This document shows, one piece after another, positions 1 to 64,000 of a stretch of 64,000 nt of DNA. The stretch spans positions 2,976,001 through 3,040,000 of the forward strand of contig NZ_AP023396.1 in NCBI RefSeq assembly GCF_014466955.1, in the 5' to 3' direction. Both the position numbers and the translations under genes were made by a program. The number at the start of each line of letters is the position of its first letter. Position 1 is the first letter of the stretch. A model generated the notes under the pieces. The model worked only from the letters and a program-made list of their open reading frames with translations. It searched no databases and was not told the DNA's origin. This stretch comes from Nocardia wallacei (GTDB taxonomy: Bacteria > Actinomycetota > Actinomycetes > Mycobacteriales > Mycobacteriaceae).

Positions 1-2
1 CG

Positions 3-989
3 GTGGTGGGCGCGGTGATCGAGAAGGACGGCCGCGAACTGCGCATCCGCGCCGGGCGCGGCGTGCTTCTGGCGACCGGCGGCTTCGAGCACGACATGGC
101 CCGGCGCAAGGAACTGGAACCGGTCATCGACCAGGACTGGAGTTTCGGCAATCCGGCGTCGATGGGCGACGGCATCCGCGCGGGGGAGCGGGTGGGCGCG
201 GGCACCGACCTGATGGACGAGGCGTGGTGGTTCCCCGCCATCCAATGGCCCGACGGCCGCATGCAATTCATGCTCAACGAGCGCATGATGCCGTCCCAGT
301 TCATCGTCAACGGCGCGGGGGAGCGGTACATCAACGAGGCCGCGCCCTACATGGACTTCGGGCACGCGATGATCGCGGGGCAGAAGTCGGGCGTCACGCA
401 CATACCGAGCTGGCTCATCACCGACACCCGTTCGTGGCGCCGGTATGTCGTGGCGGGACATCTGCCGATTCCCAAGGTGCCGTTCGCGCCCGTGCCGACC
501 GGCCGCACGATGCCGCGCGCGTGGCTGGAGTCGGGCGTGGTGCGGACCGCGAACTCGTGGGAGGAGCTGGCGGCGAAGATCGACGTCCCGCCGGATCGCC
601 TGCGCGCCACCGCCGAACGCTTCAACGAACTCGCCCGCAAGGGCCACGACGACGACTTCGCCCGCGGCGACAGCGTGTACGACAACTACTACGGCGATCC
701 GACGCTGCCCAACCCCAATCTGTATCCGATCGGCGAACCGCCGTACTACGCGTTCCGGATCGTTCCCGGTGACCTCGGCACCTCGGGTGGTCTGCGCACC
801 GACGAGCACGCCCGCGTGCTGCGCGCGGACGGCACCCCCATTCCCGGTCTCTACGCGACCGGCAACACGTCCGCGGCGGTCATGGGCCGCAGCTACGCCG
901 GCGCGGGCGCGACCATCGGGCCCGCGATGACCTTCGGATACATAGCGGCCAAGCACATGACGTCTCGTTCCAACGGAGGAAGTACATGA
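3..989 (+). CDS. KstD-like FAD-dependent dehydrogenase, 5'-truncated
   Basis: This is the C-terminal part (about 328 residues visible) of an FAD-dependent dehydrogenase whose start lies left of the window. The C-terminus carries the pattern of 3-ketosteroid delta1-dehydrogenases and their fumarate-reductase-like relatives: LGTSGGLRTD, then DGTPIPGLYATGN, then GRSYAGAGATIGPAMTFGY. The Tyr at visible residue 298 and the Gly four residues later correspond to the catalytic Tyr/Gly pair of KstD, and YINEAAPYMDFG fits the region that supplies another active-site Tyr. Family enzymes introduce a 1,2 double bond into 3-keto rings using FAD. The stop overlaps the next start (ATGA at 986-989), so it is translationally coupled to the LLM gene. 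The substrate need not be a steroid. Confidence 0.85.
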   Translation: MVGAVIEKDGRELRIRAGRGVLLATGGFEHDMARRKELEPVIDQDWSFGNPASMGDGIRAGERVGAGTDLMDEAWWFPAIQWPDGRMQFMLNERMMPSQFIVNGAGERYINEAAPYMDFGHAMIAGQKSGVTHIPSWLITDTRSWRRYVVAGHLPIPKVPFAPVPTGRTMPRAWLESGVVRTANSWEELAAKIDVPPDRLRATAERFNELARKGHDDDFARGDSVYDNYYGDPTLPNPNLYPIGEPPYYAFRIVPGDLGTSGGLRTDEHARVLRADGTPIPGLYATGNTSAAVMGRSYAGAGATIGPAMTFGYIAAKHMTSRSNGGST

Positions 990-2284
990 AGATCTCGCTG
1001 TTCTACGAATTCGCGCTGCCGCGGCCGTGGACCCACGACGACGAGCGCGAAATGTTCCAGGACGGCCTGGACGAGGTGGAGGCCGCCGACAAGGCGGGGT
1101 TCTCCACGGTGTGGCTCACCGAGCACCACTTCCTCGAGGAGTACTGCCACTCCACCGCGCCGGAGATGTTCCTCGCCGCGGCGAGCCAGCGCACCAAGGA
1201 CATCCGGCTCGGCTTCGGTGTGATGCACATGCCGCCCGCGATCAACCATCCCGCCCGGGTCGCCGAGCGGATCGCGACGCTGGACCGGATCTCCAACGGG
1301 CGCGTCGAATTCGGCACCGGCGAATCGTCGTCGGTCGGGGAACTGGGCGGGTTCAACATCGATCCCGCCGACAAGCGCGGCCAGTGGGAGGAGGCGCTCG
1401 ATGTCGCCATCCGCTGCATGATCGAGGAGCCGTTCACCGGCTTCAAGGGCGACCACATCGAAATGCCCGCGCGCAACGTCATCCCCAAGCCGCAGCAACT
1501 GCCGCACCCGCCCGTCTGGGTGGCCTGCACCCGGCCCTCCTCGGTCCAGATGGCCGCCCAGAAGGGCATCGGCGCACTGAGTTTCGCCTACACCGGGCCC
1601 GGACCGCTCGCCGAACGCGTGCGCGGCTACTACCAGGAGTTCGAGGACAAGGCCGAACCGACCATCCCGCAGCTGAATCCGAACATCCTCGCCATCGGCG
1701 GCGACCTGTCGATGATGGTCGCCCCGACCGACGAGCAGGCCCTGCAGCGGCTCGACGTGGGCGGCGGCTTCTTCTCCTTCGGCATCATGCACTACTACAT
1801 GACCGGCCAGCACACCCCCGGCCGCACCAAGGTCTGGGAACGCTACCTCGACGCGGTGCGGGAGGACGAGACACTGGCCTACGGCCCCGGCCGCGGCGCC
1901 ATCGGCTCGCCGGACACCGTGCGCGAATTCCTGCGCGGTTACGAGGAGAGCGGTGTCGACGAGATCATCCTGCTGCTCAACCCGCGCAGCCACGAGGGCA
2001 CGATGGAGTCCATCGAGCTGATGGGCAAGCACGTGCTGCCGGAGTTCATCGAACGCGACGAGAAGGCGGTCGCGGCCAAGGCCAAGCGGCTCGAACCGAT
2101 CATCGAGAAGGTGGAGGCGCGGCGCAAGCCGCTGGCCTCGCCCGCCTTCGACGAGTCCTACGCCTTCGGCGGCCTGCCGACCGGCCGCGGCGGCAAGTTC
2201 ACCGCCAGCGAGATCCCCGAGGCGATGGCCGAGATCAACGAGGGCCGGGTGCAGGCGGCGCAGCGCGCCAAGGACGAGCAGTAG
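986..2284 (+). CDS. LLM-class flavin-dependent oxidoreductase
   Basis: The 432-residue protein has the bacterial luciferase-like TIM-barrel pattern: N-terminal MKISLFYEFALPRPW, VWLTEHHF near residue 45, RLGFGVMHMP near 80, RVEFGTGE near 110 and PPVWVACTRPSS near 175. Members use FMNH2 or F420 and catalyse monooxygenation or hydride transfer. The ATG at 986 lies behind GGAGGAAGT and overlaps the upstream stop. An FMN reductase at 4126 in the same gene string could supply reduced flavin, which favours an FMNH2-dependent monooxygenase. The C-terminal 80 residues are Lys/Glu-rich beyond the usual barrel. The substrate is unknown. Confidence 0.9.
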   Translation: MKISLFYEFALPRPWTHDDEREMFQDGLDEVEAADKAGFSTVWLTEHHFLEEYCHSTAPEMFLAAASQRTKDIRLGFGVMHMPPAINHPARVAERIATLDRISNGRVEFGTGESSSVGELGGFNIDPADKRGQWEEALDVAIRCMIEEPFTGFKGDHIEMPARNVIPKPQQLPHPPVWVACTRPSSVQMAAQKGIGALSFAYTGPGPLAERVRGYYQEFEDKAEPTIPQLNPNILAIGGDLSMMVAPTDEQALQRLDVGGGFFSFGIMHYYMTGQHTPGRTKVWERYLDAVREDETLAYGPGRGAIGSPDTVREFLRGYEESGVDEIILLLNPRSHEGTMESIELMGKHVLPEFIERDEKAVAAKAKRLEPIIEKVEARRKPLASPAFDESYAFGGLPTGRGGKFTASEIPEAMAEINEGRVQAAQRAKDEQ

Positions 2285-2296
2285 CCCGAGGACGAG

Positions 2297-3121
2297 GTGC
2301 CCGACGTGGGACGTGTGGAGGAACTGTGGCGCTACGACGGCCGGCGGGTCGTCGTGACCGGTTGCGCCTCCGGGATCGGCGCGTGCGTGGTGGAGCAGGT
2401 CCGTGAGCTCGGCGGCGAGGTCGTGGGCCTCGATATCGCCACGCCCGCAACCGAACTCGACGGATTCCACCAGGTCGACATGTCGGACGCCGCGTCGATC
2501 GACCGGGCCGTCGAGGCGGTCGGCGGTCCGGTGGACGCGCTGTTCAACGTCGCCGGGGTCTCCTCGGGTATCGGGGACCCGCTGCGGGTCGTCACGATCA
2601 ATTTTCTGGGTCTGCGCCGGTTCACCGACGCGCTCACCGCGGCGATGGCGCCGGGGTCGACGGTCGTGAGCGTGTCCTCGCTCGCGGCCGCCGGGTACCT
2701 CGAGCACCGGGAGCAGGCCCTCGGGTTGGTCGGCAGCACCGACATGGCGGACGGAATCGCTTGGTGCGAGGGCAATCCCGAGGCCCTCGCCGACGGCGGT
2801 TACCGGCTGTCGAAGGAAGCGATCATCTACTACACGATGCGGCAGGCCGTGCCCCTCGGGGCACGCGGCATCCGCATCAACTGCACGGGACCGGGTGTCA
2901 CCGAGACGCCGATCCTGGACCAGCTGCGCTCGCGGTACGGGCCGCAGTATCTCGACACCATCCCCAAACCGCTCGGCCGGGTCTGCGAACCGGACGAGCA
3001 GGCGGCCGTCCTGGTGTTCCTCAACAGCCGGGCCGCGAGCTATGTGACCGGACAGGTGCTGTGGGTGGACGGCGGCAACGTGGCCGCGCGAATCACCGAA
3101 GGAGAACTATGGCCAGCCTGA
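2297..3121 (+). CDS. Short-chain dehydrogenase/reductase
   Basis: This is a 274-residue classical SDR. It has a Rossmann dinucleotide motif TGCASGIG at residues 21-28, an NVAGV motif, SVSS with the catalytic Ser, and a Y-R-L-S-K catalytic pair within GGYRLSKEA. The C-terminal VTGQVLWVDGGN is typical. The insertion between the Ser and the Tyr resembles 3-alpha-hydroxysteroid or coniferyl-alcohol dehydrogenase-type SDRs, which agrees with the KstD-like neighbour. It starts at GTG 2297, 12 bp after the LLM stop, and its end overlaps the next gene by 13 bp. It likely oxidises or reduces a ring alcohol or ketone of the pathway substrate. Confidence 0.88.
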   Translation: MPDVGRVEELWRYDGRRVVVTGCASGIGACVVEQVRELGGEVVGLDIATPATELDGFHQVDMSDAASIDRAVEAVGGPVDALFNVAGVSSGIGDPLRVVTINFLGLRRFTDALTAAMAPGSTVVSVSSLAAAGYLEHREQALGLVGSTDMADGIAWCEGNPEALADGGYRLSKEAIIYYTMRQAVPLGARGIRINCTGPGVTETPILDQLRSRYGPQYLDTIPKPLGRVCEPDEQAAVLVFLNSRAASYVTGQVLWVDGGNVAARITEGELWPA

Positions 3122-4104
3122 CCGAATTCCGGCGCGTCGCAGCGGAAGTGAGCAACTGGGGCCGGTGGGGCGCCGCCGACGAACTCGGCACGCTCAACTT
3201 CATCACCCCCGACAAGGTCGCCGCGGCGGCGGGGCTCGTGCGGCACGGGCGGGTGTTCCCGCTCGGCATCGACTTCGACTCGACCGGGCCGCAGGGTGCG
3301 TTCAAGTTCCGGCAGAACCCGGTGCACGTGATGACCGTCGACGGCGGCGACGCGCGGACGATGGCCGAGTACGGTCCCAAGTGGGCGGGCAACGGCTTCG
3401 GGCAGGAGTTCGGCGGCTTCTTCGCGGGCGAGGACAACCCGTTCCGGTTCAACGACGACATGATCATCATGCCGCTGCAGGCCGCCACGCAGTGGGACGC
3501 GTTGTCGCACGTGTACTACGACGAGCAGCTGTACAACGGCTTTCCCGCGGACTCGGTCACCAGCGCCGGTGCGTTCCACTGCGGTATCGAGAAGGTCGAC
3601 GGCAAGGGCATCACCACGCGCGGGGTGCTGCTGGACCTGGTCCGGCACCGCGGCGCCGAGGTGTTCCTGGAGCCGGGCGATCCCATCACACCGGACGAGT
3701 TGGACGAGGTCGCGCGCGCCCAGGGCGTCGAGGTCGGCCGCGGCGACATCGTGCTCGTGCGCACCGGCTGGCAGGCCCGCTTCGCCGAGACCGGCGACGG
3801 CGCCGAGCCGTACTCGGGCCTGGACTGGATGTGCGCCAAGTGGTTGCACGAGCGCGAGGTCGCTGCGGTGGCGGCGGACAACCTCATGGTGGAGGACGTC
3901 GTCTCCGGGGTCGAGGGGACCTTCCTGCCCATGCACATGCTCTGCCTGCGCGACATGGGCCTGATGCTCGGCGAGTACTGGGACCTCACAGCGCTCGCCG
4001 CCGACTGCGCAGCCGACGGCGTCTACGAATTCCAGCTCGTCGCACCGCCTTTGCGCGTGGTCGGGGCCGTGGGTTCGCCGATCAACCCGATCGCCATCAA
4101 GTAG
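3109..4104 (+). CDS. Cyclase-family (kynurenine formamidase-like) hydrolase
   Basis: This 331-residue protein belongs to the metal-dependent cyclase/hydrolase family. Visible marks are NWGRWGAADELGTLNF near the N-terminus, the QWDALSHV segment (a variant of the HxGTHxDxPxH metal site), RGVLLDLV and GDIVLVRTGW. Related proteins hydrolyse cyclic amides or esters or occur in degradation clusters. I chose the ATG at 3109 because GAAGGAGA lies just upstream; the frame is open further upstream inside the SDR gene, but that part is noncoding. The canonical first His-x-Gly-Thr-His is not intact, so metal binding may differ. The reaction is unassigned. Confidence 0.85.
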   Translation: MASLTEFRRVAAEVSNWGRWGAADELGTLNFITPDKVAAAAGLVRHGRVFPLGIDFDSTGPQGAFKFRQNPVHVMTVDGGDARTMAEYGPKWAGNGFGQEFGGFFAGEDNPFRFNDDMIIMPLQAATQWDALSHVYYDEQLYNGFPADSVTSAGAFHCGIEKVDGKGITTRGVLLDLVRHRGAEVFLEPGDPITPDELDEVARAQGVEVGRGDIVLVRTGWQARFAETGDGAEPYSGLDWMCAKWLHEREVAAVAADNLMVEDVVSGVEGTFLPMHMLCLRDMGLMLGEYWDLTALAADCAADGVYEFQLVAPPLRVVGAVGSPINPIAIK

Positions 4105-4125
4105 GCCAACCAGGAGGTTCCGGCT

Positions 4126-4740
4126 GTGATTGCAAGTACGACCAACGCGACCACCGCCGTCGGCATGGACGAGGGACGGCCGTTCGTCGTCGGCGTCGGC
4201 GGCACGTTGCGCGCGGACTCGTCGACCGAGCGGGCGTTGCGGCACTGCCTCACGGCGGTCGAGCGCCAGGGTGGGCGCACCGCGCTGTTCTGCGGGGCGG
4301 CCCTGGACCTGCCGATGTACAACCCCTACGACGCGAGCCGCACGCCGGGCGCGACCGAGCTGGTCGACGCGCTGCGCCGCGCGGACGCCGTGGTGATCGC
4401 CTCACCCGGCTACCACGGCGGCATCTCCGGCATGGTGAAGAACGCCCTCGACTACATCGAGGATCTGCGTGGCGATCCCACGGTCTATCTCGACAACAAG
4501 CCGTGGGGCTGCATCACCTGTGCCTTCGGCTGGCAGGCCGCCGTCGGCACCCTGGGCCAACTCCGCGCGATCGGCCACGCCCTGCGCGCCTGGCCCACGC
4601 CCCTGGGCGTGGCCATCAACTCCGCCGAACCGATCTGGGGACCCGACGGCGCCCTCACCGACGACACCGTCGGCGCCCAACTGGAAGTCCTCGCCACGCA
4701 GGTGCTGACCTTCGCCCCGACAGGCGGAGTGCGGGCGTGA
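4126..4740 (+). CDS. NADPH-dependent FMN reductase
   Basis: The 204-residue flavodoxin-like reductase has VVGVGGTLRADSSTERAL as the phosphate-binding loop near residues 21-38 and IASPGYHGGISGMVKNALDY near 90-110, the typical FMN-site motif of this family. It probably transfers electrons from NADPH to FMN and may feed the luciferase-like enzyme at 986. The start is GTG 4126 behind AGGAGGTTCC. Its stop overlaps the GTG start of the next gene (GTGA, 4737-4740), which suggests coupled translation. Confidence 0.88.
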   Translation: MIASTTNATTAVGMDEGRPFVVGVGGTLRADSSTERALRHCLTAVERQGGRTALFCGAALDLPMYNPYDASRTPGATELVDALRRADAVVIASPGYHGGISGMVKNALDYIEDLRGDPTVYLDNKPWGCITCAFGWQAAVGTLGQLRAIGHALRAWPTPLGVAINSAEPIWGPDGALTDDTVGAQLEVLATQVLTFAPTGGVRA

Positions 4741-6245
4741 GCGACCCGATCCCGGACTGTTCCGCGACCTCGGCACCCGGAGGCGCGGCCGCGTCGGCGA
4801 CAGATCGCCCGAACTCGCCTGCGATCCCCGCCTTTCCGATGCAGCGCCCCGTCGGCATACCTGCGGTGGACGAGAACTCGGCGCGGTGCTCTACGGAGGT
4901 CTCTGCTGGTTCGGAGCGTGGCTGTGCGGAAGCGACCGCTGGTTCGGAGCGAGGCTCTGCGGAGGTGCCTGCTGGGACGAGGCGCGGGTGTGCGGAGGTG
5001 TCTGCTGGTTCGGGGTGTGGGTGTGTGGAGGTGCCTGCCGGTTCGGAGCGTGGCACTGCGGAAGCGTCTGCTGGTTCGGTCGGGGTGGCGGCGGGTTCGG
5101 TGCGGGCTGCTGTGGGTGCGCTGCGGGATGGGCGCATGGTGCTTGTGGTCGGTGCCGAGGGCGGGGGGTATCGCGGGCATCTGGTGCTGGCCGCGGAGCA
5201 CGCCACGGCCGAGGCGGTCAATGCCATGACGACGGTCGGGCGTGGGCTGGTGCAGGTGGCCGTGCCGTCGGAAGCGCTGGACCGGCTCGAGATTCCGCCG
5301 GCCGATCCCACCGCGACGGGGCCGGGGCGGAAGTTGTTCCGCATGCCGGTGGGGCTCGCGGGCGCCGGTGCCGGGGTGCGGGCGTCGGAGCGCGCGAGAA
5401 CCGTTCGGGCACTGGCCGATCCGGCCAGCCGCCCGGGGGACTTCACCCGGCCCGGCCAGGTCTTCCCGCTCGGCTGCGCGGACGGGGGAGTGCTGGCGGT
5501 GCCCGCGCCGCCGGAGGCCGCTGTCGATCTCGCCCGGTTGGCGGGAGTGGCGTCCGCTGCCGCGATGTGCGAGGTGTGTGCCGCCGACGGTGAGCCGGCG
5601 GAGTTGCCCGAGCTGCACGAACTCGGACGCCGCCATCGACTGCCGGTCGTCTCGATCGACGACGTCGTCGAGTATCGCCGCCGCGAACTGGCCCGCGTGC
5701 ACCGCCGCGGCACCGCCCGTATCCCATTGCCGGCGGGCGAGTTTCGTGCGTACGGCTTCACCGATGGGCTGGGCCGCGAGCACATCGCCTTCGTGTACGG
5801 TCACCCCGTCTCCACCATCACCCCCCTGGTCCGAGTCCACGGTGAATGCCTGTTCGGCGATGCCCTCGGTTCCCTGCGCTGCGACTGCCGCACCGGCCTC
5901 GACCACGCCCTGCGCCGCATTGCCCGTGCGGGCCACGGCGTCCTGGTCTACATCCGCTCACGCGAGGGCTTCACCCGAGAGCCGACACGACCGCCGAGCA
6001 GCGGAACAGGCCACCCCGCAACACATCCCGTGGATTACTGGGACCTCCGCACCGCCTTCGACATCCTGGACGAACTCGGCATCCACGAGATCCGACTCCT
6101 CACCGACCCCGCGCTTGCCTCGCGTCCGTTGCGTCCGGCTGTCGAGCCGGTGCGCATCCTCGGACTGATCCCGCTGTGGGAGACCGTGTCCCGCGCGGAC
6201 ACCGAGCCTGTATCGCGCGTCGGCGGGATCGGTCGGGCTTCATGA
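4737..6245 (+). CDS. Degenerate RibBA-like protein with tandem peptide repeats
   Basis: A 502-residue protein, organised like bifunctional riboflavin-synthesis RibBA. Residues 1-52 are low complexity, about 53-114 are six 11-residue repeats, about 125-320 are DHBP-synthase-like and about 340-490 are GTP-cyclohydrolase-II-like. The RibB half keeps ARTVRALADP, RPGDF and CEV. Where active enzymes have EDRENEGD it reads AEGGGYRGH, RPGH is RPGQ and GHTEA is APPEA, so the catalytic acids and histidines appear lost. The RibA half keeps the zinc cysteines in GECLFGDALGSLRCDC but lacks the usual RQEGRGIGL stretch and is shortened after it. It is therefore probably not a standard riboflavin enzyme. The start overlaps the FMN reductase stop; the end overlaps the hydrolase start. 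Confidence 0.8.
   Translation: MSDPIPDCSATSAPGGAAASATDRPNSPAIPAFPMQRPVGIPAVDENSARCSTEVSAGSERGCAEATAGSERGSAEVPAGTRRGCAEVSAGSGCGCVEVPAGSERGTAEASAGSVGVAAGSVRAAVGALRDGRMVLVVGAEGGGYRGHLVLAAEHATAEAVNAMTTVGRGLVQVAVPSEALDRLEIPPADPTATGPGRKLFRMPVGLAGAGAGVRASERARTVRALADPASRPGDFTRPGQVFPLGCADGGVLAVPAPPEAAVDLARLAGVASAAAMCEVCAADGEPAELPELHELGRRHRLPVVSIDDVVEYRRRELARVHRRGTARIPLPAGEFRAYGFTDGLGREHIAFVYGHPVSTITPLVRVHGECLFGDALGSLRCDCRTGLDHALRRIARAGHGVLVYIRSREGFTREPTRPPSSGTGHPATHPVDYWDLRTAFDILDELGIHEIRLLTDPALASRPLRPAVEPVRILGLIPLWETVSRADTEPVSRVGGIGRAS
4893..5078 (+). repeat. 33-bp tandem repeat inside the RibBA-like gene
   Basis: Five complete units and one partial unit of 33 bp start at 4893, 4926, 4959, 4992, 5025 and 5058. 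Each encodes an 11-residue unit of the form AEVSAGSERGC, with substitutions. The period is a multiple of three, so copy-number change would keep the reading frame. The tract lies between the low-complexity N-terminus and the RibB-like domain. Confidence 0.85.
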
Positions 6246-7078
6246 ACGCACAGCGCAGAACCCTGGTTGTCGACGGCTCGGCAACCAGCTACCTGGAGGC
6301 GGGATCGGGCGAACCGGTCGTGCTGCTGCACGGCGGCGAGTTCGGGGCCGGAGCCGAAATCGGCTGGGAACACACCATCGACGCGCTGGCCGAGCGCTAT
6401 CGCGTGCTGGCACCGGACATGCTGGGCTTCGGCGGGTCGGCGAAGGTCGTCGACTTCACCGACGGCCGCGGCCTGCGCATCCGGCACATCGCGCGATTGC
6501 TCGCCCTGCTCGGTATCGAGTCGGCGCATTTCGTCGGCAATTCGATGGGCGCGATCAACCTGCTGGTCGACGCGACCTCGGACACGCCCCGCCTGCCGAT
6601 GCGGAGCCTGGTGGCGATCTGCGGCGGCGGCGAGATCCAGAGCAACGAACACGTGCGCGCGCTCTACGACTACGACGCCACGCTCGACGGAATGCGGCGC
6701 ATCGTCACGGCTCTGTTCCACTCCCCGTCCTACCCGGCCGACGAGACCTACGTGCGGCGGCGCTACGAGGCGAGTATCGCCCCGGGCGCGTGGGAAGCGT
6801 TGGCGGCGGCCCGTTTTCGCCGCCCCGGCGCCGAACAGCCGCCGACCCCGTCGAGCCGACGCGCCTACGAACGCATCACCGTCCCGGTCCTCGTCGTCGA
6901 GGGAGCCCGCGACAAGCTCCTCCCGCAGGGCTGGGCCGCGCAGATCGCCGAACAGATCGCGAACGCCCGCCACGCGGTGGTGCCCGACGCCGGGCACTGC
7001 CCCCAGATCGAGCAACCCGAGACCGTCAACGACCTCCTCCTGACCTTCCTCGCGGAACTCGAAAGGAACAACATATGA
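6242..7078 (+). CDS. Alpha/beta hydrolase (meta-cleavage hydrolase type)
   Basis: This 278-residue alpha/beta-hydrolase has an oxyanion motif LLHGGEFG near residue 25 and the nucleophile elbow GNSMG with Ser near residue 100. An Asp lies in EGARDKLLP near 221 and the His in DAGHCPQIEQP near 251. The pattern resembles C-C bond hydrolases acting on meta-cleavage products (BphD/HsaD type), which fits a ring-degradation context, but simple esterase activity is possible. The ATG at 6242 overlaps the previous stop (ATGA) and its stop overlaps the next ATG (7075-7078), so it is embedded in a coupled operon. Confidence 0.85.
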   Translation: MNAQRRTLVVDGSATSYLEAGSGEPVVLLHGGEFGAGAEIGWEHTIDALAERYRVLAPDMLGFGGSAKVVDFTDGRGLRIRHIARLLALLGIESAHFVGNSMGAINLLVDATSDTPRLPMRSLVAICGGGEIQSNEHVRALYDYDATLDGMRRIVTALFHSPSYPADETYVRRRYEASIAPGAWEALAAARFRRPGAEQPPTPSSRRAYERITVPVLVVEGARDKLLPQGWAAQIAEQIANARHAVVPDAGHCPQIEQPETVNDLLLTFLAELERNNI

Positions 7079-7908
7079 CCGACGAACTGACCGGCAAGGT
7101 CGCCGTCGTCACGGGCGGCGCGTCCGGAATCGGCGCCGCCACGGTGGCGCGGTTCGTCGCCGCGGGCGCCCGCGTCGTCGTCGGCGACCTCGATCCCGAG
7201 CGCGGTGCCGCAGCGGTGGCCGGCTACGGCGACGCGGCGGTGTTCCACCGGACCGACGTCGCCGAACCCGAACAGGTCGAGCGGCTGGTAGACGTGGCGG
7301 TGCGCACCTTCGGCGGCCTGCACGTCATGTGCAACAACGCGGGCGTGCCGGGCACCATGCATCCCAGCCTGCTGGTCGACGATCTCGCCGACTTCCACCG
7401 CGTCCTCGGCGTGAATCTGCTGGGCGTGATGGCCGGCACCAGATTCGCTGCCCGGCACATGGCCGACCATGGCGGCGGCTCCATCGTGAACCTGTCCTCG
7501 ATCGGCGGCGTCCAGGCGGGCGGGGGAGTGCAGACCTACCGGGCCTCCAAGGCCGCGGTGATCCACTTCACCAAATCCGCGGCAATCGAGTTGGCACAGT
7601 ACGGCATTCGGGTCAACTGCATCGCCCCGGGGAACGTGCCGACCCCGTTTCTCGCGGCGTCGGCCACCACGATGTCGGCCGAACGCATCGAGCGGTTCAC
7701 CCGGTCGGTCCGGGCCTCGATGAACGAGGACCGGCCGCTGCCGCGCGAGGGCACGCCGGAGGATGTCGCGGAGGCGGTGCTCTACTTCGGCAGCGACCGC
7801 TCGGCCTACGTGACCGGAACGGTGCTGCCCGTGGACGGCGGCACGGTGGCCGGTAAGCCGCTCAGGCCGCGCAAGAAGCCCGCGCAGTCCACCGAAGCCC
7901 GCACGTGA
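7075..7908 (+). CDS. Short-chain dehydrogenase/reductase
   Basis: This is a 277-residue classical SDR. It has TGGASGIG near residues 14-21, NNAGV near 87, LSSIGG with the catalytic Ser and YRASK with the Tyr and Lys. The C-terminal YVTGTVLPVDGGT is followed by a short basic tail. It oxidises or reduces a hydroxyl/keto group with NAD(P). It is the last gene of the coupled + strand operon starting at or before the left edge. The start overlaps the hydrolase stop. Confidence 0.88.
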   Translation: MTDELTGKVAVVTGGASGIGAATVARFVAAGARVVVGDLDPERGAAAVAGYGDAAVFHRTDVAEPEQVERLVDVAVRTFGGLHVMCNNAGVPGTMHPSLLVDDLADFHRVLGVNLLGVMAGTRFAARHMADHGGGSIVNLSSIGGVQAGGGVQTYRASKAAVIHFTKSAAIELAQYGIRVNCIAPGNVPTPFLAASATTMSAERIERFTRSVRASMNEDRPLPREGTPEDVAEAVLYFGSDRSAYVTGTVLPVDGGTVAGKPLRPRKKPAQSTEART

Positions 7909-7983
7909 TCATGCCCGCGTTAATTCAACTGCTTGACTTGAACGGCCGCGCGGCGTTGACTGGAAGTGCCGGTATTCGAAATC

Positions 7984-7998
7984 GAGAATGCGATTCTG
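7984..7998. promoter_or_regulatory. GAGAAT-type palindromic box upstream of TetR gene
   Basis: GAGAAT-GCG-ATTCTG differs at one base from the palindrome GAGAAT-N3-ATTCTC that recurs in the right half of the window. It lies 59 bp upstream of the TetR start at 8058. It links this cluster to the catabolic island by shared regulation, or marks the site of a related TetR protein. Confidence 0.55.
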
Positions 7999-8057
7999 AC
8001 GCGGCCGCGCCCCTGATCGCACGGGCGGGCCGAGCCGGTCATCCGGAGGAACCAGAA

Positions 8058-8705
8058 ATGGCTACTGTCGACAGATCCCGCGCCGGGCAGGCCACCACCA
8101 CCCGGGAGGCGATCCTCGCCGCCGCGGAACGCCTCTTCGCCGAGCGCGGCATCGCGGCCGTGTCGAACCGGCAGGTGAGCGAGGCCGCCGGGCAGGGCAA
8201 CAACGCCGCGGTCGGCTACCACTTCGGCACCAAGGCCGATCTGGTCCGGGCGATCGTGCGCAAGCACCACGCACACACCGAACAGCTGTGCCGGGAGCTG
8301 GTGGAGCGGATCGGCACGTCCCGTGACCTGCGGGACTGGGTGGGCTGCCTGGTTCGCCCGGTCACCGAACACCTTGCCGCCCTGGGCAATCCGACCTGGT
8401 ACGCGCGGTTCAGCGCCCAGTTGCAACCGGATCCGGTGTTCCGCGATCTGATGTCGGACGAGTCGCTGGCCTCCCGGTCGCTGGTGCGCGTCGTGGACGG
8501 CCTGCAGCGCAGCCTGCCGGACCTGTCGCCGGAGCTGCGGCGGCAGCGAAACTCCATGGCGCGCTTGCTGATCGTGCACACCTGCGCCGAACGCGAGCGC
8601 GCACTGGCCGACGACACGCTACTGCGTCCCTCGAGCTGGGAAGAGACCGCGACCGGCCTGGTCGACGCGATCACCGGGCTGTACCTGGCGCCGGTGTCGC
8701 GATGA
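8058..8705 (+). CDS. TetR-family transcriptional regulator
   Basis: This 215-residue regulator has the N-terminal TetR helix-turn-helix: TTREAILAAAERLFAERG followed by VSNRQVSEAAGQGNNAAVGYHF and the GTKADLV helix (about residues 15-65). The rest is a helical ligand-binding domain typical of the family. The ATG at 8058 is preceded by CGGAGGAACC at good spacing. It stands between the upstream catabolic operon and the downstream P450 redox genes, and carries a GAGAAT-type palindrome in its upstream region, so it may regulate either side. The ligand is unknown. Confidence 0.88.
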   Translation: MATVDRSRAGQATTTREAILAAAERLFAERGIAAVSNRQVSEAAGQGNNAAVGYHFGTKADLVRAIVRKHHAHTEQLCRELVERIGTSRDLRDWVGCLVRPVTEHLAALGNPTWYARFSAQLQPDPVFRDLMSDESLASRSLVRVVDGLQRSLPDLSPELRRQRNSMARLLIVHTCAERERALADDTLLRPSSWEETATGLVDAITGLYLAPVSR

Positions 8706-8737
8706 GCGCCGACACCGGGCAGAGAGAAAGGCCGCAC

Positions 8738-8779
8738 ATGACGAGAGCTCTGCCGCACCGGATGGCGGGTACGCGATGA
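8738..8779 (+). CDS. Possible 13-codon leader peptide
   Basis: A 13-codon frame begins at ATG 8738 behind GAGAAAGG at 6-7 bp spacing and ends in a TGA that overlaps the ATG of the ferredoxin reductase (ATGA, 8776-8779). The reductase itself has no obvious ribosome-binding site of its own. The arrangement looks like a minicistron giving coupled translation. Nothing is known of the peptide. Confidence 0.35.
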   Translation: MTRALPHRMAGTR

Positions 8780-9999
8780 GCCGCCGCACGGACGTGCTGA
8801 TCGTCGGCGCCTCGGCCGCGGGCCTGGCAACCGCGGAAGCGTTGCGCCGCCAGGGCTTTCGCGGTGCCATCACGATGCTGGGCGCCGAGCCGCATCTGCC
8901 CTACGATCGCCCGCCACTGTCCAAGCAGATCCTGTCCGGCGCGTGGCGGCCCGAACGCACCCTGCTGCGCGCCCCGCGGATGCTGGCCGAGCTGCAGGTC
9001 GACCTGGTCCTGGGGCACCGAGCCCTCGCACTGGATGTCGCCGGTCGCACGGTGCGTTCGACGGCGGGCCTCTTCACCGCCACCGAGGCGGTCGTGATCG
9101 CCACCGGGGCCACGCCGAGGACGTTGCCCACCGTGCCCGGCCTGCGCGGCGTGCACGTGCTGCGCACCCTCGACGACGCCTTGGCGTTACGTGCGGAGCT
9201 GACGCCCGGTGGCTCGGACCCGGCGCGACCCCGCGTGGTCGTCGTCGGTGAGGGCGTCCTCGGTACCGAAATCGCCGCGACGACAAGGCAATTGGGAACC
9301 GACGTCACCGTTGCCGGTCCACTGTCCGCGCCGATGGTGACCCAACTCGGCGAATTCGCCGCGGCCCGGCTGGCCGAGCTGCACGCGAGCAGGGGAGTCC
9401 GGCTGCGGCTGGGCGCGGGCGTCGCCGGCCTCACCGACCGCGACGGCGCGGTCACCGGCGTGACGCTACGGACGGACGAGACGCTGCCCGCCGACGTGGT
9501 CGTCGTCGCGATCGGCGCCGGGCCCGCCACCGACTGGCTCGCGGGCAGCGGGCTGACCCTGGCCGACGGCGTCGTCTGCGACGACAGCTGCCGCGCCGCG
9601 GCGGGCGTGTACGCCGTCGGTGATGTCGCCCGCTGGCACGACCGAGACGCCAACGCCCCAGTGCGGCTGGAGAATCGGACGCACGCCGCCGAACAGGCGG
9701 GGGTCGTGGCGGCCAATATCGTCGGCGCCGATCGCGTCTACCGCCCCATCCCGTACTTCTGGACCGACCAGTTCGACACCAAGATCCAGGTGCACGGCAC
9801 CATCACGCCCGACGCGCGGGTCGCGGTCGTCGACGGCGATCCAGCGACCGGCCGCTTCGTCGCCCGATACGAGCGGAACGGGGCGATCACGGCCGTGCTC
9901 GGCTGGAACATGCCCAAACAGGCTCGCGTGCACCGTGAGCACCTCGTCACCGCGCGGCGCCCGCACATCGAGTCCCGCACCCCAGCGCACTCCCCGTAG
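8776..9999 (+). CDS. NAD(P)H:ferredoxin reductase of the P450 system
   Basis: The 407-residue FAD-dependent pyridine nucleotide-disulfide-type reductase has LIVGASAAGLATAEALRRQG near the N-terminus for FAD, PYDRPPLSK near residue 38, VVIATGATPR near 105, a second Rossmann motif VVVGEGVLGTEIA near 155 for NAD(P)H, and VYAVGDVARW near 278. This is the putidaredoxin-reductase/BphA4 type. It most likely passes electrons to the ferredoxin at 10013, which then reduces the P450 at 10216. The three genes form one operon. Confidence 0.9.
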   Translation: MSRRTDVLIVGASAAGLATAEALRRQGFRGAITMLGAEPHLPYDRPPLSKQILSGAWRPERTLLRAPRMLAELQVDLVLGHRALALDVAGRTVRSTAGLFTATEAVVIATGATPRTLPTVPGLRGVHVLRTLDDALALRAELTPGGSDPARPRVVVVGEGVLGTEIAATTRQLGTDVTVAGPLSAPMVTQLGEFAAARLAELHASRGVRLRLGAGVAGLTDRDGAVTGVTLRTDETLPADVVVVAIGAGPATDWLAGSGLTLADGVVCDDSCRAAAGVYAVGDVARWHDRDANAPVRLENRTHAAEQAGVVAANIVGADRVYRPIPYFWTDQFDTKIQVHGTITPDARVAVVDGDPATGRFVARYERNGAITAVLGWNMPKQARVHREHLVTARRPHIESRTPAHSP

Positions 10000-10012
10000 G
10001 AAGAAGGTCCCG

Positions 10013-10207
10013 ATGAAGGTGACTGTCGAACAAGACAAATGCATTGCCGCCGGGCACTGCGTCATGCACGCGGCGGCGGTGTTCGATCAGCGCGACGACG
10101 ACGGTGTGGTCGAACTGCTCGACGCGAACCCGCCCGCCGAACTCGCCGCCGACGTGCGAGAGGCGGCGGCGGTCTGCCCCGCCATGGCCATTCACGTCGA
10201 GGAATAG
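10013..10207 (+). CDS. Ferredoxin, 3Fe-4S P450 type
   Basis: This 64-residue acidic ferredoxin has the CIAAGHC motif and a CPAMAIHVEE C-terminus with the CP cysteine. Only three cluster cysteines are seen, which fits a 3Fe-4S ferredoxin as commonly paired with actinobacterial P450s. ATG 10013 follows the reductase stop by 13 bp with GAAGG upstream. It is the electron carrier between the reductase at 8776 and the P450 at 10216. Confidence 0.92.
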   Translation: MKVTVEQDKCIAAGHCVMHAAAVFDQRDDDGVVELLDANPPAELAADVREAAAVCPAMAIHVEE

Positions 10208-10215
10208 GAGTCATC

Positions 10216-11454
10216 GTGTCCGAAACTTTGACCGACGCCGGCGCCGCGACGGCGGGCATCCCCGACTATCCGATGCCGCGATCCGCCGCCTGCCCGTTCG
10301 CGCCACCGGAGCAGGCGCTGCGGCTGGGCCGGGACAAGCCGCTCAACCGCGTGCGGATCTGGGACGGCAGCACGCCGTGGCTGGTCACCGGGTACGCCGA
10401 GTTCAAGACGCTGATGTCCGACCCGCGGGTCAGCGTGGACGACCACCGGCCCGGGTTCCCGCACTGGAACGAGGGCATGCTGGCGATCAAGGACAGCCGC
10501 CCCAAATCGCTGTTCACCACCGACGGCGAGGAACACAGCCGGTACCGGCGAATGCTCACCAAGCCGTTCACCTTCAAGCGGGTCGAGGCGCTGCGCCCGG
10601 TGATCCAGCAGATCACCGACGAGCACATCGACAAGATCCTCGACGGCCCGCAGCCCGCCGATCTCGTCGTGGGACTGGCCCTTCCGGTGCCGACCCTGAT
10701 GATCAGCGAGATGCTGGGCGTACCCTACGACGACCACGAGTTCTTCCAGCTGCACGCCACCATGAACGTCGACCGGTTCGCCACCAAAGAGCAAGCGGCG
10801 GAAGGCCGTTCGCAGCTGGCGCGATATCTGGTCGAGCTGGTCGAGAAGAAGCTGGACGAACCGGCCGAGGACGTGGTGACCGATATCGCCGAGCGGGTGC
10901 GCGCCGGTGAGATCGACATGCGCGAGGCCGCTCAGCTGGGTACGGGGTTGCTCATCGCGGGCCACGAGACCAGCGCCAACATGATCTCCCTCGGCGCCCT
11001 TGCCCTGATGGAGAACCCGGACCAGTTCGCGCTGCTGCGCGACACCGAGGATCCGAAGGTCGTGGCGGGCGCGGTCGAGGAGCTGCTGCGCTACCTCAGC
11101 ATCATCCAGAACGGCCAGCGCCGGGTCGCGATCGGCGACATCGAGATCGCGGGTGAGACGATCCGCGCCGGCGACGGCCTGATCTTCGATCTCGCCCCGG
11201 CCAACTGGGACGAGAAGCAGTGGGACCAGCCGGACAAGCTCGACCTGCGCCGTCCGGCCAACCTGCACGTCGGCTTCGGCTTCGGCCCGCACCAGTGCGT
11301 CGGGCAGCAATTGGCCCGCGCCGAACTGCAGATCGTCTTCCACACCCTGGTTCGCCGCATTCCCACCCTGCGCCTGGCGATTCCGTTCGACCAGGTCGAG
11401 TTCAAACACGACCGTCTCGCCTACGGCATCTACGAGCTGCCCGTGGCCTGGTAA
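10216..11454 (+). CDS. Cytochrome P450
   Basis: This 412-residue soluble class I P450 has the I-helix oxygen-activation motif AGHETSAN near residue 248, the K-helix E-L-L-R pair near 293 and the heme loop FGFGPHQCVGQQLARAEL with the Cys ligand near 360. The sequence style is close to CYP105-like enzymes that hydroxylate varied hydrophobic substrates. The start is GTG 10216 behind AATAGGAG, 8 bp after the ferredoxin stop. With the reductase and ferredoxin it makes a complete monooxygenase system. Confidence 0.92.
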   Translation: MSETLTDAGAATAGIPDYPMPRSAACPFAPPEQALRLGRDKPLNRVRIWDGSTPWLVTGYAEFKTLMSDPRVSVDDHRPGFPHWNEGMLAIKDSRPKSLFTTDGEEHSRYRRMLTKPFTFKRVEALRPVIQQITDEHIDKILDGPQPADLVVGLALPVPTLMISEMLGVPYDDHEFFQLHATMNVDRFATKEQAAEGRSQLARYLVELVEKKLDEPAEDVVTDIAERVRAGEIDMREAAQLGTGLLIAGHETSANMISLGALALMENPDQFALLRDTEDPKVVAGAVEELLRYLSIIQNGQRRVAIGDIEIAGETIRAGDGLIFDLAPANWDEKQWDQPDKLDLRRPANLHVGFGFGPHQCVGQQLARAELQIVFHTLVRRIPTLRLAIPFDQVEFKHDRLAYGIYELPVAW

Positions 11455-11509
11455 CGGGGCGAGGGGTCGTCACCCCGGACCACTGCCGGGCGGCTGCCGC
11501 CCACTATTG

Positions 11510-11527
11510 CATCAAACTCATTTGATG
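11510..11527. promoter_or_regulatory. ArsR-type operator
   Basis: CATCAAA-CTCA-TTTGATG is a perfect inverted repeat with 7-bp arms and a 4-bp spacer. This matches the ATCAA/TTGAT type of ArsR/SmtB operator. It ends 12 bp before the GTG start chosen for the ArsR-fusion gene, so it would block that gene's own promoter. Confidence 0.7.
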
Positions 11528-11539
11528 TATTCTGCTCGG

Positions 11540-12268
11540 GTGGCAACCCAGACCCGAGTACCGGTGCCGCTGCTCATGCGGATGGCGGCGCATCCGTTGC
11601 GCTGGGCGCTGATGACCGAGCTGGCGCCCAGTGATCGACGGGTGCGGGAGCTGGTCGCCGCGGTCGACGAGCCGCAGAACTTGGTGTCCTATCACCTGCG
11701 GTTGTTGCGCACGGCCGGGTTGGTGACGATGCGGCGCAGTAGTTTCGACGGTCGCGACAGCTACTACCACCTCGATTTGGCTCGGTGCGCAACGGCATTC
11801 GGTGAGGCGGCGGCTGCTCTGCACCCGATGCTGGCAGCGGCCGAGCGCCGGTGGCCGAAAGGCAGGTCGGTGTTGTTCCTGTGCACCGGAAACGGCGCGC
11901 GCTCACCGATGGCCGAGGCGCTGCTGCGGCGTCGCAGTGGCGGACGCGTCGAGGTGACCAGTGCGGGCAGCCATCCCAAGCCCGCTATGCACCCGAATAC
12001 CGGCCGAGTTCTGCGCGAGCACTTCGGCATCGAGTTCGAGCCCCGGCGGCCGCAGTCGCTGGAGGTGATCGCGGGCCGCCCCTTCGATGTCGTGATCACG
12101 CTGTGCGACAAGATCCGCGAGGTCCCTCGGGATCACGGAGCGGCGATCACGGCGCATTGGAGCCTGCCGGACCCGGCCGCCGCGGCCGCGACCGAGCAGG
12201 CGACGTATCCGGAATTCCGCCGTGTCGCAACCGAACTCGACACTCGCATCGGGTTCCTGGCTCTGTAG
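11540..12268 (+). CDS. ArsR regulator fused to LMW phosphatase/arsenate reductase
   Basis: This 242-residue two-domain protein has an ArsR-type winged helix at residues 1-95 (recognition helix around QNLVSYHLRLLRTAGLV). Its low-molecular-weight phosphatase/arsenate-reductase domain spans about 108-240. The phosphatase loop is intact, C-x5-R-S in CTGNGARS with Cys near 115, and the general-acid Asp is in LPDPA. The usual ELCVCDL metal-binding cysteines of ArsR are absent from the DNA-binding domain. GTG 11540 was chosen because the upstream ATG at 11525 and TTG at 11507 fall in or across the operator palindrome. It may sense and reduce arsenate or a related signal and repress itself. Confidence 0.85.
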   Translation: MATQTRVPVPLLMRMAAHPLRWALMTELAPSDRRVRELVAAVDEPQNLVSYHLRLLRTAGLVTMRRSSFDGRDSYYHLDLARCATAFGEAAAALHPMLAAAERRWPKGRSVLFLCTGNGARSPMAEALLRRRSGGRVEVTSAGSHPKPAMHPNTGRVLREHFGIEFEPRRPQSLEVIAGRPFDVVITLCDKIREVPRDHGAAITAHWSLPDPAAAAATEQATYPEFRRVATELDTRIGFLAL

Positions 12269-12289
12269 GGACAACAAGGAGGCCCGACC

Positions 12290-12697
12290 ATGACCACCAC
12301 CGCACCGAACGAACTCGCCCGCGTGCGTTACCTCGTCGACGATGTGCGCGAGGCAGTGGAGTTCTATACCACCCAGCTCGGCTTCGCCGTCGATTTCGAT
12401 GCCGCACCCGCGTTCGCCGCCGTCGTCCGCGGCCCGCTGCAGCTGCTGCTCGCCGGGCCGAAGAGTTCCGCGGGCCGCCCGATGCCCGACGGCACCGTCC
12501 CGACACCCGGCGACGGCTGGAACCGGATCCAGCTCGTGGTCGACGACATCGCCGCCGAGGTCGCGCGGCTGCGCGCGGCCGGGGTCACCTTCCGCAACGA
12601 CATCCTGAGCGGGCCTGGGGGACAACAGGTTCTGCTACGGGATCCCTCCGGGAACTTCGTCGAGCTGTTCCAGCCCGCGCCCCGTCCCGCGCGCTGA
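12290..12697 (+). CDS. Glyoxalase/VOC-superfamily protein
   Basis: This 135-residue VOC protein has the paired beta-alpha-beta pattern: RVRYLVDDVREAVEFYTTQLG at the N-terminus, RIQLVVDDIAAEVARLRAAG in the second half and a terminal LLRDPSGNFVELFQP. It starts at ATG 12290 behind AAGGAGG, directly after the ArsR-ArsC fusion. VOC proteins of this type are often in arsenic or antibiotic-resistance operons (ArsI is a VOC C-As lyase), but the ArsI cysteine pair is not visible, so the role is open. Confidence 0.82.
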   Translation: MTTTAPNELARVRYLVDDVREAVEFYTTQLGFAVDFDAAPAFAAVVRGPLQLLLAGPKSSAGRPMPDGTVPTPGDGWNRIQLVVDDIAAEVARLRAAGVTFRNDILSGPGGQQVLLRDPSGNFVELFQPAPRPAR

Positions 12698-12707
12698 CGG
12701 TGCCGGG

Positions 12708-13391
12708 ATGGTTCTCTCGGCTCTGCGCACCACGATGGCGGGCGGGCCGGTTCGTCGCCCGAGTCCGAGGGTGATCGGAGCGCTGGCGCTGCTGGTGGCG
12801 TTCGCGGCGCTCGCGCTGTTCGCCCCGCGGCCGGAGGTCACGCAGCTGCGCGAGTGGGCACGGGCCGGCGGGGCATGGCTGCCCGTCCTGTTCTTCCTCG
12901 CACACGTGCTGGCAACCGTTGTCCTGCCGCGGGTTCCGTTCACTCTCGCCGCCGGGCTCCTGTTCGGTCCGGTTGTCGGGGTCGTCCTCGCGGTGTCCGC
13001 CACCACGGTCAGCGCGGCGCTGGCGTTCCTGCTCGTGCGTGCGATCGGTCGCGAGGCGATCGCCACCCGATGGACACACCCCGCGGTCGTGGCGGTGGAT
13101 CGGCGGCTGGCTCGCCGCGGCTGGCCGGCCGTGGTGTCACTGCGACTGATCAGCCCGGTCCCGTTCTGGCTGGTCAACTTCTGCGCCGGGGTCTCGTCGA
13201 TTCGGTTGCGGCCCTTCCTCGTCGCGACGGCCGTGGGTGTGCTGCCCGGCACCGTCGCGCTGGTCGCCCTCGGTGACGCGCTGACCGGGAGCACCGATCC
13301 CACGCTACTGGCCGTCTCCGTGCTCTGCGTCGCGATCGGCGTGGCGGGCCTGGTGGTCGACGCGCGTCTCGGCGGGCCGGAACCGGTGTAA
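12708..13391 (+). CDS. TVP38/TMEM64-family membrane protein
   Basis: This 227-residue integral membrane protein has about six hydrophobic segments. The family signature lies around residues 75-100 (LPRVPFTLAAGLLFGPVVGV) and 140-160 (RLISPVPFWLVNFCAG), matching the DedA-like TVP38/TMEM64 (SNARE-associated) fold. The start at ATG 12708 is 10 bp after the VOC gene, so it probably shares its operon. Proteins of this kind are thought to act in lipid or ion movement; no substrate is inferred. Its last codons are the first part of a repeat array. Confidence 0.85.
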   Translation: MVLSALRTTMAGGPVRRPSPRVIGALALLVAFAALALFAPRPEVTQLREWARAGGAWLPVLFFLAHVLATVVLPRVPFTLAAGLLFGPVVGVVLAVSATTVSAALAFLLVRAIGREAIATRWTHPAVVAVDRRLARRGWPAVVSLRLISPVPFWLVNFCAGVSSIRLRPFLVATAVGVLPGTVALVALGDALTGSTDPTLLAVSVLCVAIGVAGLVVDARLGGPEPV

Positions 13392-13553
13392 TCGAGTCGC
13401 TCAGTGGGCAGAGAACCTGGTGAAGGCGAATCGCCCGGTGGGGCAGCGTAGCCGGTGTAAGTGAATCACTCAGTGGGACAATGGAATCGGTGTAAGCGGA
13501 TCGTTCAGTGGAACGGTGGAACCGGGGAGTGGATTGAGTAGTGGGACATAGGT
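13383..13553 (+). repeat. Five degenerate 35-bp direct repeats
   Basis: Units begin near 13383, 13416, 13452, 13487 and 13522, 33-36 bp apart. The shared core is roughly CCGGTGTAAG, then AATCnnTCAGTGGG and a purine-rich end. The first unit overlaps the end of the TVP38-type gene and the fifth is the most diverged. The array fills almost the whole gap before the permease at 13588. It could be a relic of tandem duplication or a binding array. Confidence 0.65.
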
Positions 13554-13587
13554 ATTCGGCGCGTCAGGGCTTGTTGGGAGGACACGG

Positions 13588-14901
13588 GTGAGCGAATCCG
13601 ACTTCGCCGAGGCGGAGCGCCCTGATGAGTCGGGCCGGTTGCCTCGCCGTCTCGGACTCGCCGACGCGGTGGTGATCGGGCTGGGCGCGATGCTCGGCGC
13701 CGGGATCTTCGCCGCTCTCGCCCCGGCCGCTCGGGCCGCGGGTTCGGGCCTGTTGATCGGCTTGGGCGTCGCGGCGGCGGTCGCGTATTGCAACGCCACC
13801 TCGTCGGCGCGGCTGGCCGCTCGCTACCCGGACTCGGGCGGGACCTACGTCTACGGGCGCGAACGGCTCGGTGAGTTGTGGGGCTATCTGGCGGGTTGGG
13901 CATTCGTGGTCGGTAAGACCGCGTCCTGCGCGGCCATGGCGCTGACCGTCGGAATCTACGCCTGGCCCGAGTATGCGCACGCGGTCGCGGTCGTCTCGGT
14001 GGCCGGGCTGACGGCCGTCAACTATGTGGGAGTGCGCAAGTCGGCCTGGCTGACCCGCGGCATCGTCGCGGTGGTGCTGGTCGTCCTTGCCGCCGTGGTC
14101 GTTGCCGCGTTCGGCTCGGCCGACACCGACGGCGCCCGCCTGGAACCAGGGTCCGACGTCACCGTGGCAGGCGTGCTGCAGGCGGCCGGGCTGCTCTTCT
14201 TCGCATTCGCCGGCTACGCCCGCATCGCCACGCTCGGTGAAGAGGTGCGCGATCCGGCCCGCACGATTCCGCGCGCGATCCCGCTCGCCCTCGCCGTCAC
14301 CCTGGTGGTGTACGCGGTCGTCGCGGTCGCTGCCCTGTTCGTGCTGGGGCCGGGCCGGTTGGCCGCGGCGGCGGCGCCCCTGTCGAGCGTGGTCCGCGCC
14401 GCCGGTGCGGGCTGGCTGGAGCCGGTCGTGCGGGCCGGTGCCGCGGTGGCGGCGCTGGGGTCGCTGCTGGCGCTGATCCTCGGTGTCTCGCGCACCACCC
14501 TGGCCATGGCCCGCGACCGCCACCTGCCGCGCGCGCTGGCGGCGGTCCATCCCCGATTCGGTGTGCCGCACCGCGCCGAGTCGGCCGTCGGGGTGGTCGT
14601 CGCCGCGGTGGCCGCCGTAGCCGATGTGCGCGCGGCAATCGGATTCTCCTCCTTCGGCGTACTGCTCTACTACGCCATAGCCAACGCCTCCGCGTACACC
14701 CTCACCCCCGCCGAGGGCCGCCCACCGCGTGTGATACCGATGCTGGGCCTGATCGGTTGTCTCGCATTGGCTTTCACTCTGCCGCTGACCGCGGTGGCGG
14801 CCGGCGCGGCGGTGCTGACGGCCGGAGCCGCCGTGTACGCACTCCGGCAACGCGCCGCACATCGGTCGGAGGACAACGCGGCCGACGCGAGGACGTGCTG
14901 A
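13588..14901 (+). CDS. APC-superfamily amino acid/polyamine permease
   Basis: This is a 437-residue permease with about 12 membrane segments. The first, LADAVVIGLGAMLGAGIFA (residues 24-42), is the typical APC TM1 with the unwound GAGIF substrate motif. FFAFAGYARIATLGEEVRDP near 210-230 is the conserved TM6-loop signature. It transports amino acids or amines across the membrane by cation or antiport coupling. The start is GTG 13588 behind GGGAGGACACGG. It ends convergent to the cofilin-like gene. Confidence 0.88.
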   Translation: MSESDFAEAERPDESGRLPRRLGLADAVVIGLGAMLGAGIFAALAPAARAAGSGLLIGLGVAAAVAYCNATSSARLAARYPDSGGTYVYGRERLGELWGYLAGWAFVVGKTASCAAMALTVGIYAWPEYAHAVAVVSVAGLTAVNYVGVRKSAWLTRGIVAVVLVVLAAVVVAAFGSADTDGARLEPGSDVTVAGVLQAAGLLFFAFAGYARIATLGEEVRDPARTIPRAIPLALAVTLVVYAVVAVAALFVLGPGRLAAAAAPLSSVVRAAGAGWLEPVVRAGAAVAALGSLLALILGVSRTTLAMARDRHLPRALAAVHPRFGVPHRAESAVGVVVAAVAAVADVRAAIGFSSFGVLLYYAIANASAYTLTPAEGRPPRVIPMLGLIGCLALAFTLPLTAVAAGAAVLTAGAAVYALRQRAAHRSEDNAADARTC

Positions 14902-14943
14902 ACGCCCAGGTCCGCTTCCCGGCTCACCGCAACCGACTCGGCC

Positions 14944-15381
14944 TCAGTTGTCGAATTGGCGGTTGACCTCGGCCAGCACCGTTTCATAGGCCATGTCGGC
15001 ATAGGAGGTCGCTTCCATCACCGCCAAGCCTCTGACCCTGCTCGACAACAATTTTTCTTCCACCGTGGTGATCAGCGCGTCCTTGTCGAAGTAGTAGGCC
15101 ACCTTGGTCTTGTCCGACGCTCCGGCAGGTAACCACGTGATCAAGCAGAACCGACACGTTCGTCCGTCGGGCGATTCATCCCGGAAGTTGTACAGCGCCC
15201 AGCGACAGGTGGAGTCCGGGAGATCTGCGAGGAGCGCGGCATAGCCTTGGCCCCAGTGGTATCCGGACCGGGTCAGTACAGGTTTGATCGCCTTCTCGTT
15301 GCGCGAGAGTTCGAGGAGCGAGTATCCGGACCCCCTGAGCAGCAGCAGGTCGGCCAAGACCGCCTCACACTCGATCTTCAT
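14944..15381 (-). CDS. ADF/cofilin-like protein
   Basis: This 145-residue protein matches the actin-depolymerising-factor homology fold from end to end. Residues 8-25 (VLADLLLLRGSGYSLLEL) align with the cofilin N-terminal helix and first strand, and 47-65 (YAALLADLPDSTCRWALYN) with the cofilin F-L-x-x-L-P-x-x-D-C-R-Y-A-L/I-Y-D block. Residues 80-88 (LITWLPAGA) align with the F-x-W-x-P-x-x-A strand, and 91-107 (KTKVAYYFDKDALITTV) with the long actin-binding helix of the SKMxYASSKDAL type. I chose the ATG at 15381, with GGGAG 7 bp upstream; an ATG at 15411 with AGGAG 13 bp upstream would add ten residues. There is no signal peptide. ADF/cofilins are known mainly from eukaryotes. It is convergent with the permease and downstream of a MerR gene; cellular role unknown. 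Confidence 0.75.
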   Translation of the reverse strand: MKIECEAVLADLLLLRGSGYSLLELSRNEKAIKPVLTRSGYHWGQGYAALLADLPDSTCRWALYNFRDESPDGRTCRFCLITWLPAGASDKTKVAYYFDKDALITTVEEKLLSSRVRGLAVMEATSYADMAYETVLAEVNRQFDN

Positions 15382-15472
15382 GTGTCGGCTCCCGTCCCGA
15401 GTGGACAGCATCGATCATACTGTGCTCCTGCTGCACGAATAGCGCTCTGCCCCAGTGGTATCAGGTAGGGCG

Positions 15473-15907
15473 TCAACGGCCTTCGCGGGACCGCGTCGTT
15501 TGTCCGGCGGCGAGGGTTTCGGCGTGTGCGCGCAGGATGCGGTGGTGTTCGGGACAGTGGTCGAGCCGGTCGTGTCGACAGTCGAGCAAGTGCCGCAGCA
15601 CATGTTGCGCCTGCCGGATCTGCGCGAGCTGCTCATCCAGCTCGCGCAGTTTGGCCGAGGACAGTGCGCGCCAATCGTTTCGGCTTTCCACCGCCGGTGC
15701 GACGAACACCGCGATCTCCGACAGCGTGAACCCGGCCGACTTGAGCAGATCGATGAACGCGATTCGTTCCACCGCGTCCGCGTCGTAGCACCTTTGGCCG
15801 CCGGTCCGCCCGGAGGAGCGCAACAGACCTTTGCGCTCGTAGAAGCGTAGGGCCGAGGACGCCAGTCCCGTGCGTGCCCGCAATTCCGATATCGATAACT
15901 TGCCCAT
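15473..15907 (-). CDS. MerR-family transcriptional regulator
   Basis: This is a 144-residue MerR regulator: an N-terminal winged helix with LSISELRARTGLASSALRFYERKGLL, a GGQRCYDADAVERIAFIDLLKSAGFTLSEI second helix region, and a dimerisation coiled coil around residues 80-110. The tail LLDCRHDRLDHCPEHHRIL holds two Cys and several His that might bind metal or sense redox state. The longer open frame upstream was rejected because the start at 15907 sits directly beside the operator palindrome. It is divergent from the SDR gene at 15985, its likely target. Confidence 0.85.
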   Translation of the reverse strand: MGKLSISELRARTGLASSALRFYERKGLLRSSGRTGGQRCYDADAVERIAFIDLLKSAGFTLSEIAVFVAPAVESRNDWRALSSAKLRELDEQLAQIRQAQHVLRHLLDCRHDRLDHCPEHHRILRAHAETLAAGQTTRSREGR

Positions 15908-15937
15908 TGACTTGAACCGTAGTTCAACCCGGATGCT
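15907..15937 (+). promoter_or_regulatory. MerR-type operator/promoter for the SDR gene
   Basis: TTGAAC-CGTA-GTTCAA (15912-15927) is a perfect inverted repeat with 6-bp arms. It directly follows a -35-like TTGACT at 15907-15912, and a weak -10 (GATGCT) lies about 19 bp further on. A palindrome inside an over-long spacer is characteristic of MerR-activated promoters. Confidence 0.6.
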
Positions 15938-15984
15938 GACGGAGGACGTCGGAGCGACCGACGCCGAAGGACGAGGAGGAGCCG

Positions 15985-16758
15985 GTGGCAGACACAGCAC
16001 GCGTGGCGGTGGTGACCGGGGCGGGCCGCGGTATCGGGTTGGCGATCGTGCGCGCTCTGGTGGACGACGGCTTCGTCGTGGTGGCCGGTAGTCGCACGAT
16101 CACGACGCCGCTGCGGTCGGCGACCAGCGACGTGGTCGAAGTGGACCTGACGACCGCCGCCGGGCCCGCCCATCTCGTCCAGCACGCGCTCGACCGCCAC
16201 GGCGGCATCGACCTTCTCGTGAACAATGTCGCGGGCACGTCGACCCCGCCGGGCGGATTCCTCGCCCTCGACGACGACGCCTGGCGGTACACCCTCGACG
16301 CGACGGTCATGCCGACTGTTCGCGCGACGCGGGCGGCGCTGCCGGCGCTGCTCGAGCGCAGCGGCGCGATCGTCAACATCAGCTCGGTCAACGCCAGGAT
16401 GCCGCAGCCGCGTTTGGTCGCGCAGTCGGCGGCGAAGGCCGCGGTATCGAACCTCGGTAAGGCGCTCGCCGAGGAGTTCGGCGCTCAGGGACTGCGCGTC
16501 AACACGATCTCGCCCGGCCCGGTACTCACCGATCTGTGGACGACGCCCGGCGGACCGGGCGACATCCTGGCCCGGAAAGCCGGTGTCCCGCAGGACCTCA
16601 TCGTTGAGCGACTGCCGTCGATACTCGGCATGTCTACCGGCCGATTCACCACCCCCGACGAGGTCGCCGCACTCGTCGTCTTTCTCGTCTCGGGCAAGGC
16701 GTCGAACCTGAGCGGAGCGGACCTGGTGATCGACGGCGGCATGCTGAAGGCATTGTGA
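15985..16758 (+). CDS. Short-chain dehydrogenase/reductase
   Basis: This is a 257-residue SDR with TGAGRGIG near residues 11-18, NNVAG near 79, ISSVNA with the catalytic Ser and a C-terminal LSGADLVIDGGM. At the usual Y-x3-K position it reads VAQSAAKAAV, so the catalytic Tyr is replaced (AQSAAK) while the Lys is kept; activity may be altered. The start is GTG 15985 behind GAGGAGGAGCC. It is divergent from the MerR regulator, which probably controls it. Confidence 0.83.
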   Translation: MADTARVAVVTGAGRGIGLAIVRALVDDGFVVVAGSRTITTPLRSATSDVVEVDLTTAAGPAHLVQHALDRHGGIDLLVNNVAGTSTPPGGFLALDDDAWRYTLDATVMPTVRATRAALPALLERSGAIVNISSVNARMPQPRLVAQSAAKAAVSNLGKALAEEFGAQGLRVNTISPGPVLTDLWTTPGGPGDILARKAGVPQDLIVERLPSILGMSTGRFTTPDEVAALVVFLVSGKASNLSGADLVIDGGMLKAL

Positions 16759-16807
16759 GCAGGACGAGTCGGCCGAGAATGTTCCTCTCGCATATGGAGA
16801 AGATTAG

Positions 16808-16829
16808 TTGCAACAGCATATTATTGCAT
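16808..16829. promoter_or_regulatory. Possible operator/promoter before P450
   Basis: TTGCAA and TTGCAT at the two ends form an imperfect inverted repeat, and a TATTAT -10-like hexamer lies inside it, 97-102 bp upstream of the P450 start. The local AT-richness stands out against the GC-rich surroundings. The arms are short, so this is only a candidate. Confidence 0.3.
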
Positions 16830-16920
16830 TTACACTGAGATCACTTACCCCGAGGGCTCGGTGTCGGCTGAATCGTCCGCGAACCGAGAACGATGTAGTT
16901 CCTGCGAGAGGTGAATCTCT

Positions 16921-18123
16921 GTGACCACCAGCGCGGCCAGCGACGTCTACTACGATCCGTACGACGTCCGGCTCAATGCCGACCCCTACCCGATGTTCAA
17001 GCGGATTCGCGACGAGGTGCCCGTCTACTACAACGAGCAGCACGATTTCTACGCGTTGAGCCGCTGGCGGGACGTCAATGCCGCGCTGCTGGACCACAAG
17101 ACCTACAGTTCCGCGCGTGGCGCGATCATCGAGCTGATCAAGGCCGACATCACGATGCCGCCGGGCGTGCTGATCTTCGAGGACCCGCCGATCCACGACA
17201 TTCACCGGAAACTGTTGTCGCGCATGTTCACTCCGCGCAAGATTCGCGAACTCGAGGACAAGATCCGCGAGTTCTGCGCGCGCAGCCTGGATCCGCACGT
17301 GGGCACGGGCCGCCTGGACTTCATCGCCGACATCGGCGCGCAGATGCCGATGCGCACCATCGGCATGCTGCTCGGCATCCCGGAAGAGGACCAGGAAGCC
17401 ATCCGCGACTTCGCGAACGAGCAGATGCGCACCGAGGAGGGCAAGCCGATGAAGGCCGCCGAGGAGGGCATCGTCGGCGGCGACATCTTCGGCGCCTATA
17501 TCGACTGGCGCGCCGAGCACCCCTCCGACGACATCATGACCGAACTGCTCAACGTCGAGTTCGAGGACGAGACGGGCACGCTGCGGCGCTTGTCTCGCGA
17601 CGAGCTGCTGACCTACGTGAACGTGGTGTCCGGTGCGGGCAACGAGACCACGACGCGGCTGATCGGCTGGGCGGGCAAGGTGCTCGCCGAACACCCCGAC
17701 CAGCGGGCCGAATTGGTCGAGAACCCGCGGCTCATCCCCAACGCGGTCGAGGAACTGCTCCGATTCGAGCCGCCCGCACCGCATGTCGCGCGCTACGTCA
17801 CCCGCGACGTCGAGATACACGGCCGGACGGTGCCGCAGGGCAGCGCCATGATGCTGCTCATCGGCGCCGCCAACCGCGACGAACGCCAATTCCCGCCCGA
17901 CGGTGACGTTTTCGACATCCACCGCGACACCCGCCAGCACCTGACCTTCAGCGTCGGCACCCACTACTGCCTGGGTTCCGCCCTGGCCCGCCTCGAGGGC
18001 CGCATCGCCCTGGAGGAAATCCTGGCCCGCTTCCCACGCTGGGAGGTGGACCTCGACAACGCCAAACTCTCGCCCACCTCCACCGTGCGCGGCTGGGAAA
18101 CCTTGCCCGCCACCACTTCCTGA
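16921..18123 (+). CDS. Cytochrome P450
   Basis: This 400-residue P450 has the I-helix VSGAGNETTTR near residue 236, the K-helix E-L-L-R near 277 and the heme loop FSVGTHYCLGSALARLEG with the Cys ligand near 350. The style resembles mycobacterial CYP enzymes of lipid and steroid metabolism (CYP125/142-like region), but the exact family needs a comparison. No ferredoxin is adjacent; it may use the partners at 8776 and 10013. The start is GTG 16921 after GAGAGGTGAATCTCT. It appears monocistronic. Confidence 0.9.
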   Translation: MTTSAASDVYYDPYDVRLNADPYPMFKRIRDEVPVYYNEQHDFYALSRWRDVNAALLDHKTYSSARGAIIELIKADITMPPGVLIFEDPPIHDIHRKLLSRMFTPRKIRELEDKIREFCARSLDPHVGTGRLDFIADIGAQMPMRTIGMLLGIPEEDQEAIRDFANEQMRTEEGKPMKAAEEGIVGGDIFGAYIDWRAEHPSDDIMTELLNVEFEDETGTLRRLSRDELLTYVNVVSGAGNETTTRLIGWAGKVLAEHPDQRAELVENPRLIPNAVEELLRFEPPAPHVARYVTRDVEIHGRTVPQGSAMMLLIGAANRDERQFPPDGDVFDIHRDTRQHLTFSVGTHYCLGSALARLEGRIALEEILARFPRWEVDLDNAKLSPTSTVRGWETLPATTS

Positions 18124-18487
18124 CCGAGCGGGCAGTCGGTAGCAGAATCCGGTCACGCCGAAACCGGCTGTGCGGTCGCGCGCCGCATCCGGGGTTGGCC
18201 GGACGCCGACGATCGTGACCAATGAACAAACCTGCTATTGATCGCCGCCGCAACGGGCCCGGACTCGGCGCCGCCCGCCGAGAATCAACGACTCGCGCTC
18301 GATGGAGTCACCGTGCCGTCTCGCTGGATTTTGCACATCATCGGCTCGAGTTCGGTCGGGTACTTGCTCCTCTCCCATACGACGGCGTATTTCCGCCTTC
18401 GTCGCGCGGGACGCAGCCGTGGGCATCGTCGTGCAGACCGGCGATCATGCTGATTGAACCGGTGCCCGGGACGGTTAGGGTTGGGCG
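18124..18487. other. 364-bp gap, no gene recognised
   Basis: Short open frames exist on both strands, but none has a plausible start, ribosome site or recognisable motif. The right end carries GGTTAGGGTT upstream of the next gene and may include its promoter. I see no clear repeat, terminator or RNA here. Confidence 0.5.
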
Positions 18488-19084
18488 ATGGCGATGCTCC
18501 GGGAATCGGCTGGTCCGATTCGGCTGTATATGTCGATGTCGCTCGACGGCTTTATCGCAGGCCCGGACGATCGACCGGGCCAGGAGCTCGGCCGGGCCGG
18601 CGGACGGCTGTTCAACTGGCTCGACGACCGGGAATCGGACGGTCCCAGCGGGCAGGTTTATCGGGAGGCGCTGGCGACCGGCGCAGTGATCTCCGGACGT
18701 CGGACCTTCGAACTCGCCGGACGTTGGCAGGGCGACCATCACGACGGAGTGCCCATCCTCGTCCTCACCCACCAGGTGGGCGACGTGCCCCCGGGGCACG
18801 CGCGATATGTCACCGACGTCGAGGAGTGCGCTCGTCTGGCGCGGGCTGCCGCCGGGGACCGGCCGGTCATGGTCCATGGCGCGGGCGCGGCCCAGGCACT
18901 CCTTCGGGCCGGGGAGCTCGACGAGATGGAGATTCATCTGGTTCCGGTTCTCCTCGGGGAGGGCCGACGCCTCTTCGAGCATCTCGGCGGCGATCACATC
19001 GAGCTCGAGTTGGTTCGACGGCTCGAGGACCGAGACGTCACGCACCTCCGCTACCGTGTGCGCCGACCCGAGGAGGTTGCGTGA
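18488..19084 (+). CDS. Dihydrofolate reductase/RibD C-terminal-family protein
   Basis: The 198-residue protein begins IRLYMSMSLDGFIAGPDD, the standard N-terminal strand and loop of the RibD C-terminal/DHFR-like family, then VISGRRTFELAGRWQG near residue 75 and MVHGAGAAQALLRAGELDEM near 128. LVPVLLGEGRRLFE near 155 completes the family pattern. These proteins bind NADPH and reduce a mostly unknown substrate. The start is ATG 18488 after GGTTGGGCG. Its stop overlaps the start of the next gene (GTGA). Confidence 0.88.
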   Translation: MAMLRESAGPIRLYMSMSLDGFIAGPDDRPGQELGRAGGRLFNWLDDRESDGPSGQVYREALATGAVISGRRTFELAGRWQGDHHDGVPILVLTHQVGDVPPGHARYVTDVEECARLARAAAGDRPVMVHGAGAAQALLRAGELDEMEIHLVPVLLGEGRRLFEHLGGDHIELELVRRLEDRDVTHLRYRVRRPEEVA

Positions 19085-19494
19085 AGACGATCTTCGTCGC
19101 CTTCCGCGTCACCGACCTGGACCGCTCGCTCGATTTCTACACCGCGCTGGGCTATGTCGAGCTGGGCAGGGTCGAGCCGGGTGACGGGGTTCGCCTGGTG
19201 ATCCTGAGGTTCCCCGGCGAACCGGCGGCATCGCTGGAGCTGGTCTATCGTCCGGGCGGTGGACGTATCGACGGCGGGGGCAGTGTCGATCACCTCGCGG
19301 TGCAGGTCGACGCACTGGCCACCACCGTGGAGCGGCTGATCGCCGTGGGCCTGGAGCCCGGACCCGTCCAATACCCGGGTGGGCCGGACGGCCCGAAGAC
19401 GTCGTGGCTCACCGATCCGGACGGCTATCGAATCGAGTTGGTGGAGTGGCCAACTGGGCACCCGGACGGTCTTACCGACGCGGACTTCCCCTGA
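19081..19494 (+). CDS. Glyoxalase-I-like VOC protein
   Basis: This 137-residue VOC protein looks like lactoylglutathione lyase: FRVTDLDRSLDFYTALGY, LELVYRPGGG, SVDHLAVQVDAL and LTDPDGYRIELVEW. Three of the four metal ligands of GloA (Glu in LELVY, His in VDHLAV, Glu in IELVEW) are visible. At the first-His position the sequence reads FVAFRV, so that ligand appears replaced. GTG 19081 overlaps the RibD-like gene stop, so the two are co-translated. Confidence 0.83.
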   Translation: MKTIFVAFRVTDLDRSLDFYTALGYVELGRVEPGDGVRLVILRFPGEPAASLELVYRPGGGRIDGGGSVDHLAVQVDALATTVERLIAVGLEPGPVQYPGGPDGPKTSWLTDPDGYRIELVEWPTGHPDGLTDADFP

Positions 19495-19552
19495 GATCGA
19501 ACGCGTGGCACGTCATTCACCGGTCGAGAATGGTCCACGAGAGAGCACGCCG

Positions 19553-20173
19553 TCAGAACTTCCGTAATCCGTTGCGCAGCAATCCGAATGCCACCTCCGC
19601 GTCGGCAACGGCTCCGGGATGACGTTCGTCGGCGGACCGGCCGGCACCGAGGTGCCGCACATTGTCATCGGCCAGCAGGTGTTGTGTGGTGGCGAACTGT
19701 GCCGCCGCGAGGCGCGCGGGCAGGACGTCGGCGTTCGTCGTCTCCCGGAGCGCGTCCGCCAGCAGAGCGGCATCGCGCCGTCGAAGAGCCTGTAAACCGT
19801 TGGTGAGCACCGGATTCGCGTTGATCAGCCGGTACAGGGCGAGTACGTCCGCGTCGTCGCAGAGTCCGGTCACGGGGTCGCGCCGATCCAGCCCGGCCAG
19901 AAAGTGGGCTCGCAATGCGGCGAGTGGTGTCCATCGCGCGGGCCGGGCCCGTACGACGCGTGCCGCCTCTCCTTCGTGGTCGGCTACCCGATGCAGGACG
20001 AGGTCCTCCTTGGCGGGGAAGTAGCTGAACAGGGTTCGGCGCGACACCCCGGCCGCCGCGGCGACGGCGGCGACGGATGTCTGTTCGTAACCGGCCTCGA
20101 GGAACAGGGCGATCGCCGCCTCCGAGATCGCCTGCCGGGTGAATTGCTTCTTCTGTTCGCGGAGTCCGGGCAC
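19553..20173 (-). CDS. TetR-family transcriptional regulator
   Basis: This 206-residue TetR protein has the DNA-binding helices at residues 10-55: TRQAISEAAIALFLEAGYEQTSVAAVAAAAGVSRRTLFSYF, then PAKEDLV. The C-terminal helical domain is not specific. It is divergent from the alpha/beta hydrolase at 20251, with a near-perfect TetR operator between them, so it is probably a local repressor of itself and that hydrolase. Confidence 0.87.
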   Translation of the reverse strand: MPGLREQKKQFTRQAISEAAIALFLEAGYEQTSVAAVAAAAGVSRRTLFSYFPAKEDLVLHRVADHEGEAARVVRARPARWTPLAALRAHFLAGLDRRDPVTGLCDDADVLALYRLINANPVLTNGLQALRRRDAALLADALRETTNADVLPARLAAAQFATTQHLLADDNVRHLGAGRSADERHPGAVADAEVAFGLLRNGLRKF

Positions 20174-20192
20174 ACAGTCATCCTAGGCGTTT

Positions 20193-20224
20193 CTGCACTC
20201 GAGCTACTATTGCACCGAGTGCAG
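20193..20224. promoter_or_regulatory. TetR operator overlapping hydrolase promoter
   Basis: CTGCACTCG (20193-20201) and CGAGTGCAG (20216-20224) are perfect 9-bp inverted arms with a 14-bp spacer. A -10-like TACTAT (20205-20210) lies between them. The site is in the 77-bp divergent gap between the TetR gene and the hydrolase. Confidence 0.7.
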
Positions 20225-20250
20225 ATTTTGGGTGGTTCTACGGAGGTAGC

Positions 20251-21135
20251 GTGCCGAATCGACGTCGGAGTCTCGTGATCAATGCCCGGGCCGGTGGCGG
20301 GACGGGCACGGAACTGGTCTTCCTGCACGGCGGGTCGGGCAGTTGGCAGTTGGGCGCGGAGCTGTTCGAACAACTGCCGCCCGCGGTGAGCTGGTGGGGT
20401 GTCGACCTTCCCGGACACGGGGATTCGGCATGGACCGGGCATTACAGTCTGGAGAACGCCGCCGATGAACTCGCGAGCTGGGCGGCCGCGAATCTGGCAG
20501 GCCCGGCGTGGTGGTACGGCCATTCCTACGGCGGCCAAGTCGCGCTGGCATTGGCCGGTAGGCATCCGGACGCGGTGTGCGGGCTCGTGTTGGGGGATAC
20601 GCCACTGTCGCTATCCGCCATGCTGAAGCTGTTGAAGCACAGCGGAATTCGGATGCGCAGGTGGCAAAGCTGGTGTGGGCGGCCGGAATCCGAGCTGCTG
20701 GCATTGCTCGGCGCCGAGCCGGTGGGCACCCAGACCGCCGCGGAAATGCTCGGCGCCGAACACCCCTACCTCCGCCGCATGGCCGCCGCCCTGCACCGGC
20801 ACGATCCCGCGTACCTCGACGCGATCGTGGGCCGTACCCGCGAGGTCTACGGCGGTCTGGATTACGCGGCGACCTGGCTGAGTCGAGTCAACGGACCGGT
20901 CGTACTGTTGCGCGCCGACCCGGCGGTGTTCGCCCTGTCCGACGACAGCGACGAGATGCTCGTGCGCGAGAACGCCCGCGAGGGGGTAATCCGGCTGCTG
21001 CCGGGGGTGGGGCACGGGTTGCAGAACTTCGCCCCGACGGCAGTCGCGGACACGCTTGCCGAGCTGATGGCTGTCCGGCACGACGGCGATTCGGGCGTCA
21101 CATCGGGCAAGCGTCGACCCACCGCTCACCGATGA
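20251..21135 (+). CDS. Alpha/beta hydrolase
   Basis: This 294-residue hydrolase has ELVFLHGGSGSW near residues 21-32 as the oxyanion region, GHSYGG with the nucleophilic Ser near 92 and a C-terminal PGVGHGLQN supplying the His near 252. The family covers esterases, lipases and epoxide or haloalkane hydrolases. The start is GTG 20251 behind ACGGAGGTAGC. Control by the divergent TetR gene is likely from the operator at 20193-20224. It could detoxify the ligand of that regulator. Confidence 0.86.
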   Translation: MPNRRRSLVINARAGGGTGTELVFLHGGSGSWQLGAELFEQLPPAVSWWGVDLPGHGDSAWTGHYSLENAADELASWAAANLAGPAWWYGHSYGGQVALALAGRHPDAVCGLVLGDTPLSLSAMLKLLKHSGIRMRRWQSWCGRPESELLALLGAEPVGTQTAAEMLGAEHPYLRRMAAALHRHDPAYLDAIVGRTREVYGGLDYAATWLSRVNGPVVLLRADPAVFALSDDSDEMLVRENAREGVIRLLPGVGHGLQNFAPTAVADTLAELMAVRHDGDSGVTSGKRRPTAHR

Positions 21136-21199
21136 GTTCGGCGACGTGATTCCGTCTACTCCTCCGAACCACAAACCGTAGCGAGAAGCGGAGTCACAC

Positions 21200-21814
21200 A
21201 TGTCGAACAACGAGCAGAGCGCCGGTCGCAGGGTGGCCGCCGAGGTCACCGTGTCGATGGATGGCTACAGCAGTACCGGGCCCGACGACGATATGAGCTG
21301 GTGCATGGAACACATCATGAGCGGGCAGAGCGAGCTGTATTACGAAGGCATTTGGCGCGGCGCGAGCACCGTAGTCCTCGGGAGAACCAATTGGGAGGGC
21401 TTCACGGCGGTGTGGCCGGGTCTGACCAGTGACCCGTCCAGCTCGGCCCGCACCCGCGACCTCGGCGAGTGGCTTGCCACCGTCGAGAAAGTCGTCTTCA
21501 CCAAGACATTGGAGCAGGCCGATCTGGACAAGGCCGAATGGACCAACGCCAGAATCGGCCGCGACCTCGAGGCGGAGGTGCGTGCGCTCAAACAGACCCC
21601 CGGCCGCGACATCCTGGTGTGCAACAGCGCCAGTATCATTCAAGGTCTGCTCGAGGCAGGTCTCGTCGACGACCTCTACCTGACCATCGTTCCGAAAACC
21701 CTCGGCGGCGGCCTGCGGCTCCTTCCCGACAACTACGCATCGGGCTGGCGACTTGCCACCGCCACCACCTTCCCCGATTCCAGCACCATCTCCCTGCACT
21801 ATTGCCGGGACTGA
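21200..21814 (+). CDS. Dihydrofolate reductase/RibD C-terminal-family protein
   Basis: The 204-residue protein has VAAEVTVSMDGYSSTGPDDD at the N-terminus, STVVLGRTNWEGF near residue 57, ILVCNSASIIQGLLEAGLVD near 140 and LTIVPKTLGGGLRL near 163. It is a second member of the RibD/DHFR-like family after the one at 18488, but only distantly similar to it. It is probably an NADPH-dependent reductase of unknown substrate. It starts at ATG 21200 and seems monocistronic. Confidence 0.85.
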   Translation: MSNNEQSAGRRVAAEVTVSMDGYSSTGPDDDMSWCMEHIMSGQSELYYEGIWRGASTVVLGRTNWEGFTAVWPGLTSDPSSSARTRDLGEWLATVEKVVFTKTLEQADLDKAEWTNARIGRDLEAEVRALKQTPGRDILVCNSASIIQGLLEAGLVDDLYLTIVPKTLGGGLRLLPDNYASGWRLATATTFPDSSTISLHYCRD

Positions 21815-22297
21815 CGGCTGGGCACTTCTGAACCGGCCGAGAGTTTGCAAAGACGCTTCGCTGGAACAAGAGGTGATATTCGACAGCCCTATCCCGCGCC
21901 GCAGGACTTCGCGCTCGAGCAGGAACGATTCCCACGCGCCGAGCAGTACATGCCGCCGTGGTTCAGGGCGGGCCTCGCCGCCGCCGGTGTCGACAATGGC
22001 CGAAACGAGAATCGGCATGCGTGATCAATGCCTGTTCTGCGGCATCGTCGCGGGCGGCCTCCCGGTGTGAAGGTGGCCGAGGACGGTACAGGCCAATCGA
22101 TGCGCGGGGTTTGAGCATCGCCCGGCCGTCTACCCGGATGATGTGCCCCCTGCCGCGGACCGCCTCGCGCGACAGGGGGCGCGCTCACCGCTATTTCGGA
22201 CATGTACGGACCGACGGCAGCTCCATGCCATCCTGCGGCGAGGGTGAATCCAGCGGTATAGCTGGAGGATTCGGCCGGGCGAAGCGTTGCGATCGGT
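21815..22297. other. 483-bp gap with only gene debris
   Basis: Apart from the HIT remnant this stretch has no gene I can support. A GCCCCCTG/CAGGGGGC hairpin with 8-bp arms and a 20-bp loop lies at 22145-22180 and could act as a weak terminator. Base composition is lower in GC than the surroundings, consistent with an accessory, decaying segment. Confidence 0.5.
22017..22114 (+). pseudogene. Remnant of a HIT-family protein
   Basis: ATG 22017 opens 17 codons reading MRDQCLFCGIVAGGLPV before a stop. This is the usual start of HIT nucleotide-hydrolase proteins (two zinc-type Cys, then IVAG-x-x-P). A reading frame one base earlier (22067-22114) continues with VKVAEDGTG, resembling the V-x-E-D-E that follows in HIT proteins, before another stop. 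No HxHxH motif is found downstream. It appears to be a decayed 5' fragment. Confidence 0.45.
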
Positions 22298-22480
22298 CTA
22301 AGACGCCAGCCAGCGTTCGATGTGGTCGAGGGTGGGGGCGGCGAATATGGGGTCGCCGTGTTGGGCGTCGAGCAGGACCCAGTCGTGCGGTTGCCACGGC
22401 GCGCGGATGAGGTGATATCCGGCGCGCGTGGCGCGCATCGTGAGTTGTCTGGTTCGGAGGGGTATCGGGTCAGAAGTCAT
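22298..22480 (-). CDS. Small hypothetical protein
   Basis: This is a 60-residue protein beginning MTSDPIPLRTRQLTMRA and ending LDHIERWLAS. Its middle (GYHLIRAPWQPHDWVLLDA) is rich in aromatic residues. It has no known domain. The ATG at 22480 overlaps the stop of the next upstream gene by 11 bp (22470-22480), so the two are coupled. It is the last of three small - strand genes opposite the XRE-TPR regulator, an arrangement common near such regulators in actinobacteria. Confidence 0.6.
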   Translation of the reverse strand: MTSDPIPLRTRQLTMRATRAGYHLIRAPWQPHDWVLLDAQHGDPIFAAPTLDHIERWLAS

Positions 22481-22817
22481 CGGAGCTCCAAAGCTTGTGG
22501 CGGCGTGAAGAATCCGGAGTGATACGTCCTGCGGCGACCAGGGTGCGGAACGCGGCGCGTTTGCGTGGGCAGTCGTGGTCGCGATGTAGTTGCATCGTGG
22601 TGTGCGCCTCGGTCGTGGAGAGCGCACTGGTCGGTGCGCGGCATGTCCAGGTCTCGGGCCAAGCCATGTGACCTGTGCGGCAGGGTGTTTCGGGCCGATG
22701 TGCCGAGGTCGGACGGTCCGGTGGAATGATCGGCCAAACGCATGCCAACCCGAGTGCGGCGAATACGGCAACGCCCGCGATCGCAAGGGCGCTCTGCGCT
22801 ATCTCCCACGCGCACAA
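22470..22817 (-). CDS. Small membrane-anchored hypothetical protein
   Basis: The 115-residue frame starts with a hydrophobic helix (IAQSALAIAGVAVFAALGLACV, about residues 6-27) and continues with a Cys/His/Arg-rich soluble tail ending KLWSSDDF. TTG 22817 is the first possible start after an in-frame stop and has only a weak ribosome site, so the start is uncertain. The gene lies 7 bp after the stop of the 22824-23171 gene and overlaps the next start, suggesting a three-gene operon. No function is recognised. Confidence 0.5.
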   Translation of the reverse strand: MCAWEIAQSALAIAGVAVFAALGLACVWPIIPPDRPTSAHRPETPCRTGHMAWPETWTCRAPTSALSTTEAHTTMQLHRDHDCPRKRAAFRTLVAAGRITPDSSRRHKLWSSDDF

Positions 22818-22823
22818 TCGCTT

Positions 22824-23171
22824 TCACCGCTCGAATCGAGTGTTCCAGCCGGTAGGCGGCATCGCTAGCGCGGCGAGACCGTCGAGCACTTGCTGCAGCG
22901 TCGGCAATTCCGGCGCGTCCGCGATGCGCGCCGGACCGACCCCGCCGACCGGGAAATCGATGCCGCGTGCGTGCGCACGTTCCCGCGGACCGGTTCGCTG
23001 CGGAGCGATCCGGCCGTGGTGCACCAAGGTGCAGTACGCGACCCACTTCCATCCGCACCGGTCGATCCGGCACCCCCGATGCCGCTGCATCTGCTGATGT
23101 GCGAGAAGGACTTCCGCCAGACCGCAGATGCGTGGCGGAGTGACGGTCATGGCGCTGATCATCTCGTGCAT
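22824..23171 (-). CDS. Small hypothetical protein
   Basis: This 115-residue protein begins MHEMISAMTVTPPRICGLAE and has a His/Cys/Arg-rich centre (MQRHRGCRIDRCGWKWVAYC) that could bind metal. A longer upstream frame exists, but ATG 23171 has AAAGGAAG at good spacing and was chosen. It is divergent from the XRE-TPR regulator at 23371 and heads the short - strand operon. I do not recognise a family. Confidence 0.6.
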   Translation of the reverse strand: MHEMISAMTVTPPRICGLAEVLLAHQQMQRHRGCRIDRCGWKWVAYCTLVHHGRIAPQRTGPRERAHARGIDFPVGGVGPARIADAPELPTLQQVLDGLAALAMPPTGWNTRFER

Positions 23172-23370
23172 GCGGTGCTTCCTTTCCTTCGAACTCTTGG
23201 TGAGCAGAACTGAGCACCAGTTTTCGATCCGTGGACGCCACGCGGAACGACTACTGGTGGGTGATTCGGGGGAGGATGTCGGGAGGTGGTCCGAATGGGC
23301 ACCATGTCGGTGCCTCAGTTGCGAGGATGCGGCGTAGGGATCAGTCGAGCGTGGAGAGTGGGTGGGTTGA

Positions 23371-24759
23371 TTGGCAGAACCGAACAGCGAGCTCGTAAAT
23401 GCCCGGATGCGGGTTCGATCAGCTACGACCGGACATCCGTTGTCCCGCAATGAACTCGCCGAATCGGTAAACGCTTGGATATTCCGAGAGCGCGGCCGGA
23501 TCGTCGAGTTGTCGGGAAACTACATCGGGAAGCTCGAGCGTGGCCTATTTCGCTGGCCTGGTGACGACTGTCGCGCTGGGTTGCGGGCCGTGCTCGGTAC
23601 CGCAACGGATGCGGAACTCGGATTCCGTCGGCCGGACCGAGGGCCGGGGGCGGTTACTACGATGGTGGCGAACGAGCCATCCACCCCGGTATCGGCAGGT
23701 GCCAGAGAGGAGGTAGACGACGTGCTTCGTCGTACCTTCCTGGCGAACGCTTCGCTCGCTGGAGTAGGCACCGCGGTGAGCCTCGAAATGGCCCGCCACG
23801 GTCTCAACCAGGCCATGGCCGAGGGTGCGGCGGCCGACATCGCCGACTGGTACGAGATCGTCCGTGAATACGGTGAGATCCATGTGACGGACACGTCGAG
23901 TCGCCTGCACGAGCTGTTGCTGACGGACGTGCTGATCCTTCAGCTTGCTCTCGGACAGACTGCGAATCCTGCACGGCGGCGGCGGTTCTATGAGATAGGG
24001 GCACTTCTGAGCCATTACATGGCGCAGGCAGTGGGCGACCTTGGTCAGCGAAGGGAAGCCATGCGATGGTGGCGGACAGCGCGGCTGGCTGCGGATGCGT
24101 CCGGTGACCTGCGTACCATGTTGTACATCCGCGGCCGCGCGGCGATTCGGGAAATCTACGACGGCCGCTCGCCGACTTCGATTCTCGAATCTATCGGTGA
24201 AGCCGACGAATTGATGGCTACCGGTCCGGTAGCCGGGCTGCCGAGTTTGCTTGCAGCTCGTGCGCAGTCGTACGCCCTGCTCGGTCGTGCGGAGGAAGCC
24301 GAGTCCGACCTTCGAACCTTGCGCGATGTCTTCGCCGAACTTCCATCGGATATGACCGCGTGCCACGGTTGGCACTGCTGGGCCTACCCCGAAGAACGAG
24401 TGCGGTTCACCGAGAGTTTCGTCTACTCGCATCTCGGGAACGTTGCGGCGGCGGAAGCCGCACAGCAGGCGGCGCTGTGCCTGTACCCGCCGAACATCGT
24501 TCGCGGGCCGACACAGATCGAACTGCAGCGCGCCCTGTGTCATGTGCGAGACGGGGATTGTGCCGAGGGTGCCCGTCACGCGATCAATACGGTGAACCGG
24601 TTGCCTGCGGAGTATCGCACGCGGTTCGTGATGGGTCTCAGCGAGCAGGTTTACGAAGCGATACCGTCGGAGGAACGGGGTTCGGCAGCCGTCGCGGACC
24701 TGCGAGAGTTGATCCGTTCGGACGCGATTGCTCAGCAGCGCAGGGTGATTCGGTCATGA
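23371..24759 (+). CDS. XRE-type HTH regulator with TPR-like domain
   Basis: This is a 462-residue protein. Residues 20-75 form an XRE-like helix-turn-helix adapted for actinobacteria (LSRNELAESVNAWI then NYIGKLERGLFRWP). Residues 120-455 are all-helical with tetratricopeptide-like repeats (for example EAMRWWRTARLAADASGD and AEEAESDLRTLRDVF). Such proteins act as ligand- or peptide-sensing regulators of neighbouring genes. The start appears to be TTG 23371; a later start would cut the helix-turn-helix. It overlaps the acetyltransferase start (ATGA), and the three small divergent genes are possible targets. Confidence 0.8.
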   Translation: MAEPNSELVNARMRVRSATTGHPLSRNELAESVNAWIFRERGRIVELSGNYIGKLERGLFRWPGDDCRAGLRAVLGTATDAELGFRRPDRGPGAVTTMVANEPSTPVSAGAREEVDDVLRRTFLANASLAGVGTAVSLEMARHGLNQAMAEGAAADIADWYEIVREYGEIHVTDTSSRLHELLLTDVLILQLALGQTANPARRRRFYEIGALLSHYMAQAVGDLGQRREAMRWWRTARLAADASGDLRTMLYIRGRAAIREIYDGRSPTSILESIGEADELMATGPVAGLPSLLAARAQSYALLGRAEEAESDLRTLRDVFAELPSDMTACHGWHCWAYPEERVRFTESFVYSHLGNVAAAEAAQQAALCLYPPNIVRGPTQIELQRALCHVRDGDCAEGARHAINTVNRLPAEYRTRFVMGLSEQVYEAIPSEERGSAAVADLRELIRSDAIAQQRRVIRS

Positions 24760-25343
24760 CGGGCTCGGAGCTCACGCTTGAACGGTACGACGCGAACGGT
24801 GCGCTGGGCTTGGCCGATGAGTTGAAGGCTGTGTATCTGGCGTCGCACTTGGAGCAACAAGGGGATCCGTGGTACTCCCCGGACAGGTTCTGGGATCGTC
24901 TCGAGCAGTTGTATGCGCCGATTCCGGAGTTCGAGTTGGTGGGGGGCTGGGTCGACCACAGGCTGGTCGGGTATGCGTTCGGCACGCCGTACGGGCGGCC
25001 GAAGGGGGTGTGGGAGAAGGCAGTACGTGTCTTTCCCACGTTCGGTCCGGTGACCATGGATGATCCGGTCTACATCTTCCGGGAGTTCGCCGTGCACCCT
25101 GCGGCGCAGGGGAAGGGTTATGCCCGGAGTATTCATGACGCGCTGCTGTCGGAACGCCCGGAACCGCTGGCTTACTTGCTCGTTCGCGTGGGCAACCCGG
25201 CGCGCAAGGCGTACGAGTCGTGGGGCTGGCGGGTCATCGGGCAGACGCGGCCGTTCGCCGATTCGCCGGCTATGGACGAGATGGCGAGAGTTCTGTCCGC
25301 TCAGGCTGTATGGGGGCGCGACGGAGGGTCTGATGGTGTGTAG
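24756..25343 (+). CDS. GNAT-family N-acetyltransferase
   Basis: The 195-residue acetyltransferase has the GNAT acetyl-CoA site: IFREFAVHPAAQGKGYARSI around residues 105-125, matching the R/Q-x-x-G-x-G/A loop, followed by LLVRVGNPARKAYESWGWRV (about 145-165). It transfers an acetyl group from acetyl-CoA to an amine; the substrate is unknown. ATG 24756 overlaps the XRE-TPR stop, so the regulator and enzyme are one transcriptional unit. Confidence 0.86.
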   Translation: MTGSELTLERYDANGALGLADELKAVYLASHLEQQGDPWYSPDRFWDRLEQLYAPIPEFELVGGWVDHRLVGYAFGTPYGRPKGVWEKAVRVFPTFGPVTMDDPVYIFREFAVHPAAQGKGYARSIHDALLSERPEPLAYLLVRVGNPARKAYESWGWRVIGQTRPFADSPAMDEMARVLSAQAVWGRDGGSDGV

Positions 25344-25467
25344 CCGTCCGTGCAGGTCGCGTTTCTCGACGAGGTTCGACGTCGTCACGGAGCATCGACA
25401 GCTGCGCGCATCGAGAGTTGGGAACGACTGTGTCGGAGGGAGCGGCTTCGTCGGCGGGAGCGAGTTC

Positions 25468-27933
25468 CTATTCCGACTTCACGGGCGTGCGGGCGACGGC
25501 GGGAGTACCGCCGATGATGCCCTCGTTCTCCAGTGCCGAGATTTCCGCTTCGGAAAGCCCGATCCCCGTGAGCAATTCGGTGTTGTGCTGGCCGAGCAGC
25601 GGGGCGGGCGAGCGGTGGAACCGGTGGGGGCCCGCGGAGAAGCGGGCGGGAACGGTGCTGTGCCGGGCCGTTTCGGCGACGGGGTGGGGGACGGGTTCGA
25701 AGAAGCCGCGGTGGCGTAGTTGGGGTAGCTCGGCCTGGCGGTGGGGCTGGATGACCTTGGCGACGGGAACGCCTGCGGCCCATAGGGTTCGGACGATCTC
25801 GTCGCTGTCGCGGGCGGCGCACCACGCGGAGAGATGCTCGTCGATCGACGAGTGGTGGCGGCGTCGCCCACCGGCCGAGGACAGCTCGGGCGTCAGCGCC
25901 CAGAAGGGATCACCGAGCGCCGCACGCAGCGCCCGCCACTGCGCGTCCGTCGCCACGGCGATCGCGACCCAGCAGTCCTCCCTGCCGAACTCGTCCACCC
26001 CGGCGGCCCGGTACAGATTCTGCGGCGCGGCCTGCGGCCCGCGATTGCCGTCTCGCTCCAGCAGCGCACCGTAAGCGGAATACTCGATCACCTGTTCCGC
26101 CGCGACGTTGAGAGCGGCGTCCACCATGGCGGCCTCCACCAGCGCCCCACGCCCGGTCTTCCGCCGCTGCTCCAAGGCCAGCAGCAGCGCGTTCAACGCA
26201 TGCACCCCGGCATTCGGATCACCGATCGAATAGGGCTCCACGGGGTTCCGGTCGCGATGCCCGGTGAGCCAGGTCAGTCCGGAAGTGTCCTCGATGATGT
26301 ACGCGAACGCCGGATTGTCCCGCCAGGGCCCGTCCAGACCGAAGCCGGGCATCCGGACCATGATGGTGTCGGGCCGCGACTCGCGCAGCGCCGGATAGTC
26401 CAGTCCGATCTGTTCCAGCACCCGCGGCGTGTAGTTCTCGACGACGACGTCGCAACTCGCCGCCAGCCGCTGCAGCAGTGCGCGCCCGCGCTCGGAACGG
26501 AAGTCGACCGTCAGCCCCTTCTTGTTGGTGTTGAGCCCGGAGAAGATCGGCGACTTCTCCCACCACTGCTCCTCCGACGCGGCCACACCGGCGATCAGCC
26601 GGGTGCCGTCCGGCCGCCCGGCCGACTCGACATGGACGACCTCCGCGCCCAGCATGGCGAGGAAGTGCGTGCACGACGGCCCGGCCCAGTACGTGGTCAG
26701 ATCCAGCACGCGAAGTTCCCGGAACGGCAAGGGATCCGGGCGCACCCGCGCGGCAGCGGGCCGGTGCACGGGACGGGCGGCGCGATACCGCTCGGTGTGC
26801 TCACCGAGCCGGGGCGCGGCCGCCGGACCGCAGAGCAGATCGGGCCGGGTGCGATAGGGCGGACCGGGCTGGAGGAAACCGTCGCGCGGATTGACTGTGA
26901 AGGCGCGTCGCGCCACGTGATGATCCATGGTGGTGGCGTTGGCGCCGTGCACGACCGGCCCGTTCGGAATCCGGAAGGCGGTGGCGAGATCGCGGATCAC
27001 CTCGGCGGGCTGCTCGGCCAGCCAGGCGAAGATGTCGGGCGCGTGCTTGGTGGCGCGTTCGGTGATCGACAGATCGGTGTCCTCGTCGATCCACTCCGCG
27101 TGCCCCACCATCGCGCACAGGTCGAACCACTGCTGCGCCGTTCCGCAGCCCAGCGCCACCAGCCCGTCGGCCGCCGCCGCGACGCCGGGCACGCTCAGCC
27201 GACGCTCGGTGCGGAACGGCCGCCCCAGCGCCTCGAAGAACGAGACCGGGAAGTAGGTGAGACCGAGGATCTGCGTCTCCAGCATGGACAGGTCGACGAG
27301 CTCCCCCGCGCCGGACCCGAGGGTGCGCAGCCGGGAGGTCATGGTCGCCGCCGAGGCGTACGCACCGGCGAACCATTCGCCGACCCGGCCGCCCACCTGC
27401 ACCGGGGCCTGCTCCGGTGCGCCGCGCCCGAGCCCGACGATACCGCCGGACCACGCCTGGAGCGTGAATTCCGTTGCGGCACGGCCACTCCAGGGCCCGT
27501 CCAGCCCGAACGGGGTGACGGCGGTGACCACCAGGTGCCGGTGCGCCCGGCGCACGGCCGCGGGAGCGAACCGGGGATGCTCGGCCAGCCGCGACCCCGG
27601 CGACCAGATCACGACGTCGGCCGCCGCCAGCACCGCGTCGACCAGATCCAGGTCGGCGGGGACGTTCGGATCGGCGACCACACCGGCCTTTCCGCCGGCC
27701 AGGAATCCGAACAGCGCACCGTCACGATCGTCGGCGATCTCGGCGCCCGAAGCCGACCACCGCCGCAGCGAATCGCCCTCGGGCGGTTCGAGCTTCACCA
27801 CCTCGGCCCCGCCGTCGCGCAGCAGCTTGGTGCAATACCCGCCCGCGATTCCCGTCGACAGATCGGCCACCACGCACCCGCGCAACGGCGGTTCGACGGG
27901 CTGCTCGGCGCGTGCGGAATTCCTCGATGCCAT
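25468..27933 (-). CDS. Double-domain CaiB/BaiF-type CoA-transferase-like protein
   Basis: This 821-residue protein has two tandem type III CoA-transferase domains (about 17-385 and 405-800). Each begins with the family signature: GCVVADLSTGIAGGYCTKLLRDGGAEVVKLE and LRVLDLTTYWAGPSCTHFLAMLGAEVVHVE. The catalytic Asp of the family (P-x-F-D-x-x-x-Q) is Glu in domain 1 (ATEFTLQAWSGG) and Ala in domain 2 (AFAYIIEDTSGL), so transferase chemistry is doubtful or different. The ATG at 27933 has GGGAG upstream; a GTG at 27957 is an alternative. It follows the enoyl-CoA hydratase by 39 bp, in one operon. Confidence 0.85.
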   Translation of the reverse strand: MASRNSARAEQPVEPPLRGCVVADLSTGIAGGYCTKLLRDGGAEVVKLEPPEGDSLRRWSASGAEIADDRDGALFGFLAGGKAGVVADPNVPADLDLVDAVLAAADVVIWSPGSRLAEHPRFAPAAVRRAHRHLVVTAVTPFGLDGPWSGRAATEFTLQAWSGGIVGLGRGAPEQAPVQVGGRVGEWFAGAYASAATMTSRLRTLGSGAGELVDLSMLETQILGLTYFPVSFFEALGRPFRTERRLSVPGVAAAADGLVALGCGTAQQWFDLCAMVGHAEWIDEDTDLSITERATKHAPDIFAWLAEQPAEVIRDLATAFRIPNGPVVHGANATTMDHHVARRAFTVNPRDGFLQPGPPYRTRPDLLCGPAAAPRLGEHTERYRAARPVHRPAAARVRPDPLPFRELRVLDLTTYWAGPSCTHFLAMLGAEVVHVESAGRPDGTRLIAGVAASEEQWWEKSPIFSGLNTNKKGLTVDFRSERGRALLQRLAASCDVVVENYTPRVLEQIGLDYPALRESRPDTIMVRMPGFGLDGPWRDNPAFAYIIEDTSGLTWLTGHRDRNPVEPYSIGDPNAGVHALNALLLALEQRRKTGRGALVEAAMVDAALNVAAEQVIEYSAYGALLERDGNRGPQAAPQNLYRAAGVDEFGREDCWVAIAVATDAQWRALRAALGDPFWALTPELSSAGGRRRHHSSIDEHLSAWCAARDSDEIVRTLWAAGVPVAKVIQPHRQAELPQLRHRGFFEPVPHPVAETARHSTVPARFSAGPHRFHRSPAPLLGQHNTELLTGIGLSEAEISALENEGIIGGTPAVARTPVKSE

Positions 27934-27972
27934 GTCTCCCACCGACTTTCTGCTCACCGATCCTCGAGCCGC

Positions 27973-28956
27973 TCACTCCGGCTGCTCGCGGCCCGACTTG
28001 CTCAGCCGGAACTCCGGCGGGAATTGCGCGTCGTTGTCCTTCACCGAGTTGTTCAGCCCGCCCTCGAAGGCGTTGCCCAGCATGAGATCACCGTCGTCGT
28101 CGGCGTGGATGTGGCCGCCCATCGACTCGAAGAAGCCGCTGAGCAGGCTGCCCATGTACTCGCCCTGATGCTGCTTCATCACCTCGAAGAAGACCTTCTG
28201 CATGAAAACCGTATCCGTGGGCCGGTTCCGGGCACAGGCCAGCGCGTACTTCGCGGTCTCGGCCTCCAGATCCGCACGGGCGACAACCTTGTTGAGGAAG
28301 TTGCAGTCGTACATCTCCTGCGCGCTGAACGCCCGCCCGGTGAAGACCATCTCCTGAAACCGCCGCAACCCCATGGTCTGCGCCCACGTCCACATCCGCG
28401 GACCCCAGCCGTAGTACCGGAAGGACGGGTGGCCGAACAGCGCGTCGTCGGAGGAGATCACCAGGTCCGCGTCCGCGGCCTGGTAGAAGTGCCAGCCGTA
28501 GCAGTAGCCCTTCACCTCGACGATGCTGATCTTCTTGAACTCCTGCAGGCTGCGGCACCCGGCCTGAGCGTTGGCGTACCACTGGCTGATGGTGGCTCCG
28601 TGCCGGAAGGACTCCTTCGGCGGATACCGCACCTCGTCGGGGCCGATCTTGTACTCGGCCAGCCGGGGCCCCTGCGCGGGCGAGTTCTGTACCTCCATGA
28701 ACTCGGGCAGGTCCGCGCCACTGCCGAGGTCATCGCCCGCGCCGCGCACGACCAGCACCTTCACGTCGTCGTCCACGCTCGCGCGGTGCAGCAGGTCGGC
28801 GTAGCGCAGCCGGGCGGCGATGGTGGGCGCGTTGAGCTGGTCGGGCCGATCGAAGGTGATGGTCGCGATGCGGGTCGTCGGATCCTTGTCGTAGCGGATG
28901 ATCTTCTCGGCCTCGGAACGGTCGGAATGCGCCGCGGACTGGTCGGAACCGGGCAT
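27973..28956 (-). CDS. Enoyl-CoA hydratase/isomerase-family protein
   Basis: This 327-residue crotonase-fold protein has ATITFDRPDQLNA near residue 32, the first oxyanion loop LGSGADL near 77 and the second around KGYCYGWHFYQAADADLVI near 150 (the usual G-G-G is G-W-H here). The usual catalytic Glu pair is not evident, so it may hydrolyse or isomerise instead of hydrating. It is longer than typical by about 60 residues at the C-terminus. The ATG at 28956 is behind AAAGGAG. It is co-oriented with the double CaiB-like gene. Confidence 0.85.
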   Translation of the reverse strand: MPGSDQSAAHSDRSEAEKIIRYDKDPTTRIATITFDRPDQLNAPTIAARLRYADLLHRASVDDDVKVLVVRGAGDDLGSGADLPEFMEVQNSPAQGPRLAEYKIGPDEVRYPPKESFRHGATISQWYANAQAGCRSLQEFKKISIVEVKGYCYGWHFYQAADADLVISSDDALFGHPSFRYYGWGPRMWTWAQTMGLRRFQEMVFTGRAFSAQEMYDCNFLNKVVARADLEAETAKYALACARNRPTDTVFMQKVFFEVMKQHQGEYMGSLLSGFFESMGGHIHADDDGDLMLGNAFEGGLNNSVKDNDAQFPPEFRLSKSGREQPE

Positions 28957-28991
28957 GGTGGAGGCTCCTTTGCCGGAGAGAGGGGTTTGGT

Positions 28992-29020
28992 CGCTCCCGT
29001 CCCGGGCGGGGACGGGAGCG
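28992..29020 (-). terminator. Strong hairpin between M24 and hydratase genes
   Basis: CGCTCCCGTCCC (28992-29003) and GGGACGGGAGCG (29009-29020) are perfect 12-bp arms with a 5-bp loop. It lies 6 bp beyond the stop of the M24-like gene on the - strand and just before the hydratase gene. There is no T-tract, as is common in actinobacteria. It likely ends or attenuates the amidohydrolase-M24 operon. Confidence 0.65.
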
Positions 29021-29025
29021 GGGGA

Positions 29026-30144
29026 TCAGGGCTCCCAGTGCGGTGCCGTGGTCAGTACCTCGCAGCCGTCGTCGGTGATCAGCACCGCGTCACGGCCGAA
29101 CACCGCGCCGACGCCGGACTGCCATACATACCCGGTGACCGACAGCACCATGCCCGGCTCCAGCCGCTCGGCCGCCGCGGTGGCCCGTAACCGCGGCGAC
29201 ACCACCGGCGGGTCGAAACCCATCCCCAGGCCCCGCGCGACCGGCATCGGCGGCAGCGGTTCGCCCGCGGACTCGTAGGCGGTGAGCAGGTCGGCGGCCG
29301 CCGCGCCGGGACGGCAGGCGTCGATCAGCCTGTCCCACAAAGCGTCTCGGCGCCGATACAGCTTCGCGGCCTCGTCGGTGGGGTCGACCGGGTACGTCCG
29401 CCCGACCTCACCGATGTACCCGTCACCGAGGACACCGGCGTTGACCGCCACCAGATCGCCCGGCCGCACCAGCCGGTCGGACGCGGCCCGCCGCCACGGA
29501 TGCTCCGTGGACGTCACCCAGACCGAATCCTGCGAAGCCGGGGTACTGACGCCGCCGGCGGTCATCGCTTCCAGCAGTACGCCGATCAGCCCCGGCTCAC
29601 TGCTGCCGGGCGCCAGCGCGGCGACCGTGGTCGCCAGGCCCGCCTCGGCCACCCGCAGCGTATTCCGCAGCACCGCGATCTCTTCGGCGGTCTTGACGCG
29701 CCGCGCGGTGCGCATGGCCTGTTCGCCGTCGACGAGTTCGGCGTGGGGGAACGCCAGCGGCAGCAGCTTCGCGAAGCCGGGCGAAAGCGCGTCCGTGCCC
29801 ACTCGTTTCGCGGTGGCCGCGCCCTCGATGTCGCGCAGGACCGCGATGGTGGTCATCGGATTCCAGGCGAGGCCGTAGAGGTGCTCGTGCGGGATATCGT
29901 CGGGAATGCCCTCGTCCCAGGTGCTCAGCAGGTGTACCGCGCCCGTTTCCCGCACCACCGTCGCCACCGGGCCGAACGGGCGGGTCCCGGCGACCCACAG
30001 CTGGGGCGCTCCCGCGAGGTAGCGAGCGTTGGCCTGTCGGCCGAGGACGAGAATATCCAGGTCATGGGCTTTCATCTGTGCCAATGCGCGATCGCGCCGC
30101 CCATGCCGCAGGGCGCGATCGTCGGGCAGCACCTCAATTGCCAT
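29026..30144 (-). CDS. M24 peptidase-fold protein lacking metal ligands
   Basis: This is a 372-residue protein with the two-domain creatinase/aminopeptidase-P layout: N-terminal LDILVLGRQANARYLAGA and C-terminal pita-bread fold from about residue 150. All five metal-ligand positions are changed compared with its neighbour: Asp to Asn (LVAVNAG), Asp to Glu (GEVGRT), His to Leu (RGLGMGF), Glu to Thr (LSVTGY) and Glu to Arg (GRDAVLIT). It is therefore probably not a metallohydrolase and may be a binding or partner subunit of the intact M24 protein at 30134, whose stop overlaps its start by 11 bp. Confidence 0.82.
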   Translation of the reverse strand: MAIEVLPDDRALRHGRRDRALAQMKAHDLDILVLGRQANARYLAGAPQLWVAGTRPFGPVATVVRETGAVHLLSTWDEGIPDDIPHEHLYGLAWNPMTTIAVLRDIEGAATAKRVGTDALSPGFAKLLPLAFPHAELVDGEQAMRTARRVKTAEEIAVLRNTLRVAEAGLATTVAALAPGSSEPGLIGVLLEAMTAGGVSTPASQDSVWVTSTEHPWRRAASDRLVRPGDLVAVNAGVLGDGYIGEVGRTYPVDPTDEAAKLYRRRDALWDRLIDACRPGAAAADLLTAYESAGEPLPPMPVARGLGMGFDPPVVSPRLRATAAAERLEPGMVLSVTGYVWQSGVGAVFGRDAVLITDDGCEVLTTAPHWEP

Positions 30145-31366
30145 AGGGCGCGTAGGGGTAGTCGGTGAGGGCGATCGAGCCCTCCTCGGTGATCACGATG
30201 ATTTCCTCGCTTCGGTAGCCGCCGGTGCCGTCCTCCCAGACCACCGGCTCCAGTACCAGCACCATGTTCGGCTCGAACACGAAGTTCTCGTCGAACTCCG
30301 GCCCGAGATCGGTGCCGATCATGGGCGTTTCGGCCGCGCTGACCCCGATCCCGTGGCCCAGGTAGAAATGCGGCAGCCACGGTTTCACGCCGTCGTTGGC
30401 GGCCGTCGCGGCCCGCGCCAGATCGGCCGCGGTCGCCCCGGCGCGGGCGACATCCAGTACGGCGGTGAGGATGTCGTGCCAGCGCTCGAATTGCTTGCGC
30501 TGCCGCGCATTCGGCTCCTGCCCGACCACCCAGGTGCGGCCGAAGTCGGAGCAGTAGCCGCCGTAGGTGATGCTGACGTCGGTCCACAGCACATCCCCGG
30601 CCCGCAGTTCGCGCTCGGTGGTGAGCAGCGGCAGGGCCAGGTCGCCGTGAGTGGTCCAGACGCCCTCCGCCTTGGTGTCGGGCATGACCTGCCAGATCGC
30701 CTCCAGCATGGTGGCGGTGGCGCCCAGTTCGAAGGCCTGGCGGATGAAGCGGGCCGACAGGTCGATCTGCCGTCGTCCGGGCGCCAGCGCCGCCTGCACG
30801 TCCACCATCGCCCGATCGGTGATGCGGGCGGCCGTGCGGATGCAGGCGATCTCGTCGGGAGTCTTGATCAGCTTGGCCGGGCCGACCACCAGCGCGGCGT
30901 CCGACGGCGGCCCGCCCGGGAACAGCCCCGCCTCGGCCCGGCGCATGGCGCCCGTGCACTCGTCCACCGCGACGGTCGATCCCGACGGGATCAGGTCGGC
31001 GAGCAGCCTCGCGAATTCCGTGACGCCCTCGTCGAATTCGAGATAGACCGGCCCGTGCAGATGGTCGGCGGGCAGGTCGGTCTCCTCGGCGGTGCCCTCC
31101 CTGAATGGCAGGAACAGGTGCGGCCACGGGTCACCCGCGACCACGACCGCGACCGGGCGCTCGACGTGCGACAGCCCGGCGTCGCCGAGCGGCCAGTTCG
31201 TCCCGGTGGCATACACGACATTGCTGTTGTTCAGCAGCACGAGCGCGTCGACGCCCTGCCGGGCCATGACCGACCGCAGCCGCGCCCCGGTCTCGCGCCG
31301 CAGGCGCGCCCGATCGGGTACCTCGGGTATCACGAGGGCCGGTGCGCCGGTGGTGGATGACGTCAT
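30134..31366 (-). CDS. M24-family (creatinase/Xaa-Pro-type) metallohydrolase
   Basis: This 410-residue M24 protein keeps its metal ligands: Asp in VLWTDVS, Asp in CSDFGRT, His in GHGIGV, Glu in LVLEPVV and Glu in RSEEIIVIT. The N-terminal half has the creatinase-type domain (VDALVLLNNSNVVYATGTNW). Relatives cleave Xaa-Pro bonds or C-N bonds such as creatine. Here, with an amidohydrolase upstream and CoA-pathway genes around, a small-molecule C-N hydrolase is likelier than a peptidase. ATG 31366 overlaps the upstream stop (ATGA). Confidence 0.88.
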   Translation of the reverse strand: MTSSTTGAPALVIPEVPDRARLRRETGARLRSVMARQGVDALVLLNNSNVVYATGTNWPLGDAGLSHVERPVAVVVAGDPWPHLFLPFREGTAEETDLPADHLHGPVYLEFDEGVTEFARLLADLIPSGSTVAVDECTGAMRRAEAGLFPGGPPSDAALVVGPAKLIKTPDEIACIRTAARITDRAMVDVQAALAPGRRQIDLSARFIRQAFELGATATMLEAIWQVMPDTKAEGVWTTHGDLALPLLTTERELRAGDVLWTDVSITYGGYCSDFGRTWVVGQEPNARQRKQFERWHDILTAVLDVARAGATAADLARAATAANDGVKPWLPHFYLGHGIGVSAAETPMIGTDLGPEFDENFVFEPNMVLVLEPVVWEDGTGGYRSEEIIVITEEGSIALTDYPYAPYGN

Positions 31367-32538
31367 GGCTGCAGGCCCAGGAAATCGGTGACATTGCCGC
31401 TGACGATCTTGGCCGCGTCCTCGGGACCGACCGCCGCCACCACACTCGCGAGGGACTTCTCCGAATAGCCCCAGGTACTTTCGTTGTGCGGGTAGTCCGA
31501 CGACCACATGACGCGGTCGCGGCCGATGTGGTCGATGAGCGACAGGCCCAGCGGATCCACCATGAACGAGGCGCGCATGTGGTTGTCCCAGTAGTACCGC
31601 ACCTCGTGCTCGATCGGCCGGTTGTACATGTGCTGGTACGACGCGTTCATGTGCTCGGCGTCCTGGATCGCCGAGGGCACCCAGTTGATGCCGCCCTCGA
31701 ACCAGCCGATGCTCAGGCCCGGATGCCGGTCGATGATGCCACTGAACACGTACTTGGAGAACAACTCCCGGAACGGCGCGACATTGTGCATCATGCCGAC
31801 CACCACGCTGTTGACCTCGCACGGCGCCGAGAGCGGCGACTCGCCGATGTGGTGGGAAACCGGCACCCCCGACTCCTCGATGGCGTCCCACACCGGGATC
31901 ATCGCGGTGCTGCCGTAGTCGATGACATTGCCGTCGTCGTCCTTGCCCGCCGACAGTGGCAACAGGAATGTCTTGAGCCCCAGCGACTTCAGCTCGTCGA
32001 GGGTGCGGCGGGTGCCCGCCGGGTCCCACCAGTTGATCAGGCCGACACCGTAGAAGGAGCCGCCGGAGCGTTCCTGCAGACCGGCGATGTACTCGTTGTA
32101 GACCCGGAACGCCAGCTCCCGGACCTCCTTGTCCGGGTAGAACAGCAACGCCAGCAACGCGTTCGGGAACGCCAGCTCCTTGGCGATGCCGTCGGCGCGC
32201 AGATCCGCGGCCCGCGCGTCGAAATTGGCGCTGCCGGAACCGTCGAGCGGGTCGTACTGCATCAGCACGCTGCTGAAATCGCCGGGCAGGAACGACTTTC
32301 CCTTCCGGCCGATCTGATAGGCGCCGTCCTCGTACCAGATGCGCGGGGCCCGGTCCTTCATGTGCTCCGGGAACCGCTCGTAGAAGATGTCGTCGGCCAG
32401 CGAGATGTGATTGTCGGCCGAGAACACCTCGGTGCCGGCGGGCAGTCCGATCGAGCCCTCGGCGTGACCGCGGCGGTCCTTGGGCGGTCCGAAACCGCCG
32501 GGCGGGTACAACGAAGCACTGCTGGTCGAAACCGACAT
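31363..32538 (-). CDS. Amidohydrolase-2-family protein
   Basis: This 391-residue TIM-barrel amidohydrolase has EVFSADNHISLADD near residue 35 (a variant of the DxHxH start), VSHHIGESP near 210 with metal-site His residues, GWFEGGINWVP and VMWSSDYPHNEST near 345 carrying the last Asp. The subgroup includes ACMSD-like decarboxylases and hydrolases. The ATG at 32538 has TGGAGGG upstream and was preferred to a longer frame. It heads a coupled - strand operon with the two M24 genes. Confidence 0.87.
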   Translation of the reverse strand: MSVSTSSASLYPPGGFGPPKDRRGHAEGSIGLPAGTEVFSADNHISLADDIFYERFPEHMKDRAPRIWYEDGAYQIGRKGKSFLPGDFSSVLMQYDPLDGSGSANFDARAADLRADGIAKELAFPNALLALLFYPDKEVRELAFRVYNEYIAGLQERSGGSFYGVGLINWWDPAGTRRTLDELKSLGLKTFLLPLSAGKDDDGNVIDYGSTAMIPVWDAIEESGVPVSHHIGESPLSAPCEVNSVVVGMMHNVAPFRELFSKYVFSGIIDRHPGLSIGWFEGGINWVPSAIQDAEHMNASYQHMYNRPIEHEVRYYWDNHMRASFMVDPLGLSLIDHIGRDRVMWSSDYPHNESTWGYSEKSLASVVAAVGPEDAAKIVSGNVTDFLGLQP

Positions 32539-32842
32539 CTTGACCCTCCAATGGAGCTGTTCGTATCGCGGAAGTTCCCGTGCCGTCAGCGTGGATCGCG
32601 AGTGGCGGACCGCGCCGCGTCGATCCCCGGGATGACTGCGGCTTCCGCATGGGAATGAAGTTATCACAATGGGAGAGTCTCGTATACATACGTTGGTCTG
32701 GGTGACGATCTTTGACCCACTTCATCTGCGAGAATGACGTTACCGTCAGCATTCGCTGCCATTGCCGTCGCTGCGGTTTCGAGGGCGTGGCCTCGATGGA
32801 TTGACGGAACGGGCATGAGACCCTTGTCACACCGGCAAAACC
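32539..32842. other. Divergent promoter region with short palindromes
   Basis: This gap separates the amidohydrolase operon (-) from the TetR gene (+). It holds a perfect CGTAT-AC-ATACG palindrome at 32681-32692 and a TGACG-TTAC-CGTCA palindrome at 32735-32748. Either could be a regulator site for the - strand operon. No gene is supported here. Confidence 0.45.
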
Positions 32843-32866
32843 AACCTACTGTGTGTTCACTAGGTT
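32843..32866. promoter_or_regulatory. Probable TetR operator
   Basis: AACCTACTG (32843-32851) and CACTAGGTT (32858-32866) are inverted arms with one mismatch pair and a 6-bp centre. The 24-bp site ends 19 bp upstream of the TetR start at 32886, as expected for autoregulation. It also shows that the upstream GTG at 32853 is not the start. Confidence 0.65.
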
Positions 32867-32885
32867 TTGGAGAAGAGAGCAACAC

Positions 32886-33491
32886 GTGACTACTCCTCGT
32901 CCCTACGCCTCCCTGCTCGCCAAAGGGGAAGACCGCCGCCAGCGCATCCTGCGGGTCGCCCAGCGGCTGCTCACCCAGAACGGCTGGCGTAGTACAACTT
33001 TGGCTCAGATCGCCCGCGAAGCGGGGGTGAGCCCGGCCGGGCTGCTGCATCATTTCCAATCCAAGGACCAGTTGCTGCACGCGGTGCTGGACGCGCGCGA
33101 CGCCGCCGACCTCGCGGACGCGGACCTGAGCGGAGATCTGATCGTGGAGATCCGCAAGGTCGCCGAACGGATCGAAAGCTCCCCGGAGCTGGTGGGCACC
33201 TTCGTGGTCATGCTGGTGGAGAACCTGATGCCCGAGGCTCCGCTGCACGACCGCCTGCTCGACAGGTGGAAGGTCGCCGTGGGCATCGTCGCCGGCATCA
33301 TCCGGCGCAACCAGGAGATCGGACGGTATCGGCCCGACCTCGACCCCGACATCCGGGCTATCGAAATCGTCGCTTTCATCAATGGAATGGAGATCTCATG
33401 GCTGCTCGATCACTCGATCCCGCTGACCGAGGTGTTCAACGAGTACACCCGGTCGCTGGCTCGCGACCTAAGCCCGGACGCGGCACGATGA
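32886..33491 (+). CDS. TetR-family transcriptional regulator
   Basis: This is a 201-residue regulator. Its N-terminal helix-turn-helix spans residues 12-60 (RRQRILRVAQRLLTQNGWRSTTLAQIAREAGVSPAGLLHHFQSKDQLL), one of the best-conserved TetR patterns in the window. GTG 32886 was chosen over GTG 32853, which falls inside the operator. It is probably autoregulated and may control the divergent amidohydrolase-M24 operon. Its stop overlaps the start of the next gene (ATGA), so the two are co-expressed. Confidence 0.88.
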   Translation: MTTPRPYASLLAKGEDRRQRILRVAQRLLTQNGWRSTTLAQIAREAGVSPAGLLHHFQSKDQLLHAVLDARDAADLADADLSGDLIVEIRKVAERIESSPELVGTFVVMLVENLMPEAPLHDRLLDRWKVAVGIVAGIIRRNQEIGRYRPDLDPDIRAIEIVAFINGMEISWLLDHSIPLTEVFNEYTRSLARDLSPDAAR

Positions 33492-33994
33492 GGTACCGCC
33501 TCGATGTCGTCGCCACCAGCATCGTGGACGTCGTCGAGCACGCCGGGGGCTGGCTGTTCGACCGCGCCGTCGCCGGATGGGACGTGACGGTGCTGCTGGC
33601 CGACCTGTCGGACTCCCGTCCGCTGCGCATCCTCGGCGCGGAGACGCTGGAGCTGGAGTCGGTACTGGCGGCGGGCGGACAGGGGCGGCGGCCGCACGCG
33701 CTGGCGGTCGCCTGCGACCTGTGCCAAGGTGACCCGCGCGCCCAGCGCGGTCTACTGAAAGCGTTGGGGGACGGCGGAATCGAGGTCGTCGTCTGGGGCG
33801 AGGGCTGGCACATGCCCCCGGAGCACCGCGTCGACCCGGTCCTGCACCGCCTGAGCGTCGCGGCGCAGGCATTCAAGGCCCAAGCCCTCACCGCCGCCGC
33901 GGTTCCCGCCACCGCAGTCGGCGCCACCGAGGTCTTCCGCAGCGGCCTCTCCGCCATCCCCTCCATCGGCGCAGACCTCAGCCCGGTCGGCTGA
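33488..33994 (+). CDS. Conserved-looking protein of unknown function
   Basis: This 168-residue protein starts MRYRLDVVATSIVDVVEHAG and alternates strands and helices (GWLFDRAVAGWDVTVLLAD, RPHALAVACDLCQGDPRAQ), suggesting a compact alpha/beta fold. It has no signal peptide or membrane segment. Its ATG overlaps the TetR stop, so it is a co-regulated partner of that regulator and may act with it as a sensor. I do not recognise the family. Confidence 0.7.
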   Translation: MRYRLDVVATSIVDVVEHAGGWLFDRAVAGWDVTVLLADLSDSRPLRILGAETLELESVLAAGGQGRRPHALAVACDLCQGDPRAQRGLLKALGDGGIEVVVWGEGWHMPPEHRVDPVLHRLSVAAQAFKAQALTAAAVPATAVGATEVFRSGLSAIPSIGADLSPVG

Positions 33995-34002
33995 CCCGAC
34001 GC

Positions 34003-34018
34003 CCCGGAGGCGGGGCAC
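34003..34018 (+). terminator. Short GC hairpin terminator
   Basis: GCCCCG and CGGGGC form a 6-bp stem with a 4-bp loop, 9 bp after the stop of the + strand gene. It lies between two convergent operons and could serve both directions. Confidence 0.5.
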
Positions 34019-34110
34019 TGCGCGCGATCACGAAGTACATCGCGGAGGGAGCAGGCCGGGAAAGTGGGTGTGCGCGTTTCGAATAGCGTTGCGGGAGAGG
34101 AGTTCTCCAA

Positions 34111-34374
34111 TCATTCCCACAGTGCGCCGCAGGGGAGTGAGGGCAGGTCGGGGCGGACGTCGTCGTCGACGGTGACTACCAGGCCGACACTGGCGAGTTC
34201 GGCCATGATGTCGGCTATCTGCTCGGCGCAGGCCTGGTAGTCGAGGGCGAAGGCGCCGGTTTCGATGCGGATGTGCCTGAGCCGCCGCGCTTTTCGCGCG
34301 GGCGGGGCGCCCGCATTCGTGGGCGGAGTGGCTGCGTTGCCAACCGGCGCGGTCATATCGTCGTCCTGCCTCAC
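34111..34374 (-). CDS. Small protein downstream of coxG
   Basis: This is an 87-residue protein with a Pro/Ala-rich start followed by [19 protein letters not shown] and a short helical end. There is no known domain. GTG 34374 overlaps the coxG stop (GTGA), so it is translated with the molybdenum-hydroxylase operon and is likely a functional accessory; an ATG at 34356 is an alternative start. It ends convergent with the TetR-linked gene. Confidence 0.65.
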
Positions 34375-35054
34375 CGGGGGAGCCGGGCGGCTCGCTTCCG
34401 ACGCAGGAATGCCACGAGTAGGCCGGTGAGCGCCAGCAGGGCAAGGCCGCCGTAGCGGGTAGCGTTGTTCGCGCCCGCGGACGCGAGGATGTCGATCGGC
34501 TCGGCCGCCTTGCGCGGGGCCGCCGCCGGAGTGGTCGCGGGCGACGGTGCGGCGGTGGTGTCGCCGGCCCCGGGGAAGGCCGATACCTCGGCGGGCTCGC
34601 CGGCGGGGGCCGACGAGGTGATCTCGTCGGCGAGGTTGGCGGCGAACCGGCCGATCAACGTGCCCGCGACATCGGCCAGCGCGCCGCGCCCGAACTGCGC
34701 CGGTTTGCCCGTGATCGACAGGTCGGTGTCGACGAAAACGTCGGTGGCGCCGTCGGTTTCGACCAGCTTGCAGGTGATGGTCGCCTTCGCCGTGCCGTTG
34801 CCGCGGGTCTCCCGGCCGCGCCCCTCGAGCACCGCGATGCCCGCGGTCTCGTCCTGGGAGACGACCTTGATGATGCCGCTGTAACTCAGCCCGACCGGGC
34901 CCAGCTTGACCTTGATCTTGCCGTGGAAGTCGTCACCGTCGCGGGAGGTGATGGTGGCGCCGGGCACGCAGGGCGCGATGCGCTCCAGATCCAGCAGCAC
35001 CGACCACGCCTGCGCGGCGGGGACCGGGATGCTGAAGGTGTTGTCGAGTTTCAT
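34371..35054 (-). CDS. coxG: CoxG-like SRPBCC protein with membrane tail
   Basis: This 227-residue protein has the CoxG SRPBCC fold at residues 1-145 ([27 protein letters not shown], then [17 protein letters not shown] and [16 protein letters not shown]). A Pro/Ala-rich linker follows, then a C-terminal transmembrane helix ([14 protein letters not shown]) ending in basic residues. CoxG recruits the molybdenum hydroxylase to the cytoplasmic membrane. The ATG at 35054 follows AAGGATTTCCC. It is the fourth gene of a coxL-M-S-G operon. Confidence 0.88.
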
Positions 35055-35070
35055 GGGAAATCCTTCGGGG

Positions 35071-35583
35071 TCACGCTTGCTGCGTGCTGGGCGTGGCGGC
35101 GTCGGGGGCGGCGGACATCGTGTCGGCCGCGGCGCGGACCGCGCGGACGATGCCCTGATAGCCGGTGCAGCGGCAGAGGTTGCCGGAGATGGCCTCACGG
35201 ATCTCGGCATCGGTGGGGTCGGGGTTGTCGCGCAGGAAGGCCGTCACCGACACGATGAACCCGGGAGTGCAGAAACCGCACTGCAGTCCGTGCTCGTCGC
35301 GGAACGCCGCCTGCACCGGCGACAGCTGCCCGTCGGCGTCGGCCACGCCCTCGACGGTGGTCAGTTCCGCGCCGTCGGCCTGCACCGCGAACACCAGGCA
35401 GGAGCGCACCGCCGCGCCGTCGAGCAGCACCGTGCAGGCGCCGCACACCCCGTGCTCGCAGCCGAGGTGGGTGCCGGTGAGACCGCAGCGTTCACGCAGG
35501 TAGTCGGCCAGCGTCAGCCGCGGCGGCACCCGGTCGGTGCGCCGGGCGCCGTTGATGCGGACCTCGATGTCGACGTCAGTCAT
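35071..35583 (-). CDS. coxS: 2Fe-2S subunit of molybdenum hydroxylase
   Basis: The 170-residue small subunit has all eight cysteines of the two 2Fe-2S clusters: C42, C47, C50 and C62 in the plant-type ferredoxin domain (CEHGVCGAC) and C102, C105, C137 and C139 in the helical domain (CGFC and CRC). It carries electrons from the molybdenum site to FAD. It overlaps the FAD subunit gene by 8 bp. The tail after residue 150 is Ala-rich. Confidence 0.93.
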   Translation of the reverse strand: MTDVDIEVRINGARRTDRVPPRLTLADYLRERCGLTGTHLGCEHGVCGACTVLLDGAAVRSCLVFAVQADGAELTTVEGVADADGQLSPVQAAFRDEHGLQCGFCTPGFIVSVTAFLRDNPDPTDAEIREAISGNLCRCTGYQGIVRAVRAAADTMSAAPDAATPSTQQA

Positions 35584-36451
35584 TGCTCGCCTCCTGTACG
35601 GCGCGCCGCCAGGCGCGCGCCACCATTGCCGCCCCGACCCGGCGCCGGTAGTCGGCGGACCCGTGCACATCCGAGGAGATGGCATCCAGCCCGGCGGTCG
35701 CCGACCGGCCGACCTCCTCGGCGCCCACCGCGTCGAGCCGCCGCCCGGCCAGTTCCGACTCGGTGCCGCGCGCCCGCACCGGAGTCGGCGCCAAACCGAA
35801 CAGGCCGATCGCACAACGGTCGATCCGCGAATCGGCATCCAGCCGGACCGCCACGGCCGCACCCGCCATCGCGAAATCGCCGCTGCGCCGGGCGAATTCC
35901 TCGATGGCGAACCCGCACCGGCCGTGCCAGGCCGGGAACCCGATCGCGGTGACGATCTCGTCCGGGGCCAGTTCGGTGGTCCACATCCCGGTGAAGAACT
36001 CGGCCGCGGGAATCGTGCGCGGCCCGCGCGGAGACAGGGCCTCGATCTCGGCGTCGAGGGTCAGCGCCACCACCGGATACTCGCCCGCCGCGTCGGCATG
36101 GGCGATGGCGCCGCCGATCGTGCCCCGGTTGCGAATCTGGAAGTGCCCGATCAGCGGGGTCGCCCGCGCCAGCAGCGGTACCGCGCGGCGCACCTCCTCG
36201 GCCGCGCCGACCTCGGCGTGGGTCGTGCCCGCGCCGATCCGCACGCCGTCGGGACCGGCGGTGATGCCGCGCAGTTCGGTCACGCGGCGCAGATCCACCA
36301 GATGGTCGAACACCGCCAGCCGCAGCGCCAGCATCGGGACCAGGCTCTGGCCGCCCGCGATGACCTTGGCCTCGTCGCCCAGATCCGCCAGCAGCGCAAC
36401 GGCTTCCGCCGCGGTGGCCGGGGCGTGATATTCGAACGTGGCCGGTTTCAT
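35576..36451 (-). CDS. coxM: FAD-binding subunit of molybdenum hydroxylase
   Basis: The 291-residue medium subunit has the FAD motifs AGGQSLVPML near residue 32 and TIGGAIAHAD near 110. It takes electrons from the 2Fe-2S subunit and passes them on to an acceptor. Its start overlaps the coxL stop (ATGA, 36448-36451) and its end overlaps coxS, so the three subunits are made in equal numbers. The operon faces away from xdhC. Confidence 0.92.
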   Translation of the reverse strand: MKPATFEYHAPATAAEAVALLADLGDEAKVIAGGQSLVPMLALRLAVFDHLVDLRRVTELRGITAGPDGVRIGAGTTHAEVGAAEEVRRAVPLLARATPLIGHFQIRNRGTIGGAIAHADAAGEYPVVALTLDAEIEALSPRGPRTIPAAEFFTGMWTTELAPDEIVTAIGFPAWHGRCGFAIEEFARRSGDFAMAGAAVAVRLDADSRIDRCAIGLFGLAPTPVRARGTESELAGRRLDAVGAEEVGRSATAGLDAISSDVHGSADYRRRVGAAMVARAWRRAVQEASND

Positions 36452-38802
36452 CGGGTCCCCTCCTCGGCGGCGCGAGCCTGCTCGATCATGGTCACGATCC
36501 GGGACGGGGACAGCGGCAGTTCGCTGATCTCCACCCCGAACGGGGACAGTGCGTCGGCGACGGCGTTGAGGATCGCCGGGGTGGAGCCGATCGCGCCGCC
36601 CTCACCGACGCCCTTGAAACTGCCGGGCCCCGGGCTCGGCGTCTCGACGTGACCGACCTCGATCGTCGGTACCTCGGCGGCGGTGGGCAGCAGGTAGTCG
36701 AGAAACGTTGTGGCGACCGGGTTTCCGCTCTCGTCGTAGGCGAGATGTTCGTAGAGCGCGCCGCCGATGCCCTGTACGGTCCCGCCGTAGATCTGACCCT
36801 CCACCACACTGGGGTTGATCATCGGGCCGCAGTCCTCGCTGACGATGTAGCGCAGCAGCCGCACCGCACCGGTCTCGATGTCGACCTCGCAGGTGCACAC
36901 GTGGGTGGCGTTGGCCCAGATGGCGATCTGCGGGGTCTTGTACCGGCCCGAGGACTCCAGGCCCGGCTGCATGCCCGGGGGCAGCGAATCGGCCTGGAAG
37001 TAGGCGATATCGGCGATCTCCCGCAGGGTGAGGGTGGAATCGGGGTTGTCGCGCACGGTGGCCCGGCTGCCGGAGAACTCGATGTCGTCCGGCGTGGCGT
37101 TGAGCCGGTGGGCGGCGATGGCGCGGATCTTCTCCCGCAGCACCGAGGCGGTCTGCTCGATCGCGCCCGCGGTCATCGATCCGGAACGGCTGCCGCCGGT
37201 GCCACCGCCGAACGGCGTGATCGCGGTGTCGCCCTGGAGGGTTCGCACATCGGTGAGCGCCACACCGAGCGCGTCGGCGGTGAGTTGCACGACCGTCGTC
37301 TCGAGGCTGTTGCCCGCCGAACCGCCCGCGACATACACGTTGACCTTGCCGCTCGGCTCGATCCGGATGGTGGCGCCCTCGGTGGCCAGGAAGGGGCTCG
37401 CGCCGGTGGTCGGCTCCAGATAGGTGCAGGTGCCGACGCCGAGATAGCGGCCCTGGGTGCGGGCCACGCGCTGGTCCTCGCGGAACGCGTCGTAATCGAG
37501 CATCTCGATCGCCTGCTCCAGCGTCTCCAGCGGCGAAACATGGTCGTGCGGCATGCCGTTCGCGTTCGCGCGCGGGAATTCGTCGCGGCGCAGCATGTTT
37601 CGGCGGCGCAGCTCGATCGGGTCCATGCCCAGCTGCCGGGCGGCGCGGTCGAGCAGAACCTCGCGGCTGACCGACTCGAACTGCCACGGCCCGCGATAGG
37701 CGACCCGCCCGACCGTGTTGGAGTAGAGGAACTTGGCGTGGAAGGAGGCGTCCGTGACCCGGTACGGGCCGGGAAACAGCATCCCGACCGGAATGCCGCC
37801 GACCACCGGCGAGGGCGTCGGGTAGGCGCCGACGTTCTGGACGTGCGCGATGGTGGCGGCCAGGATGGTGCCGTCGGCGTCGAAGGCCATGCCCACCTCG
37901 GCGTGCTCGTGCCGGGACATGCCGGAGGCCATCAGGTTCTCCTGGCGGTCCTCGATCCACTTCACGGCCGAGCCCAGCTTGCGGGCGGCCAGCAGCGCGC
38001 AGGTCTCCTCGCGCAGCGGCAGCTGCTTGAGGCCGAACCCGCCGCCGGTGTCGCGGGCGATCACTCGCACCCGGTGCTCGTCGATGCCGAGCAGCCTGGC
38101 GCTGAACAGGCGCACCTCGTGCGGTGACTGGGTGGAGATCCACACCGTCATCTCCGCGGTCGGGGCCGACCATTCCGCCACGATGCCGCGGGTCTCCATC
38201 GGCACGGGGAGGTATGCCTGCTGAAAGATCTTCTGGCGCACCACATGTGCGGCCGAATCGAAGATCGGGGCGAGATCCGCGGCGGGGCGGCCGCCCATCT
38301 CGCCCGCCGAGTTGCCCGCGAAACCGGCGTGCACCAGGTTCGGGGACTCGTCGGCGGTGGTGTAGTCGACCACCGGGTCCAGCGGGTCGTAGTCGATGAC
38401 GATCTGTTCCACCGCGTCCTCGGCGACGTACCGGTCCACGGCGATCACCAGCGCGACCGGGTCGCCGACGAAACGGACCTCCTCCTCGGCCAGCGGCGGC
38501 CGGGGGACCGGCGGCATACCGGCCATGTCGAGGTCGTAGGAGATCTCGTGTGCGCCGGGATTGAGGTCGGCGGCGGTGTAGACGGCCAGCACGCCGTCCA
38601 TCTCCAGGGCGGCGGACACGTCGATCTCGCCGATCCGGGCGCGCGCCAGCGGGCTGCGGACGAAGCAGGCGTGTGCCATGCCGGGCCGGGTCACGTCGTC
38701 GACGAAGGTGCCCGCGCCGGTGACCAGGCGGGCGTCCTCGAGTCGGGGCACCCGGGTGCCGACAACGCTGGTTGGGGTGGTGGCCGTTTCCATGGAGCTC
38801 AT
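36448..38802 (-). CDS. coxL: Molybdenum-binding subunit of CoxL/XDH-family hydroxylase
   Basis: This is a 784-residue large subunit. It starts with RVPRLEDARLVTGAGTFVDD, has RDTGGGFGLKQ near residue 220, a VAYRGPWQFES active-site loop near 370 and the catalytic-Glu motif GVGEGGAIGS near 735. True CO dehydrogenases have AYRCSFR at the loop; here it is AYRGPW, so this is a hydroxylase or aldehyde oxidase acting on a ring or aldehyde, not on CO. ATG 38802 was chosen just before the conserved start; frames to 38913 are open. A GAGAAT box lies upstream at 38986. Confidence 0.9.
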   Translation of the reverse strand: MSSMETATTPTSVVGTRVPRLEDARLVTGAGTFVDDVTRPGMAHACFVRSPLARARIGEIDVSAALEMDGVLAVYTAADLNPGAHEISYDLDMAGMPPVPRPPLAEEEVRFVGDPVALVIAVDRYVAEDAVEQIVIDYDPLDPVVDYTTADESPNLVHAGFAGNSAGEMGGRPAADLAPIFDSAAHVVRQKIFQQAYLPVPMETRGIVAEWSAPTAEMTVWISTQSPHEVRLFSARLLGIDEHRVRVIARDTGGGFGLKQLPLREETCALLAARKLGSAVKWIEDRQENLMASGMSRHEHAEVGMAFDADGTILAATIAHVQNVGAYPTPSPVVGGIPVGMLFPGPYRVTDASFHAKFLYSNTVGRVAYRGPWQFESVSREVLLDRAARQLGMDPIELRRRNMLRRDEFPRANANGMPHDHVSPLETLEQAIEMLDYDAFREDQRVARTQGRYLGVGTCTYLEPTTGASPFLATEGATIRIEPSGKVNVYVAGGSAGNSLETTVVQLTADALGVALTDVRTLQGDTAITPFGGGTGGSRSGSMTAGAIEQTASVLREKIRAIAAHRLNATPDDIEFSGSRATVRDNPDSTLTLREIADIAYFQADSLPPGMQPGLESSGRYKTPQIAIWANATHVCTCEVDIETGAVRLLRYIVSEDCGPMINPSVVEGQIYGGTVQGIGGALYEHLAYDESGNPVATTFLDYLLPTAAEVPTIEVGHVETPSPGPGSFKGVGEGGAIGSTPAILNAVADALSPFGVEISELPLSPSRIVTMIEQARAAEEGTR

Positions 38803-38985
38803 CGGGCGGCTCGCTGACTGCGCCGACCGGTCTCGCCGGGCAACGGTGTGGTCGAAAACATCCGGCTGATCCTCTTGTTCGCCTCGGATACGGACGGAGC
38901 GCCTGCTGAGCATGTGTCTAGCATCAGCGTTCCCGCAGTGTCAATGTCATATATGTCGAATATGAGTATGACGCTAGAATATGAT

Positions 38986-39000
38986 GAGAATAGCATTCTC
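38986..39000. promoter_or_regulatory. GAGAAT-N3-ATTCTC box, coxL/xdhC divergent region
   Basis: GAGAAT-AGC-ATTCTC is a perfect palindrome, 84 bp upstream of xdhC and 183 bp upstream of the coxL start. It is identical in its arms to boxes at 46879, 53845, 54633 and 60068. Confidence 0.85.
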
Positions 39001-39084
39001 GCCCAGGATCGAGCCCGGGTCGCCCGCATTCGATGGCGGAGCGGGCCGCACCGCCGGGCGGCCGTCGATCGCCGGGAGGTCACC

Positions 39085-40524
39085 GTGCGCGAACTCGCCG
39101 CGGAGCTGCTGCGCTGGCACGCCGCGAACACCGTCTATGCCCTCGCCACCATCGTCGGGGTGAACGGCAGCGCGCCCCGCCCGCTCGGCGCGACCATGGC
39201 GGTGGACGAGTCGGGCAATGTCCGCGGCAGTCTCTCGGGCGGCTGCGTCGAAGGCGCGGTCTACGAGCTGTGCCGAGAGGTCCTGTCGTCGGGCGCCCCC
39301 GCTCGCCGCACCTTCGGCTTCAGCGCCGACGACGCCTTCGCGGTCGGCCTGACCTGCGGCGGCGAACTCGATGTCTTCGTCCACCGCATCACCCCCGAGT
39401 CCTACCCGGCGATCGAAGCAGCACTGGACTCCGAGCACATCGCAGCTGTCGTGCGGGACCTGGACACCGGGGCGGTCACGACCCTGCGCTCCCGCACCGG
39501 CATCGGCGCCCGAAGCACTGTCGTGGATGCTGCGCAGTCGGCGGCCCACCGGAGTGCGGGAGATGCGTTTCATGGTGGTGCCGGAGGGGCGCCAAGCGAC
39601 GGTGCGCAGGAGGTTGTCGGCGGTGGTGCGAATGAGACGAGCAGGCGGGGTGTGGGAGAGAAGGCCGGCGGTGGTGCGGAAGAGGTGAGAACCGGTGGTG
39701 CGGGTAGGTCGGCCGGAGGTGGTGGAGGCGCGCTTGGCGATCATGCAGGCGAGGTGATCAGGGACGGTGCGGGGAATGTCATCGAACGTGGTGGGGCTGG
39801 GGTGGCCGGTTGTGGTGTGGGAGAGGCGGCTGGTGGTGGGGGAGCTGACTGTGATGGGGAGGTTGTGGGAGCGGTGGTGGATGCGGCGGTGTTGCGGGAG
39901 GGGTGGGCGATGCTGGAGAGCGGGGTGAGTGGGGTGCGGGTGGTGGGGTGCGCGGATCGGGAGCGGAGGGTTTTCGTCGATTCTTTCGCGCCGCCGCCGC
40001 GGATGATCGTGTTCGGTGCCACCGATTTCGCTGTCGCGCTGTGCCGGGTGGGGAAGTTGCTGGGTTATCGCGTCACCGTGTGTGAGCCGCGGCCCGCGTT
40101 CGCCGATCGGGCGCGGGTGCCGGCCGCCGATGAGGTGGTGCGTGACTGGCCGCATCGCTACCTCGCCGCGACGCCGGTCGATGGGCGGACGGTGATCTGC
40201 GTGCTGACTCACGACCCGAAATTCGATGTGCCCGTGCTGAGTACCGCCCTGCGGCTGCCGGTGGCGTATGTGGGGGCGATGGGTTCGCGCCGCGCCGACC
40301 GGGAGCGCCGGGCGCAACTGCGCGCCGCCGGGCTCACCGATGACCGGCTGGCCCTGCTGCATTCGCCGATCGGCCTGGAACTCGGCGGCCAGACGCCGGA
40401 GGAGACGGCGGTGTCCATCGCCGCGGAGATCGTGGCCGTCCGGCGCGGCGGGTCCGCGCGTCCGCTGTCCGCGACCGAACGACCCATCCACCCGCAGGCA
40501 CTCCGGCGCCTCGCTGCGGGATGA
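39085..40524 (+). CDS. XdhC-family molybdenum cofactor maturation protein with repeat insert
   Basis: The 479-residue protein has an XdhC N-terminal domain (residues 1-150: LATIVGVNGSAPRPLGATMAV, GSLSGGCVEGAVYE, LTCGGELDVFVH). Its C-terminal Rossmann domain (about 305-450: RMIVFGATDFAVALCRVGKL, VCVLTHDPKFDVPVL, YVGAMGSRRAD) completes the family. Between them sit about 110 residues of Gly/Ala-rich 8-residue repeats, absent from normal XdhC. It inserts sulfurated molybdopterin into the Cox-type hydroxylase encoded divergently. GTG 39085 has GGGAGGTC upstream. The GAGAAT box is in its promoter. Confidence 0.85.
   Translation: MRELAAELLRWHAANTVYALATIVGVNGSAPRPLGATMAVDESGNVRGSLSGGCVEGAVYELCREVLSSGAPARRTFGFSADDAFAVGLTCGGELDVFVHRITPESYPAIEAALDSEHIAAVVRDLDTGAVTTLRSRTGIGARSTVVDAAQSAAHRSAGDAFHGGAGGAPSDGAQEVVGGGANETSRRGVGEKAGGGAEEVRTGGAGRSAGGGGGALGDHAGEVIRDGAGNVIERGGAGVAGCGVGEAAGGGGADCDGEVVGAVVDAAVLREGWAMLESGVSGVRVVGCADRERRVFVDSFAPPPRMIVFGATDFAVALCRVGKLLGYRVTVCEPRPAFADRARVPAADEVVRDWPHRYLAATPVDGRTVICVLTHDPKFDVPVLSTALRLPVAYVGAMGSRRADRERRAQLRAAGLTDDRLALLHSPIGLELGGQTPEETAVSIAAEIVAVRRGGSARPLSATERPIHPQALRRLAAG
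39550..39885 (+). repeat. 24-bp degenerate tandem repeats inside xdhC
   Basis: About fourteen 24-bp units encode 8-residue units of the form GGAxxxxx, such as GGAEEVRT, GGAGRSAG and GGADCDGE. The DNA is G-rich and T/C-poor on the + strand and unlike the rest of the gene. The frame is kept because the unit is a multiple of three. It forms a flexible linker between the two XdhC domains. Confidence 0.7.
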
Positions 40525-40602
40525 GGGGTTCGGATCGGCCCGCGAGATCGAGGCCGGACACCGACGCGCAGCAGACCCAGCCGGTGCCCCGCCCGTGCGA
40601 CG

Positions 40603-41436
40603 TCAGTCGAGGAACAGGTCGCGGGTCGGATTCTTCCCACCGCCGTAACGGGTGAAGTCGGCGACGCCGGCGTACCGGGACAGGGCGTCCACGTCGAGGA
40701 AGCAGGCACCGGTGACCCGCTCGGCCGGCTGCGTGACGATCGCGACCGCGGCGTCGGCCATGATCTCGGGACTGCGGGCCGAGGCGAGCTGCTGTTCGCC
40801 GTCGCGCAGATTGGCGACGGCCGAGGTGGCGATGTAGGTCTCCGGCCACAGGCAGTTGAAAGCTATTCCGGCATCGGCGAATTCGGCCGACCAGCCCTGC
40901 GAGAGCAGCGTCATCCCGTACTTGGACAGGGTGTAGGCGGGATGCGCGCCGAGCCAGCGCGGCTTCAGGTTCACCGGCGGCGCGATGGTCAGCACGTGCG
41001 GGTTCGGCGCATGGCGCAGATGCGGCAGGCAGGCCTGGGTGAGCAGGAAGGTGCCGCGCAGGTTGATGTCCTGCATGAGGTCGAACTTCTTGGGGGACAG
41101 ACGTTCCGTCGGTTCGGTGGCGATGGCACTGGCGTTGTTCACGCACACGTCGATGCCGCCGAAGCGCTCCACCGCCGTGTCCACCACCCGCCGCACGTCG
41201 GCCTCGTCGCGCACGTCGCCGACCACCGCGGCCGCTCGCCCGCCCGCGGCCTCCACCTCCGCGGCGGCGGTGTGCACGGTGCCGGGCAGGCGCGGATGGG
41301 GTTCGGCGGTCTTGGCGAGCAGGACGACGTTCGCGCCGCGCCGGGCCGCGGCGAGCGCGATCGCCAGCCCGATACCGCGGCTGGCGCCGGATATCACCAT
41401 CGTGCGATCGGTCAGCGGCTGTTGCTGGTCGGACAT
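40603..41436 (-). CDS. Short-chain dehydrogenase (HSDL2-like)
   Basis: This is a 277-residue SDR: ISGASRGIGLAIALAAARRG near residue 18, VCVNNASAIATEP near 105, YTLSKYGM with the catalytic Tyr and Lys, and a distinctive WPETYIATSAV C-terminal region. The long loop after the first strand (KTAEPHPRLPGTVHTAA) is typical of HSDL2-type SDRs that act on fatty or branched acyl substrates. ATG 41436 has CGAGGAGTG upstream. It is divergent from the mutase gene, with a degenerate GAGAAT half-box between them. Confidence 0.87.
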   Translation of the reverse strand: MSDQQQPLTDRTMVISGASRGIGLAIALAAARRGANVVLLAKTAEPHPRLPGTVHTAAAEVEAAGGRAAAVVGDVRDEADVRRVVDTAVERFGGIDVCVNNASAIATEPTERLSPKKFDLMQDINLRGTFLLTQACLPHLRHAPNPHVLTIAPPVNLKPRWLGAHPAYTLSKYGMTLLSQGWSAEFADAGIAFNCLWPETYIATSAVANLRDGEQQLASARSPEIMADAAVAIVTQPAERVTGACFLDVDALSRYAGVADFTRYGGGKNPTRDLFLD

Positions 41437-41486
41437 GGCACTCCTCGGGGCCGGAACCTGCCGTTGAGCAGGCATTCGCTCTAAAT

Positions 41487-41501
41487 GGTATTGGCATTCT
41501 C
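41487..41501. promoter_or_regulatory. Degenerate GAGAAT box, SDR/mutase divergent region
   Basis: GGTATT-GGC-ATTCTC has a perfect right half and a poor left half (three of six). It lies 23 bp upstream of the mutase start and 50 bp upstream of the SDR start. Position supports it; sequence is weak. Confidence 0.35.
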
Positions 41502-41524
41502 CGTTTGCGGAAGTAGCATATTCG

Positions 41525-43105
41525 ATGATGGAAAACCAAGTGCACACCTCGTCCGGCATCCCGCTGGATCCGGTCTACGGGCCGGACCATCGGCGCGGCG
41601 ACCCGCCCGCCCCGGGTGCCTATCCCTTCACCCGCGGCAACTTCGCGACCGGATACCGGGGGCGGCTGTGGACGTTCCGCCAGTACTCGGGGTTCGGTAC
41701 CGCGGAGGAGTCCAATCAGCGCTACCGCTACCTGCTCGAACAGGGCGGTACCGGCCTGTCGGTGGCGCTGGACCTGCCCACCCAGTGTGGTTACGACTCC
41801 GACGATCCCGAGGTGAGCGAGGAGGTCGGCCGCGTCGGCGTCGCCGTCGACACGCTCGCCGACGCCGAGGTGCTGTTCGACGGCATCCCGCTGGACAAGA
41901 TCAGCACCAGCTTCACCATCAACGGCACGGCCGCGATCCTGCTGGCGTTCTATGTGGCCGCCGCGGAGAAGAAGGGCGTGCCCCGGGCGAAACTCACCGG
42001 GACGATCCAGAACGACATTCTCAAGGAGTACGCCTCGCGCGGCACCTGGATCTGGCCGCCGGAGCCGTCGCTGCGGCTGATCGCCGACACCATCGAGTTC
42101 TGCGCGGCCGAGGTGCCGCGGTTCAACGCGATCTCGGTGGCGGGCGCGCACTTCCGCGACGCGGGCGCGAACGCGGTGCAGGAGATGGCGTTCACCCTCG
42201 CCGACGGAGTCACCTACTGCGACACCGTGATCGCGCGCGGCCGGATGACGATCGACCAGTTCGCCCCGCAGATCTCGTTCTTCTTCTACACCCACGGTGA
42301 TTTCTTCGAGGAGGTCGCGAAATACCGTGCGGGACGGCGTCGTTGGGCCACCATCGTGCGCGAGCGCTACGGCGCGGCTACCGACAAGGCGTCGATGTTC
42401 CGGTTCGGTTGCGTCGCCGGTGGCGCGTCGCTGTATGCGCCGCAGGCGCAGAACAATCTGGTGCGGGTGGCCTACGAGGCGATGGCCGCGGTGCTCGGCG
42501 GGGTGCAGTCGATGTTCACCGCCGCGTGGGACGAGCCGTTCGCGCTGCCGAGCGAGGAGTCGGCGACCCTGGCGCTGCGCACCCAGCAGATCCTCGCCTA
42601 CGAGACCGGGGTGACCCGGGTGGCCGATCCGCTCGGCGGCTCCTACTTCGTCGAGAGTCTCACCGATGCCACCGAGGCCGAGATCATCGCGATCATGCAC
42701 GATCTGGAGCAGCACGGTGGCATGGTGCGCTGCATCGAGGACGGTTATCTGCAGGGCCTGATCGCCGACGAGGCGTATCGGTTGCATCAGGCGGTGGAAT
42801 CCGGGGAGCACCCGGTGGTCGGGGTGAACCGCTTCGTCTCCGATGAGCCCGCACCCGACATCGGCACCTACGAACTCGACGCGGACGGCCGGGAGCGCCA
42901 GCTCAAACGCCTGGCCCGGGTGAAGGCGGATCGTGATTCGGCGGCGGTGCGCGCGGCGCTCGCCGACCTGTCGCGGGCCGCGGAGGGAGACGCCAATCTG
43001 ATGCATCATCTGATCGACTGCGCCAACGCCTACTGCACGGTCGGCGAGATCACCGCGGCGCTGAAATCGGTGTGGGGCGAATTCCAGCAGCCGGTGGTGT
43101 TCTGA
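41525..43105 (+). CDS. B12-dependent acyl-CoA mutase, large (substrate) subunit
   Basis: This 526-residue TIM-barrel large subunit of the methylmalonyl-CoA mutase family has YRGRLWTFRQYSGFGTAEESN, LPTQCGYDSDDPEV, LTGTIQNDILKEYASRGTW and AGAHFRDAGANAVQE. It lacks a B12 domain, which is encoded separately by the next gene, as in isobutyryl- and 2-hydroxyisobutyryl-CoA mutases. By eye alignment it keeps the methylmalonyl-CoA mutase residues Tyr (Y54, RQY; Phe or Ile in the other classes) and Arg (R172, SRGTW; Gln in ICM/HCM) that bind a carboxyacyl group, and the His (H209). It may therefore rearrange a dicarboxylic-type acyl-CoA. ATG 41525 or 41528. Confidence 0.87.
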   Translation: MMENQVHTSSGIPLDPVYGPDHRRGDPPAPGAYPFTRGNFATGYRGRLWTFRQYSGFGTAEESNQRYRYLLEQGGTGLSVALDLPTQCGYDSDDPEVSEEVGRVGVAVDTLADAEVLFDGIPLDKISTSFTINGTAAILLAFYVAAAEKKGVPRAKLTGTIQNDILKEYASRGTWIWPPEPSLRLIADTIEFCAAEVPRFNAISVAGAHFRDAGANAVQEMAFTLADGVTYCDTVIARGRMTIDQFAPQISFFFYTHGDFFEEVAKYRAGRRRWATIVRERYGAATDKASMFRFGCVAGGASLYAPQAQNNLVRVAYEAMAAVLGGVQSMFTAAWDEPFALPSEESATLALRTQQILAYETGVTRVADPLGGSYFVESLTDATEAEIIAIMHDLEQHGGMVRCIEDGYLQGLIADEAYRLHQAVESGEHPVVGVNRFVSDEPAPDIGTYELDADGRERQLKRLARVKADRDSAAVRAALADLSRAAEGDANLMHHLIDCANAYCTVGEITAALKSVWGEFQQPVVF

Positions 43106-43509
43106 TGACCGCGCCCGCCCGCGTGCTGGTGGCCAAGCCCGGGCTCGACGGGCACGACCGCGGCGCCAAGATCGTGGCCCGTACCCTGCGCGATGCCGGA
43201 TTCGAGGTGGTATACACCGGAATTCGGCAGCGCGTGGAGGACATCGTGTCGATCGCGCTGCAGGAGGACGTGGCCGTGGTGGGCCTGAGCATCCTCTCCG
43301 GCGCGCACCTCGCGCTGACCACACGGGTGGTGGACGCGCTGCGCGCCGCCGGGGCCGCCGACATCGCCGTCGTCGTGGGCGGCACCATACCGCAGGCCGA
43401 TGTGCCGAAGTTGCTGGAATGCGGTGCGGCAGCCGTCTTTCCGACGAGCACCCCGCTGGAGACGCTCGTCGGCGAGATTCGCGCCCTCACCGGGAGCGCC
43501 GCGCCGTGA
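43105..43509 (+). CDS. B12-binding small subunit of acyl-CoA mutase
   Basis: The 134-residue protein is a stand-alone cobalamin-binding domain. It carries the D-x-H-x-x-G motif at residues 15-20 (DGHDRG) that supplies the His ligand to cobalt, plus VVGLSILSGAH near 66 and VVVGGTIPQAD near 92. It pairs with the 41525 product to form the active mutase. Its ATG overlaps the large-subunit stop by one base (TGATG), so the subunits are made together. Confidence 0.92.
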   Translation: MTAPARVLVAKPGLDGHDRGAKIVARTLRDAGFEVVYTGIRQRVEDIVSIALQEDVAVVGLSILSGAHLALTTRVVDALRAAGAADIAVVVGGTIPQADVPKLLECGAAAVFPTSTPLETLVGEIRALTGSAAP

Positions 43510-43636
43510 GCGGGGGCGGTCCGAGGCGTAGCCGGAACTGCCACCTGCGCAACGTATTTCGCGGCCCGGTGCCGCGAGCCGACCGCCGCGGCGCCATGTC
43601 CGGGCGCAACAGGCATCTACGCGATCTGGAGGACAT

Positions 43637-44593
43637 GTGCGCATCGGAGTGATGATCGGGCCGGAGAAGGGGGACTCCGCGCGCAAGCTGGACCGGATGC
43701 TCCGCGATATCGAGTGGGCCGAGTCGGCGGGGCTGTCGACGGCCTGGATCCCGCAGATACCCACCGATTTCGACGCCTTGATCACGATCGCGGCGATGGG
43801 GCTGCGCACCTCGCGCATCGAGTTGGGCACCGCCGTGGTGCCGTTGCAGGCGCAACATCCGATAGCACTCGCGCGCCAGGCGCTTTCGGCGCAGGCGGCT
43901 ACCGGGGGACGGCTGGCGCTGGGCGTCGGGCCCTCCCATCACTGGATCGTCCGCGACATGCTGGGCCTGCCCTACGACAAGCCCGCCGCCTACACCCGCG
44001 ACTATCTCGAGGTGCTGCGCGCCGGGCTGACCGGTCCGGGGTCGGTGGACGTGGAGAATGCGACGTTCACGGTGCACAATCCGCTCGACCTGGGGCCGGT
44101 GGGCCCGGTGCCGGTGCTGGTGGCCGCCCTGGGCCCGGTGATGTTGCGCATCGCGGGGGAGCAGGCCGACGGCACCGTGCTGTGGATGGCCGACGAGCGC
44201 GCCATCTCCGAGCACGTGGTCCCGAAGATCACCAAGGCGGCCGCCGACGCGGGCCGTCGGGCGCCGCGGGTGGTCGCCGGACTACCGGTGTGCCTGTGCG
44301 AGCCGGGGCGGGTGGACGAGGCGCGGGCGCGAGCGAACCGCATTCTCGGCGAGGCCGAGGTGTCGCCGAACTATCAGCGGCTGCTCGAGCAGGGCGACGC
44401 CCGCGACATCGGTGACCTGTGTCTGGCCGGCAGTGAGACCGAGATCGCGGCCGGGCTGCGGCGCTATGCCGACGCGGGCGCCACCGACATCTCGGTGCGG
44501 CTGCTGCCGATCGGCGACAACCGCGACGAGCTCGTGGCGTCCAAGCGGCGCACCCGGGAACTGATCGCGGGCTTGGCGCACGAACTGCGTTGA
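43637..44593 (+). CDS. F420-dependent LLM-class oxidoreductase
   Basis: This is a 318-residue TIM barrel of the luciferase-like family: IGVMIGPEKGDSARKLDRML at the start, IELGTAVVPLQAQHPIALARQ near 68, LALGVGPSHHWIV near 95 and PVLVAALGPVMLRIAGEQADG near 155. These marks fit the F420-using LLM subgroup, typically acting as reductases or dehydrogenases. The start is GTG 43637 behind GGAGGACAT. It lies 127 bp after the mutase small subunit and upstream of a CoA-transferase. Confidence 0.88.
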   Translation: MRIGVMIGPEKGDSARKLDRMLRDIEWAESAGLSTAWIPQIPTDFDALITIAAMGLRTSRIELGTAVVPLQAQHPIALARQALSAQAATGGRLALGVGPSHHWIVRDMLGLPYDKPAAYTRDYLEVLRAGLTGPGSVDVENATFTVHNPLDLGPVGPVPVLVAALGPVMLRIAGEQADGTVLWMADERAISEHVVPKITKAAADAGRRAPRVVAGLPVCLCEPGRVDEARARANRILGEAEVSPNYQRLLEQGDARDIGDLCLAGSETEIAAGLRRYADAGATDISVRLLPIGDNRDELVASKRRTRELIAGLAHELR

Positions 44594-44663
44594 GCCACAA
44601 GCTTAACCATGGCCGGACCGTGCGGATGCCGCGCCGCATCCGGATGGCGGTGAAGGAGGAGCT

Positions 44664-45746
44664 GTGGGGTCGGACATGCCCGGAACCGATCGGGAGCGGC
44701 ACGGCGGGACCGGCTCCGGCCCGCTGGCCGGGGTGCGGATACTCGAGGTCGGCACCATGCTGGCCGGGCCGTACGCGACCATGATGCTCGCCGATCTGGG
44801 TGCGGAGGTCACCAAGCTGGAACCGGCGGGCGGGGATATCTCCCGCAAGGTGAGCGACAGCTATTTCGCGAGCCTCAATCGCGGCAAGCGCAGCATCCGC
44901 ATCGAGTTGGACAGCGAGCCGGGGCGATCGCGGCTGGGCGAGTTGGTGGCGCGATCGCATGCGCTGCTGGTGAACTTGAAGCCGTCGGCGATCCGGCGGC
45001 TCGGGCTCACCTATGACGCGTTGCGGCGATACAACGAACGGATCGTCTGTGTCGCCATCACCGGCTACGGTCTGCACGGCGGCGACGATCCGGCGTTCGA
45101 CTACGTGATCCAGGCGGCGGCCGGAATCGCCGCGCTCACCGGCGATCCCGCGGGGCCGCCGACGCTGCCGGGGTACTCGTCGGCGGACAACTCGACCGGG
45201 CTCACCGCGGCGCTGGGCCTGCTCGCGCAGATCGTCTCCGGCCGCGGCGGGCAGATCGACGTCTCGCTGTACGAGGTGATGCTCTCGCAGCTGAACTATC
45301 ACGCCGCCGCCTACCTCAACGACGGCAAGCGGCCGCAGCGGCGTCCCTTCGGCGCGCACTCGTATTACGTTCCCGCCCAGATATTTCCGACTGCCGCAGG
45401 GTTTCTGGCGCTGTTCGTCACGCATGACGGCTTCTGGAAGACCTTCGCCGCCGAGGCCGGAGTGGCGGGCTTCGAGCTGATGGCCGATCGGGTGTCGCGT
45501 CGCGACGAAGTCCTGGCCGCCGTCACCACCGCCCTCGCCGCCGACACCGCGACCCGCTGGGAAGCCCGCCTGCGCCCCCTCGGCATCCCCGCCGCCGCCG
45601 TGCGCGACCTGCCCGACGCCCTCGACACCAGCCCGGAGGCCGTGATCACCGCGGGCGGATACCGCCTGGTAGGCAACCCGATTCGCGTCGCGGGCTACGA
45701 ACCCGAGTACGGCCCGCCGCCAGAGCTCGGCGAGCACGGACGCTGA
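44664..45746 (+). CDS. Type III (CaiB/BaiF) CoA-transferase
   Basis: The 360-residue protein is a normal-length single-domain CoA-transferase. It has LAGVRILEVGTMLAGPYATMMLADLGAEVTKLE, the catalytic Asp in PAFDYVIQAAAG (about residue 144) and GRGGQIDVSLYEVML. It probably activates the pathway substrate by moving CoA from another thioester. Unlike the double protein at 25468, it keeps the Asp. The start is GTG 44664 behind AAGGAGGAGC. It ends convergent with the reductase at 45798. Confidence 0.9.
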   Translation: MGSDMPGTDRERHGGTGSGPLAGVRILEVGTMLAGPYATMMLADLGAEVTKLEPAGGDISRKVSDSYFASLNRGKRSIRIELDSEPGRSRLGELVARSHALLVNLKPSAIRRLGLTYDALRRYNERIVCVAITGYGLHGGDDPAFDYVIQAAAGIAALTGDPAGPPTLPGYSSADNSTGLTAALGLLAQIVSGRGGQIDVSLYEVMLSQLNYHAAAYLNDGKRPQRRPFGAHSYYVPAQIFPTAAGFLALFVTHDGFWKTFAAEAGVAGFELMADRVSRRDEVLAAVTTALAADTATRWEARLRPLGIPAAAVRDLPDALDTSPEAVITAGGYRLVGNPIRVAGYEPEYGPPPELGEHGR

Positions 45747-45753
45747 ACGCGGC

Positions 45754-45785
45754 CCGGCCCTCCTTCCCGTGGTGGTGGGGGCCGG
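45754..45785. terminator. Hairpin between convergent genes
   Basis: CCGGCCC (45754-45760) and GGGCCGG (45779-45785) form a 7-bp stem with an 18-bp loop between the convergent CoA-transferase and reductase genes. It is a plausible bidirectional terminator, though the loop is long. Confidence 0.4.
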
Positions 45786-45797
45786 CCGGGCGGATGG

Positions 45798-46841
45798 CTA
45801 CTCGTCGTAGTTCACCGTGATGGAGTCGGTGTCGGGGACGGCCTGGCAGGTGAGGACGTAGCCTTCGGCCAGTTCGTCGTCGGTGAGGGCGTTGTTCTGG
45901 CGGAGGGTGGCGCTGCCCTCGGTGACCTTGGCTATGCAGGTGGCGCAATTGCCCTGTTCGCAGGAGAAGGGAGGCGCCAGGCCGGCGCGGCGGGCGCTTT
46001 CCAGGAGGGTTTCGCCGTCCTTGCGAGGGACGTTGTTCTTCCTGCGGTTCAGTTTGATCGTCACGGTGCCCGCCTCGGCGGGCGAGACCTGTTCGGCAGC
46101 AGGAGGATTCGCGGCGGCGGCCTGCTGGGGTGTTTCGCCCTCCGGAAGCGGCGGCGGTGCGCCGAAGCGCTCGCTGTACACCAGGCCGGGGCCCGGCACC
46201 GCCAGCTCGACCATCTCCATGAACGGTTCCGGGCCGCAGATGTAGGCGTCGGCGTGGGCGTCGTCGGCGACGAAGGCGCGGACGGCCGCGGCGTCGAGGA
46301 AGCCGCGATCCGCGTCGAGGTGCCGGACCACCTCCAGCCGGCCCGGGTACTGCCGCGCCAGCTCGGCCAGGGTCGTCTCGAAGATCATCGAATCGGCGTC
46401 GCGGTCGGCGCACAGCAGCCGGACGCGCCGCGCGGTGGTGGCCAGGGCGCACTTGGTCAGCGACATGATCGGAGTGATCCCGCTGCCGCCGCTGAACCCG
46501 AGCAGCGGCACCTCGGTCTCGCGCAGGCAGAACCGGCCCGCCGCACCGGACATCTGGATCACGTCGCCCTCGGCGAGGTTGTCCAGCATCCAGTTCGACA
46601 CCTTGCCGCCCGGAACGCGTTTGACCGTCGTCATCAGCTCGTCGTCGGTCTCCGGCGCACTGGACATGGAATAGGAGCGGAAGAGCGCGGTGCCGTCCAC
46701 GGGCACCCGGAAGGTGCAGAACTGCCCGGCGCGGTAGGTGATCGGCCCGTCGTGCGGGGCGAGCACGAACGTGCGGGCGTCCACGCTCTCCTTGACGATC
46801 CGGGTCACGGTCGCCGACTGGAACATCGAGGGTCTCGCCAT
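45798..46841 (-). CDS. FAD/2Fe-2S NAD(P)H reductase (KshB/PaaE-like)
   Basis: This is a 347-residue oxygenase reductase. The FAD domain has RSYSMSSAPE near residue 57, the NAD(P) domain GGSGITPIMSL near 120, and the C-terminal plant-type ferredoxin has the CEQGNCATC cluster motif with a final Cys in VLTCQAV. This domain order fits reductases of two-component Rieske oxygenases such as KshB. It is the best candidate electron donor to the Rieske enzyme at 58743. ATG 46841 was chosen because AGGAGG lies 9 bp upstream; the earlier ATG at 46850 abuts it. A GAGAAT box is upstream. Confidence 0.9.
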   Translation of the reverse strand: MARPSMFQSATVTRIVKESVDARTFVLAPHDGPITYRAGQFCTFRVPVDGTALFRSYSMSSAPETDDELMTTVKRVPGGKVSNWMLDNLAEGDVIQMSGAAGRFCLRETEVPLLGFSGGSGITPIMSLTKCALATTARRVRLLCADRDADSMIFETTLAELARQYPGRLEVVRHLDADRGFLDAAAVRAFVADDAHADAYICGPEPFMEMVELAVPGPGLVYSERFGAPPPLPEGETPQQAAAANPPAAEQVSPAEAGTVTIKLNRRKNNVPRKDGETLLESARRAGLAPPFSCEQGNCATCIAKVTEGSATLRQNNALTDDELAEGYVLTCQAVPDTDSITVNYDE

Positions 46842-46878
46842 GAACCGCATCCTCCTGGTAGGTAGATTCTAGTACTAT

Positions 46879-46893
46879 GAGAATTATATTCTC
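46879..46893. promoter_or_regulatory. GAGAAT-N3-ATTCTC box, reductase/ACAD divergent region
   Basis: TGAGAAT-TAT-ATTCTCA is a perfect palindrome, also extended by T/A on each side (17 bp). It is 37 bp upstream of the reductase and 57 bp upstream of the acyl-CoA dehydrogenase. Confidence 0.88.
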
Positions 46894-46950
46894 ACCTATG
46901 AGACGAGATCTCTCAAACATGTTCCCGAGCCGATCTCCCCGAGGAGCGCC

Positions 46951-47853
46951 ATGGATGTCCGTCTGACCAGCGAACAGCGCCAATTGCGCGACGCCGCCGC
47001 CAAATTGGCCGACGACCTGGGCCCCGGCGCGGTCGCCGGCCTCGATGACGAGACCCGTCGGGCGCGGCTGGAGCGGGCGGTCGCGACGGCGGGCTGGCGC
47101 GAGCTGCGCAGCGACGGCGCGTCCGGGGTCGAGATGGCGATCGTGGCCGAGGAATTCGGCCGTGGGCTGGTCGACGTCGCCTTCCTCGGTCCTGCGCTGG
47201 TCGACGGGCTGCCGGGGCGGTCCGGCGAGGGGCGCGGCTGGACCCTCGCCGTCGGCGGTCGGGCGATCGACTCGCGGGGCAGCGATCATGCGGTGATCGT
47301 GGACGGCACCCGGATCCGGACCGCTGCCGTCGGTGCGGCGCTGCCCGGGACCGACCTGACCCGGCAGACGGCCGCGCTCACCGTCGAATCGGAGACCGTC
47401 GCCGAACTCGCGGCCGACGACGCCACTCGCTGGCATGCCCTGGCCGTCACCGTGACCACGGCCGACCTGCTCGGTGCCGCCCGCGGCGCGCAGCACCTCG
47501 CCGTCGACTACGCCAAGGTCCGCGAACAGTACGGCGCCACCATCGGCTCGTATCAGGCGGTGGCGCATCTGCTCGCCGAGAACCAGGCCCTGATCGAGGG
47601 CGCGATCAGCGTGCTGCGGCACGCGGCATGGGCGGTCGACGAATTGGACCCCGCCGGGGCGTTGCGGGCCGCGCGGGTCGCGAAGGTCTACACCGCGCGG
47701 ATGGCCCGCGCGGTCTGCGAGGCGTCGATCCAGGTGCACGGCGGCATCGGCAACACCTGGGACTGCCTCGCGCACGTGTATCTGCGGCGGGCGCTGGTCT
47801 CGACCGAGCTGTTCCCCGCCCGTCTGAAGGAGATCGATCTTGGACTTTCGTGA
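46951..47853 (+). CDS. Acyl-CoA dehydrogenase, short subunit of a heteromer
   Basis: This 300-residue ACAD-like protein is about 80 residues shorter than homotetrameric ACADs. It keeps a C-terminal helical domain with KVREQYGATIGSYQAVAHLLAE and VHGGIGNTWDCLAHVYLRRAL. Its overlap with the next ACAD gene (14 bp) and the shortened N-terminus suggest an alpha2-beta2 heterotetramer as in the steroid-degradation FadE pairs of mycobacteria. ATG 46951 is behind GAGGAGCGCC. It is controlled by the GAGAAT box. Confidence 0.87.
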   Translation: MDVRLTSEQRQLRDAAAKLADDLGPGAVAGLDDETRRARLERAVATAGWRELRSDGASGVEMAIVAEEFGRGLVDVAFLGPALVDGLPGRSGEGRGWTLAVGGRAIDSRGSDHAVIVDGTRIRTAAVGAALPGTDLTRQTAALTVESETVAELAADDATRWHALAVTVTTADLLGAARGAQHLAVDYAKVREQYGATIGSYQAVAHLLAENQALIEGAISVLRHAAWAVDELDPAGALRAARVAKVYTARMARAVCEASIQVHGGIGNTWDCLAHVYLRRALVSTELFPARLKEIDLGLS

Positions 47854-48928
47854 TTCCCCGCAGGAGGCCGAGTTCCGGGCGCGGCTGCGCGCCTGGCTGG
47901 CCGAGACGGCGGGCCGGTTCCCCACCTCCGGTGACGAATACTGGGCGCGGCAGGGCGAATGGCATCAGGCGTTGTACGCGGCGGGCTTCTTCGGCTCGTC
48001 CTGGCCGAAAGAGTTCGGCGGGCACGAACTTCCGCCGGTGTACGACGTGATCGTGGACGAGGAACTGGCCATCGCCGGTGCCCCGCCGCGGCCCAGTCTC
48101 GGCTACCTGGTGCAGGGCCTGGGCCGGCACGGCAGCAAGGAACTGCAGCGACGGTTCCTGCCCGGCATGATCAACGGCACCGAGCGCTGGTGCCAGGGCT
48201 TCAGCGAACCCGGCGCGGGCTCGGACCTGGCGTCGCTGACGACCACGGCCACCCGCGACGGCGACGACTACGTGGTGCACGGCCACAAGATCTGGACCAG
48301 CTACTCCGACGTGGCGGACTGGTGCCTGCTGCTGGCCCGCACCGATCCGGAAGCGCCACGGCACAAAGGTATCTCGGCGTTCATCATCGTTATGAAGCAG
48401 CCCGGCGTCGAGCAGCGGCCGCTGCGCATGATCAGCGGCGTCACCCGTGAATTCGGGCAGGTGCGCTTCGACGGCGCGCGGGTGCCCGCCGATCGGATGG
48501 TCGGCGCGCCCGGTGACGGCTGGAAACTCGCCATGACCGTCGTCGGGCACGAGCGCGAGCCCGCCACCCTGGGCTACGCGGCCCGTTACGGAAAACTGGT
48601 GCGGCAGTTGGCCGCCCGGCTCGACGGCCCCCCGCCGGACGATCTGGCGTGGGCGGCCGTGCAGACCGAGATGTTGCGGCTGCACGTGCGCCGGCGGCTG
48701 TCCGAGCAACTGGACGGCGTGGTGCACGGCCCCGACGGCTCCCTGGACAAACTCCTCATGACCTGGGTGGACCAGTCGGTTGGCCACGCCGCCCTGGCGG
48801 TCACCGGCACCGCCGACCCGGAGCTGCTCGGCAGCTACTTCTACAGCCGCGCGCAGAGCGTCATGGGCGGCACCTCGCAGATCCAGAAGAACATCATCGC
48901 CGCCCGCATCCTGGGACTAGGAGTCTGA
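47840..48928 (+). CDS. Acyl-CoA dehydrogenase, partner subunit
   Basis: The 362-residue ACAD has LDFRDSPQEAEFRARLRAWL at the start, WPKEFGGHELPPV near 55, QGFSEPGAGSDLASLTT near 125 (FAD/CoA loop) and VMGGTSQIQKNIIAARILGLG at the end. It introduces an alpha,beta double bond into an acyl-CoA. The start is a TTG at 47840 inside the previous gene, coupled by a 14-bp overlap. With its partner it probably forms a heterotetramer that prefers a bulky ring-bearing acyl-CoA. Confidence 0.9.
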   Translation: MDFRDSPQEAEFRARLRAWLAETAGRFPTSGDEYWARQGEWHQALYAAGFFGSSWPKEFGGHELPPVYDVIVDEELAIAGAPPRPSLGYLVQGLGRHGSKELQRRFLPGMINGTERWCQGFSEPGAGSDLASLTTTATRDGDDYVVHGHKIWTSYSDVADWCLLLARTDPEAPRHKGISAFIIVMKQPGVEQRPLRMISGVTREFGQVRFDGARVPADRMVGAPGDGWKLAMTVVGHEREPATLGYAARYGKLVRQLAARLDGPPPDDLAWAAVQTEMLRLHVRRRLSEQLDGVVHGPDGSLDKLLMTWVDQSVGHAALAVTGTADPELLGSYFYSRAQSVMGGTSQIQKNIIAARILGLGV

Positions 48929-48930
48929 CC

Positions 48931-49698
48931 ATGTACGACCTGCCGGACGTCGTCGACGTCCAGTCCGACGGCCCGATCCGGATCATCACCCTGAATCGGC
49001 CGGACGCGCTCAACGCCGTGAACGACGACCTGCACACCGGCCTGGCGCGGCTGTGGCCGCGGCTCGGCGACGACCGCGAGGCCCGCGTCGCGGTGCTCAC
49101 CGGAGCGGGCAGGGCATTCTCCGCCGGGGGCGATTTCGCGTATCTGGCCGAGCTGAGCCGGGATTCGCAGCTGCGGGCGAAGACGATCGCGCACGGCCGC
49201 GACATCGTGCTCGGCATGGCGCGGTGCCGGGTGCCGGTGATAGCGGCGGTGAACGGACCGGCCGTCGGGCTGGGCTGCAGCCTGGTCGCGCTGAGCGACA
49301 TCGCCTACATCGCCGAGACGGCGTATCTGAAGGACCCGCATGTTCAGGTGGGCCTGGTCGCCGCCGACGGTGGCCCACTGACCTGGCCGCTGCACACCAG
49401 CCTGCTGCTGGCCAAGGAGTACGCGCTCACCGGCGCGAAGATCGAGGCCGCGCGGGCGCGGGAGATGGGCCTGGTGAACCATGTGGTCGCCGACCCGCTG
49501 TCCGAAGCGCTGGCGTGTGCGAAACGCATCCTCGAGCTGCCTCGGCAAGCGGTGGAGAGCACCAAGCGGCTGCTGAATCTGCACCTGGAACGGGCGGTGC
49601 TGGCGACCTTGGACTTCGCCACGACCGCTGAGGACCTGTCGTTCCAGACCGAGGACTTCCGGGCGGTGATCGGCAAGCTGACCGCGGGTAAGGAGTAA
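48931..49698 (+). CDS. Enoyl-CoA hydratase/isomerase
   Basis: This 255-residue crotonase-fold enzyme has IRIITLNRPDALNAVNDDL, AFSAGGDFAYL near residue 63 (first oxyanion loop) and AVNGPAVGLGCSLVALSD near 103 (second loop). LKDPHVQVGLVAADGG near 132 carries an Asp where hydratases often have Glu. It hydrates or isomerises the ACAD product. It starts 2 bp after the ACAD stop, in one operon with both ACAD genes. A terminator follows. Confidence 0.88.
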   Translation: MYDLPDVVDVQSDGPIRIITLNRPDALNAVNDDLHTGLARLWPRLGDDREARVAVLTGAGRAFSAGGDFAYLAELSRDSQLRAKTIAHGRDIVLGMARCRVPVIAAVNGPAVGLGCSLVALSDIAYIAETAYLKDPHVQVGLVAADGGPLTWPLHTSLLLAKEYALTGAKIEAARAREMGLVNHVVADPLSEALACAKRILELPRQAVESTKRLLNLHLERAVLATLDFATTAEDLSFQTEDFRAVIGKLTAGKE

Positions 49699-49710
49699 TC
49701 CACGCGGGAA

Positions 49711-49740
49711 GGTCCCGGAACCGCGCGTCGTTCCGGGACC
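49711..49740. terminator. Strong bidirectional hairpin terminator
   Basis: GGTCCCGGAAC and GTTCCGGGACC are perfect 11-bp arms with an 8-bp loop. It lies 12 bp after the hydratase stop and before the convergent SDR gene. Confidence 0.75.
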
Positions 49741-49815
49741 CCGCCGTTGCTCCGGGGACTCCGCAGCTGTGCCGAGTGCCGTACCCGTGCGGCGGACGTG
49801 TCCGGAGGCGCGGAA

Positions 49816-50580
49816 TTACTTGGGGGGGAAGCGGAGTGCGCCGTCGAGCCGGATGACCTCGCCGTTGAGGTAGTCGTTCTCGATGATCGAGGTGGCCAGC
49901 TCGGCGTACTCCTTCGAGCGGCCCATGCGCTTGGGGAAGGGCACCTGCGGGGCCCAGTAGGCCTCGAGTTTGTCGGCCGCCTGGCCGTAGGCGGGGGTGT
50001 TCACTGTGCCGGGCGCGATCGTCACCACCCGGATGCCCAGCGGCGACAGGTCGCGGGCCGCGACCAGGGTCATGCCGACCACGCCGCCCTTGGCCGCCGA
50101 ATAGGGGATCTGGCCGGTCTGGCCCTCGAACGCGGCGATGGAGGCGGTGTTCACGATCACCCCGCGGGCGCCCTCCGCCAGCGGCTCGGTCTTGGCGATC
50201 GCGGCGGCCGTCAGGCGCAGCACGTTGAACACCGCGGTCAGATAGAACTCGATCGTGGTGCGGAAACCCTCGAGCGGCAGCGGCGAGCCGTCCTTGCCGA
50301 CCAGCCTGCCGCCCGTCGCCGGGCCGCCGTGCGTGTCGACCGAGATGCGCAGCGGGCCGAGGGATTCCGCCTCCGCGACGGCGGCGAGCACCGAATCCTC
50401 GTCGGTGGCGTCGGTGTGCACGTAGCGGATACCCAGCTCGGTCTCCAGCTGTCGGCCCTTCTCGTCGGCGACGTCGGCGACCACCACCTTCGCCCCGGCG
50501 GCGTGCAGGCGTCGCACCGTGGCCTCGCCCAGGCCACCGGTGCCGCCGACTACGAGGGCGGAGCTTCCACTTATCTGCAT
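49816..50580 (-). CDS. Hydroxyacyl-CoA-type short-chain dehydrogenase
   Basis: This 254-residue SDR resembles 3-hydroxy-2-methylbutyryl-CoA dehydrogenase (type 10 HSD): LVVGGTGGLGEATVRRLHAAG near residue 9, DTHGGPATGG, NTASIAAFEGQTGQIPYSAAKGG with catalytic Ser, Tyr and Lys near 145-163, and VIRLDGALRFPPK at the end. It would oxidise the beta-hydroxyacyl-CoA made by the hydratase and feed the thiolase next door. It is divergent from that thiolase with a GAGAAT box between. Confidence 0.9.
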   Translation of the reverse strand: MQISGSSALVVGGTGGLGEATVRRLHAAGAKVVVADVADEKGRQLETELGIRYVHTDATDEDSVLAAVAEAESLGPLRISVDTHGGPATGGRLVGKDGSPLPLEGFRTTIEFYLTAVFNVLRLTAAAIAKTEPLAEGARGVIVNTASIAAFEGQTGQIPYSAAKGGVVGMTLVAARDLSPLGIRVVTIAPGTVNTPAYGQAADKLEAYWAPQVPFPKRMGRSKEYAELATSIIENDYLNGEVIRLDGALRFPPK

Positions 50581-50618
50581 GTGATAATCCTATCTTGCAA
50601 CTACGGCTCTCCTATTGA

Positions 50619-50633
50619 GAAAATAGCATTCTC
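50619..50633. promoter_or_regulatory. GAGAAT-type box, SDR/thiolase divergent region
   Basis: GAAAAT-AGC-ATTCTC differs from the consensus at one base. It is centred between the two genes, 38 bp upstream of the SDR and 39 bp upstream of the thiolase. Confidence 0.8.
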
Positions 50634-50672
50634 TCGGGTTTCGCTACCCGCCGCCGAATTGGAGCCACCGAA

Positions 50673-51818
50673 ATGCCTGAAGCCGTCATCGTCTCCGCGC
50701 TGCGCACGCCCATCGGTACCGCCCGGAAGGGGACCCTGCGCGACACCAACGCCTTCGATCTGGCCCACCATGTGGTGAGCGCGGCCGCCGAGGGCCTGGA
50801 CGCCACGCGCATCGATGACGTCGTCGTGGGGGAGGGCAGGTACGGCGGCGGCGTGGTCGCCCGGCACGCCGCCGTCACCGCCGGGCTGACCGGGGTGCCG
50901 GGCCTGGCGCTGAATCGACACTGCGCGGCGGGTATGTCCGCGGTGCAGACCGCCGCGGCCGGAATCCGGGCGGGGATGGACGAACTCGTCATCGCGGGCG
51001 GGGTCAATTCCGATTCCACCGCACCGCGTGCCAGGTTCCAGGTCGGGCCGGACGAGTGGATCGACCCGTGGGTGTCGCCGAGTCACCCCGACCGCCCGGA
51101 CGCCCCCGCCATGGACATGTCCATCACCGTGGGCTGGAACGCGGCGGTGCGCGCGGGTCTCACGCGCGCGGAACTCGACGCGTGGGCGCTGCGCTCGCAC
51201 CGCAACGCCGTCGCGGCCATCGACGAGGGACGCTTCAAGGAGGAAATCGTGCCGATCGAGACGCCGCACGGCCTGTTCGACACCGACGAGCATCCCCGCC
51301 GCGACACCTCGCTGGAGAAACTGGCCGGGCTGAAGGTCCTGCACCCGGAGATCGAGGGCTTCTCCATCACCGCGGGCAATGCCTGTGGCGCCAACGACGG
51401 CGCCGCCGCGCTGGCCGTCGCCAGCGACCGGCTCGGGCTGCCCGCGCTGGCCTACATCCGATCGTGGGCGTCGGTGGGCGTCGATCCGGCCGAGACCGGC
51501 CTGGCCCCGATCGAGGCGATCACGCGGGCCGTGTCCCGGGCCGGTATCTCGCTGTCGTCGGTGCGGGTGATCGAGATCAACGAGGCTTTCGCATCGGTGC
51601 CGATCGCGGCCATCCGCGCACTCGACCTGAATCCGGACATCGTGAACGTGAGCGGCAGCGGCTGCTCGCTGGGGCACCCGGTGGCCGCCACCGGAGCACG
51701 GATGATCGTCACCCTCGTGCACGAATTGCGCCGCCGCGGTGGCGGTTTCGGCATCGCCGCGATGTGCGCGGGCGGCGGGATGGGTTCGGCGACGGTCATC
51801 GAGGTGCCCGCTGCGTGA
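50673..51818 (+). CDS. Acetyl-CoA acetyltransferase (thiolase)
   Basis: The 381-residue thiolase has the acyl-accepting Cys in LNRHCAAGMSA near residue 89, the GNACGANDGAAAL region near 236, the NEAFA motif near 306, the His in GSGCSLGHPVAATGARM near 338 and the second Cys in MCAGGGMGSATVIE near 364. It cleaves a 3-ketoacyl-CoA to acetyl- or propionyl-CoA. It starts at ATG 50673 and its stop overlaps the MeaB start (GTGA). Confidence 0.92.
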   Translation: MPEAVIVSALRTPIGTARKGTLRDTNAFDLAHHVVSAAAEGLDATRIDDVVVGEGRYGGGVVARHAAVTAGLTGVPGLALNRHCAAGMSAVQTAAAGIRAGMDELVIAGGVNSDSTAPRARFQVGPDEWIDPWVSPSHPDRPDAPAMDMSITVGWNAAVRAGLTRAELDAWALRSHRNAVAAIDEGRFKEEIVPIETPHGLFDTDEHPRRDTSLEKLAGLKVLHPEIEGFSITAGNACGANDGAAALAVASDRLGLPALAYIRSWASVGVDPAETGLAPIEAITRAVSRAGISLSSVRVIEINEAFASVPIAAIRALDLNPDIVNVSGSGCSLGHPVAATGARMIVTLVHELRRRGGGFGIAAMCAGGGMGSATVIEVPAA

Positions 51819-52777
51819 GCGCCGAATCTGCGCGGTCCGACTCGGGAGTGCGGGCCGGGAACGGGCGCGGTGCGGCGAGTTTCGGCGGCGCCGGGGTGGC
51901 GGGTGCGTCCGCGGCGGAGTTGCTCGCGCAGGCGCGCTCGGGGTCGGCGCGGGCGGTGGGGCGGCTGCTCAGTCTGGTGGAGGGCCAGCGGCGCGGGGAG
52001 GTGCAGGCGGCGTTGGACCCGGTACCGGTGCGGGTGGTCGGGGTGACCGGGCCGCCGGGCGCGGGGAAGTCGACGACCATCGCGGCGCTGGCGGGGGTCT
52101 ATCGGGAGCGGGGTTTGCGAGTCGCGGTGCTCGCGGTGGATCCGTCCTCGCCCTATAGCGGCGGGGCGCTGCTGGGGGACCGGATTCGGATGGCCCGGCA
52201 CATCGATGACCCCGACGTGCTGATCCGATCGCTGGCGACCCGCGGCCATCTCGGCGGGCTGTCCGCCGCCGTGCCTGCCGCGATCCAACTGCTCGGTGCC
52301 CTCGGCTACGACATCGTGCTGCTGGAGACGGTGGGCGTCGGGCAGTCGGAGATCGAGATCGCCGCCCTCGCCGACCCGACCCTGGTGATCCTGAATCCCG
52401 GTGCGGGAGACGCGGTGCAGGCCGCCAAGGCCGGACTGCTGGAAGTCGCCGACCTACTGGTGGTGAACAAGGCCGACCGGGAGGGCGCCGAGCAGACCGT
52501 CCGCGACCTGCGCGCCGAATCCGATGCCCCGATCCTCACCCTGGTCGCCGCACGCGGCGAACGCATCACCGAGCTGGCCGAAGCCATCGAGGCCCACCAC
52601 CGCGCCGACACCCCGCAACGCCGCACGGCCCGCGCCCGCGCCCAGATCCTCTCCCTCGCCCAAACCCACCTCCGCGCCCACCCCGACCTCGACCGCCTCG
52701 CCGCCGCCGTGGCCTCCGGCGAGTGCGACGCCTACCAGGCCGCCCGAACCCTCCTGCCAGCGGAGCGAAGGCCCTGA
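51815..52777 (+). CDS. meaB: MeaB/ArgK-family G-protein chaperone of B12 mutase
   Basis: The 320-residue GTPase has Walker A GPPGAGKSTT near residue 75, AVLAVDPSSPYSGGALLGDR, the ETVGVGQSE switch near 172 and VNKAD near 217. MeaB-type proteins load and protect adenosylcobalamin in acyl-CoA mutases. The obvious client is the mutase at 41525-43509, here 8 kb away. The start is GTG 51815 overlapping the thiolase stop. The first 35 residues are low complexity. Confidence 0.9.
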   Translation: MSAESARSDSGVRAGNGRGAASFGGAGVAGASAAELLAQARSGSARAVGRLLSLVEGQRRGEVQAALDPVPVRVVGVTGPPGAGKSTTIAALAGVYRERGLRVAVLAVDPSSPYSGGALLGDRIRMARHIDDPDVLIRSLATRGHLGGLSAAVPAAIQLLGALGYDIVLLETVGVGQSEIEIAALADPTLVILNPGAGDAVQAAKAGLLEVADLLVVNKADREGAEQTVRDLRAESDAPILTLVAARGERITELAEAIEAHHRADTPQRRTARARAQILSLAQTHLRAHPDLDRLAAAVASGECDAYQAARTLLPAERRP

Positions 52778-53003
52778 GCCACGGCCACTCCCGCATCCGC
52801 GACGCATGACGGCCCTCGCCGCCCACCCCGGCGATGCCGAAACCGCCCCGCCGCCTACGAACACGACGTGTGCGCCCGCAGCAGCCGGGGGTCGCGGCCG
52901 AATCCGCGGAGTTCTTCGGCGATCGGTACGACGGCACGGGCTCGGAGTCCGGTCGCCGTGTTCACGGCACGGGAACGAATCTCGCGAGTGCGGGTGGTGC
53001 CGT

Positions 53004-53813
53004 TCACCGTTCGGGCAGGCGGACCATGGCCTCCTGGGCGTAGGAGGCGACGAGAGTGCCGTCTTCGGTGAGGATGTCGCCGCGGCCGTAGGCGCGGGCG
53101 TGGGCGAGCAGCGGGCTGTGCTGGCGGAACAGCAGCCAGTCGTCGGTGCGGAAGGCGCGGTGGAACCAGAGGGTGTGGGAGGTGACGGCGGAGAGGAAGG
53201 CCGTGCCGTTGCCGCTCTGGGTGAATCCTTCCTGCGGTAGCAGGGCGGTGCCGATCAGCGTGAGGTCGGTGGCGTAGGCGGCGAGCGCGGGCGCGAGCGC
53301 GGCGTCGACCGCGGGGGTGCGCATCCAGAACTCGAATTCCGCTGGGGCGGAACCGAAGTCCTCGAGGTCGATGGCGGTTCGGGTCTCCCACGGCAGCAGA
53401 TCCCACTGCACCTTGTGTTCGGCCGACAGCAGCGCGGGGACCGCGGGCACGGTCTGCCGGTCCGGGCCCTGCTCCGGAGCGTGCAGCGAGACCGAGGCGG
53501 TCGCCACCACACCCTTGGACTGTTCGGCGACCACCGACACGGTTGCGAAGGAACGCCCGGCGTGGTGGCGGTGCACGCGGTAGTGGATCGGTTCGTCGGC
53601 GCTGCCCTCGCGCACGAAGATCGCGTGCAGCGACTTGATCGACTTGTCCGTGACGCCCGCGGTGGCCGCCCGCGCGAACTGGGCGAGCAGCTGGCCGCCG
53701 AACACGCGGTGGTAGGCCAGGTTCAGGTTGCGGCCCTCGAATACGGCGTCCTCGGTGAACGATGCCGCGCTCAGGTCGAGGCTGCTGACGAGATCACTCC
53801 ACAAATCGGGCAT
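53004..53813 (-). CDS. Acyl-CoA thioesterase II
   Basis: This 269-residue TesB-type protein has a double hot-dog fold: FEGRNLNLAYHRVFGGQLLAQ near residue 25, SLHAIFVREGSADEPIHYRVHR near 60 and DLTLIGTALLPQEGF near 185. The C-terminus keeps the YAQEAMVRLPER pattern. It hydrolyses acyl-CoA, perhaps for CoA recycling when intermediates accumulate. The ATG at 53813 was preferred over a TTG at 53840. A GAGAAT box lies 31 bp upstream and overlaps the stop of the TetR gene. Confidence 0.9.
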   Translation of the reverse strand: MPDLWSDLVSSLDLSAASFTEDAVFEGRNLNLAYHRVFGGQLLAQFARAATAGVTDKSIKSLHAIFVREGSADEPIHYRVHRHHAGRSFATVSVVAEQSKGVVATASVSLHAPEQGPDRQTVPAVPALLSAEHKVQWDLLPWETRTAIDLEDFGSAPAEFEFWMRTPAVDAALAPALAAYATDLTLIGTALLPQEGFTQSGNGTAFLSAVTSHTLWFHRAFRTDDWLLFRQHSPLLAHARAYGRGDILTEDGTLVASYAQEAMVRLPER

Positions 53814-53844
53814 ACACCGAGTGTAAGTCAAACTCTCCAAGCAC

Positions 53845-53859
53845 GAGAATCATATTCTC
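53845..53859. promoter_or_regulatory. GAGAAT-N3-ATTCTC box upstream of thioesterase
   Basis: GAGAAT-CAT-ATTCTC is perfect. It overlaps the last codon of the TetR gene and lies 31 bp upstream of the thioesterase start. Confidence 0.85.
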
Positions 53860-54511
53860 AGCGACTCGCGAAGCCGTGCGCGCAGAAGTCCCATGCCTCG
53901 GCGGCGGTGATGGGGTGCTGGGTCTCCCCGGCGGAGGAACCGGCGGACTGCGCGATGAACATCACCGTCTGCATCAGCATGGCCGACGTCCGGCGGGAGT
54001 TGACGTCCGCGCGCAGGCGGCCGGCGGCCTTCGCCTGGTCCATCAGCTCGGTGAACAGCGACAGCATCGGCACGTGCGCGACCTTGACGTGCCCGGGATG
54101 GGAGATCAGCAGCTGTGGTGCGAAATCGGTGAACAACGGCCGCCGGGCTGCGGGGTCGGGGCGGCACAGTTCGAAGAGCAGCTCCACGGCCACCCGCAGC
54201 TTCTCGAGGGGATCGGTCTGGCCGTCGGCGGTGGCGCGCAGCTGGTCGGCGGTGCGGCCGAGGGCATCCTCGAACAGCGCGAGCAGCAGTTCGTGTTTGC
54301 CGTCGAACTGCATGTAGAAGCTGCGCAGTGACTGCCGCGAGCGATCCACCACCTCCTGCACGGTGAAGTCGGTGGTGCCCTTCTCGGTGATGATGGCCTG
54401 GGCGGCGTCGAGGAACCGCTGCACGCGCTGCTCGGCGCGCAGCTTGGCGGTGCGCAGCGAGCGCTCCACGGCGCGCTGCTTCCAGGCGGGCTTCTCGCTC
54501 GGCGTGGTCAC
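53858..54511 (-). CDS. TetR-family regulator, likely master of the GAGAAT regulon
   Basis: This is a 217-residue TetR protein. Its helix-turn-helix covers residues 28-75 (RVQRFLDAAQAIITEKGTTDFTVQEVVDRSRQSLRSFYMQF, then DGKHELLL). The basic N-terminal extension (KPAWKQRAVERSLRTAKLRAEQ) is longer than usual and may contact DNA. GAGAAT palindromes lie at its 3' end (53845) and in its promoter region (54562 and 54633), so it is the best candidate for the protein that binds this box. The start is GTG 54511. The ligand is probably an acyl-CoA intermediate of the island pathway, as in KstR- or FadR-like TetR proteins. Confidence 0.88.
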   Translation of the reverse strand: MTTPSEKPAWKQRAVERSLRTAKLRAEQRVQRFLDAAQAIITEKGTTDFTVQEVVDRSRQSLRSFYMQFDGKHELLLALFEDALGRTADQLRATADGQTDPLEKLRVAVELLFELCRPDPAARRPLFTDFAPQLLISHPGHVKVAHVPMLSLFTELMDQAKAAGRLRADVNSRRTSAMLMQTVMFIAQSAGSSAGETQHPITAAEAWDFCAHGFASR

Positions 54512-54561
54512 CGGTGCCCCGGTTCTCGGTCATTGGAAGAGAACATGAATGCACTGTACCG

Positions 54562-54576
54562 GAGAATGTCATGTTC
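54562..54576. promoter_or_regulatory. Degenerate GAGAAT box near TetR start
   Basis: GAGAAT-GTC-ATGTTC matches the palindrome at 10 of 12 arm positions and lies 50 bp upstream of the TetR start at 54511. It could serve for autoregulation. Confidence 0.55.
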
Positions 54577-54632
54577 AACGTTGGTTCGGAAGCAAAGCGG
54601 TCTCCCTATAGGAGACTTACCTTTCTCTACAA

Positions 54633-54647
54633 GAGAATGTTATTCTC
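54633..54647. promoter_or_regulatory. GAGAAT-N3-ATTCTC box upstream of enoyl-CoA hydratase
   Basis: GAGAAT-GTT-ATTCTC is perfect. It lies 71 bp upstream of the hydratase start and in the divergent gap shared with the TetR gene. Confidence 0.87.
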
Positions 54648-54718
54648 GCCTCATCCGTGGACCGAGGCCGGCGCACAGCCCTGCCGACCCGGCGTTTTCG
54701 CCAGTTGAGGAGCTCGAC

Positions 54719-55504
54719 GTGTACATCCGCTACGAGGCCGCCGATCGGATCGCCACCATCACACTCGACCGGCCCGAAGCGGCCAACGCGCAGAACCGGG
54801 AGCTGCTGGACGAACTCGACGCCGCCTGGGTGCGCGCCGCGCAGGACGAGGACGTGTCGGTGATCGTGCTGCGCGCGGAAGGCAAGCACTTCTCCTCCGG
54901 GCACGATATGCGGGCCACCGGCGGCGCGGAGATCACCGAGATCACCCTGCAACTCATCTACGAGACCGAGGCGCGCCGCTACCTGGAGTATTCGCTGCGC
55001 TGGCGCAATATTCCGAAACCGTCGATCGCGGCGGTGCAGGGCCGATGCATCGCGGGTGGCCTGCTGCTGTGCTGGCCCTGCGATCTGATCGTGGCCGCCG
55101 ACGACGCGAAATTCTCCGACCCGGTGGTGATGATGGGCATCGGCGGCGTCGAATACCACGGGCACACTTGGGAACTCGGCCCGCGCAAGGCCAAGGAGAT
55201 CCTGTTCACCGGGCGGTCGGTGACCGCCGAGGAGGCCCGGCAGGTCGGCATGGTGAACCAGGTCGTGCCGCGCGCGGAACTCGACGAGCAGACCAGGGCG
55301 CTGGCCGCGCGGATCGCGACGATGCCGCCGTTCGGGCTGCGCCAGGCCAAGCGCGCGGTCAATCAGACGCTGGATGTGCAGGGTTTCTACGCCGCCATTC
55401 AATCCGTGTTCGACGTGCATCAGACCGGGCACGGCAATGCGCTGAGCGTGAGCGGTTATCCGATCCTGGCCGCGCTGGACGAGATGAAGGCGAAGACCGA
55501 CTAG
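54719..55504 (+). CDS. Enoyl-CoA hydratase/isomerase
   Basis: This 261-residue crotonase-fold enzyme has IATITLDRPEAANAQNRELL, HFSSGHDMRATGG near residue 60 and AVQGRCIAGGLLLCWPCDLIV near 105 as the second oxyanion loop. SDPVVMMGIGG near 137 lacks the canonical second catalytic Glu, and GVEYHGHTWELG follows. GTG 54719 has TTGAGGAGCTC upstream. It is divergent from the TetR regulator and controlled by the box at 54633. A lipoprotein gene follows. Confidence 0.87.
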   Translation: MYIRYEAADRIATITLDRPEAANAQNRELLDELDAAWVRAAQDEDVSVIVLRAEGKHFSSGHDMRATGGAEITEITLQLIYETEARRYLEYSLRWRNIPKPSIAAVQGRCIAGGLLLCWPCDLIVAADDAKFSDPVVMMGIGGVEYHGHTWELGPRKAKEILFTGRSVTAEEARQVGMVNQVVPRAELDEQTRALAARIATMPPFGLRQAKRAVNQTLDVQGFYAAIQSVFDVHQTGHGNALSVSGYPILAALDEMKAKTD

Positions 55505-55639
55505 ATCCGGCGACATCGTCTGCCGGGCGACCGGCAGCACCCGCACGGTCCGTCTCGCCTCGCGGCAGGGGCACGGTGTCCGTCCGGGACCATCGGCGCT
55601 CCGGCGCCACCGCTGTTCCCTTTCGAAACGAGGAAATCC

Positions 55640-56140
55640 ATGCGCGATTCCATCCTTCGCCGGGCCGCGATCTGTTGCGGCGCGGCCCTCGTCGCGAGCG
55701 TAGCGTTCACCGGCTGCGGCTCCGACGACGACGATTCCGCCGAGGCGTCGTCGTCCACCTCGGCGGCCACCAGTTCGGCTGCGGCCCAAGCGGACCCGGC
55801 CACGACCAAGGCCGTCACCGACGTCTACACGACCTTCTTCGCCGGCAGCACGCCGCCGCAGGACAAGGCCGCGGTGGTGCAGAACGGCGACGTCTTCCGC
55901 CCGATCCTGGACGCGCAGGCCGCCAACCCGCAGGCGCAGGGCACCACGGTGACCGTCGCCGCGGTGAAGCCGGTGGACGCCGACCACGCCGACGTCACCT
56001 ACACGCTGCTCATCGGCGGCAACCCGATGCTGCCCGACCAGACCGGCCAGGCAGTACGGGAAGGCGGCAAGTGGAAGGTGGCCACCGCCACCTTCTGCGC
56101 CCTGCTGGCAATCCAGGGCGGCACGTCTCCCGCCTGCTGA
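55640..56140 (+). CDS. MTB12-like lipoprotein
   Basis: The 166-residue protein has a signal peptide (MRDSILRRAAICCGAALVAS) and a lipobox VAFTGC with Cys near residue 26, so it is a secreted lipoprotein. A Ser/Ala linker follows. The mature part (TTKAVTDVYTTFFAGSTPP, DKAAVVQNG, MLPDQTGQAV, WKVATATFCALLAIQGG) resembles the C-terminal domain of the low-molecular-weight antigen MTB12 of Mycobacteriales. It lies after the hydratase and before a strong terminator; a role in substrate capture is only a guess. Confidence 0.8.
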   Translation: MRDSILRRAAICCGAALVASVAFTGCGSDDDDSAEASSSTSAATSSAAAQADPATTKAVTDVYTTFFAGSTPPQDKAAVVQNGDVFRPILDAQAANPQAQGTTVTVAAVKPVDADHADVTYTLLIGGNPMLPDQTGQAVREGGKWKVATATFCALLAIQGGTSPAC

Positions 56141-56160
56141 ACAGTACTCGAGTCCCGACA

Positions 56161-56192
56161 GTCCGGTGCCGCAACCCTTTCCGGCACCGGAC
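56161..56192 (+). terminator. Hairpin terminator after lipoprotein
   Basis: GTCCGGTGCCG (56161-56171) and CGGCACCGGAC (56182-56192) are perfect 11-bp arms with a 10-bp loop, 20 bp after the stop and before the convergent acyl-CoA dehydrogenase. Confidence 0.75.
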
Positions 56193-56298
56193 TTCCGTGC
56201 CGCCGACCGCCTCCACAGTGGCTTTGACAGCAGCGATATGGATCGCGGCCAGGTAGCGGACGCAGGCGCGGGCCGCAGGGCCGAGGCGGGTGTGCGGG

Positions 56299-57099
56299 TC
56301 AGAGGTGGGCGAGGCGGGGGGCGGAGGCGGAGGTGCGGATGTGGGTGCCTGCGGCGTGGGTCAATTCTCTGGTGCTGCCTAGCAGGCCGTCGAGGACGAG
56401 GGTGCGGCGGATGTGGCGGTGGAGGGTGTGTTCGGCGGTGAAGCCCAGGCCGCCGAGGACTTGTTGGCAGTGGCGGGCGGTGATCAGTGCGGCTCGGCCC
56501 GCGGCGGCCTTGGCCAGGAGGGCGCCCAGGTCGGTGTCGGCGTGGGCGAGGGTGGCTTCGGCGCCTTCCAGGGCTACCAGGGTTTCGGCGAGGCGGTGGC
56601 GGACGGCTTGGAAGGAGGCGATGGGGCGGCCGAACTGCTTGCGCTCCAAGGCATGTCGCCGGGCCAGGGTCAGCATGGCGTGGCCGGTGCCGAGGAGCCA
56701 CCAGCCGAGTGCGCGGCGTCCTGCGGCCAGGGCGGTGTCCGGGAGTTCGGTGCCGGAGTCGACAATTCGCAGTGGAAGGTCCTCGTCCACGGCGACCCCC
56801 GGTTCGGCCGTTCGGTCCCATACCACCCGGGTACCGCCTGAGAACGGCAGCGGAATCGGTTGCGGCCCTGGCCGTCCGGCGGCGTGCCGCACCACGTCGT
56901 CGAGCACGGCGGCGTGCGCCCCGGTCTCTCCGAGCAGCCGGAACACCAGCGGCACAGCGACATCCGGCATCTCCACGAGCAGTTCCGCCCAGCCGAGTTC
57001 GCCCAGCGCGGCATCGAGTTCGGTGGCGCTTCCGGTGGTCATCGCCTTGCGTAGGGTATCGGCGAGCAGATCCAGTTCGCCCGCGTCGAGAACGGTCAT
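56299..57099 (-). CDS. Acyl-CoA dehydrogenase, short subunit
   Basis: This 266-residue ACAD-like protein is shortened at the N-terminus: LGELGWAELLVEM, LGTGHAMLTLARRHALERKQFGRPIASFQAVRH near 145 and a QVLGGLGFTAEHTLHRHIRR end. It lacks the usual EPGAGSD FAD loop. It likely pairs with the ACAD at 57290, though a 190-bp gap and a REP-like element separate them. The ATG at 57099 was chosen because GAAGGAG lies 5 bp upstream. Confidence 0.85.
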   Translation of the reverse strand: MTVLDAGELDLLADTLRKAMTTGSATELDAALGELGWAELLVEMPDVAVPLVFRLLGETGAHAAVLDDVVRHAAGRPGPQPIPLPFSGGTRVVWDRTAEPGVAVDEDLPLRIVDSGTELPDTALAAGRRALGWWLLGTGHAMLTLARRHALERKQFGRPIASFQAVRHRLAETLVALEGAEATLAHADTDLGALLAKAAAGRAALITARHCQQVLGGLGFTAEHTLHRHIRRTLVLDGLLGSTRELTHAAGTHIRTSASAPRLAHL

Positions 57100-57156
57100 G
57101 CGCACTCCTTCTCCGCTGATGTCTCGCCCGAAGCGATTGCGGTGATCGGCCTCTCG

Positions 57157-57227
57157 TCATCCCGGCATGCCTTCGCCCGGAATCCAGCTGCCTGGCGTGG
57201 ATCCCGGCCAAAAGCATGCCGGGATGA
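57157..57227. repeat. REP-like 71-bp inverted repeat
   Basis: TCATCCCGGCATGC (57157-57170) and GCATGCCGGGATGA (57214-57227) are perfect 14-bp inverted arms. The middle contains a second imperfect palindrome (CCGGAATCCAG and TGGATCCCGG). The architecture is that of a mobile intergenic REP/MITE-like element inserted between two acyl-CoA dehydrogenase genes. Confidence 0.7.
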
Positions 57228-57289
57228 TGGTGTGAGCCGGGTGGCGGGAGCGCGTGGGGATGGATGGCTGGAGCCGGGTGGGGGCACGC

Positions 57290-58405
57290 TTACTCCTTGC
57301 CCAGGCCGAGTAGGCGGCGGGCGATGATGTTGCGTTGGATTTCGGCGGTGCCGCCGTAGATGGTGGCGGCGCGGGAGTAGAGGAACTCTGTGCGCCACTG
57401 GGGATCGGTGAGTTCGACGGCGCCGGGGAGCAGGTCGCGGGCGGTGTCGAACAGTTGTTGTTCGGCGGTGGCCAGGAGGACCTTGTCGATCGAGGTTTCC
57501 GGGCCCAGCCGGTCGCCGGCGGCGAGGCGACGCTGAGTCGCGTGGGAGCGGCAGCGGACCGTGTGCAGTGCGAGGTATGCCGCGCCGAGGTCGGCGTCGT
57601 CGGGTCGGGTGGTCTGTTCGAGCACCTGATCCAGGCGGGTGAACAGATAGGCGATGCGATGCCAGAAGCAGGTGGAGCGCTCGTAGGGCAGCAGGTCCAT
57701 CGCCACTCGCCAGCCGTCGCCGGGCCGGCCGAGCATGCGGTCACCCGGGACCACCACGTCGTCGAAGAAGACCTCGGCGAATTCGTCGACGCCGTGCATG
57801 GTGCGCAGCGGTCGCACCGTGATGCCGGGGGAGTCCATGTCGACGAAGAAGGCGGTGATCCCGTCGTGGCCCGTTCCGGTGCGGGTGAGCAGTACGCAGC
57901 GGGCGGCGTACTGGGCCAGGCTGGTCCACACCTTCTGCCCGCTGACCACCCAATCACCGTCGCGGGCAACCGCTTTGGTGCTCAGTGAGGCCAGGTCGCT
58001 GCCCGACCCGGGTTCGGAGAAGCCCTGGCACCACTGTTCGCGCCCGGACAGCAGCAGCGGCACCATCGCCGCGGCCAGCTCCGGGCGCGCGTAGCTGATC
58101 ATCGTGGGCGCGAGCACCTCGATCATCGAGTAGATGCCGGGTTCGGCGAGGTCGCGGGAGGCGACCTCCTCGCCCAGCACCGCGCGCAGGGCGGCGGGCC
58201 CGCCGAGTCCGGTCACCTCGGCGGGCCAGCCGTAGCGCATCCAGTCCGCGGCGTACAGCGCGCGCCGCACCCGCAGCAGCTGCTCGATCTGCCCGTCCAG
58301 CGAGCGGTCCGGGCCGGGTGTCAGGTCGTTCGCGTCCAGCCAGTCGCGCAGGCCCGACCGGAATCGGGTGATCTGCTCGTCCGCGCCGGTAACCGTGCCC
58401 GGCAC
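57290..58405 (-). CDS. Acyl-CoA dehydrogenase
   Basis: The 371-residue ACAD has RRALYAADWMRYGWPAEVTG, QGFSEPGSGSDLASLST near residue 128 (FAD/CoA loop), WVVSGQKVWTSLAQYAARCVLLTR, PGITVRPLRTMHGVDEFAEVFFDDV and IYGGTAEIQRNIIARRLLGLG at the end. It oxidises an acyl-CoA to the 2-enoyl form. The GTG start at 58405 is 3 bp after the stop of the 116-residue gene upstream. It is part of the - strand operon led by the Rieske oxygenase. Confidence 0.9.
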   Translation of the reverse strand: MPGTVTGADEQITRFRSGLRDWLDANDLTPGPDRSLDGQIEQLLRVRRALYAADWMRYGWPAEVTGLGGPAALRAVLGEEVASRDLAEPGIYSMIEVLAPTMISYARPELAAAMVPLLLSGREQWCQGFSEPGSGSDLASLSTKAVARDGDWVVSGQKVWTSLAQYAARCVLLTRTGTGHDGITAFFVDMDSPGITVRPLRTMHGVDEFAEVFFDDVVVPGDRMLGRPGDGWRVAMDLLPYERSTCFWHRIAYLFTRLDQVLEQTTRPDDADLGAAYLALHTVRCRSHATQRRLAAGDRLGPETSIDKVLLATAEQQLFDTARDLLPGAVELTDPQWRTEFLYSRAATIYGGTAEIQRNIIARRLLGLGKE

Positions 58406-58408
58406 CGC

Positions 58409-58759
58409 TCAGACCACCGGCTCGCGGACGATGTCGAGGTAGGCCGCGCCGGAGTCGGGCACCCGCGGCTGCTTCCACACCTCGACCGGGAACGACACCA
58501 TCACCAGCGACTGCAGCAGGTGGAACAGGTTGCGCACCTCGTCGGGCAGGTCACCCCATTCGTACTTGTCGCAGAACGCCATTGCCGCCTCGAGCCGTGG
58601 GAACACGGTGTCGTAGAGGTCCTGCATCTCCGCCATCGACGAGCTGAGCCGCTTGCGGTAGCGCTCGGGTTCGGTGGGCAGGATCCAGCCGGAGAACCGC
58701 GACCACTCGGCGAACTCCGCGGGGAGCTGTGGTCCGGTGCCGTTACTGTGCGCTGCCAT
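58409..58759 (-). CDS. Uncharacterised small protein linked to Rieske oxygenase
   Basis: This is a 116-residue all-helical-looking protein: EFAEWSRFSGWILPTEPERY, DLYDTVFPRLEAAMAFCDKY and LFHLLQSLVMVSFPVEVWKQ. No signal peptide or cofactor motif is visible. It overlaps the end of the Rieske gene (58743-58759) and is 3 bp from the ACAD, so it is made with the oxygenase. It could be a small structural or accessory subunit. I do not recognise the family. Confidence 0.7.
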   Translation of the reverse strand: MAAHSNGTGPQLPAEFAEWSRFSGWILPTEPERYRKRLSSSMAEMQDLYDTVFPRLEAAMAFCDKYEWGDLPDEVRNLFHLLQSLVMVSFPVEVWKQPRVPDSGAAYLDIVREPVV

Positions 58760-60011
58760 TGCGGTACTCCTCGACGATTCGCTGGGCGGTCTTGTGCAGG
58801 TGGCGGAGCAGGATCTCCTGATCGTTGAGCGGGAACTCGGTGACCTCGCGGGTGGCGATCATGGTCTGGGTGGCCTCCAGGGTGTTCGCGTCCTGCAGCG
58901 CGTACTCCTTGAAGGTGACCGCGGCCAGTTCCTGGGCGAGCCGCTCGCGGGCGTTGCGGGCGGGCACGAAATACAGGCTCGCCTCGAAGATGTGGCGGTC
59001 CACCGCGGTCGGCCAGTAGTGGTAGGTGAGGAACCAGCCCGGCGCCCAGAACAGCAGCGAGAAGTTCGGGAAGAACTCGAACTCGTCCACGCCCCAAGCC
59101 CGGTGCTTGGCCGGGTTGATGCCCTCCGGCAGCGGATCGAGGCCCTCGATATCGGGCCGGTCCCAGGGGCCGAACAACCCGCTGCGCAGCACCCGCTCGA
59201 TCGGCTTGACCATGTTCGGGTCCTTGGGCGGCGCCATGCCGCCCCACGACGACACCATCGAGTGCGGCGCGTCGATCTCGTAATGCAGCGCCTCGTAGCC
59301 GATATTGGCCAGCTTGTCGGCCTCGTCCTTGACCGCCTGCTTCATGTGCAGGATCGGCGCGTGATAGAACTCGGCGAACGCGTCGATGAACAGCTTCCAG
59401 TTGCTGCCGATGTCGGCGCGGTAGCTGAACACCTCGGTCATCTGCTCGAACGGGTAGCCCTCCAGGCCCTTGGCGAAGCCGCCCAGATACTCGGTGAGCG
59501 GCTTGGCGTTCTCGTCGAGGTTGACGAAGATGAACCCTTCCCACACCTCGCAGCGCACCGGCTTGAGGCCGAACTTGTCGGTGTCCAGGCCGAAGAATTC
59601 CTTCTCCTGCTGGACGAAGGTCAGCTCACCCTCGAGGCTGTAGCGCCAGGCGTGGTACTTGCAGGTGAACTGGCGGCAGGTACCGGCGGTCTCCTCGCCC
59701 GGGAAGTCGTCCCAGACCAGCTTGTTACCGCGGTGCCGGCAGATGTTGTGGAACGCCCGCACCACGCCCTTGGTGTCCTTGACGATGATCAGCGAGGTGC
59801 CGACGCAGGCCAGCTCCTTGGTGAAGTAGCTGCCGGCGCGAGGTAGCCGGTTGACCCGTCCGACGTTGAGCCAGTTCTTGCGGAAGATCGCCCGGCGCTC
59901 GTCCTCGTAGAAGGCGGGATCGATGGAGTCGGTGTAGTCGACCGGCTCGGTGCCCAGTTCCGGATAGTTCTGGGTCCAGCTCCCGGCGGCCGGTTTGGTG
60001 AAGTGTGCCAA
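58743..60011 (-). CDS. Rieske non-heme iron oxygenase, alpha subunit
   Basis: The 422-residue oxygenase has the Rieske 2Fe-2S ligands C91, H93 (CRHRG), C117 and H120 (CKYHAW). In the catalytic domain the iron-site motif FIDAFAEFYHAPILH gives His residues at 217 and 222. It adds oxygen to a ring or side chain, fed by NAD(P)H through a reductase, for which the protein at 45798 is the best candidate. The ATG at 60011 follows GAAAGGTAATCC. GAGAAT boxes lie upstream at 60068 and 60147. Confidence 0.92.
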   Translation of the reverse strand: MAHFTKPAAGSWTQNYPELGTEPVDYTDSIDPAFYEDERRAIFRKNWLNVGRVNRLPRAGSYFTKELACVGTSLIIVKDTKGVVRAFHNICRHRGNKLVWDDFPGEETAGTCRQFTCKYHAWRYSLEGELTFVQQEKEFFGLDTDKFGLKPVRCEVWEGFIFVNLDENAKPLTEYLGGFAKGLEGYPFEQMTEVFSYRADIGSNWKLFIDAFAEFYHAPILHMKQAVKDEADKLANIGYEALHYEIDAPHSMVSSWGGMAPPKDPNMVKPIERVLRSGLFGPWDRPDIEGLDPLPEGINPAKHRAWGVDEFEFFPNFSLLFWAPGWFLTYHYWPTAVDRHIFEASLYFVPARNARERLAQELAAVTFKEYALQDANTLEATQTMIATREVTEFPLNDQEILLRHLHKTAQRIVEEYRNGSAQ

Positions 60012-60067
60012 CGGATTACCTTTCGTAGTCCGGCTGGTGCGCCGAAGGTGTCGGTACGCGGACCTGC

Positions 60068-60082
60068 GAGAATCGCATTCTC
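60068..60082. promoter_or_regulatory. GAGAAT-N3-ATTCTC box upstream of Rieske oxygenase
   Basis: GAGAAT-CGC-ATTCTC is perfect and lies 56 bp upstream of the oxygenase start on the - strand, in the gap divergent to the ABC importer genes. Confidence 0.87.
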
Positions 60083-60146
60083 ATATTCGGCTATTAGGTT
60101 TCCACGCGGCTGTCATCGTGTCAACGATCCGTCGGCCGCGGCCTGC

Positions 60147-60161
60147 GAGGATCACACTCTC
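60147..60161. promoter_or_regulatory. Degenerate GAGAAT box upstream of ABC importer
   Basis: GAGGAT-CAC-ACTCTC matches the palindrome at 10 of 12 arm positions. It is 93 bp upstream of the solute-binding protein gene and so may serve the + strand. Confidence 0.55.
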
Positions 60162-60254
60162 CAAACCGCGTGTATTGATTATCCAATTCTGAGAAGATAG
60201 TTTCCAAACTGGTCACAGAGCCCCTCCCGGGCGGCTCACGGAGGAGGAACCACG

Positions 60255-61637
60255 GTGAAACCGCAGCGCATAATCGTCGCCCTGCTGGCGCTCGCGCTCC
60301 TGGTAGCGGCCGGCTGCGCCCGAGAGGGCGGCAGCCGCGGGACCGAGGAGGGCGGCTCGGGCACGGCCGCCGCATCGGGCAACTTCGGCGACCTGACCGG
60401 CGTCTGCGGGCCGGGGAGCGCGAAAACCGCTTCCGCGCAGGGCGTGACGGCGAGTGAGATCCAGGTCGGGATGTTCTCCGACATCGGGTTCACGAAGAAC
60501 CCCGACTTCGTCGATGCCGCCAAGGTGTTCACGTCCTGGTGCAACGCGGCGGGCGGCATCAACGGGCGCAAGATCGTCAACAAGCTGCGCGACACCAAGC
60601 TGATGGAGGTGCGCCAGCGCATGCTGGACGCCTGCCGCGAGGACTTCTTCCTCGTCGGCGGCAGCGCCGCGCTGGACGGCCTGGGCGTGAAGGACCGGCT
60701 GTCCTGCCTGCTGCCGGAGTTCCCCGCACAGGTCACCCAGACCGCGAACACCGGCTCCGACCTGCAGCTGGGCTCGGGCTCCTCGGCGTCGGAAGCGGTG
60801 AACCCGTACAGCGGATTCCAGGACTGGCTGATCAAGGAGGCCTACCCGGAGTCGGCCGGCGCGGTCGGCATGATCAACGGCGACTCGCCCATCACCAAGG
60901 TCATGGGCGACAAGATGGGCGAATCGCTCACCGCCGCGGGCGCGAAGATCGTCTACAACGAGCTCTACCCCATCGCGGGCGTCTCGGATTGGACGCCGTA
61001 CGCGCAGGCGATCAAGTCCAACAACGTCAAGGGCCTGATCTTCTTCGGCGACTTCCGCTACCTGGCCAAGCTCGAGGACACGTTGACCAGCATGAACTAC
61101 AGGCTGGACTGGATCGACGCGAACGCCAACTCCTACAACAAGATGTTCCTCGACGCGGCGAAGAGCTCGCTCGGCACGCAGAACAACGTGCTGGACATGA
61201 GCGGCACCGCCCCGCTGGACGCGGCCGCGAAGGTGCCCGCGGTGCAGCAGCTGAAGGATCTGTTCGAGCAGTACGCGCCCGACGCCGACATCACCTTCCA
61301 GGTGCTGCGCGCCTTCCAGTCGTGGTTACTGTTCGCCAAATCCGCGAGCGGCTGCGGCGACAATCTCACGCGCGCTTGCGTTTACCACGCGGCGGCGGCA
61401 CAGACCGCGTGGACCGGCGGCGGCCTGCAGGCGCCGGTAGATCTGTCCAAGCCGTTGTCGGAGCAGACCCGCTGCTTCAACGTGCAGCAGGCCACCGCCG
61501 ACGGCTGGAAGACCGCCGACTTCAAGCCCGACAACGGCGTGTTCCGCTGCGGCTTCACCGCGTACAAGTACACCCGGGACTTCGGCAAGCCGACCACCCT
61601 CGCCGATGTCGGCAAGAGCATGAGCGATCTGAAGTGA
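60255..61637 (+). CDS. ABC importer solute-binding lipoprotein (branched-chain type)
   Basis: The 460-residue protein has a signal peptide (IIVALLALALLVAAGC) with a lipobox ending in Cys near residue 21. The periplasmic-binding fold of the leucine/isoleucine/valine-binding family follows (ITASEIQVGMFSDIGF-like start, WCNAAGGINGRKIV near 95). In other actinobacterial islands such proteins capture aromatic acids, steroids or related carboxylates. GTG 60255 has CGGAGGAGG upstream. It is followed 16 bp later by the permease gene. Confidence 0.9.
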   Translation: MKPQRIIVALLALALLVAAGCAREGGSRGTEEGGSGTAAASGNFGDLTGVCGPGSAKTASAQGVTASEIQVGMFSDIGFTKNPDFVDAAKVFTSWCNAAGGINGRKIVNKLRDTKLMEVRQRMLDACREDFFLVGGSAALDGLGVKDRLSCLLPEFPAQVTQTANTGSDLQLGSGSSASEAVNPYSGFQDWLIKEAYPESAGAVGMINGDSPITKVMGDKMGESLTAAGAKIVYNELYPIAGVSDWTPYAQAIKSNNVKGLIFFGDFRYLAKLEDTLTSMNYRLDWIDANANSYNKMFLDAAKSSLGTQNNVLDMSGTAPLDAAAKVPAVQQLKDLFEQYAPDADITFQVLRAFQSWLLFAKSASGCGDNLTRACVYHAAAAQTAWTGGGLQAPVDLSKPLSEQTRCFNVQQATADGWKTADFKPDNGVFRCGFTAYKYTRDFGKPTTLADVGKSMSDLK

Positions 61638-61653
61638 CGGGGCTGTCGCACTG

Positions 61654-63777
61654 ATGGAGCAGTTCCTCGCCTTCGGGATCGTCGGTCTCAGTACCGCCGC
61701 GATCTATGCCGTGATCGGCAGCGGGCTGGTACTCACCTACACCACCACGGGCGTGTTCAACTTCGCGCACGGCGCGGCGGGCATGATCTCGGCGTTCGTG
61801 TACTGGCAGATGACGATCGGGTGGGGCTGGCCGGTGCCGATCGCGGTCGTCGCGGTGCTGCTGGTGTTCGCGCCGCTGTTCGGCCTGGTGTTCGGCAAGG
61901 CCCTGGCCCCGACCCAGGGCCTCGGTGACGCCGAGAAACTGGTGATGACGATCGCGTTGCTGAGTGGTCTGATCGTCCTGGCGCGGTGGGTCTGGGACCC
62001 CAACAAGTCGCGGTCGCTGCCGCGGTTCTTCGCGGACAAGTCCTCGATCGACCTCGGCGTGGTGACGATCACCTGGCATCAGGCGCTCACCATGGGCGTC
62101 GCGGTGGTGGTGGCGGTGGCGTTGCGAATCCTGTTGTTCCGCACCAGGACCGGCGCCGAGATGCGGGCGACCGTGGACGACCGGGCGCTGGTCGGGCTCA
62201 CGGGCGCCGATCCCGGCCGGGCCAACCGGGTCGCCTGGATCCTCGGCATCGAGCTGGCGGCGGTCGGCGGCATTCTCATCGCGCCGACCGTGGCGCTGGA
62301 CGCCGCGCAGCTGTCGCTGCTGATCGTGAGCGCTTACACCGCCGCCATCTTCGGCCGCCTGCGCAATCTGCCGATGACTTTCGCGGGCGCGGTGGTGGTC
62401 GGCCTGATGGAGAGCTACCTGACCGGGTACCTGCCGCAGAACGAGTATCTGCCCGGCCTGCGGCTGGCGGCCCCGGCGCTGCTGCTGTTCCTGGCCCTGC
62501 TGATGTTCCCGCACGGGCGGCTGCGCGGCCGCGACCGGAAGCTGAAACCCGTTCCGCTGCCGACGATCAACGGCTCGATGGCGTTCGCCGCGACCATCGT
62601 GGTGTTCGGGCTGTTCCTCGCGACCATGCTCGGCGAGGCCGATCTGATCACCTACGGCGCCATGTTCGCCTGGGGTGTGATCGCGCTGTCGTACGTGCCG
62701 CTGCTCGGGTTCGCCGGGCAGATCTCGTTGTGCCAGCTCAGTCTCGCCGGGGTCGGGGCGGTGGCCTATTCGCACCTCGGGCCCGACGGCCAGTGGTGGG
62801 CGCTGCTCGCGGCGATGGCCATCGCCGGGGTGGTCGGCGCCGTGGTCGCGATTCCGGCGCTGCGGCTGTCGGGGGTGTACATGGCCCTGGCGACAGCGGC
62901 TTTCGCGGTGGTGCTGGACCGGTGGATCTTCACGCTGCCGTCGTTCGAACTGCTCGGTGTGCGCATCGCGCTGTTCGATCAGGGCTCGGTGTCGCTGGTC
63001 GGGCCGGATCTGTTCGGCTGGAAACTGAATACCACCGCGGAGATCACCGTGTTCGCGGCGGTGTGCCTGGCGGTGGCGGGCCTGGGCATCGCGCTGTTGC
63101 GGCGCAGTCGATTCGGGCGTCGACTGATCGCGCTGCGGGACAGCGAGGCCGCCTACGCCACGCTCGGCGGCAGTCTGCTGGCGGCGCGGGTGCTGGTGTT
63201 CGCGCTGTCGGCCGCCATCGCCGGACTGGGTGGCGCGCTGTATGGCATGCAGTTGCAGGCGGTGGCGCCCGATCAGTTCAATCTGGTGGCGGGACTGCCG
63301 ATCTTCCTGATCGTCACCATCGCCGGGCTCGGCGCTGTCGGCGCGGGACTGTTCACCGGTCTCGTTTTCGCGGGGCCGCTCAACGTGATTCCCGTGCTGT
63401 GGCCCGGTTTGCAGAACCTGGCCCAGGTGCTGCCGTCGCTGGGCGGCATCGCCTTCGGCGGCGGCGTGCTCCGCGAGGGCGCCATCGGCCCGATGCGCAA
63501 GGACTGGTTCCCGATGCTGCGCGACCGGATCGTCGGTCCCGCACTGATTCTCGTGCTGCTCGCGCTGTGGGCCCTGCGGCTGCTCGACACCATCGACGGC
63601 TGGATGTTCACCGCGGGAGCCGTGGTGGCCGCCATCGCCGCCCGGCTCTGGCACCGGGCCAGGACCCGGCCGGAACCCGGACCGGCGGAGGTGCCGGTGG
63701 AGTGGTGGGGCATCAAGCGCCCGTGGAATTCGAAGGACGGGGAGGTGCTCGATCGTGCCGTCGCTACTGGAAGTTGA
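61654..63777 (+). CDS. Fused LivH-LivM-type ABC permease
   Basis: This 707-residue permease joins both membrane subunits in one chain. The LivH-like half is residues 1-285 (FGIVGLSTAAIYAVIGSGLVLTYTTTGVFNFAHG). The LivM-like half is about 300-650 (ISLCQLSLAGVGAVAYSHL, ALRLSGVYMALATAAFAV, LFGW, GLGGALYGM). It forms the channel of a branched-chain-type importer for the island substrate. ATG 61654 follows the binding-protein gene. Its end overlaps the ATPase gene by 23 bp. Confidence 0.9.
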   Translation: MEQFLAFGIVGLSTAAIYAVIGSGLVLTYTTTGVFNFAHGAAGMISAFVYWQMTIGWGWPVPIAVVAVLLVFAPLFGLVFGKALAPTQGLGDAEKLVMTIALLSGLIVLARWVWDPNKSRSLPRFFADKSSIDLGVVTITWHQALTMGVAVVVAVALRILLFRTRTGAEMRATVDDRALVGLTGADPGRANRVAWILGIELAAVGGILIAPTVALDAAQLSLLIVSAYTAAIFGRLRNLPMTFAGAVVVGLMESYLTGYLPQNEYLPGLRLAAPALLLFLALLMFPHGRLRGRDRKLKPVPLPTINGSMAFAATIVVFGLFLATMLGEADLITYGAMFAWGVIALSYVPLLGFAGQISLCQLSLAGVGAVAYSHLGPDGQWWALLAAMAIAGVVGAVVAIPALRLSGVYMALATAAFAVVLDRWIFTLPSFELLGVRIALFDQGSVSLVGPDLFGWKLNTTAEITVFAAVCLAVAGLGIALLRRSRFGRRLIALRDSEAAYATLGGSLLAARVLVFALSAAIAGLGGALYGMQLQAVAPDQFNLVAGLPIFLIVTIAGLGAVGAGLFTGLVFAGPLNVIPVLWPGLQNLAQVLPSLGGIAFGGGVLREGAIGPMRKDWFPMLRDRIVGPALILVLLALWALRLLDTIDGWMFTAGAVVAAIAARLWHRARTRPEPGPAEVPVEWWGIKRPWNSKDGEVLDRAVATGS

Positions 63778-64000
63778 CGATGTCACCGTCGTGTTCGGCG
63801 GCAATCGCGCGCTCGACGGCGCGGGGCTGCGGGCCGAACGCGGCGCGGTGACCGGCTTGATCGGCCCCAACGGCGCCGGGAAGAGCACGCTGTTCGACGT
63901 GATCTGCGGGCTGCGCAAACCGACCACCGGGCGGGTGGCGATCGGCGGCGCGGACGTCACCCGGCTCGGGCCGTCGCGGCGCTCGCGGCACGGGCTGGCG
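63755..64000 (+). CDS. ABC importer ATPase (LivG-like), 3'-truncated
   Basis: The first 82 residues of an ATPase subunit run off the right edge. Visible are LLEVDDVTVVFGGNRALDG and the Walker A loop GLIGPNGAGKSTLFDVICGL near residue 35-54, followed by GADVTRLGPSRRSRHGLA. It energises the permease at 61654. The start is GTG 63755 behind GGGGAGGTGC, overlapping the permease end by 23 bp. Confidence 0.9.
   Translation, partial: MPSLLEVDDVTVVFGGNRALDGAGLRAERGAVTGLIGPNGAGKSTLFDVICGLRKPTTGRVAIGGADVTRLGPSRRSRHGLA

Follow-up and report, generated by a model that had tools for sequence, protein, structure and literature searches.

The 64,000-nucleotide stretch of Nocardia wallacei DNA analysed here (the window) carries an intact gene for a protein of the ADF/cofilin type. 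The encoded protein is almost certainly a genuine ADF-H homologue with the ADF-H fold, and its origin is very likely eukaryotic. In eukaryotes, cofilin is among the central regulators of actin. Taken as a whole, the protein is read tentatively, with somewhat less than an even chance of being right, as a captured eukaryotic ADF-H protein, a predicted monomer binder that would act on the actin of eukaryotes encountered by the bacterium.

Membership of the family is clear from profile searches. The Pfam profile PF00241 (Cofilin_ADF) matches residues 18-137 of the protein over profile positions 15-124 of 125 with 52.1 bits (cut-off 22.4; E 6.8e-14), and it is the sole Pfam family to match at E <= 10. 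When a profile built from eukaryotic ADF rows was run against the window, only one of the 571 stop-to-stop frames matched at E <= 10, namely the ADF-H gene itself with 46.9 bits; the best of 1000 shuffled versions of the protein reached 7.0 bits with the same profile. NCBIfam gave no match to the protein and PHROGs a weak one (E 0.022). In a phmmer search of the PDB sequences, cofilins and actophorin rank first (best E 6.4e-10). The AF2 model predicts a complete ADF-H fold, with a central sheet, helices on both sides and the long helix alpha-3. Its best Foldseek match is the Streptomyces griseoflavus cofilin 5IVU (E 5.7e-10, 28% identity), a bacterial protein which is the first PDB match by sequence and fold alike. 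The ADF/cofilin homology proposed in the sequence-only reading is thus borne out by the PF00241 score, the model and Foldseek, and the motif blocks it described as shared with cofilin are present in the phmmer alignments. Neither of the two outcomes it had named as counting against the homology, profile searches without an ADF-H match and a fold without the sheet and the long helix, was seen. The protein is a member of the ADF-H family; the label cofilin is given by homology, and the function is putative. A frame on a Planctomycetota contig (L010) was rejected as a relative, since the match is due to chance and the frame, apart from a CRFCLITW stretch, is unlike the protein, and a single-sequence structure model of the protein from Nocardia genome G143 was left out for its poor quality (pLDDT 65.2).

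The frame was confirmed as earlier described, with 145 residues on the minus strand. Translation from the in-frame ATG further upstream, at 15411, would yield 155 residues and an N-terminus of about eukaryotic length; the 145-residue form is favoured because a GGGAG, recognized by eye, precedes the ATG at 15381. A promoter scan found none, and a terminator scan gave one terminator-like site, within the gene, against 0.6 expected. The earlier remark that its GC content is lower than that of the neighbours holds (0.603 for the frame, 0.680 for the 3.4-kb locus around it), though this is nothing special, as positions 16600-16999 of the window fall to 0.583. A direct repeat of 17 nt, whose 14-nt core occurs at these two sites only in the whole genome, has one copy within the gene and one just upstream. 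As the inner copy falls where the protein exceeds its relatives in length, it may be a templated insertion. A 17-codon frame at window position 15418 (minus strand) overlaps the start of the gene and has an AGGAG six bases 5' of its own ATG; it is possibly a leader, or else chance. The coordinates of the features are collected in Table 1.

Table 1. Features of the ADF-H locus (window positions).
Feature	Position	Strand	Basis and remarks
ADF-H (cofilin-type) gene	15381..14944	-	Intact frame, ATG to stop, 145 aa
Candidate N-terminal extension, 10 residues	15382..15411	-	In-frame ATG further upstream; suggested by ORF list and alignment
Possible ribosome-binding site, GGGAG	15389..15393	-	7 nt before ATG 15381; by eye
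Codons of helix alpha-3 (model residues 90-113)	15043..15114	-	Secondary structure and alignment; includes K91/K93
17-nt direct repeat, inner copy	15250..15266	+	Within ADF-H gene; encodes GYHWG stretch
17-nt direct repeat, outer copy	15449..15465	+	Just upstream of ADF-H gene; 16/17 identical
MerR-family regulator	15473..16000	-	91 nt upstream of ADF-H gene, same strand; Pfam
Short-chain dehydrogenase (SDR)	15985..16758	+	Divergent from MerR gene; Pfam
Amino acid permease	13588..14901	+	Conserved left flank of variable site; convergent with ADF-H gene; Pfam

The profile search with PF00241 found nine genes in 8 of 150 Nocardia genomes. In the wider samples, the carriers were the N. wallacei genome itself in the order (1 of 397) and in the phylum (1 of 396), and the same genome together with G786 in the class (2 of 394); these draws include some Nocardia and overlap, and the samples are therefore not independent. 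In the family of G786 (f31), 4 of 250 genomes are carriers. A profile made from the N. wallacei protein and its most divergent Nocardia relatives, described below as type C, matched in 7 of 148 Nocardia genomes. Each of these had already been identified as a carrier with PF00241, and G114 is not among them. With tblastn, the protein had no match among 50,697 records of phages and 72,556 of plasmids. The contig that carries the gene measures 7.83 Mb, in an assembly of 7.89 Mb with a completeness rating of 100%. Over its first 20 kb, the second contig is similar to a plasmid of Nocardia sp. NBC_01388 (83% over 94%). Contamination was considered and ruled out by the 7.83-Mb and 10.36-Mb contigs, by GC3 values of 0.73-0.86 in nine Nocardia frames and by the lack of internal stops.

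The carriers of family f31 differ in architecture. Four of their genes encode two ADF-H domains in tandem, an arrangement resembling that of twinfilin: L024 7180-8208 (+), L023 7645-8739 (+), L046 6531-7949 (+) and L047 7096-5942 (-). They belong to three genomes of one genus (G786, which has two, G1008 and G1020), and full MreB is encoded in the same genomes. A fourth genome, G946, has a single ADF-H gene (L048 6327-6944, +), and the gene directly before it is presumably of the FxsB radical-SAM type, judged by eye.

Within Nocardia, several kinds of ADF-H gene can be told apart. The search for relatives found 1134, of which 120 were listed, including the N. wallacei protein; the trees took 71 of the other 119 and left out 48, and the 78-residue P0128 was also left out. 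The groups in the trees follow the organism names of the rows, none of which is labelled animal, plant or amoebozoan. Type A comprises ten rows, of which seven are linked to Nocardia genomes (G113, G007, G143, P0004, P0006, P0007 and P0010) and three, from organisms without label, are assigned by likeness (P0005, P0008 and P0009). It forms one clade (100/99), whose sister consists of seven oomycete rows and two rows without organism label (91/88; 92/85 in a second tree), and three of its members are identical to their best oomycete match at 96 of 142, 94 of 143 and 93 of 143 positions (65-68%). Type B, a single protein from G044 whose gene adjoins a DDE transposase, shares 84 of 137 positions (61%) with the fungal Dipsacomyces cofilin; it groups with Coemansia in two trees (99/88; 98/87) and not in the tree with tandem rows. 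Type C (P0121-P0127) comprises seven very divergent rows from N. aurea, N. noduli, N. takedensis and organisms without label, in one clade (100/99). The ADF-H protein of G028 has a weak PF00241 match above threshold (27.2 bits). A further kind was noticed in G114 (L021 8035-7598, -), for which the nearest PDB entries are a drebrin-like protein (E 3.5e-5) and coactosins (E 0.0002-0.013), ahead of cofilins. In G024 (N. aurea), a unit made up of an ADF-H gene and a second gene occurs twice (L019 6688-8302 and L020 7255-8629); the copies of the second gene are about 85% identical, and the one scanned has no Pfam match.

The approximately unbiased (AU) test rejects a single clade of A and B (11 rows, p 0.0005) as well as one of A, B, C and the N. 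wallacei protein (19 Nocardia-type rows, p-AU 0.0011), the tested clades having been chosen after inspection of the trees and the G114 and G028 proteins being outside them. Since these clades are rejected and the kinds differ, a minimum of two separate captures, and probably a larger number, took place within Nocardia, besides that in Streptomyces. The pattern among these sequences points to repeated capture of cofilin-type genes from fungi and water moulds. Nei-Gojobori dN/dS is 0.28, 0.25 and 0.16 for type A pairs and 0.18 for the G024 copies (0.49 for the tandem genes of G786), and these pairs, which are other than the N. wallacei gene, show that two kinds of Nocardia ADF-H gene are under purifying selection.

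The N. wallacei protein itself is harder to place. It joins type C in the trees, with 99/88 when two type C rows are included and 95/77 with the full set, both branches being long; the tree program warns of long-branch joins, and the union may be a long-branch effect. Without type C, it stands beside fungal and organism-unlabelled rows without support, and when tandem ADF-H rows are added to the tree, it moves beside their second domains (79/85). Fungi give the highest pairwise scores, on average 136.5 over 29 rows and at best 170, a value that an organism-unlabelled row also reaches. The scores are lower with ochrophytes (best 134, mean 100 over 5 rows), type C (best 122) and the tandem group (best 106). 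They are lowest with type A, where the best is 84, and with oomycetes, where it is 74. Neither the one row of type B nor that of S. griseoflavus is among the best 15 scores, the fifteenth being 145. A W-L-P motif is found in the protein and type C (8 of 8 rows) and in four of nine tandem-group rows. The letter after W is a different one in all 64 eukaryotic or organism-unlabelled rows, in nine of type A, in type B and in 5IVU, one type A row not fitting the pattern search. A fungal-type origin of the gene is suggested by the pairwise scores and by the unsupported long-branch placement, and the protein is probably a fungal-type ADF-H protein altered past safe placement. The horizontal acquisition proposed in the sequence-only reading is thus supported for the genus, by the several kinds and the AU rejection; for this gene, a fungal-type origin is suggested only.

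What such a protein could bind was judged from its aligned residues. The passages of PMC3541276 on yeast cofilin attribute G-actin binding to R96/K98 and the N-terminus, whose first five residues are essential, and F-actin binding to R80, K82, R135 and R138. In the alignment, K91/K93 of the N. wallacei protein correspond to R96/K98, so that the basic pair of the G/F-actin site is kept; R77 at K82, D101 at D106 and R141 at R138 are kept as well. At the F-site positions R80, K82, R135 and R138, the protein has T, R, E and R, i.e. two of four are basic, and A stands at yeast E134. Yeast R109/R110 are S/S, or I/T in a second alignment, the arginines being lost in both. The N-terminal segment of yeast (SGVAV) is missing when translation begins at ATG 15381, and the ten residues added from ATG 15411 are of different sequence. 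In the region of helix alpha-3, nine residues have no counterpart in the other aligned rows. The F-site pattern varies among eukaryotes too, as the same four positions are T, K, G and K in P0011, an oomycete ADF row. The basic pair is kept in all ten rows of type A, in the one of type B and in five of the seven of type C (M and T at the first position in the remaining two); type C is also shortened in the F-loop and the C-terminal helix by alignment. With the pair kept and half of the F-site lost, the protein would be expected, if it binds actin at all, to bind monomers and neither to decorate nor to sever filaments.

The question then is which actin would be met. PF00022 (actin) had no match in the eight Nocardia carriers, including G000, nor in four further Nocardia genomes; it matches once in G786, inside the MreB gene. 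The matches of PF06723 (MreB) in the Nocardia carriers reach at most 65.4 bits and lie in frames of 484-1020 aa. The best of them are of 620-680 aa, the size of DnaK. PF06723 gives about 500 bits, i.e. a full MreB, in the four f31 carriers G786, G1008, G1020 and G946, where the ADF-H proteins could in principle meet MreB. A search for profilin in the carriers was empty, and, having been run without a positive control, says nothing firm. So, by the PF00022 and PF06723 searches, an actin at home is not in sight for the Nocardia carriers. It is very improbable that the protein regulates an actin-like filament of the ParM/Alp type in its own cell. Actin folds are indeed what cofilins act on, and the four non-Nocardia carriers, three of them with tandem ADF-H, do possess full MreB; however, the eight Nocardia carriers lack PF00022 and have weak PF06723 matches in long frames, though both models may miss plasmid-type proteins. 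The action on a bacterial actin homologue considered in the sequence-only reading is likewise disfavoured by the missing PF00022 matches and by MreB-model matches of at most 65.4 bits in frames of at least 484 aa. The action on host actin that it also considered is possible.

The genomic site is variable. In G146 (L041), the nearest relative at the site, the permease has 87-91% DNA identity and a P450 gene 93%; between them, G146 has LysR-like and transporter-like genes (by eye), and the window has the ADF-H, MerR and SDR genes. The MerR-SDR stretch also has matches in G032 and G078, away from the permease, and neither genome has a PF00241 match. These comparisons indicate that the ADF-H gene occupies a variable slot. 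No integrase or transposase was found by Pfam among the ten window neighbours scanned. By blastp of ORFs, no operon partner is common to the ten neighbourhoods and part of the window; recurrences are scattered (SDRs and a RibD-type gene; two-component and TetR genes by eye), and only in the two G024 copies is a neighbour conserved beside the ADF-H gene, namely their second gene. Elsewhere in the window (11507-12268, +), an ArsR-type helix-turn-helix is fused to a low-molecular-weight phosphatase domain.

A neutral acquisition heading for decay could account for the patchy presence (8 of 150 genomes), the variable site, the long branch and the short repeat-associated stretch within the gene. 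However, the frame is intact, the 90%-identity cluster of the protein comprises 2 sequences on 14 contigs, and two other ADF-H kinds are under purifying selection, so that this outcome is improbable.

The ADF-H fold may instead have been repurposed at home, where the protein, having lost actin binding, would bind a Nocardia protein or lipid, perhaps under control of the MerR regulator. This is possible, if doubtful. The eroded F-site and N-terminus and the lengthened alpha-3 region would agree with it, as would the same-strand MerR gene upstream and the CRW and W-L-P motifs shared with type C in 8 of 8 rows, the letter after W being different in the 64 eukaryotic or organism-unlabelled rows. 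So would the lack of a visible export signal: no signal peptide was seen by eye, the 40 C-terminal residues contain no YxxxD/E motif (the type VII-type tag), and nothing pointed to an export route. Yet the basic pair of the G/F-site is retained, and the MerR-SDR stretch of G032 and G078, without PF00241, shows that the pairing with MerR is not fixed.

In the capture reading, the divergent ADF-H gene would have come to Nocardia from a eukaryotic donor, most likely a fungus-like one, and would have been retained. The protein would bind actin monomers instead of severing filaments; that it binds eukaryotic actin at all has a chance just short of even. The target would be the actin of a eukaryote that the bacterium encounters, be it a phagocyte, amoeba, fungus or oomycete, and the protein would get there by leaderless release or by some secretion route; delivery into another cell is unlikely. 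A more far-reaching version is speculative and quite unlikely: Nocardia, itself lacking an actin, would repeatedly capture cofilin-type genes from fungi, oomycetes and perhaps other eukaryotes and use them to act on the actin of its eukaryotic neighbours, and the N. wallacei protein and the Nocardia-only set would have been domesticated, with filament binding shed and monomer binding kept.

Cofilins had been recorded in bacteria before this protein. For cofilin, a table of 2009 in PMC2651865 gives 'A homolog only in Streptomyces' and 'probable HGT', and PDB 5IVU (2017) is the crystal of a bacterial cofilin from Streptomyces griseoflavus. The premise of the sequence-only reading, that such proteins are described mainly in eukaryotes and have relatives in Asgard archaea, overlooked these records. 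Like the N. wallacei protein, the Streptomyces cofilin is bacterial and has one ADF-H domain. The 5IVU chain is identical to Macrolepiota cofilin at 93 of 134 positions (the tree fork is weak), and it stays near fungal cofilins and is basic at R80, K82, R135 and R138, whereas the N. wallacei protein is 28% identical to it and keeps two of the four. Yeast cofilin (1COF/1CFY) shares with the latter the fold, the order of elements, the basic pair of the G/F-site and the C-terminal helix with R138; the N. wallacei protein differs in its shorter N-terminal segment, the replaced R80, R109, R110 and R135 and nine more residues at alpha-3. Type C resembles it in CRW, ITWLP, a basic residue at K93 in seven of seven rows and the same side of the branch (95/77), but has a shorter F-loop and C-terminal helix and lacks the alpha-3 extension, and the N. 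wallacei protein scores higher with fungi. A comparable case, described in PMC3254629 for Microcystis aeruginosa PCC 7806, is the transfer of a eukaryote-type actin and profilin with altered properties. There, too, eukaryotic cytoskeletal genes moved into a bacterium; however, Microcystis has actin and its binding protein together, and the Nocardia carriers have no actin match. Type A proteins are named 'actin-binding ADF family protein', 'actin depolymerization factor/cofilin-like domain-containing protein' or 'cofilin' at NCBI, and the five named members of type C 'hypothetical protein'. Among open-licence PMC papers, none was found on a Nocardia cofilin, 5IVU or 'bacterial cofilin', and such papers may exist elsewhere. 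What looks new is the pattern, i.e. several ADF-H kinds within one genus whose carriers have no actin or MreB-sized match.

The finding raises the question of what an actin-binding fold does in a cell without actin, and this is directly testable. Were eukaryotic actin its target, the protein would represent a new type of bacterial actin-directed protein; were its role within Nocardia, an actin-binding fold would have taken on a new function.
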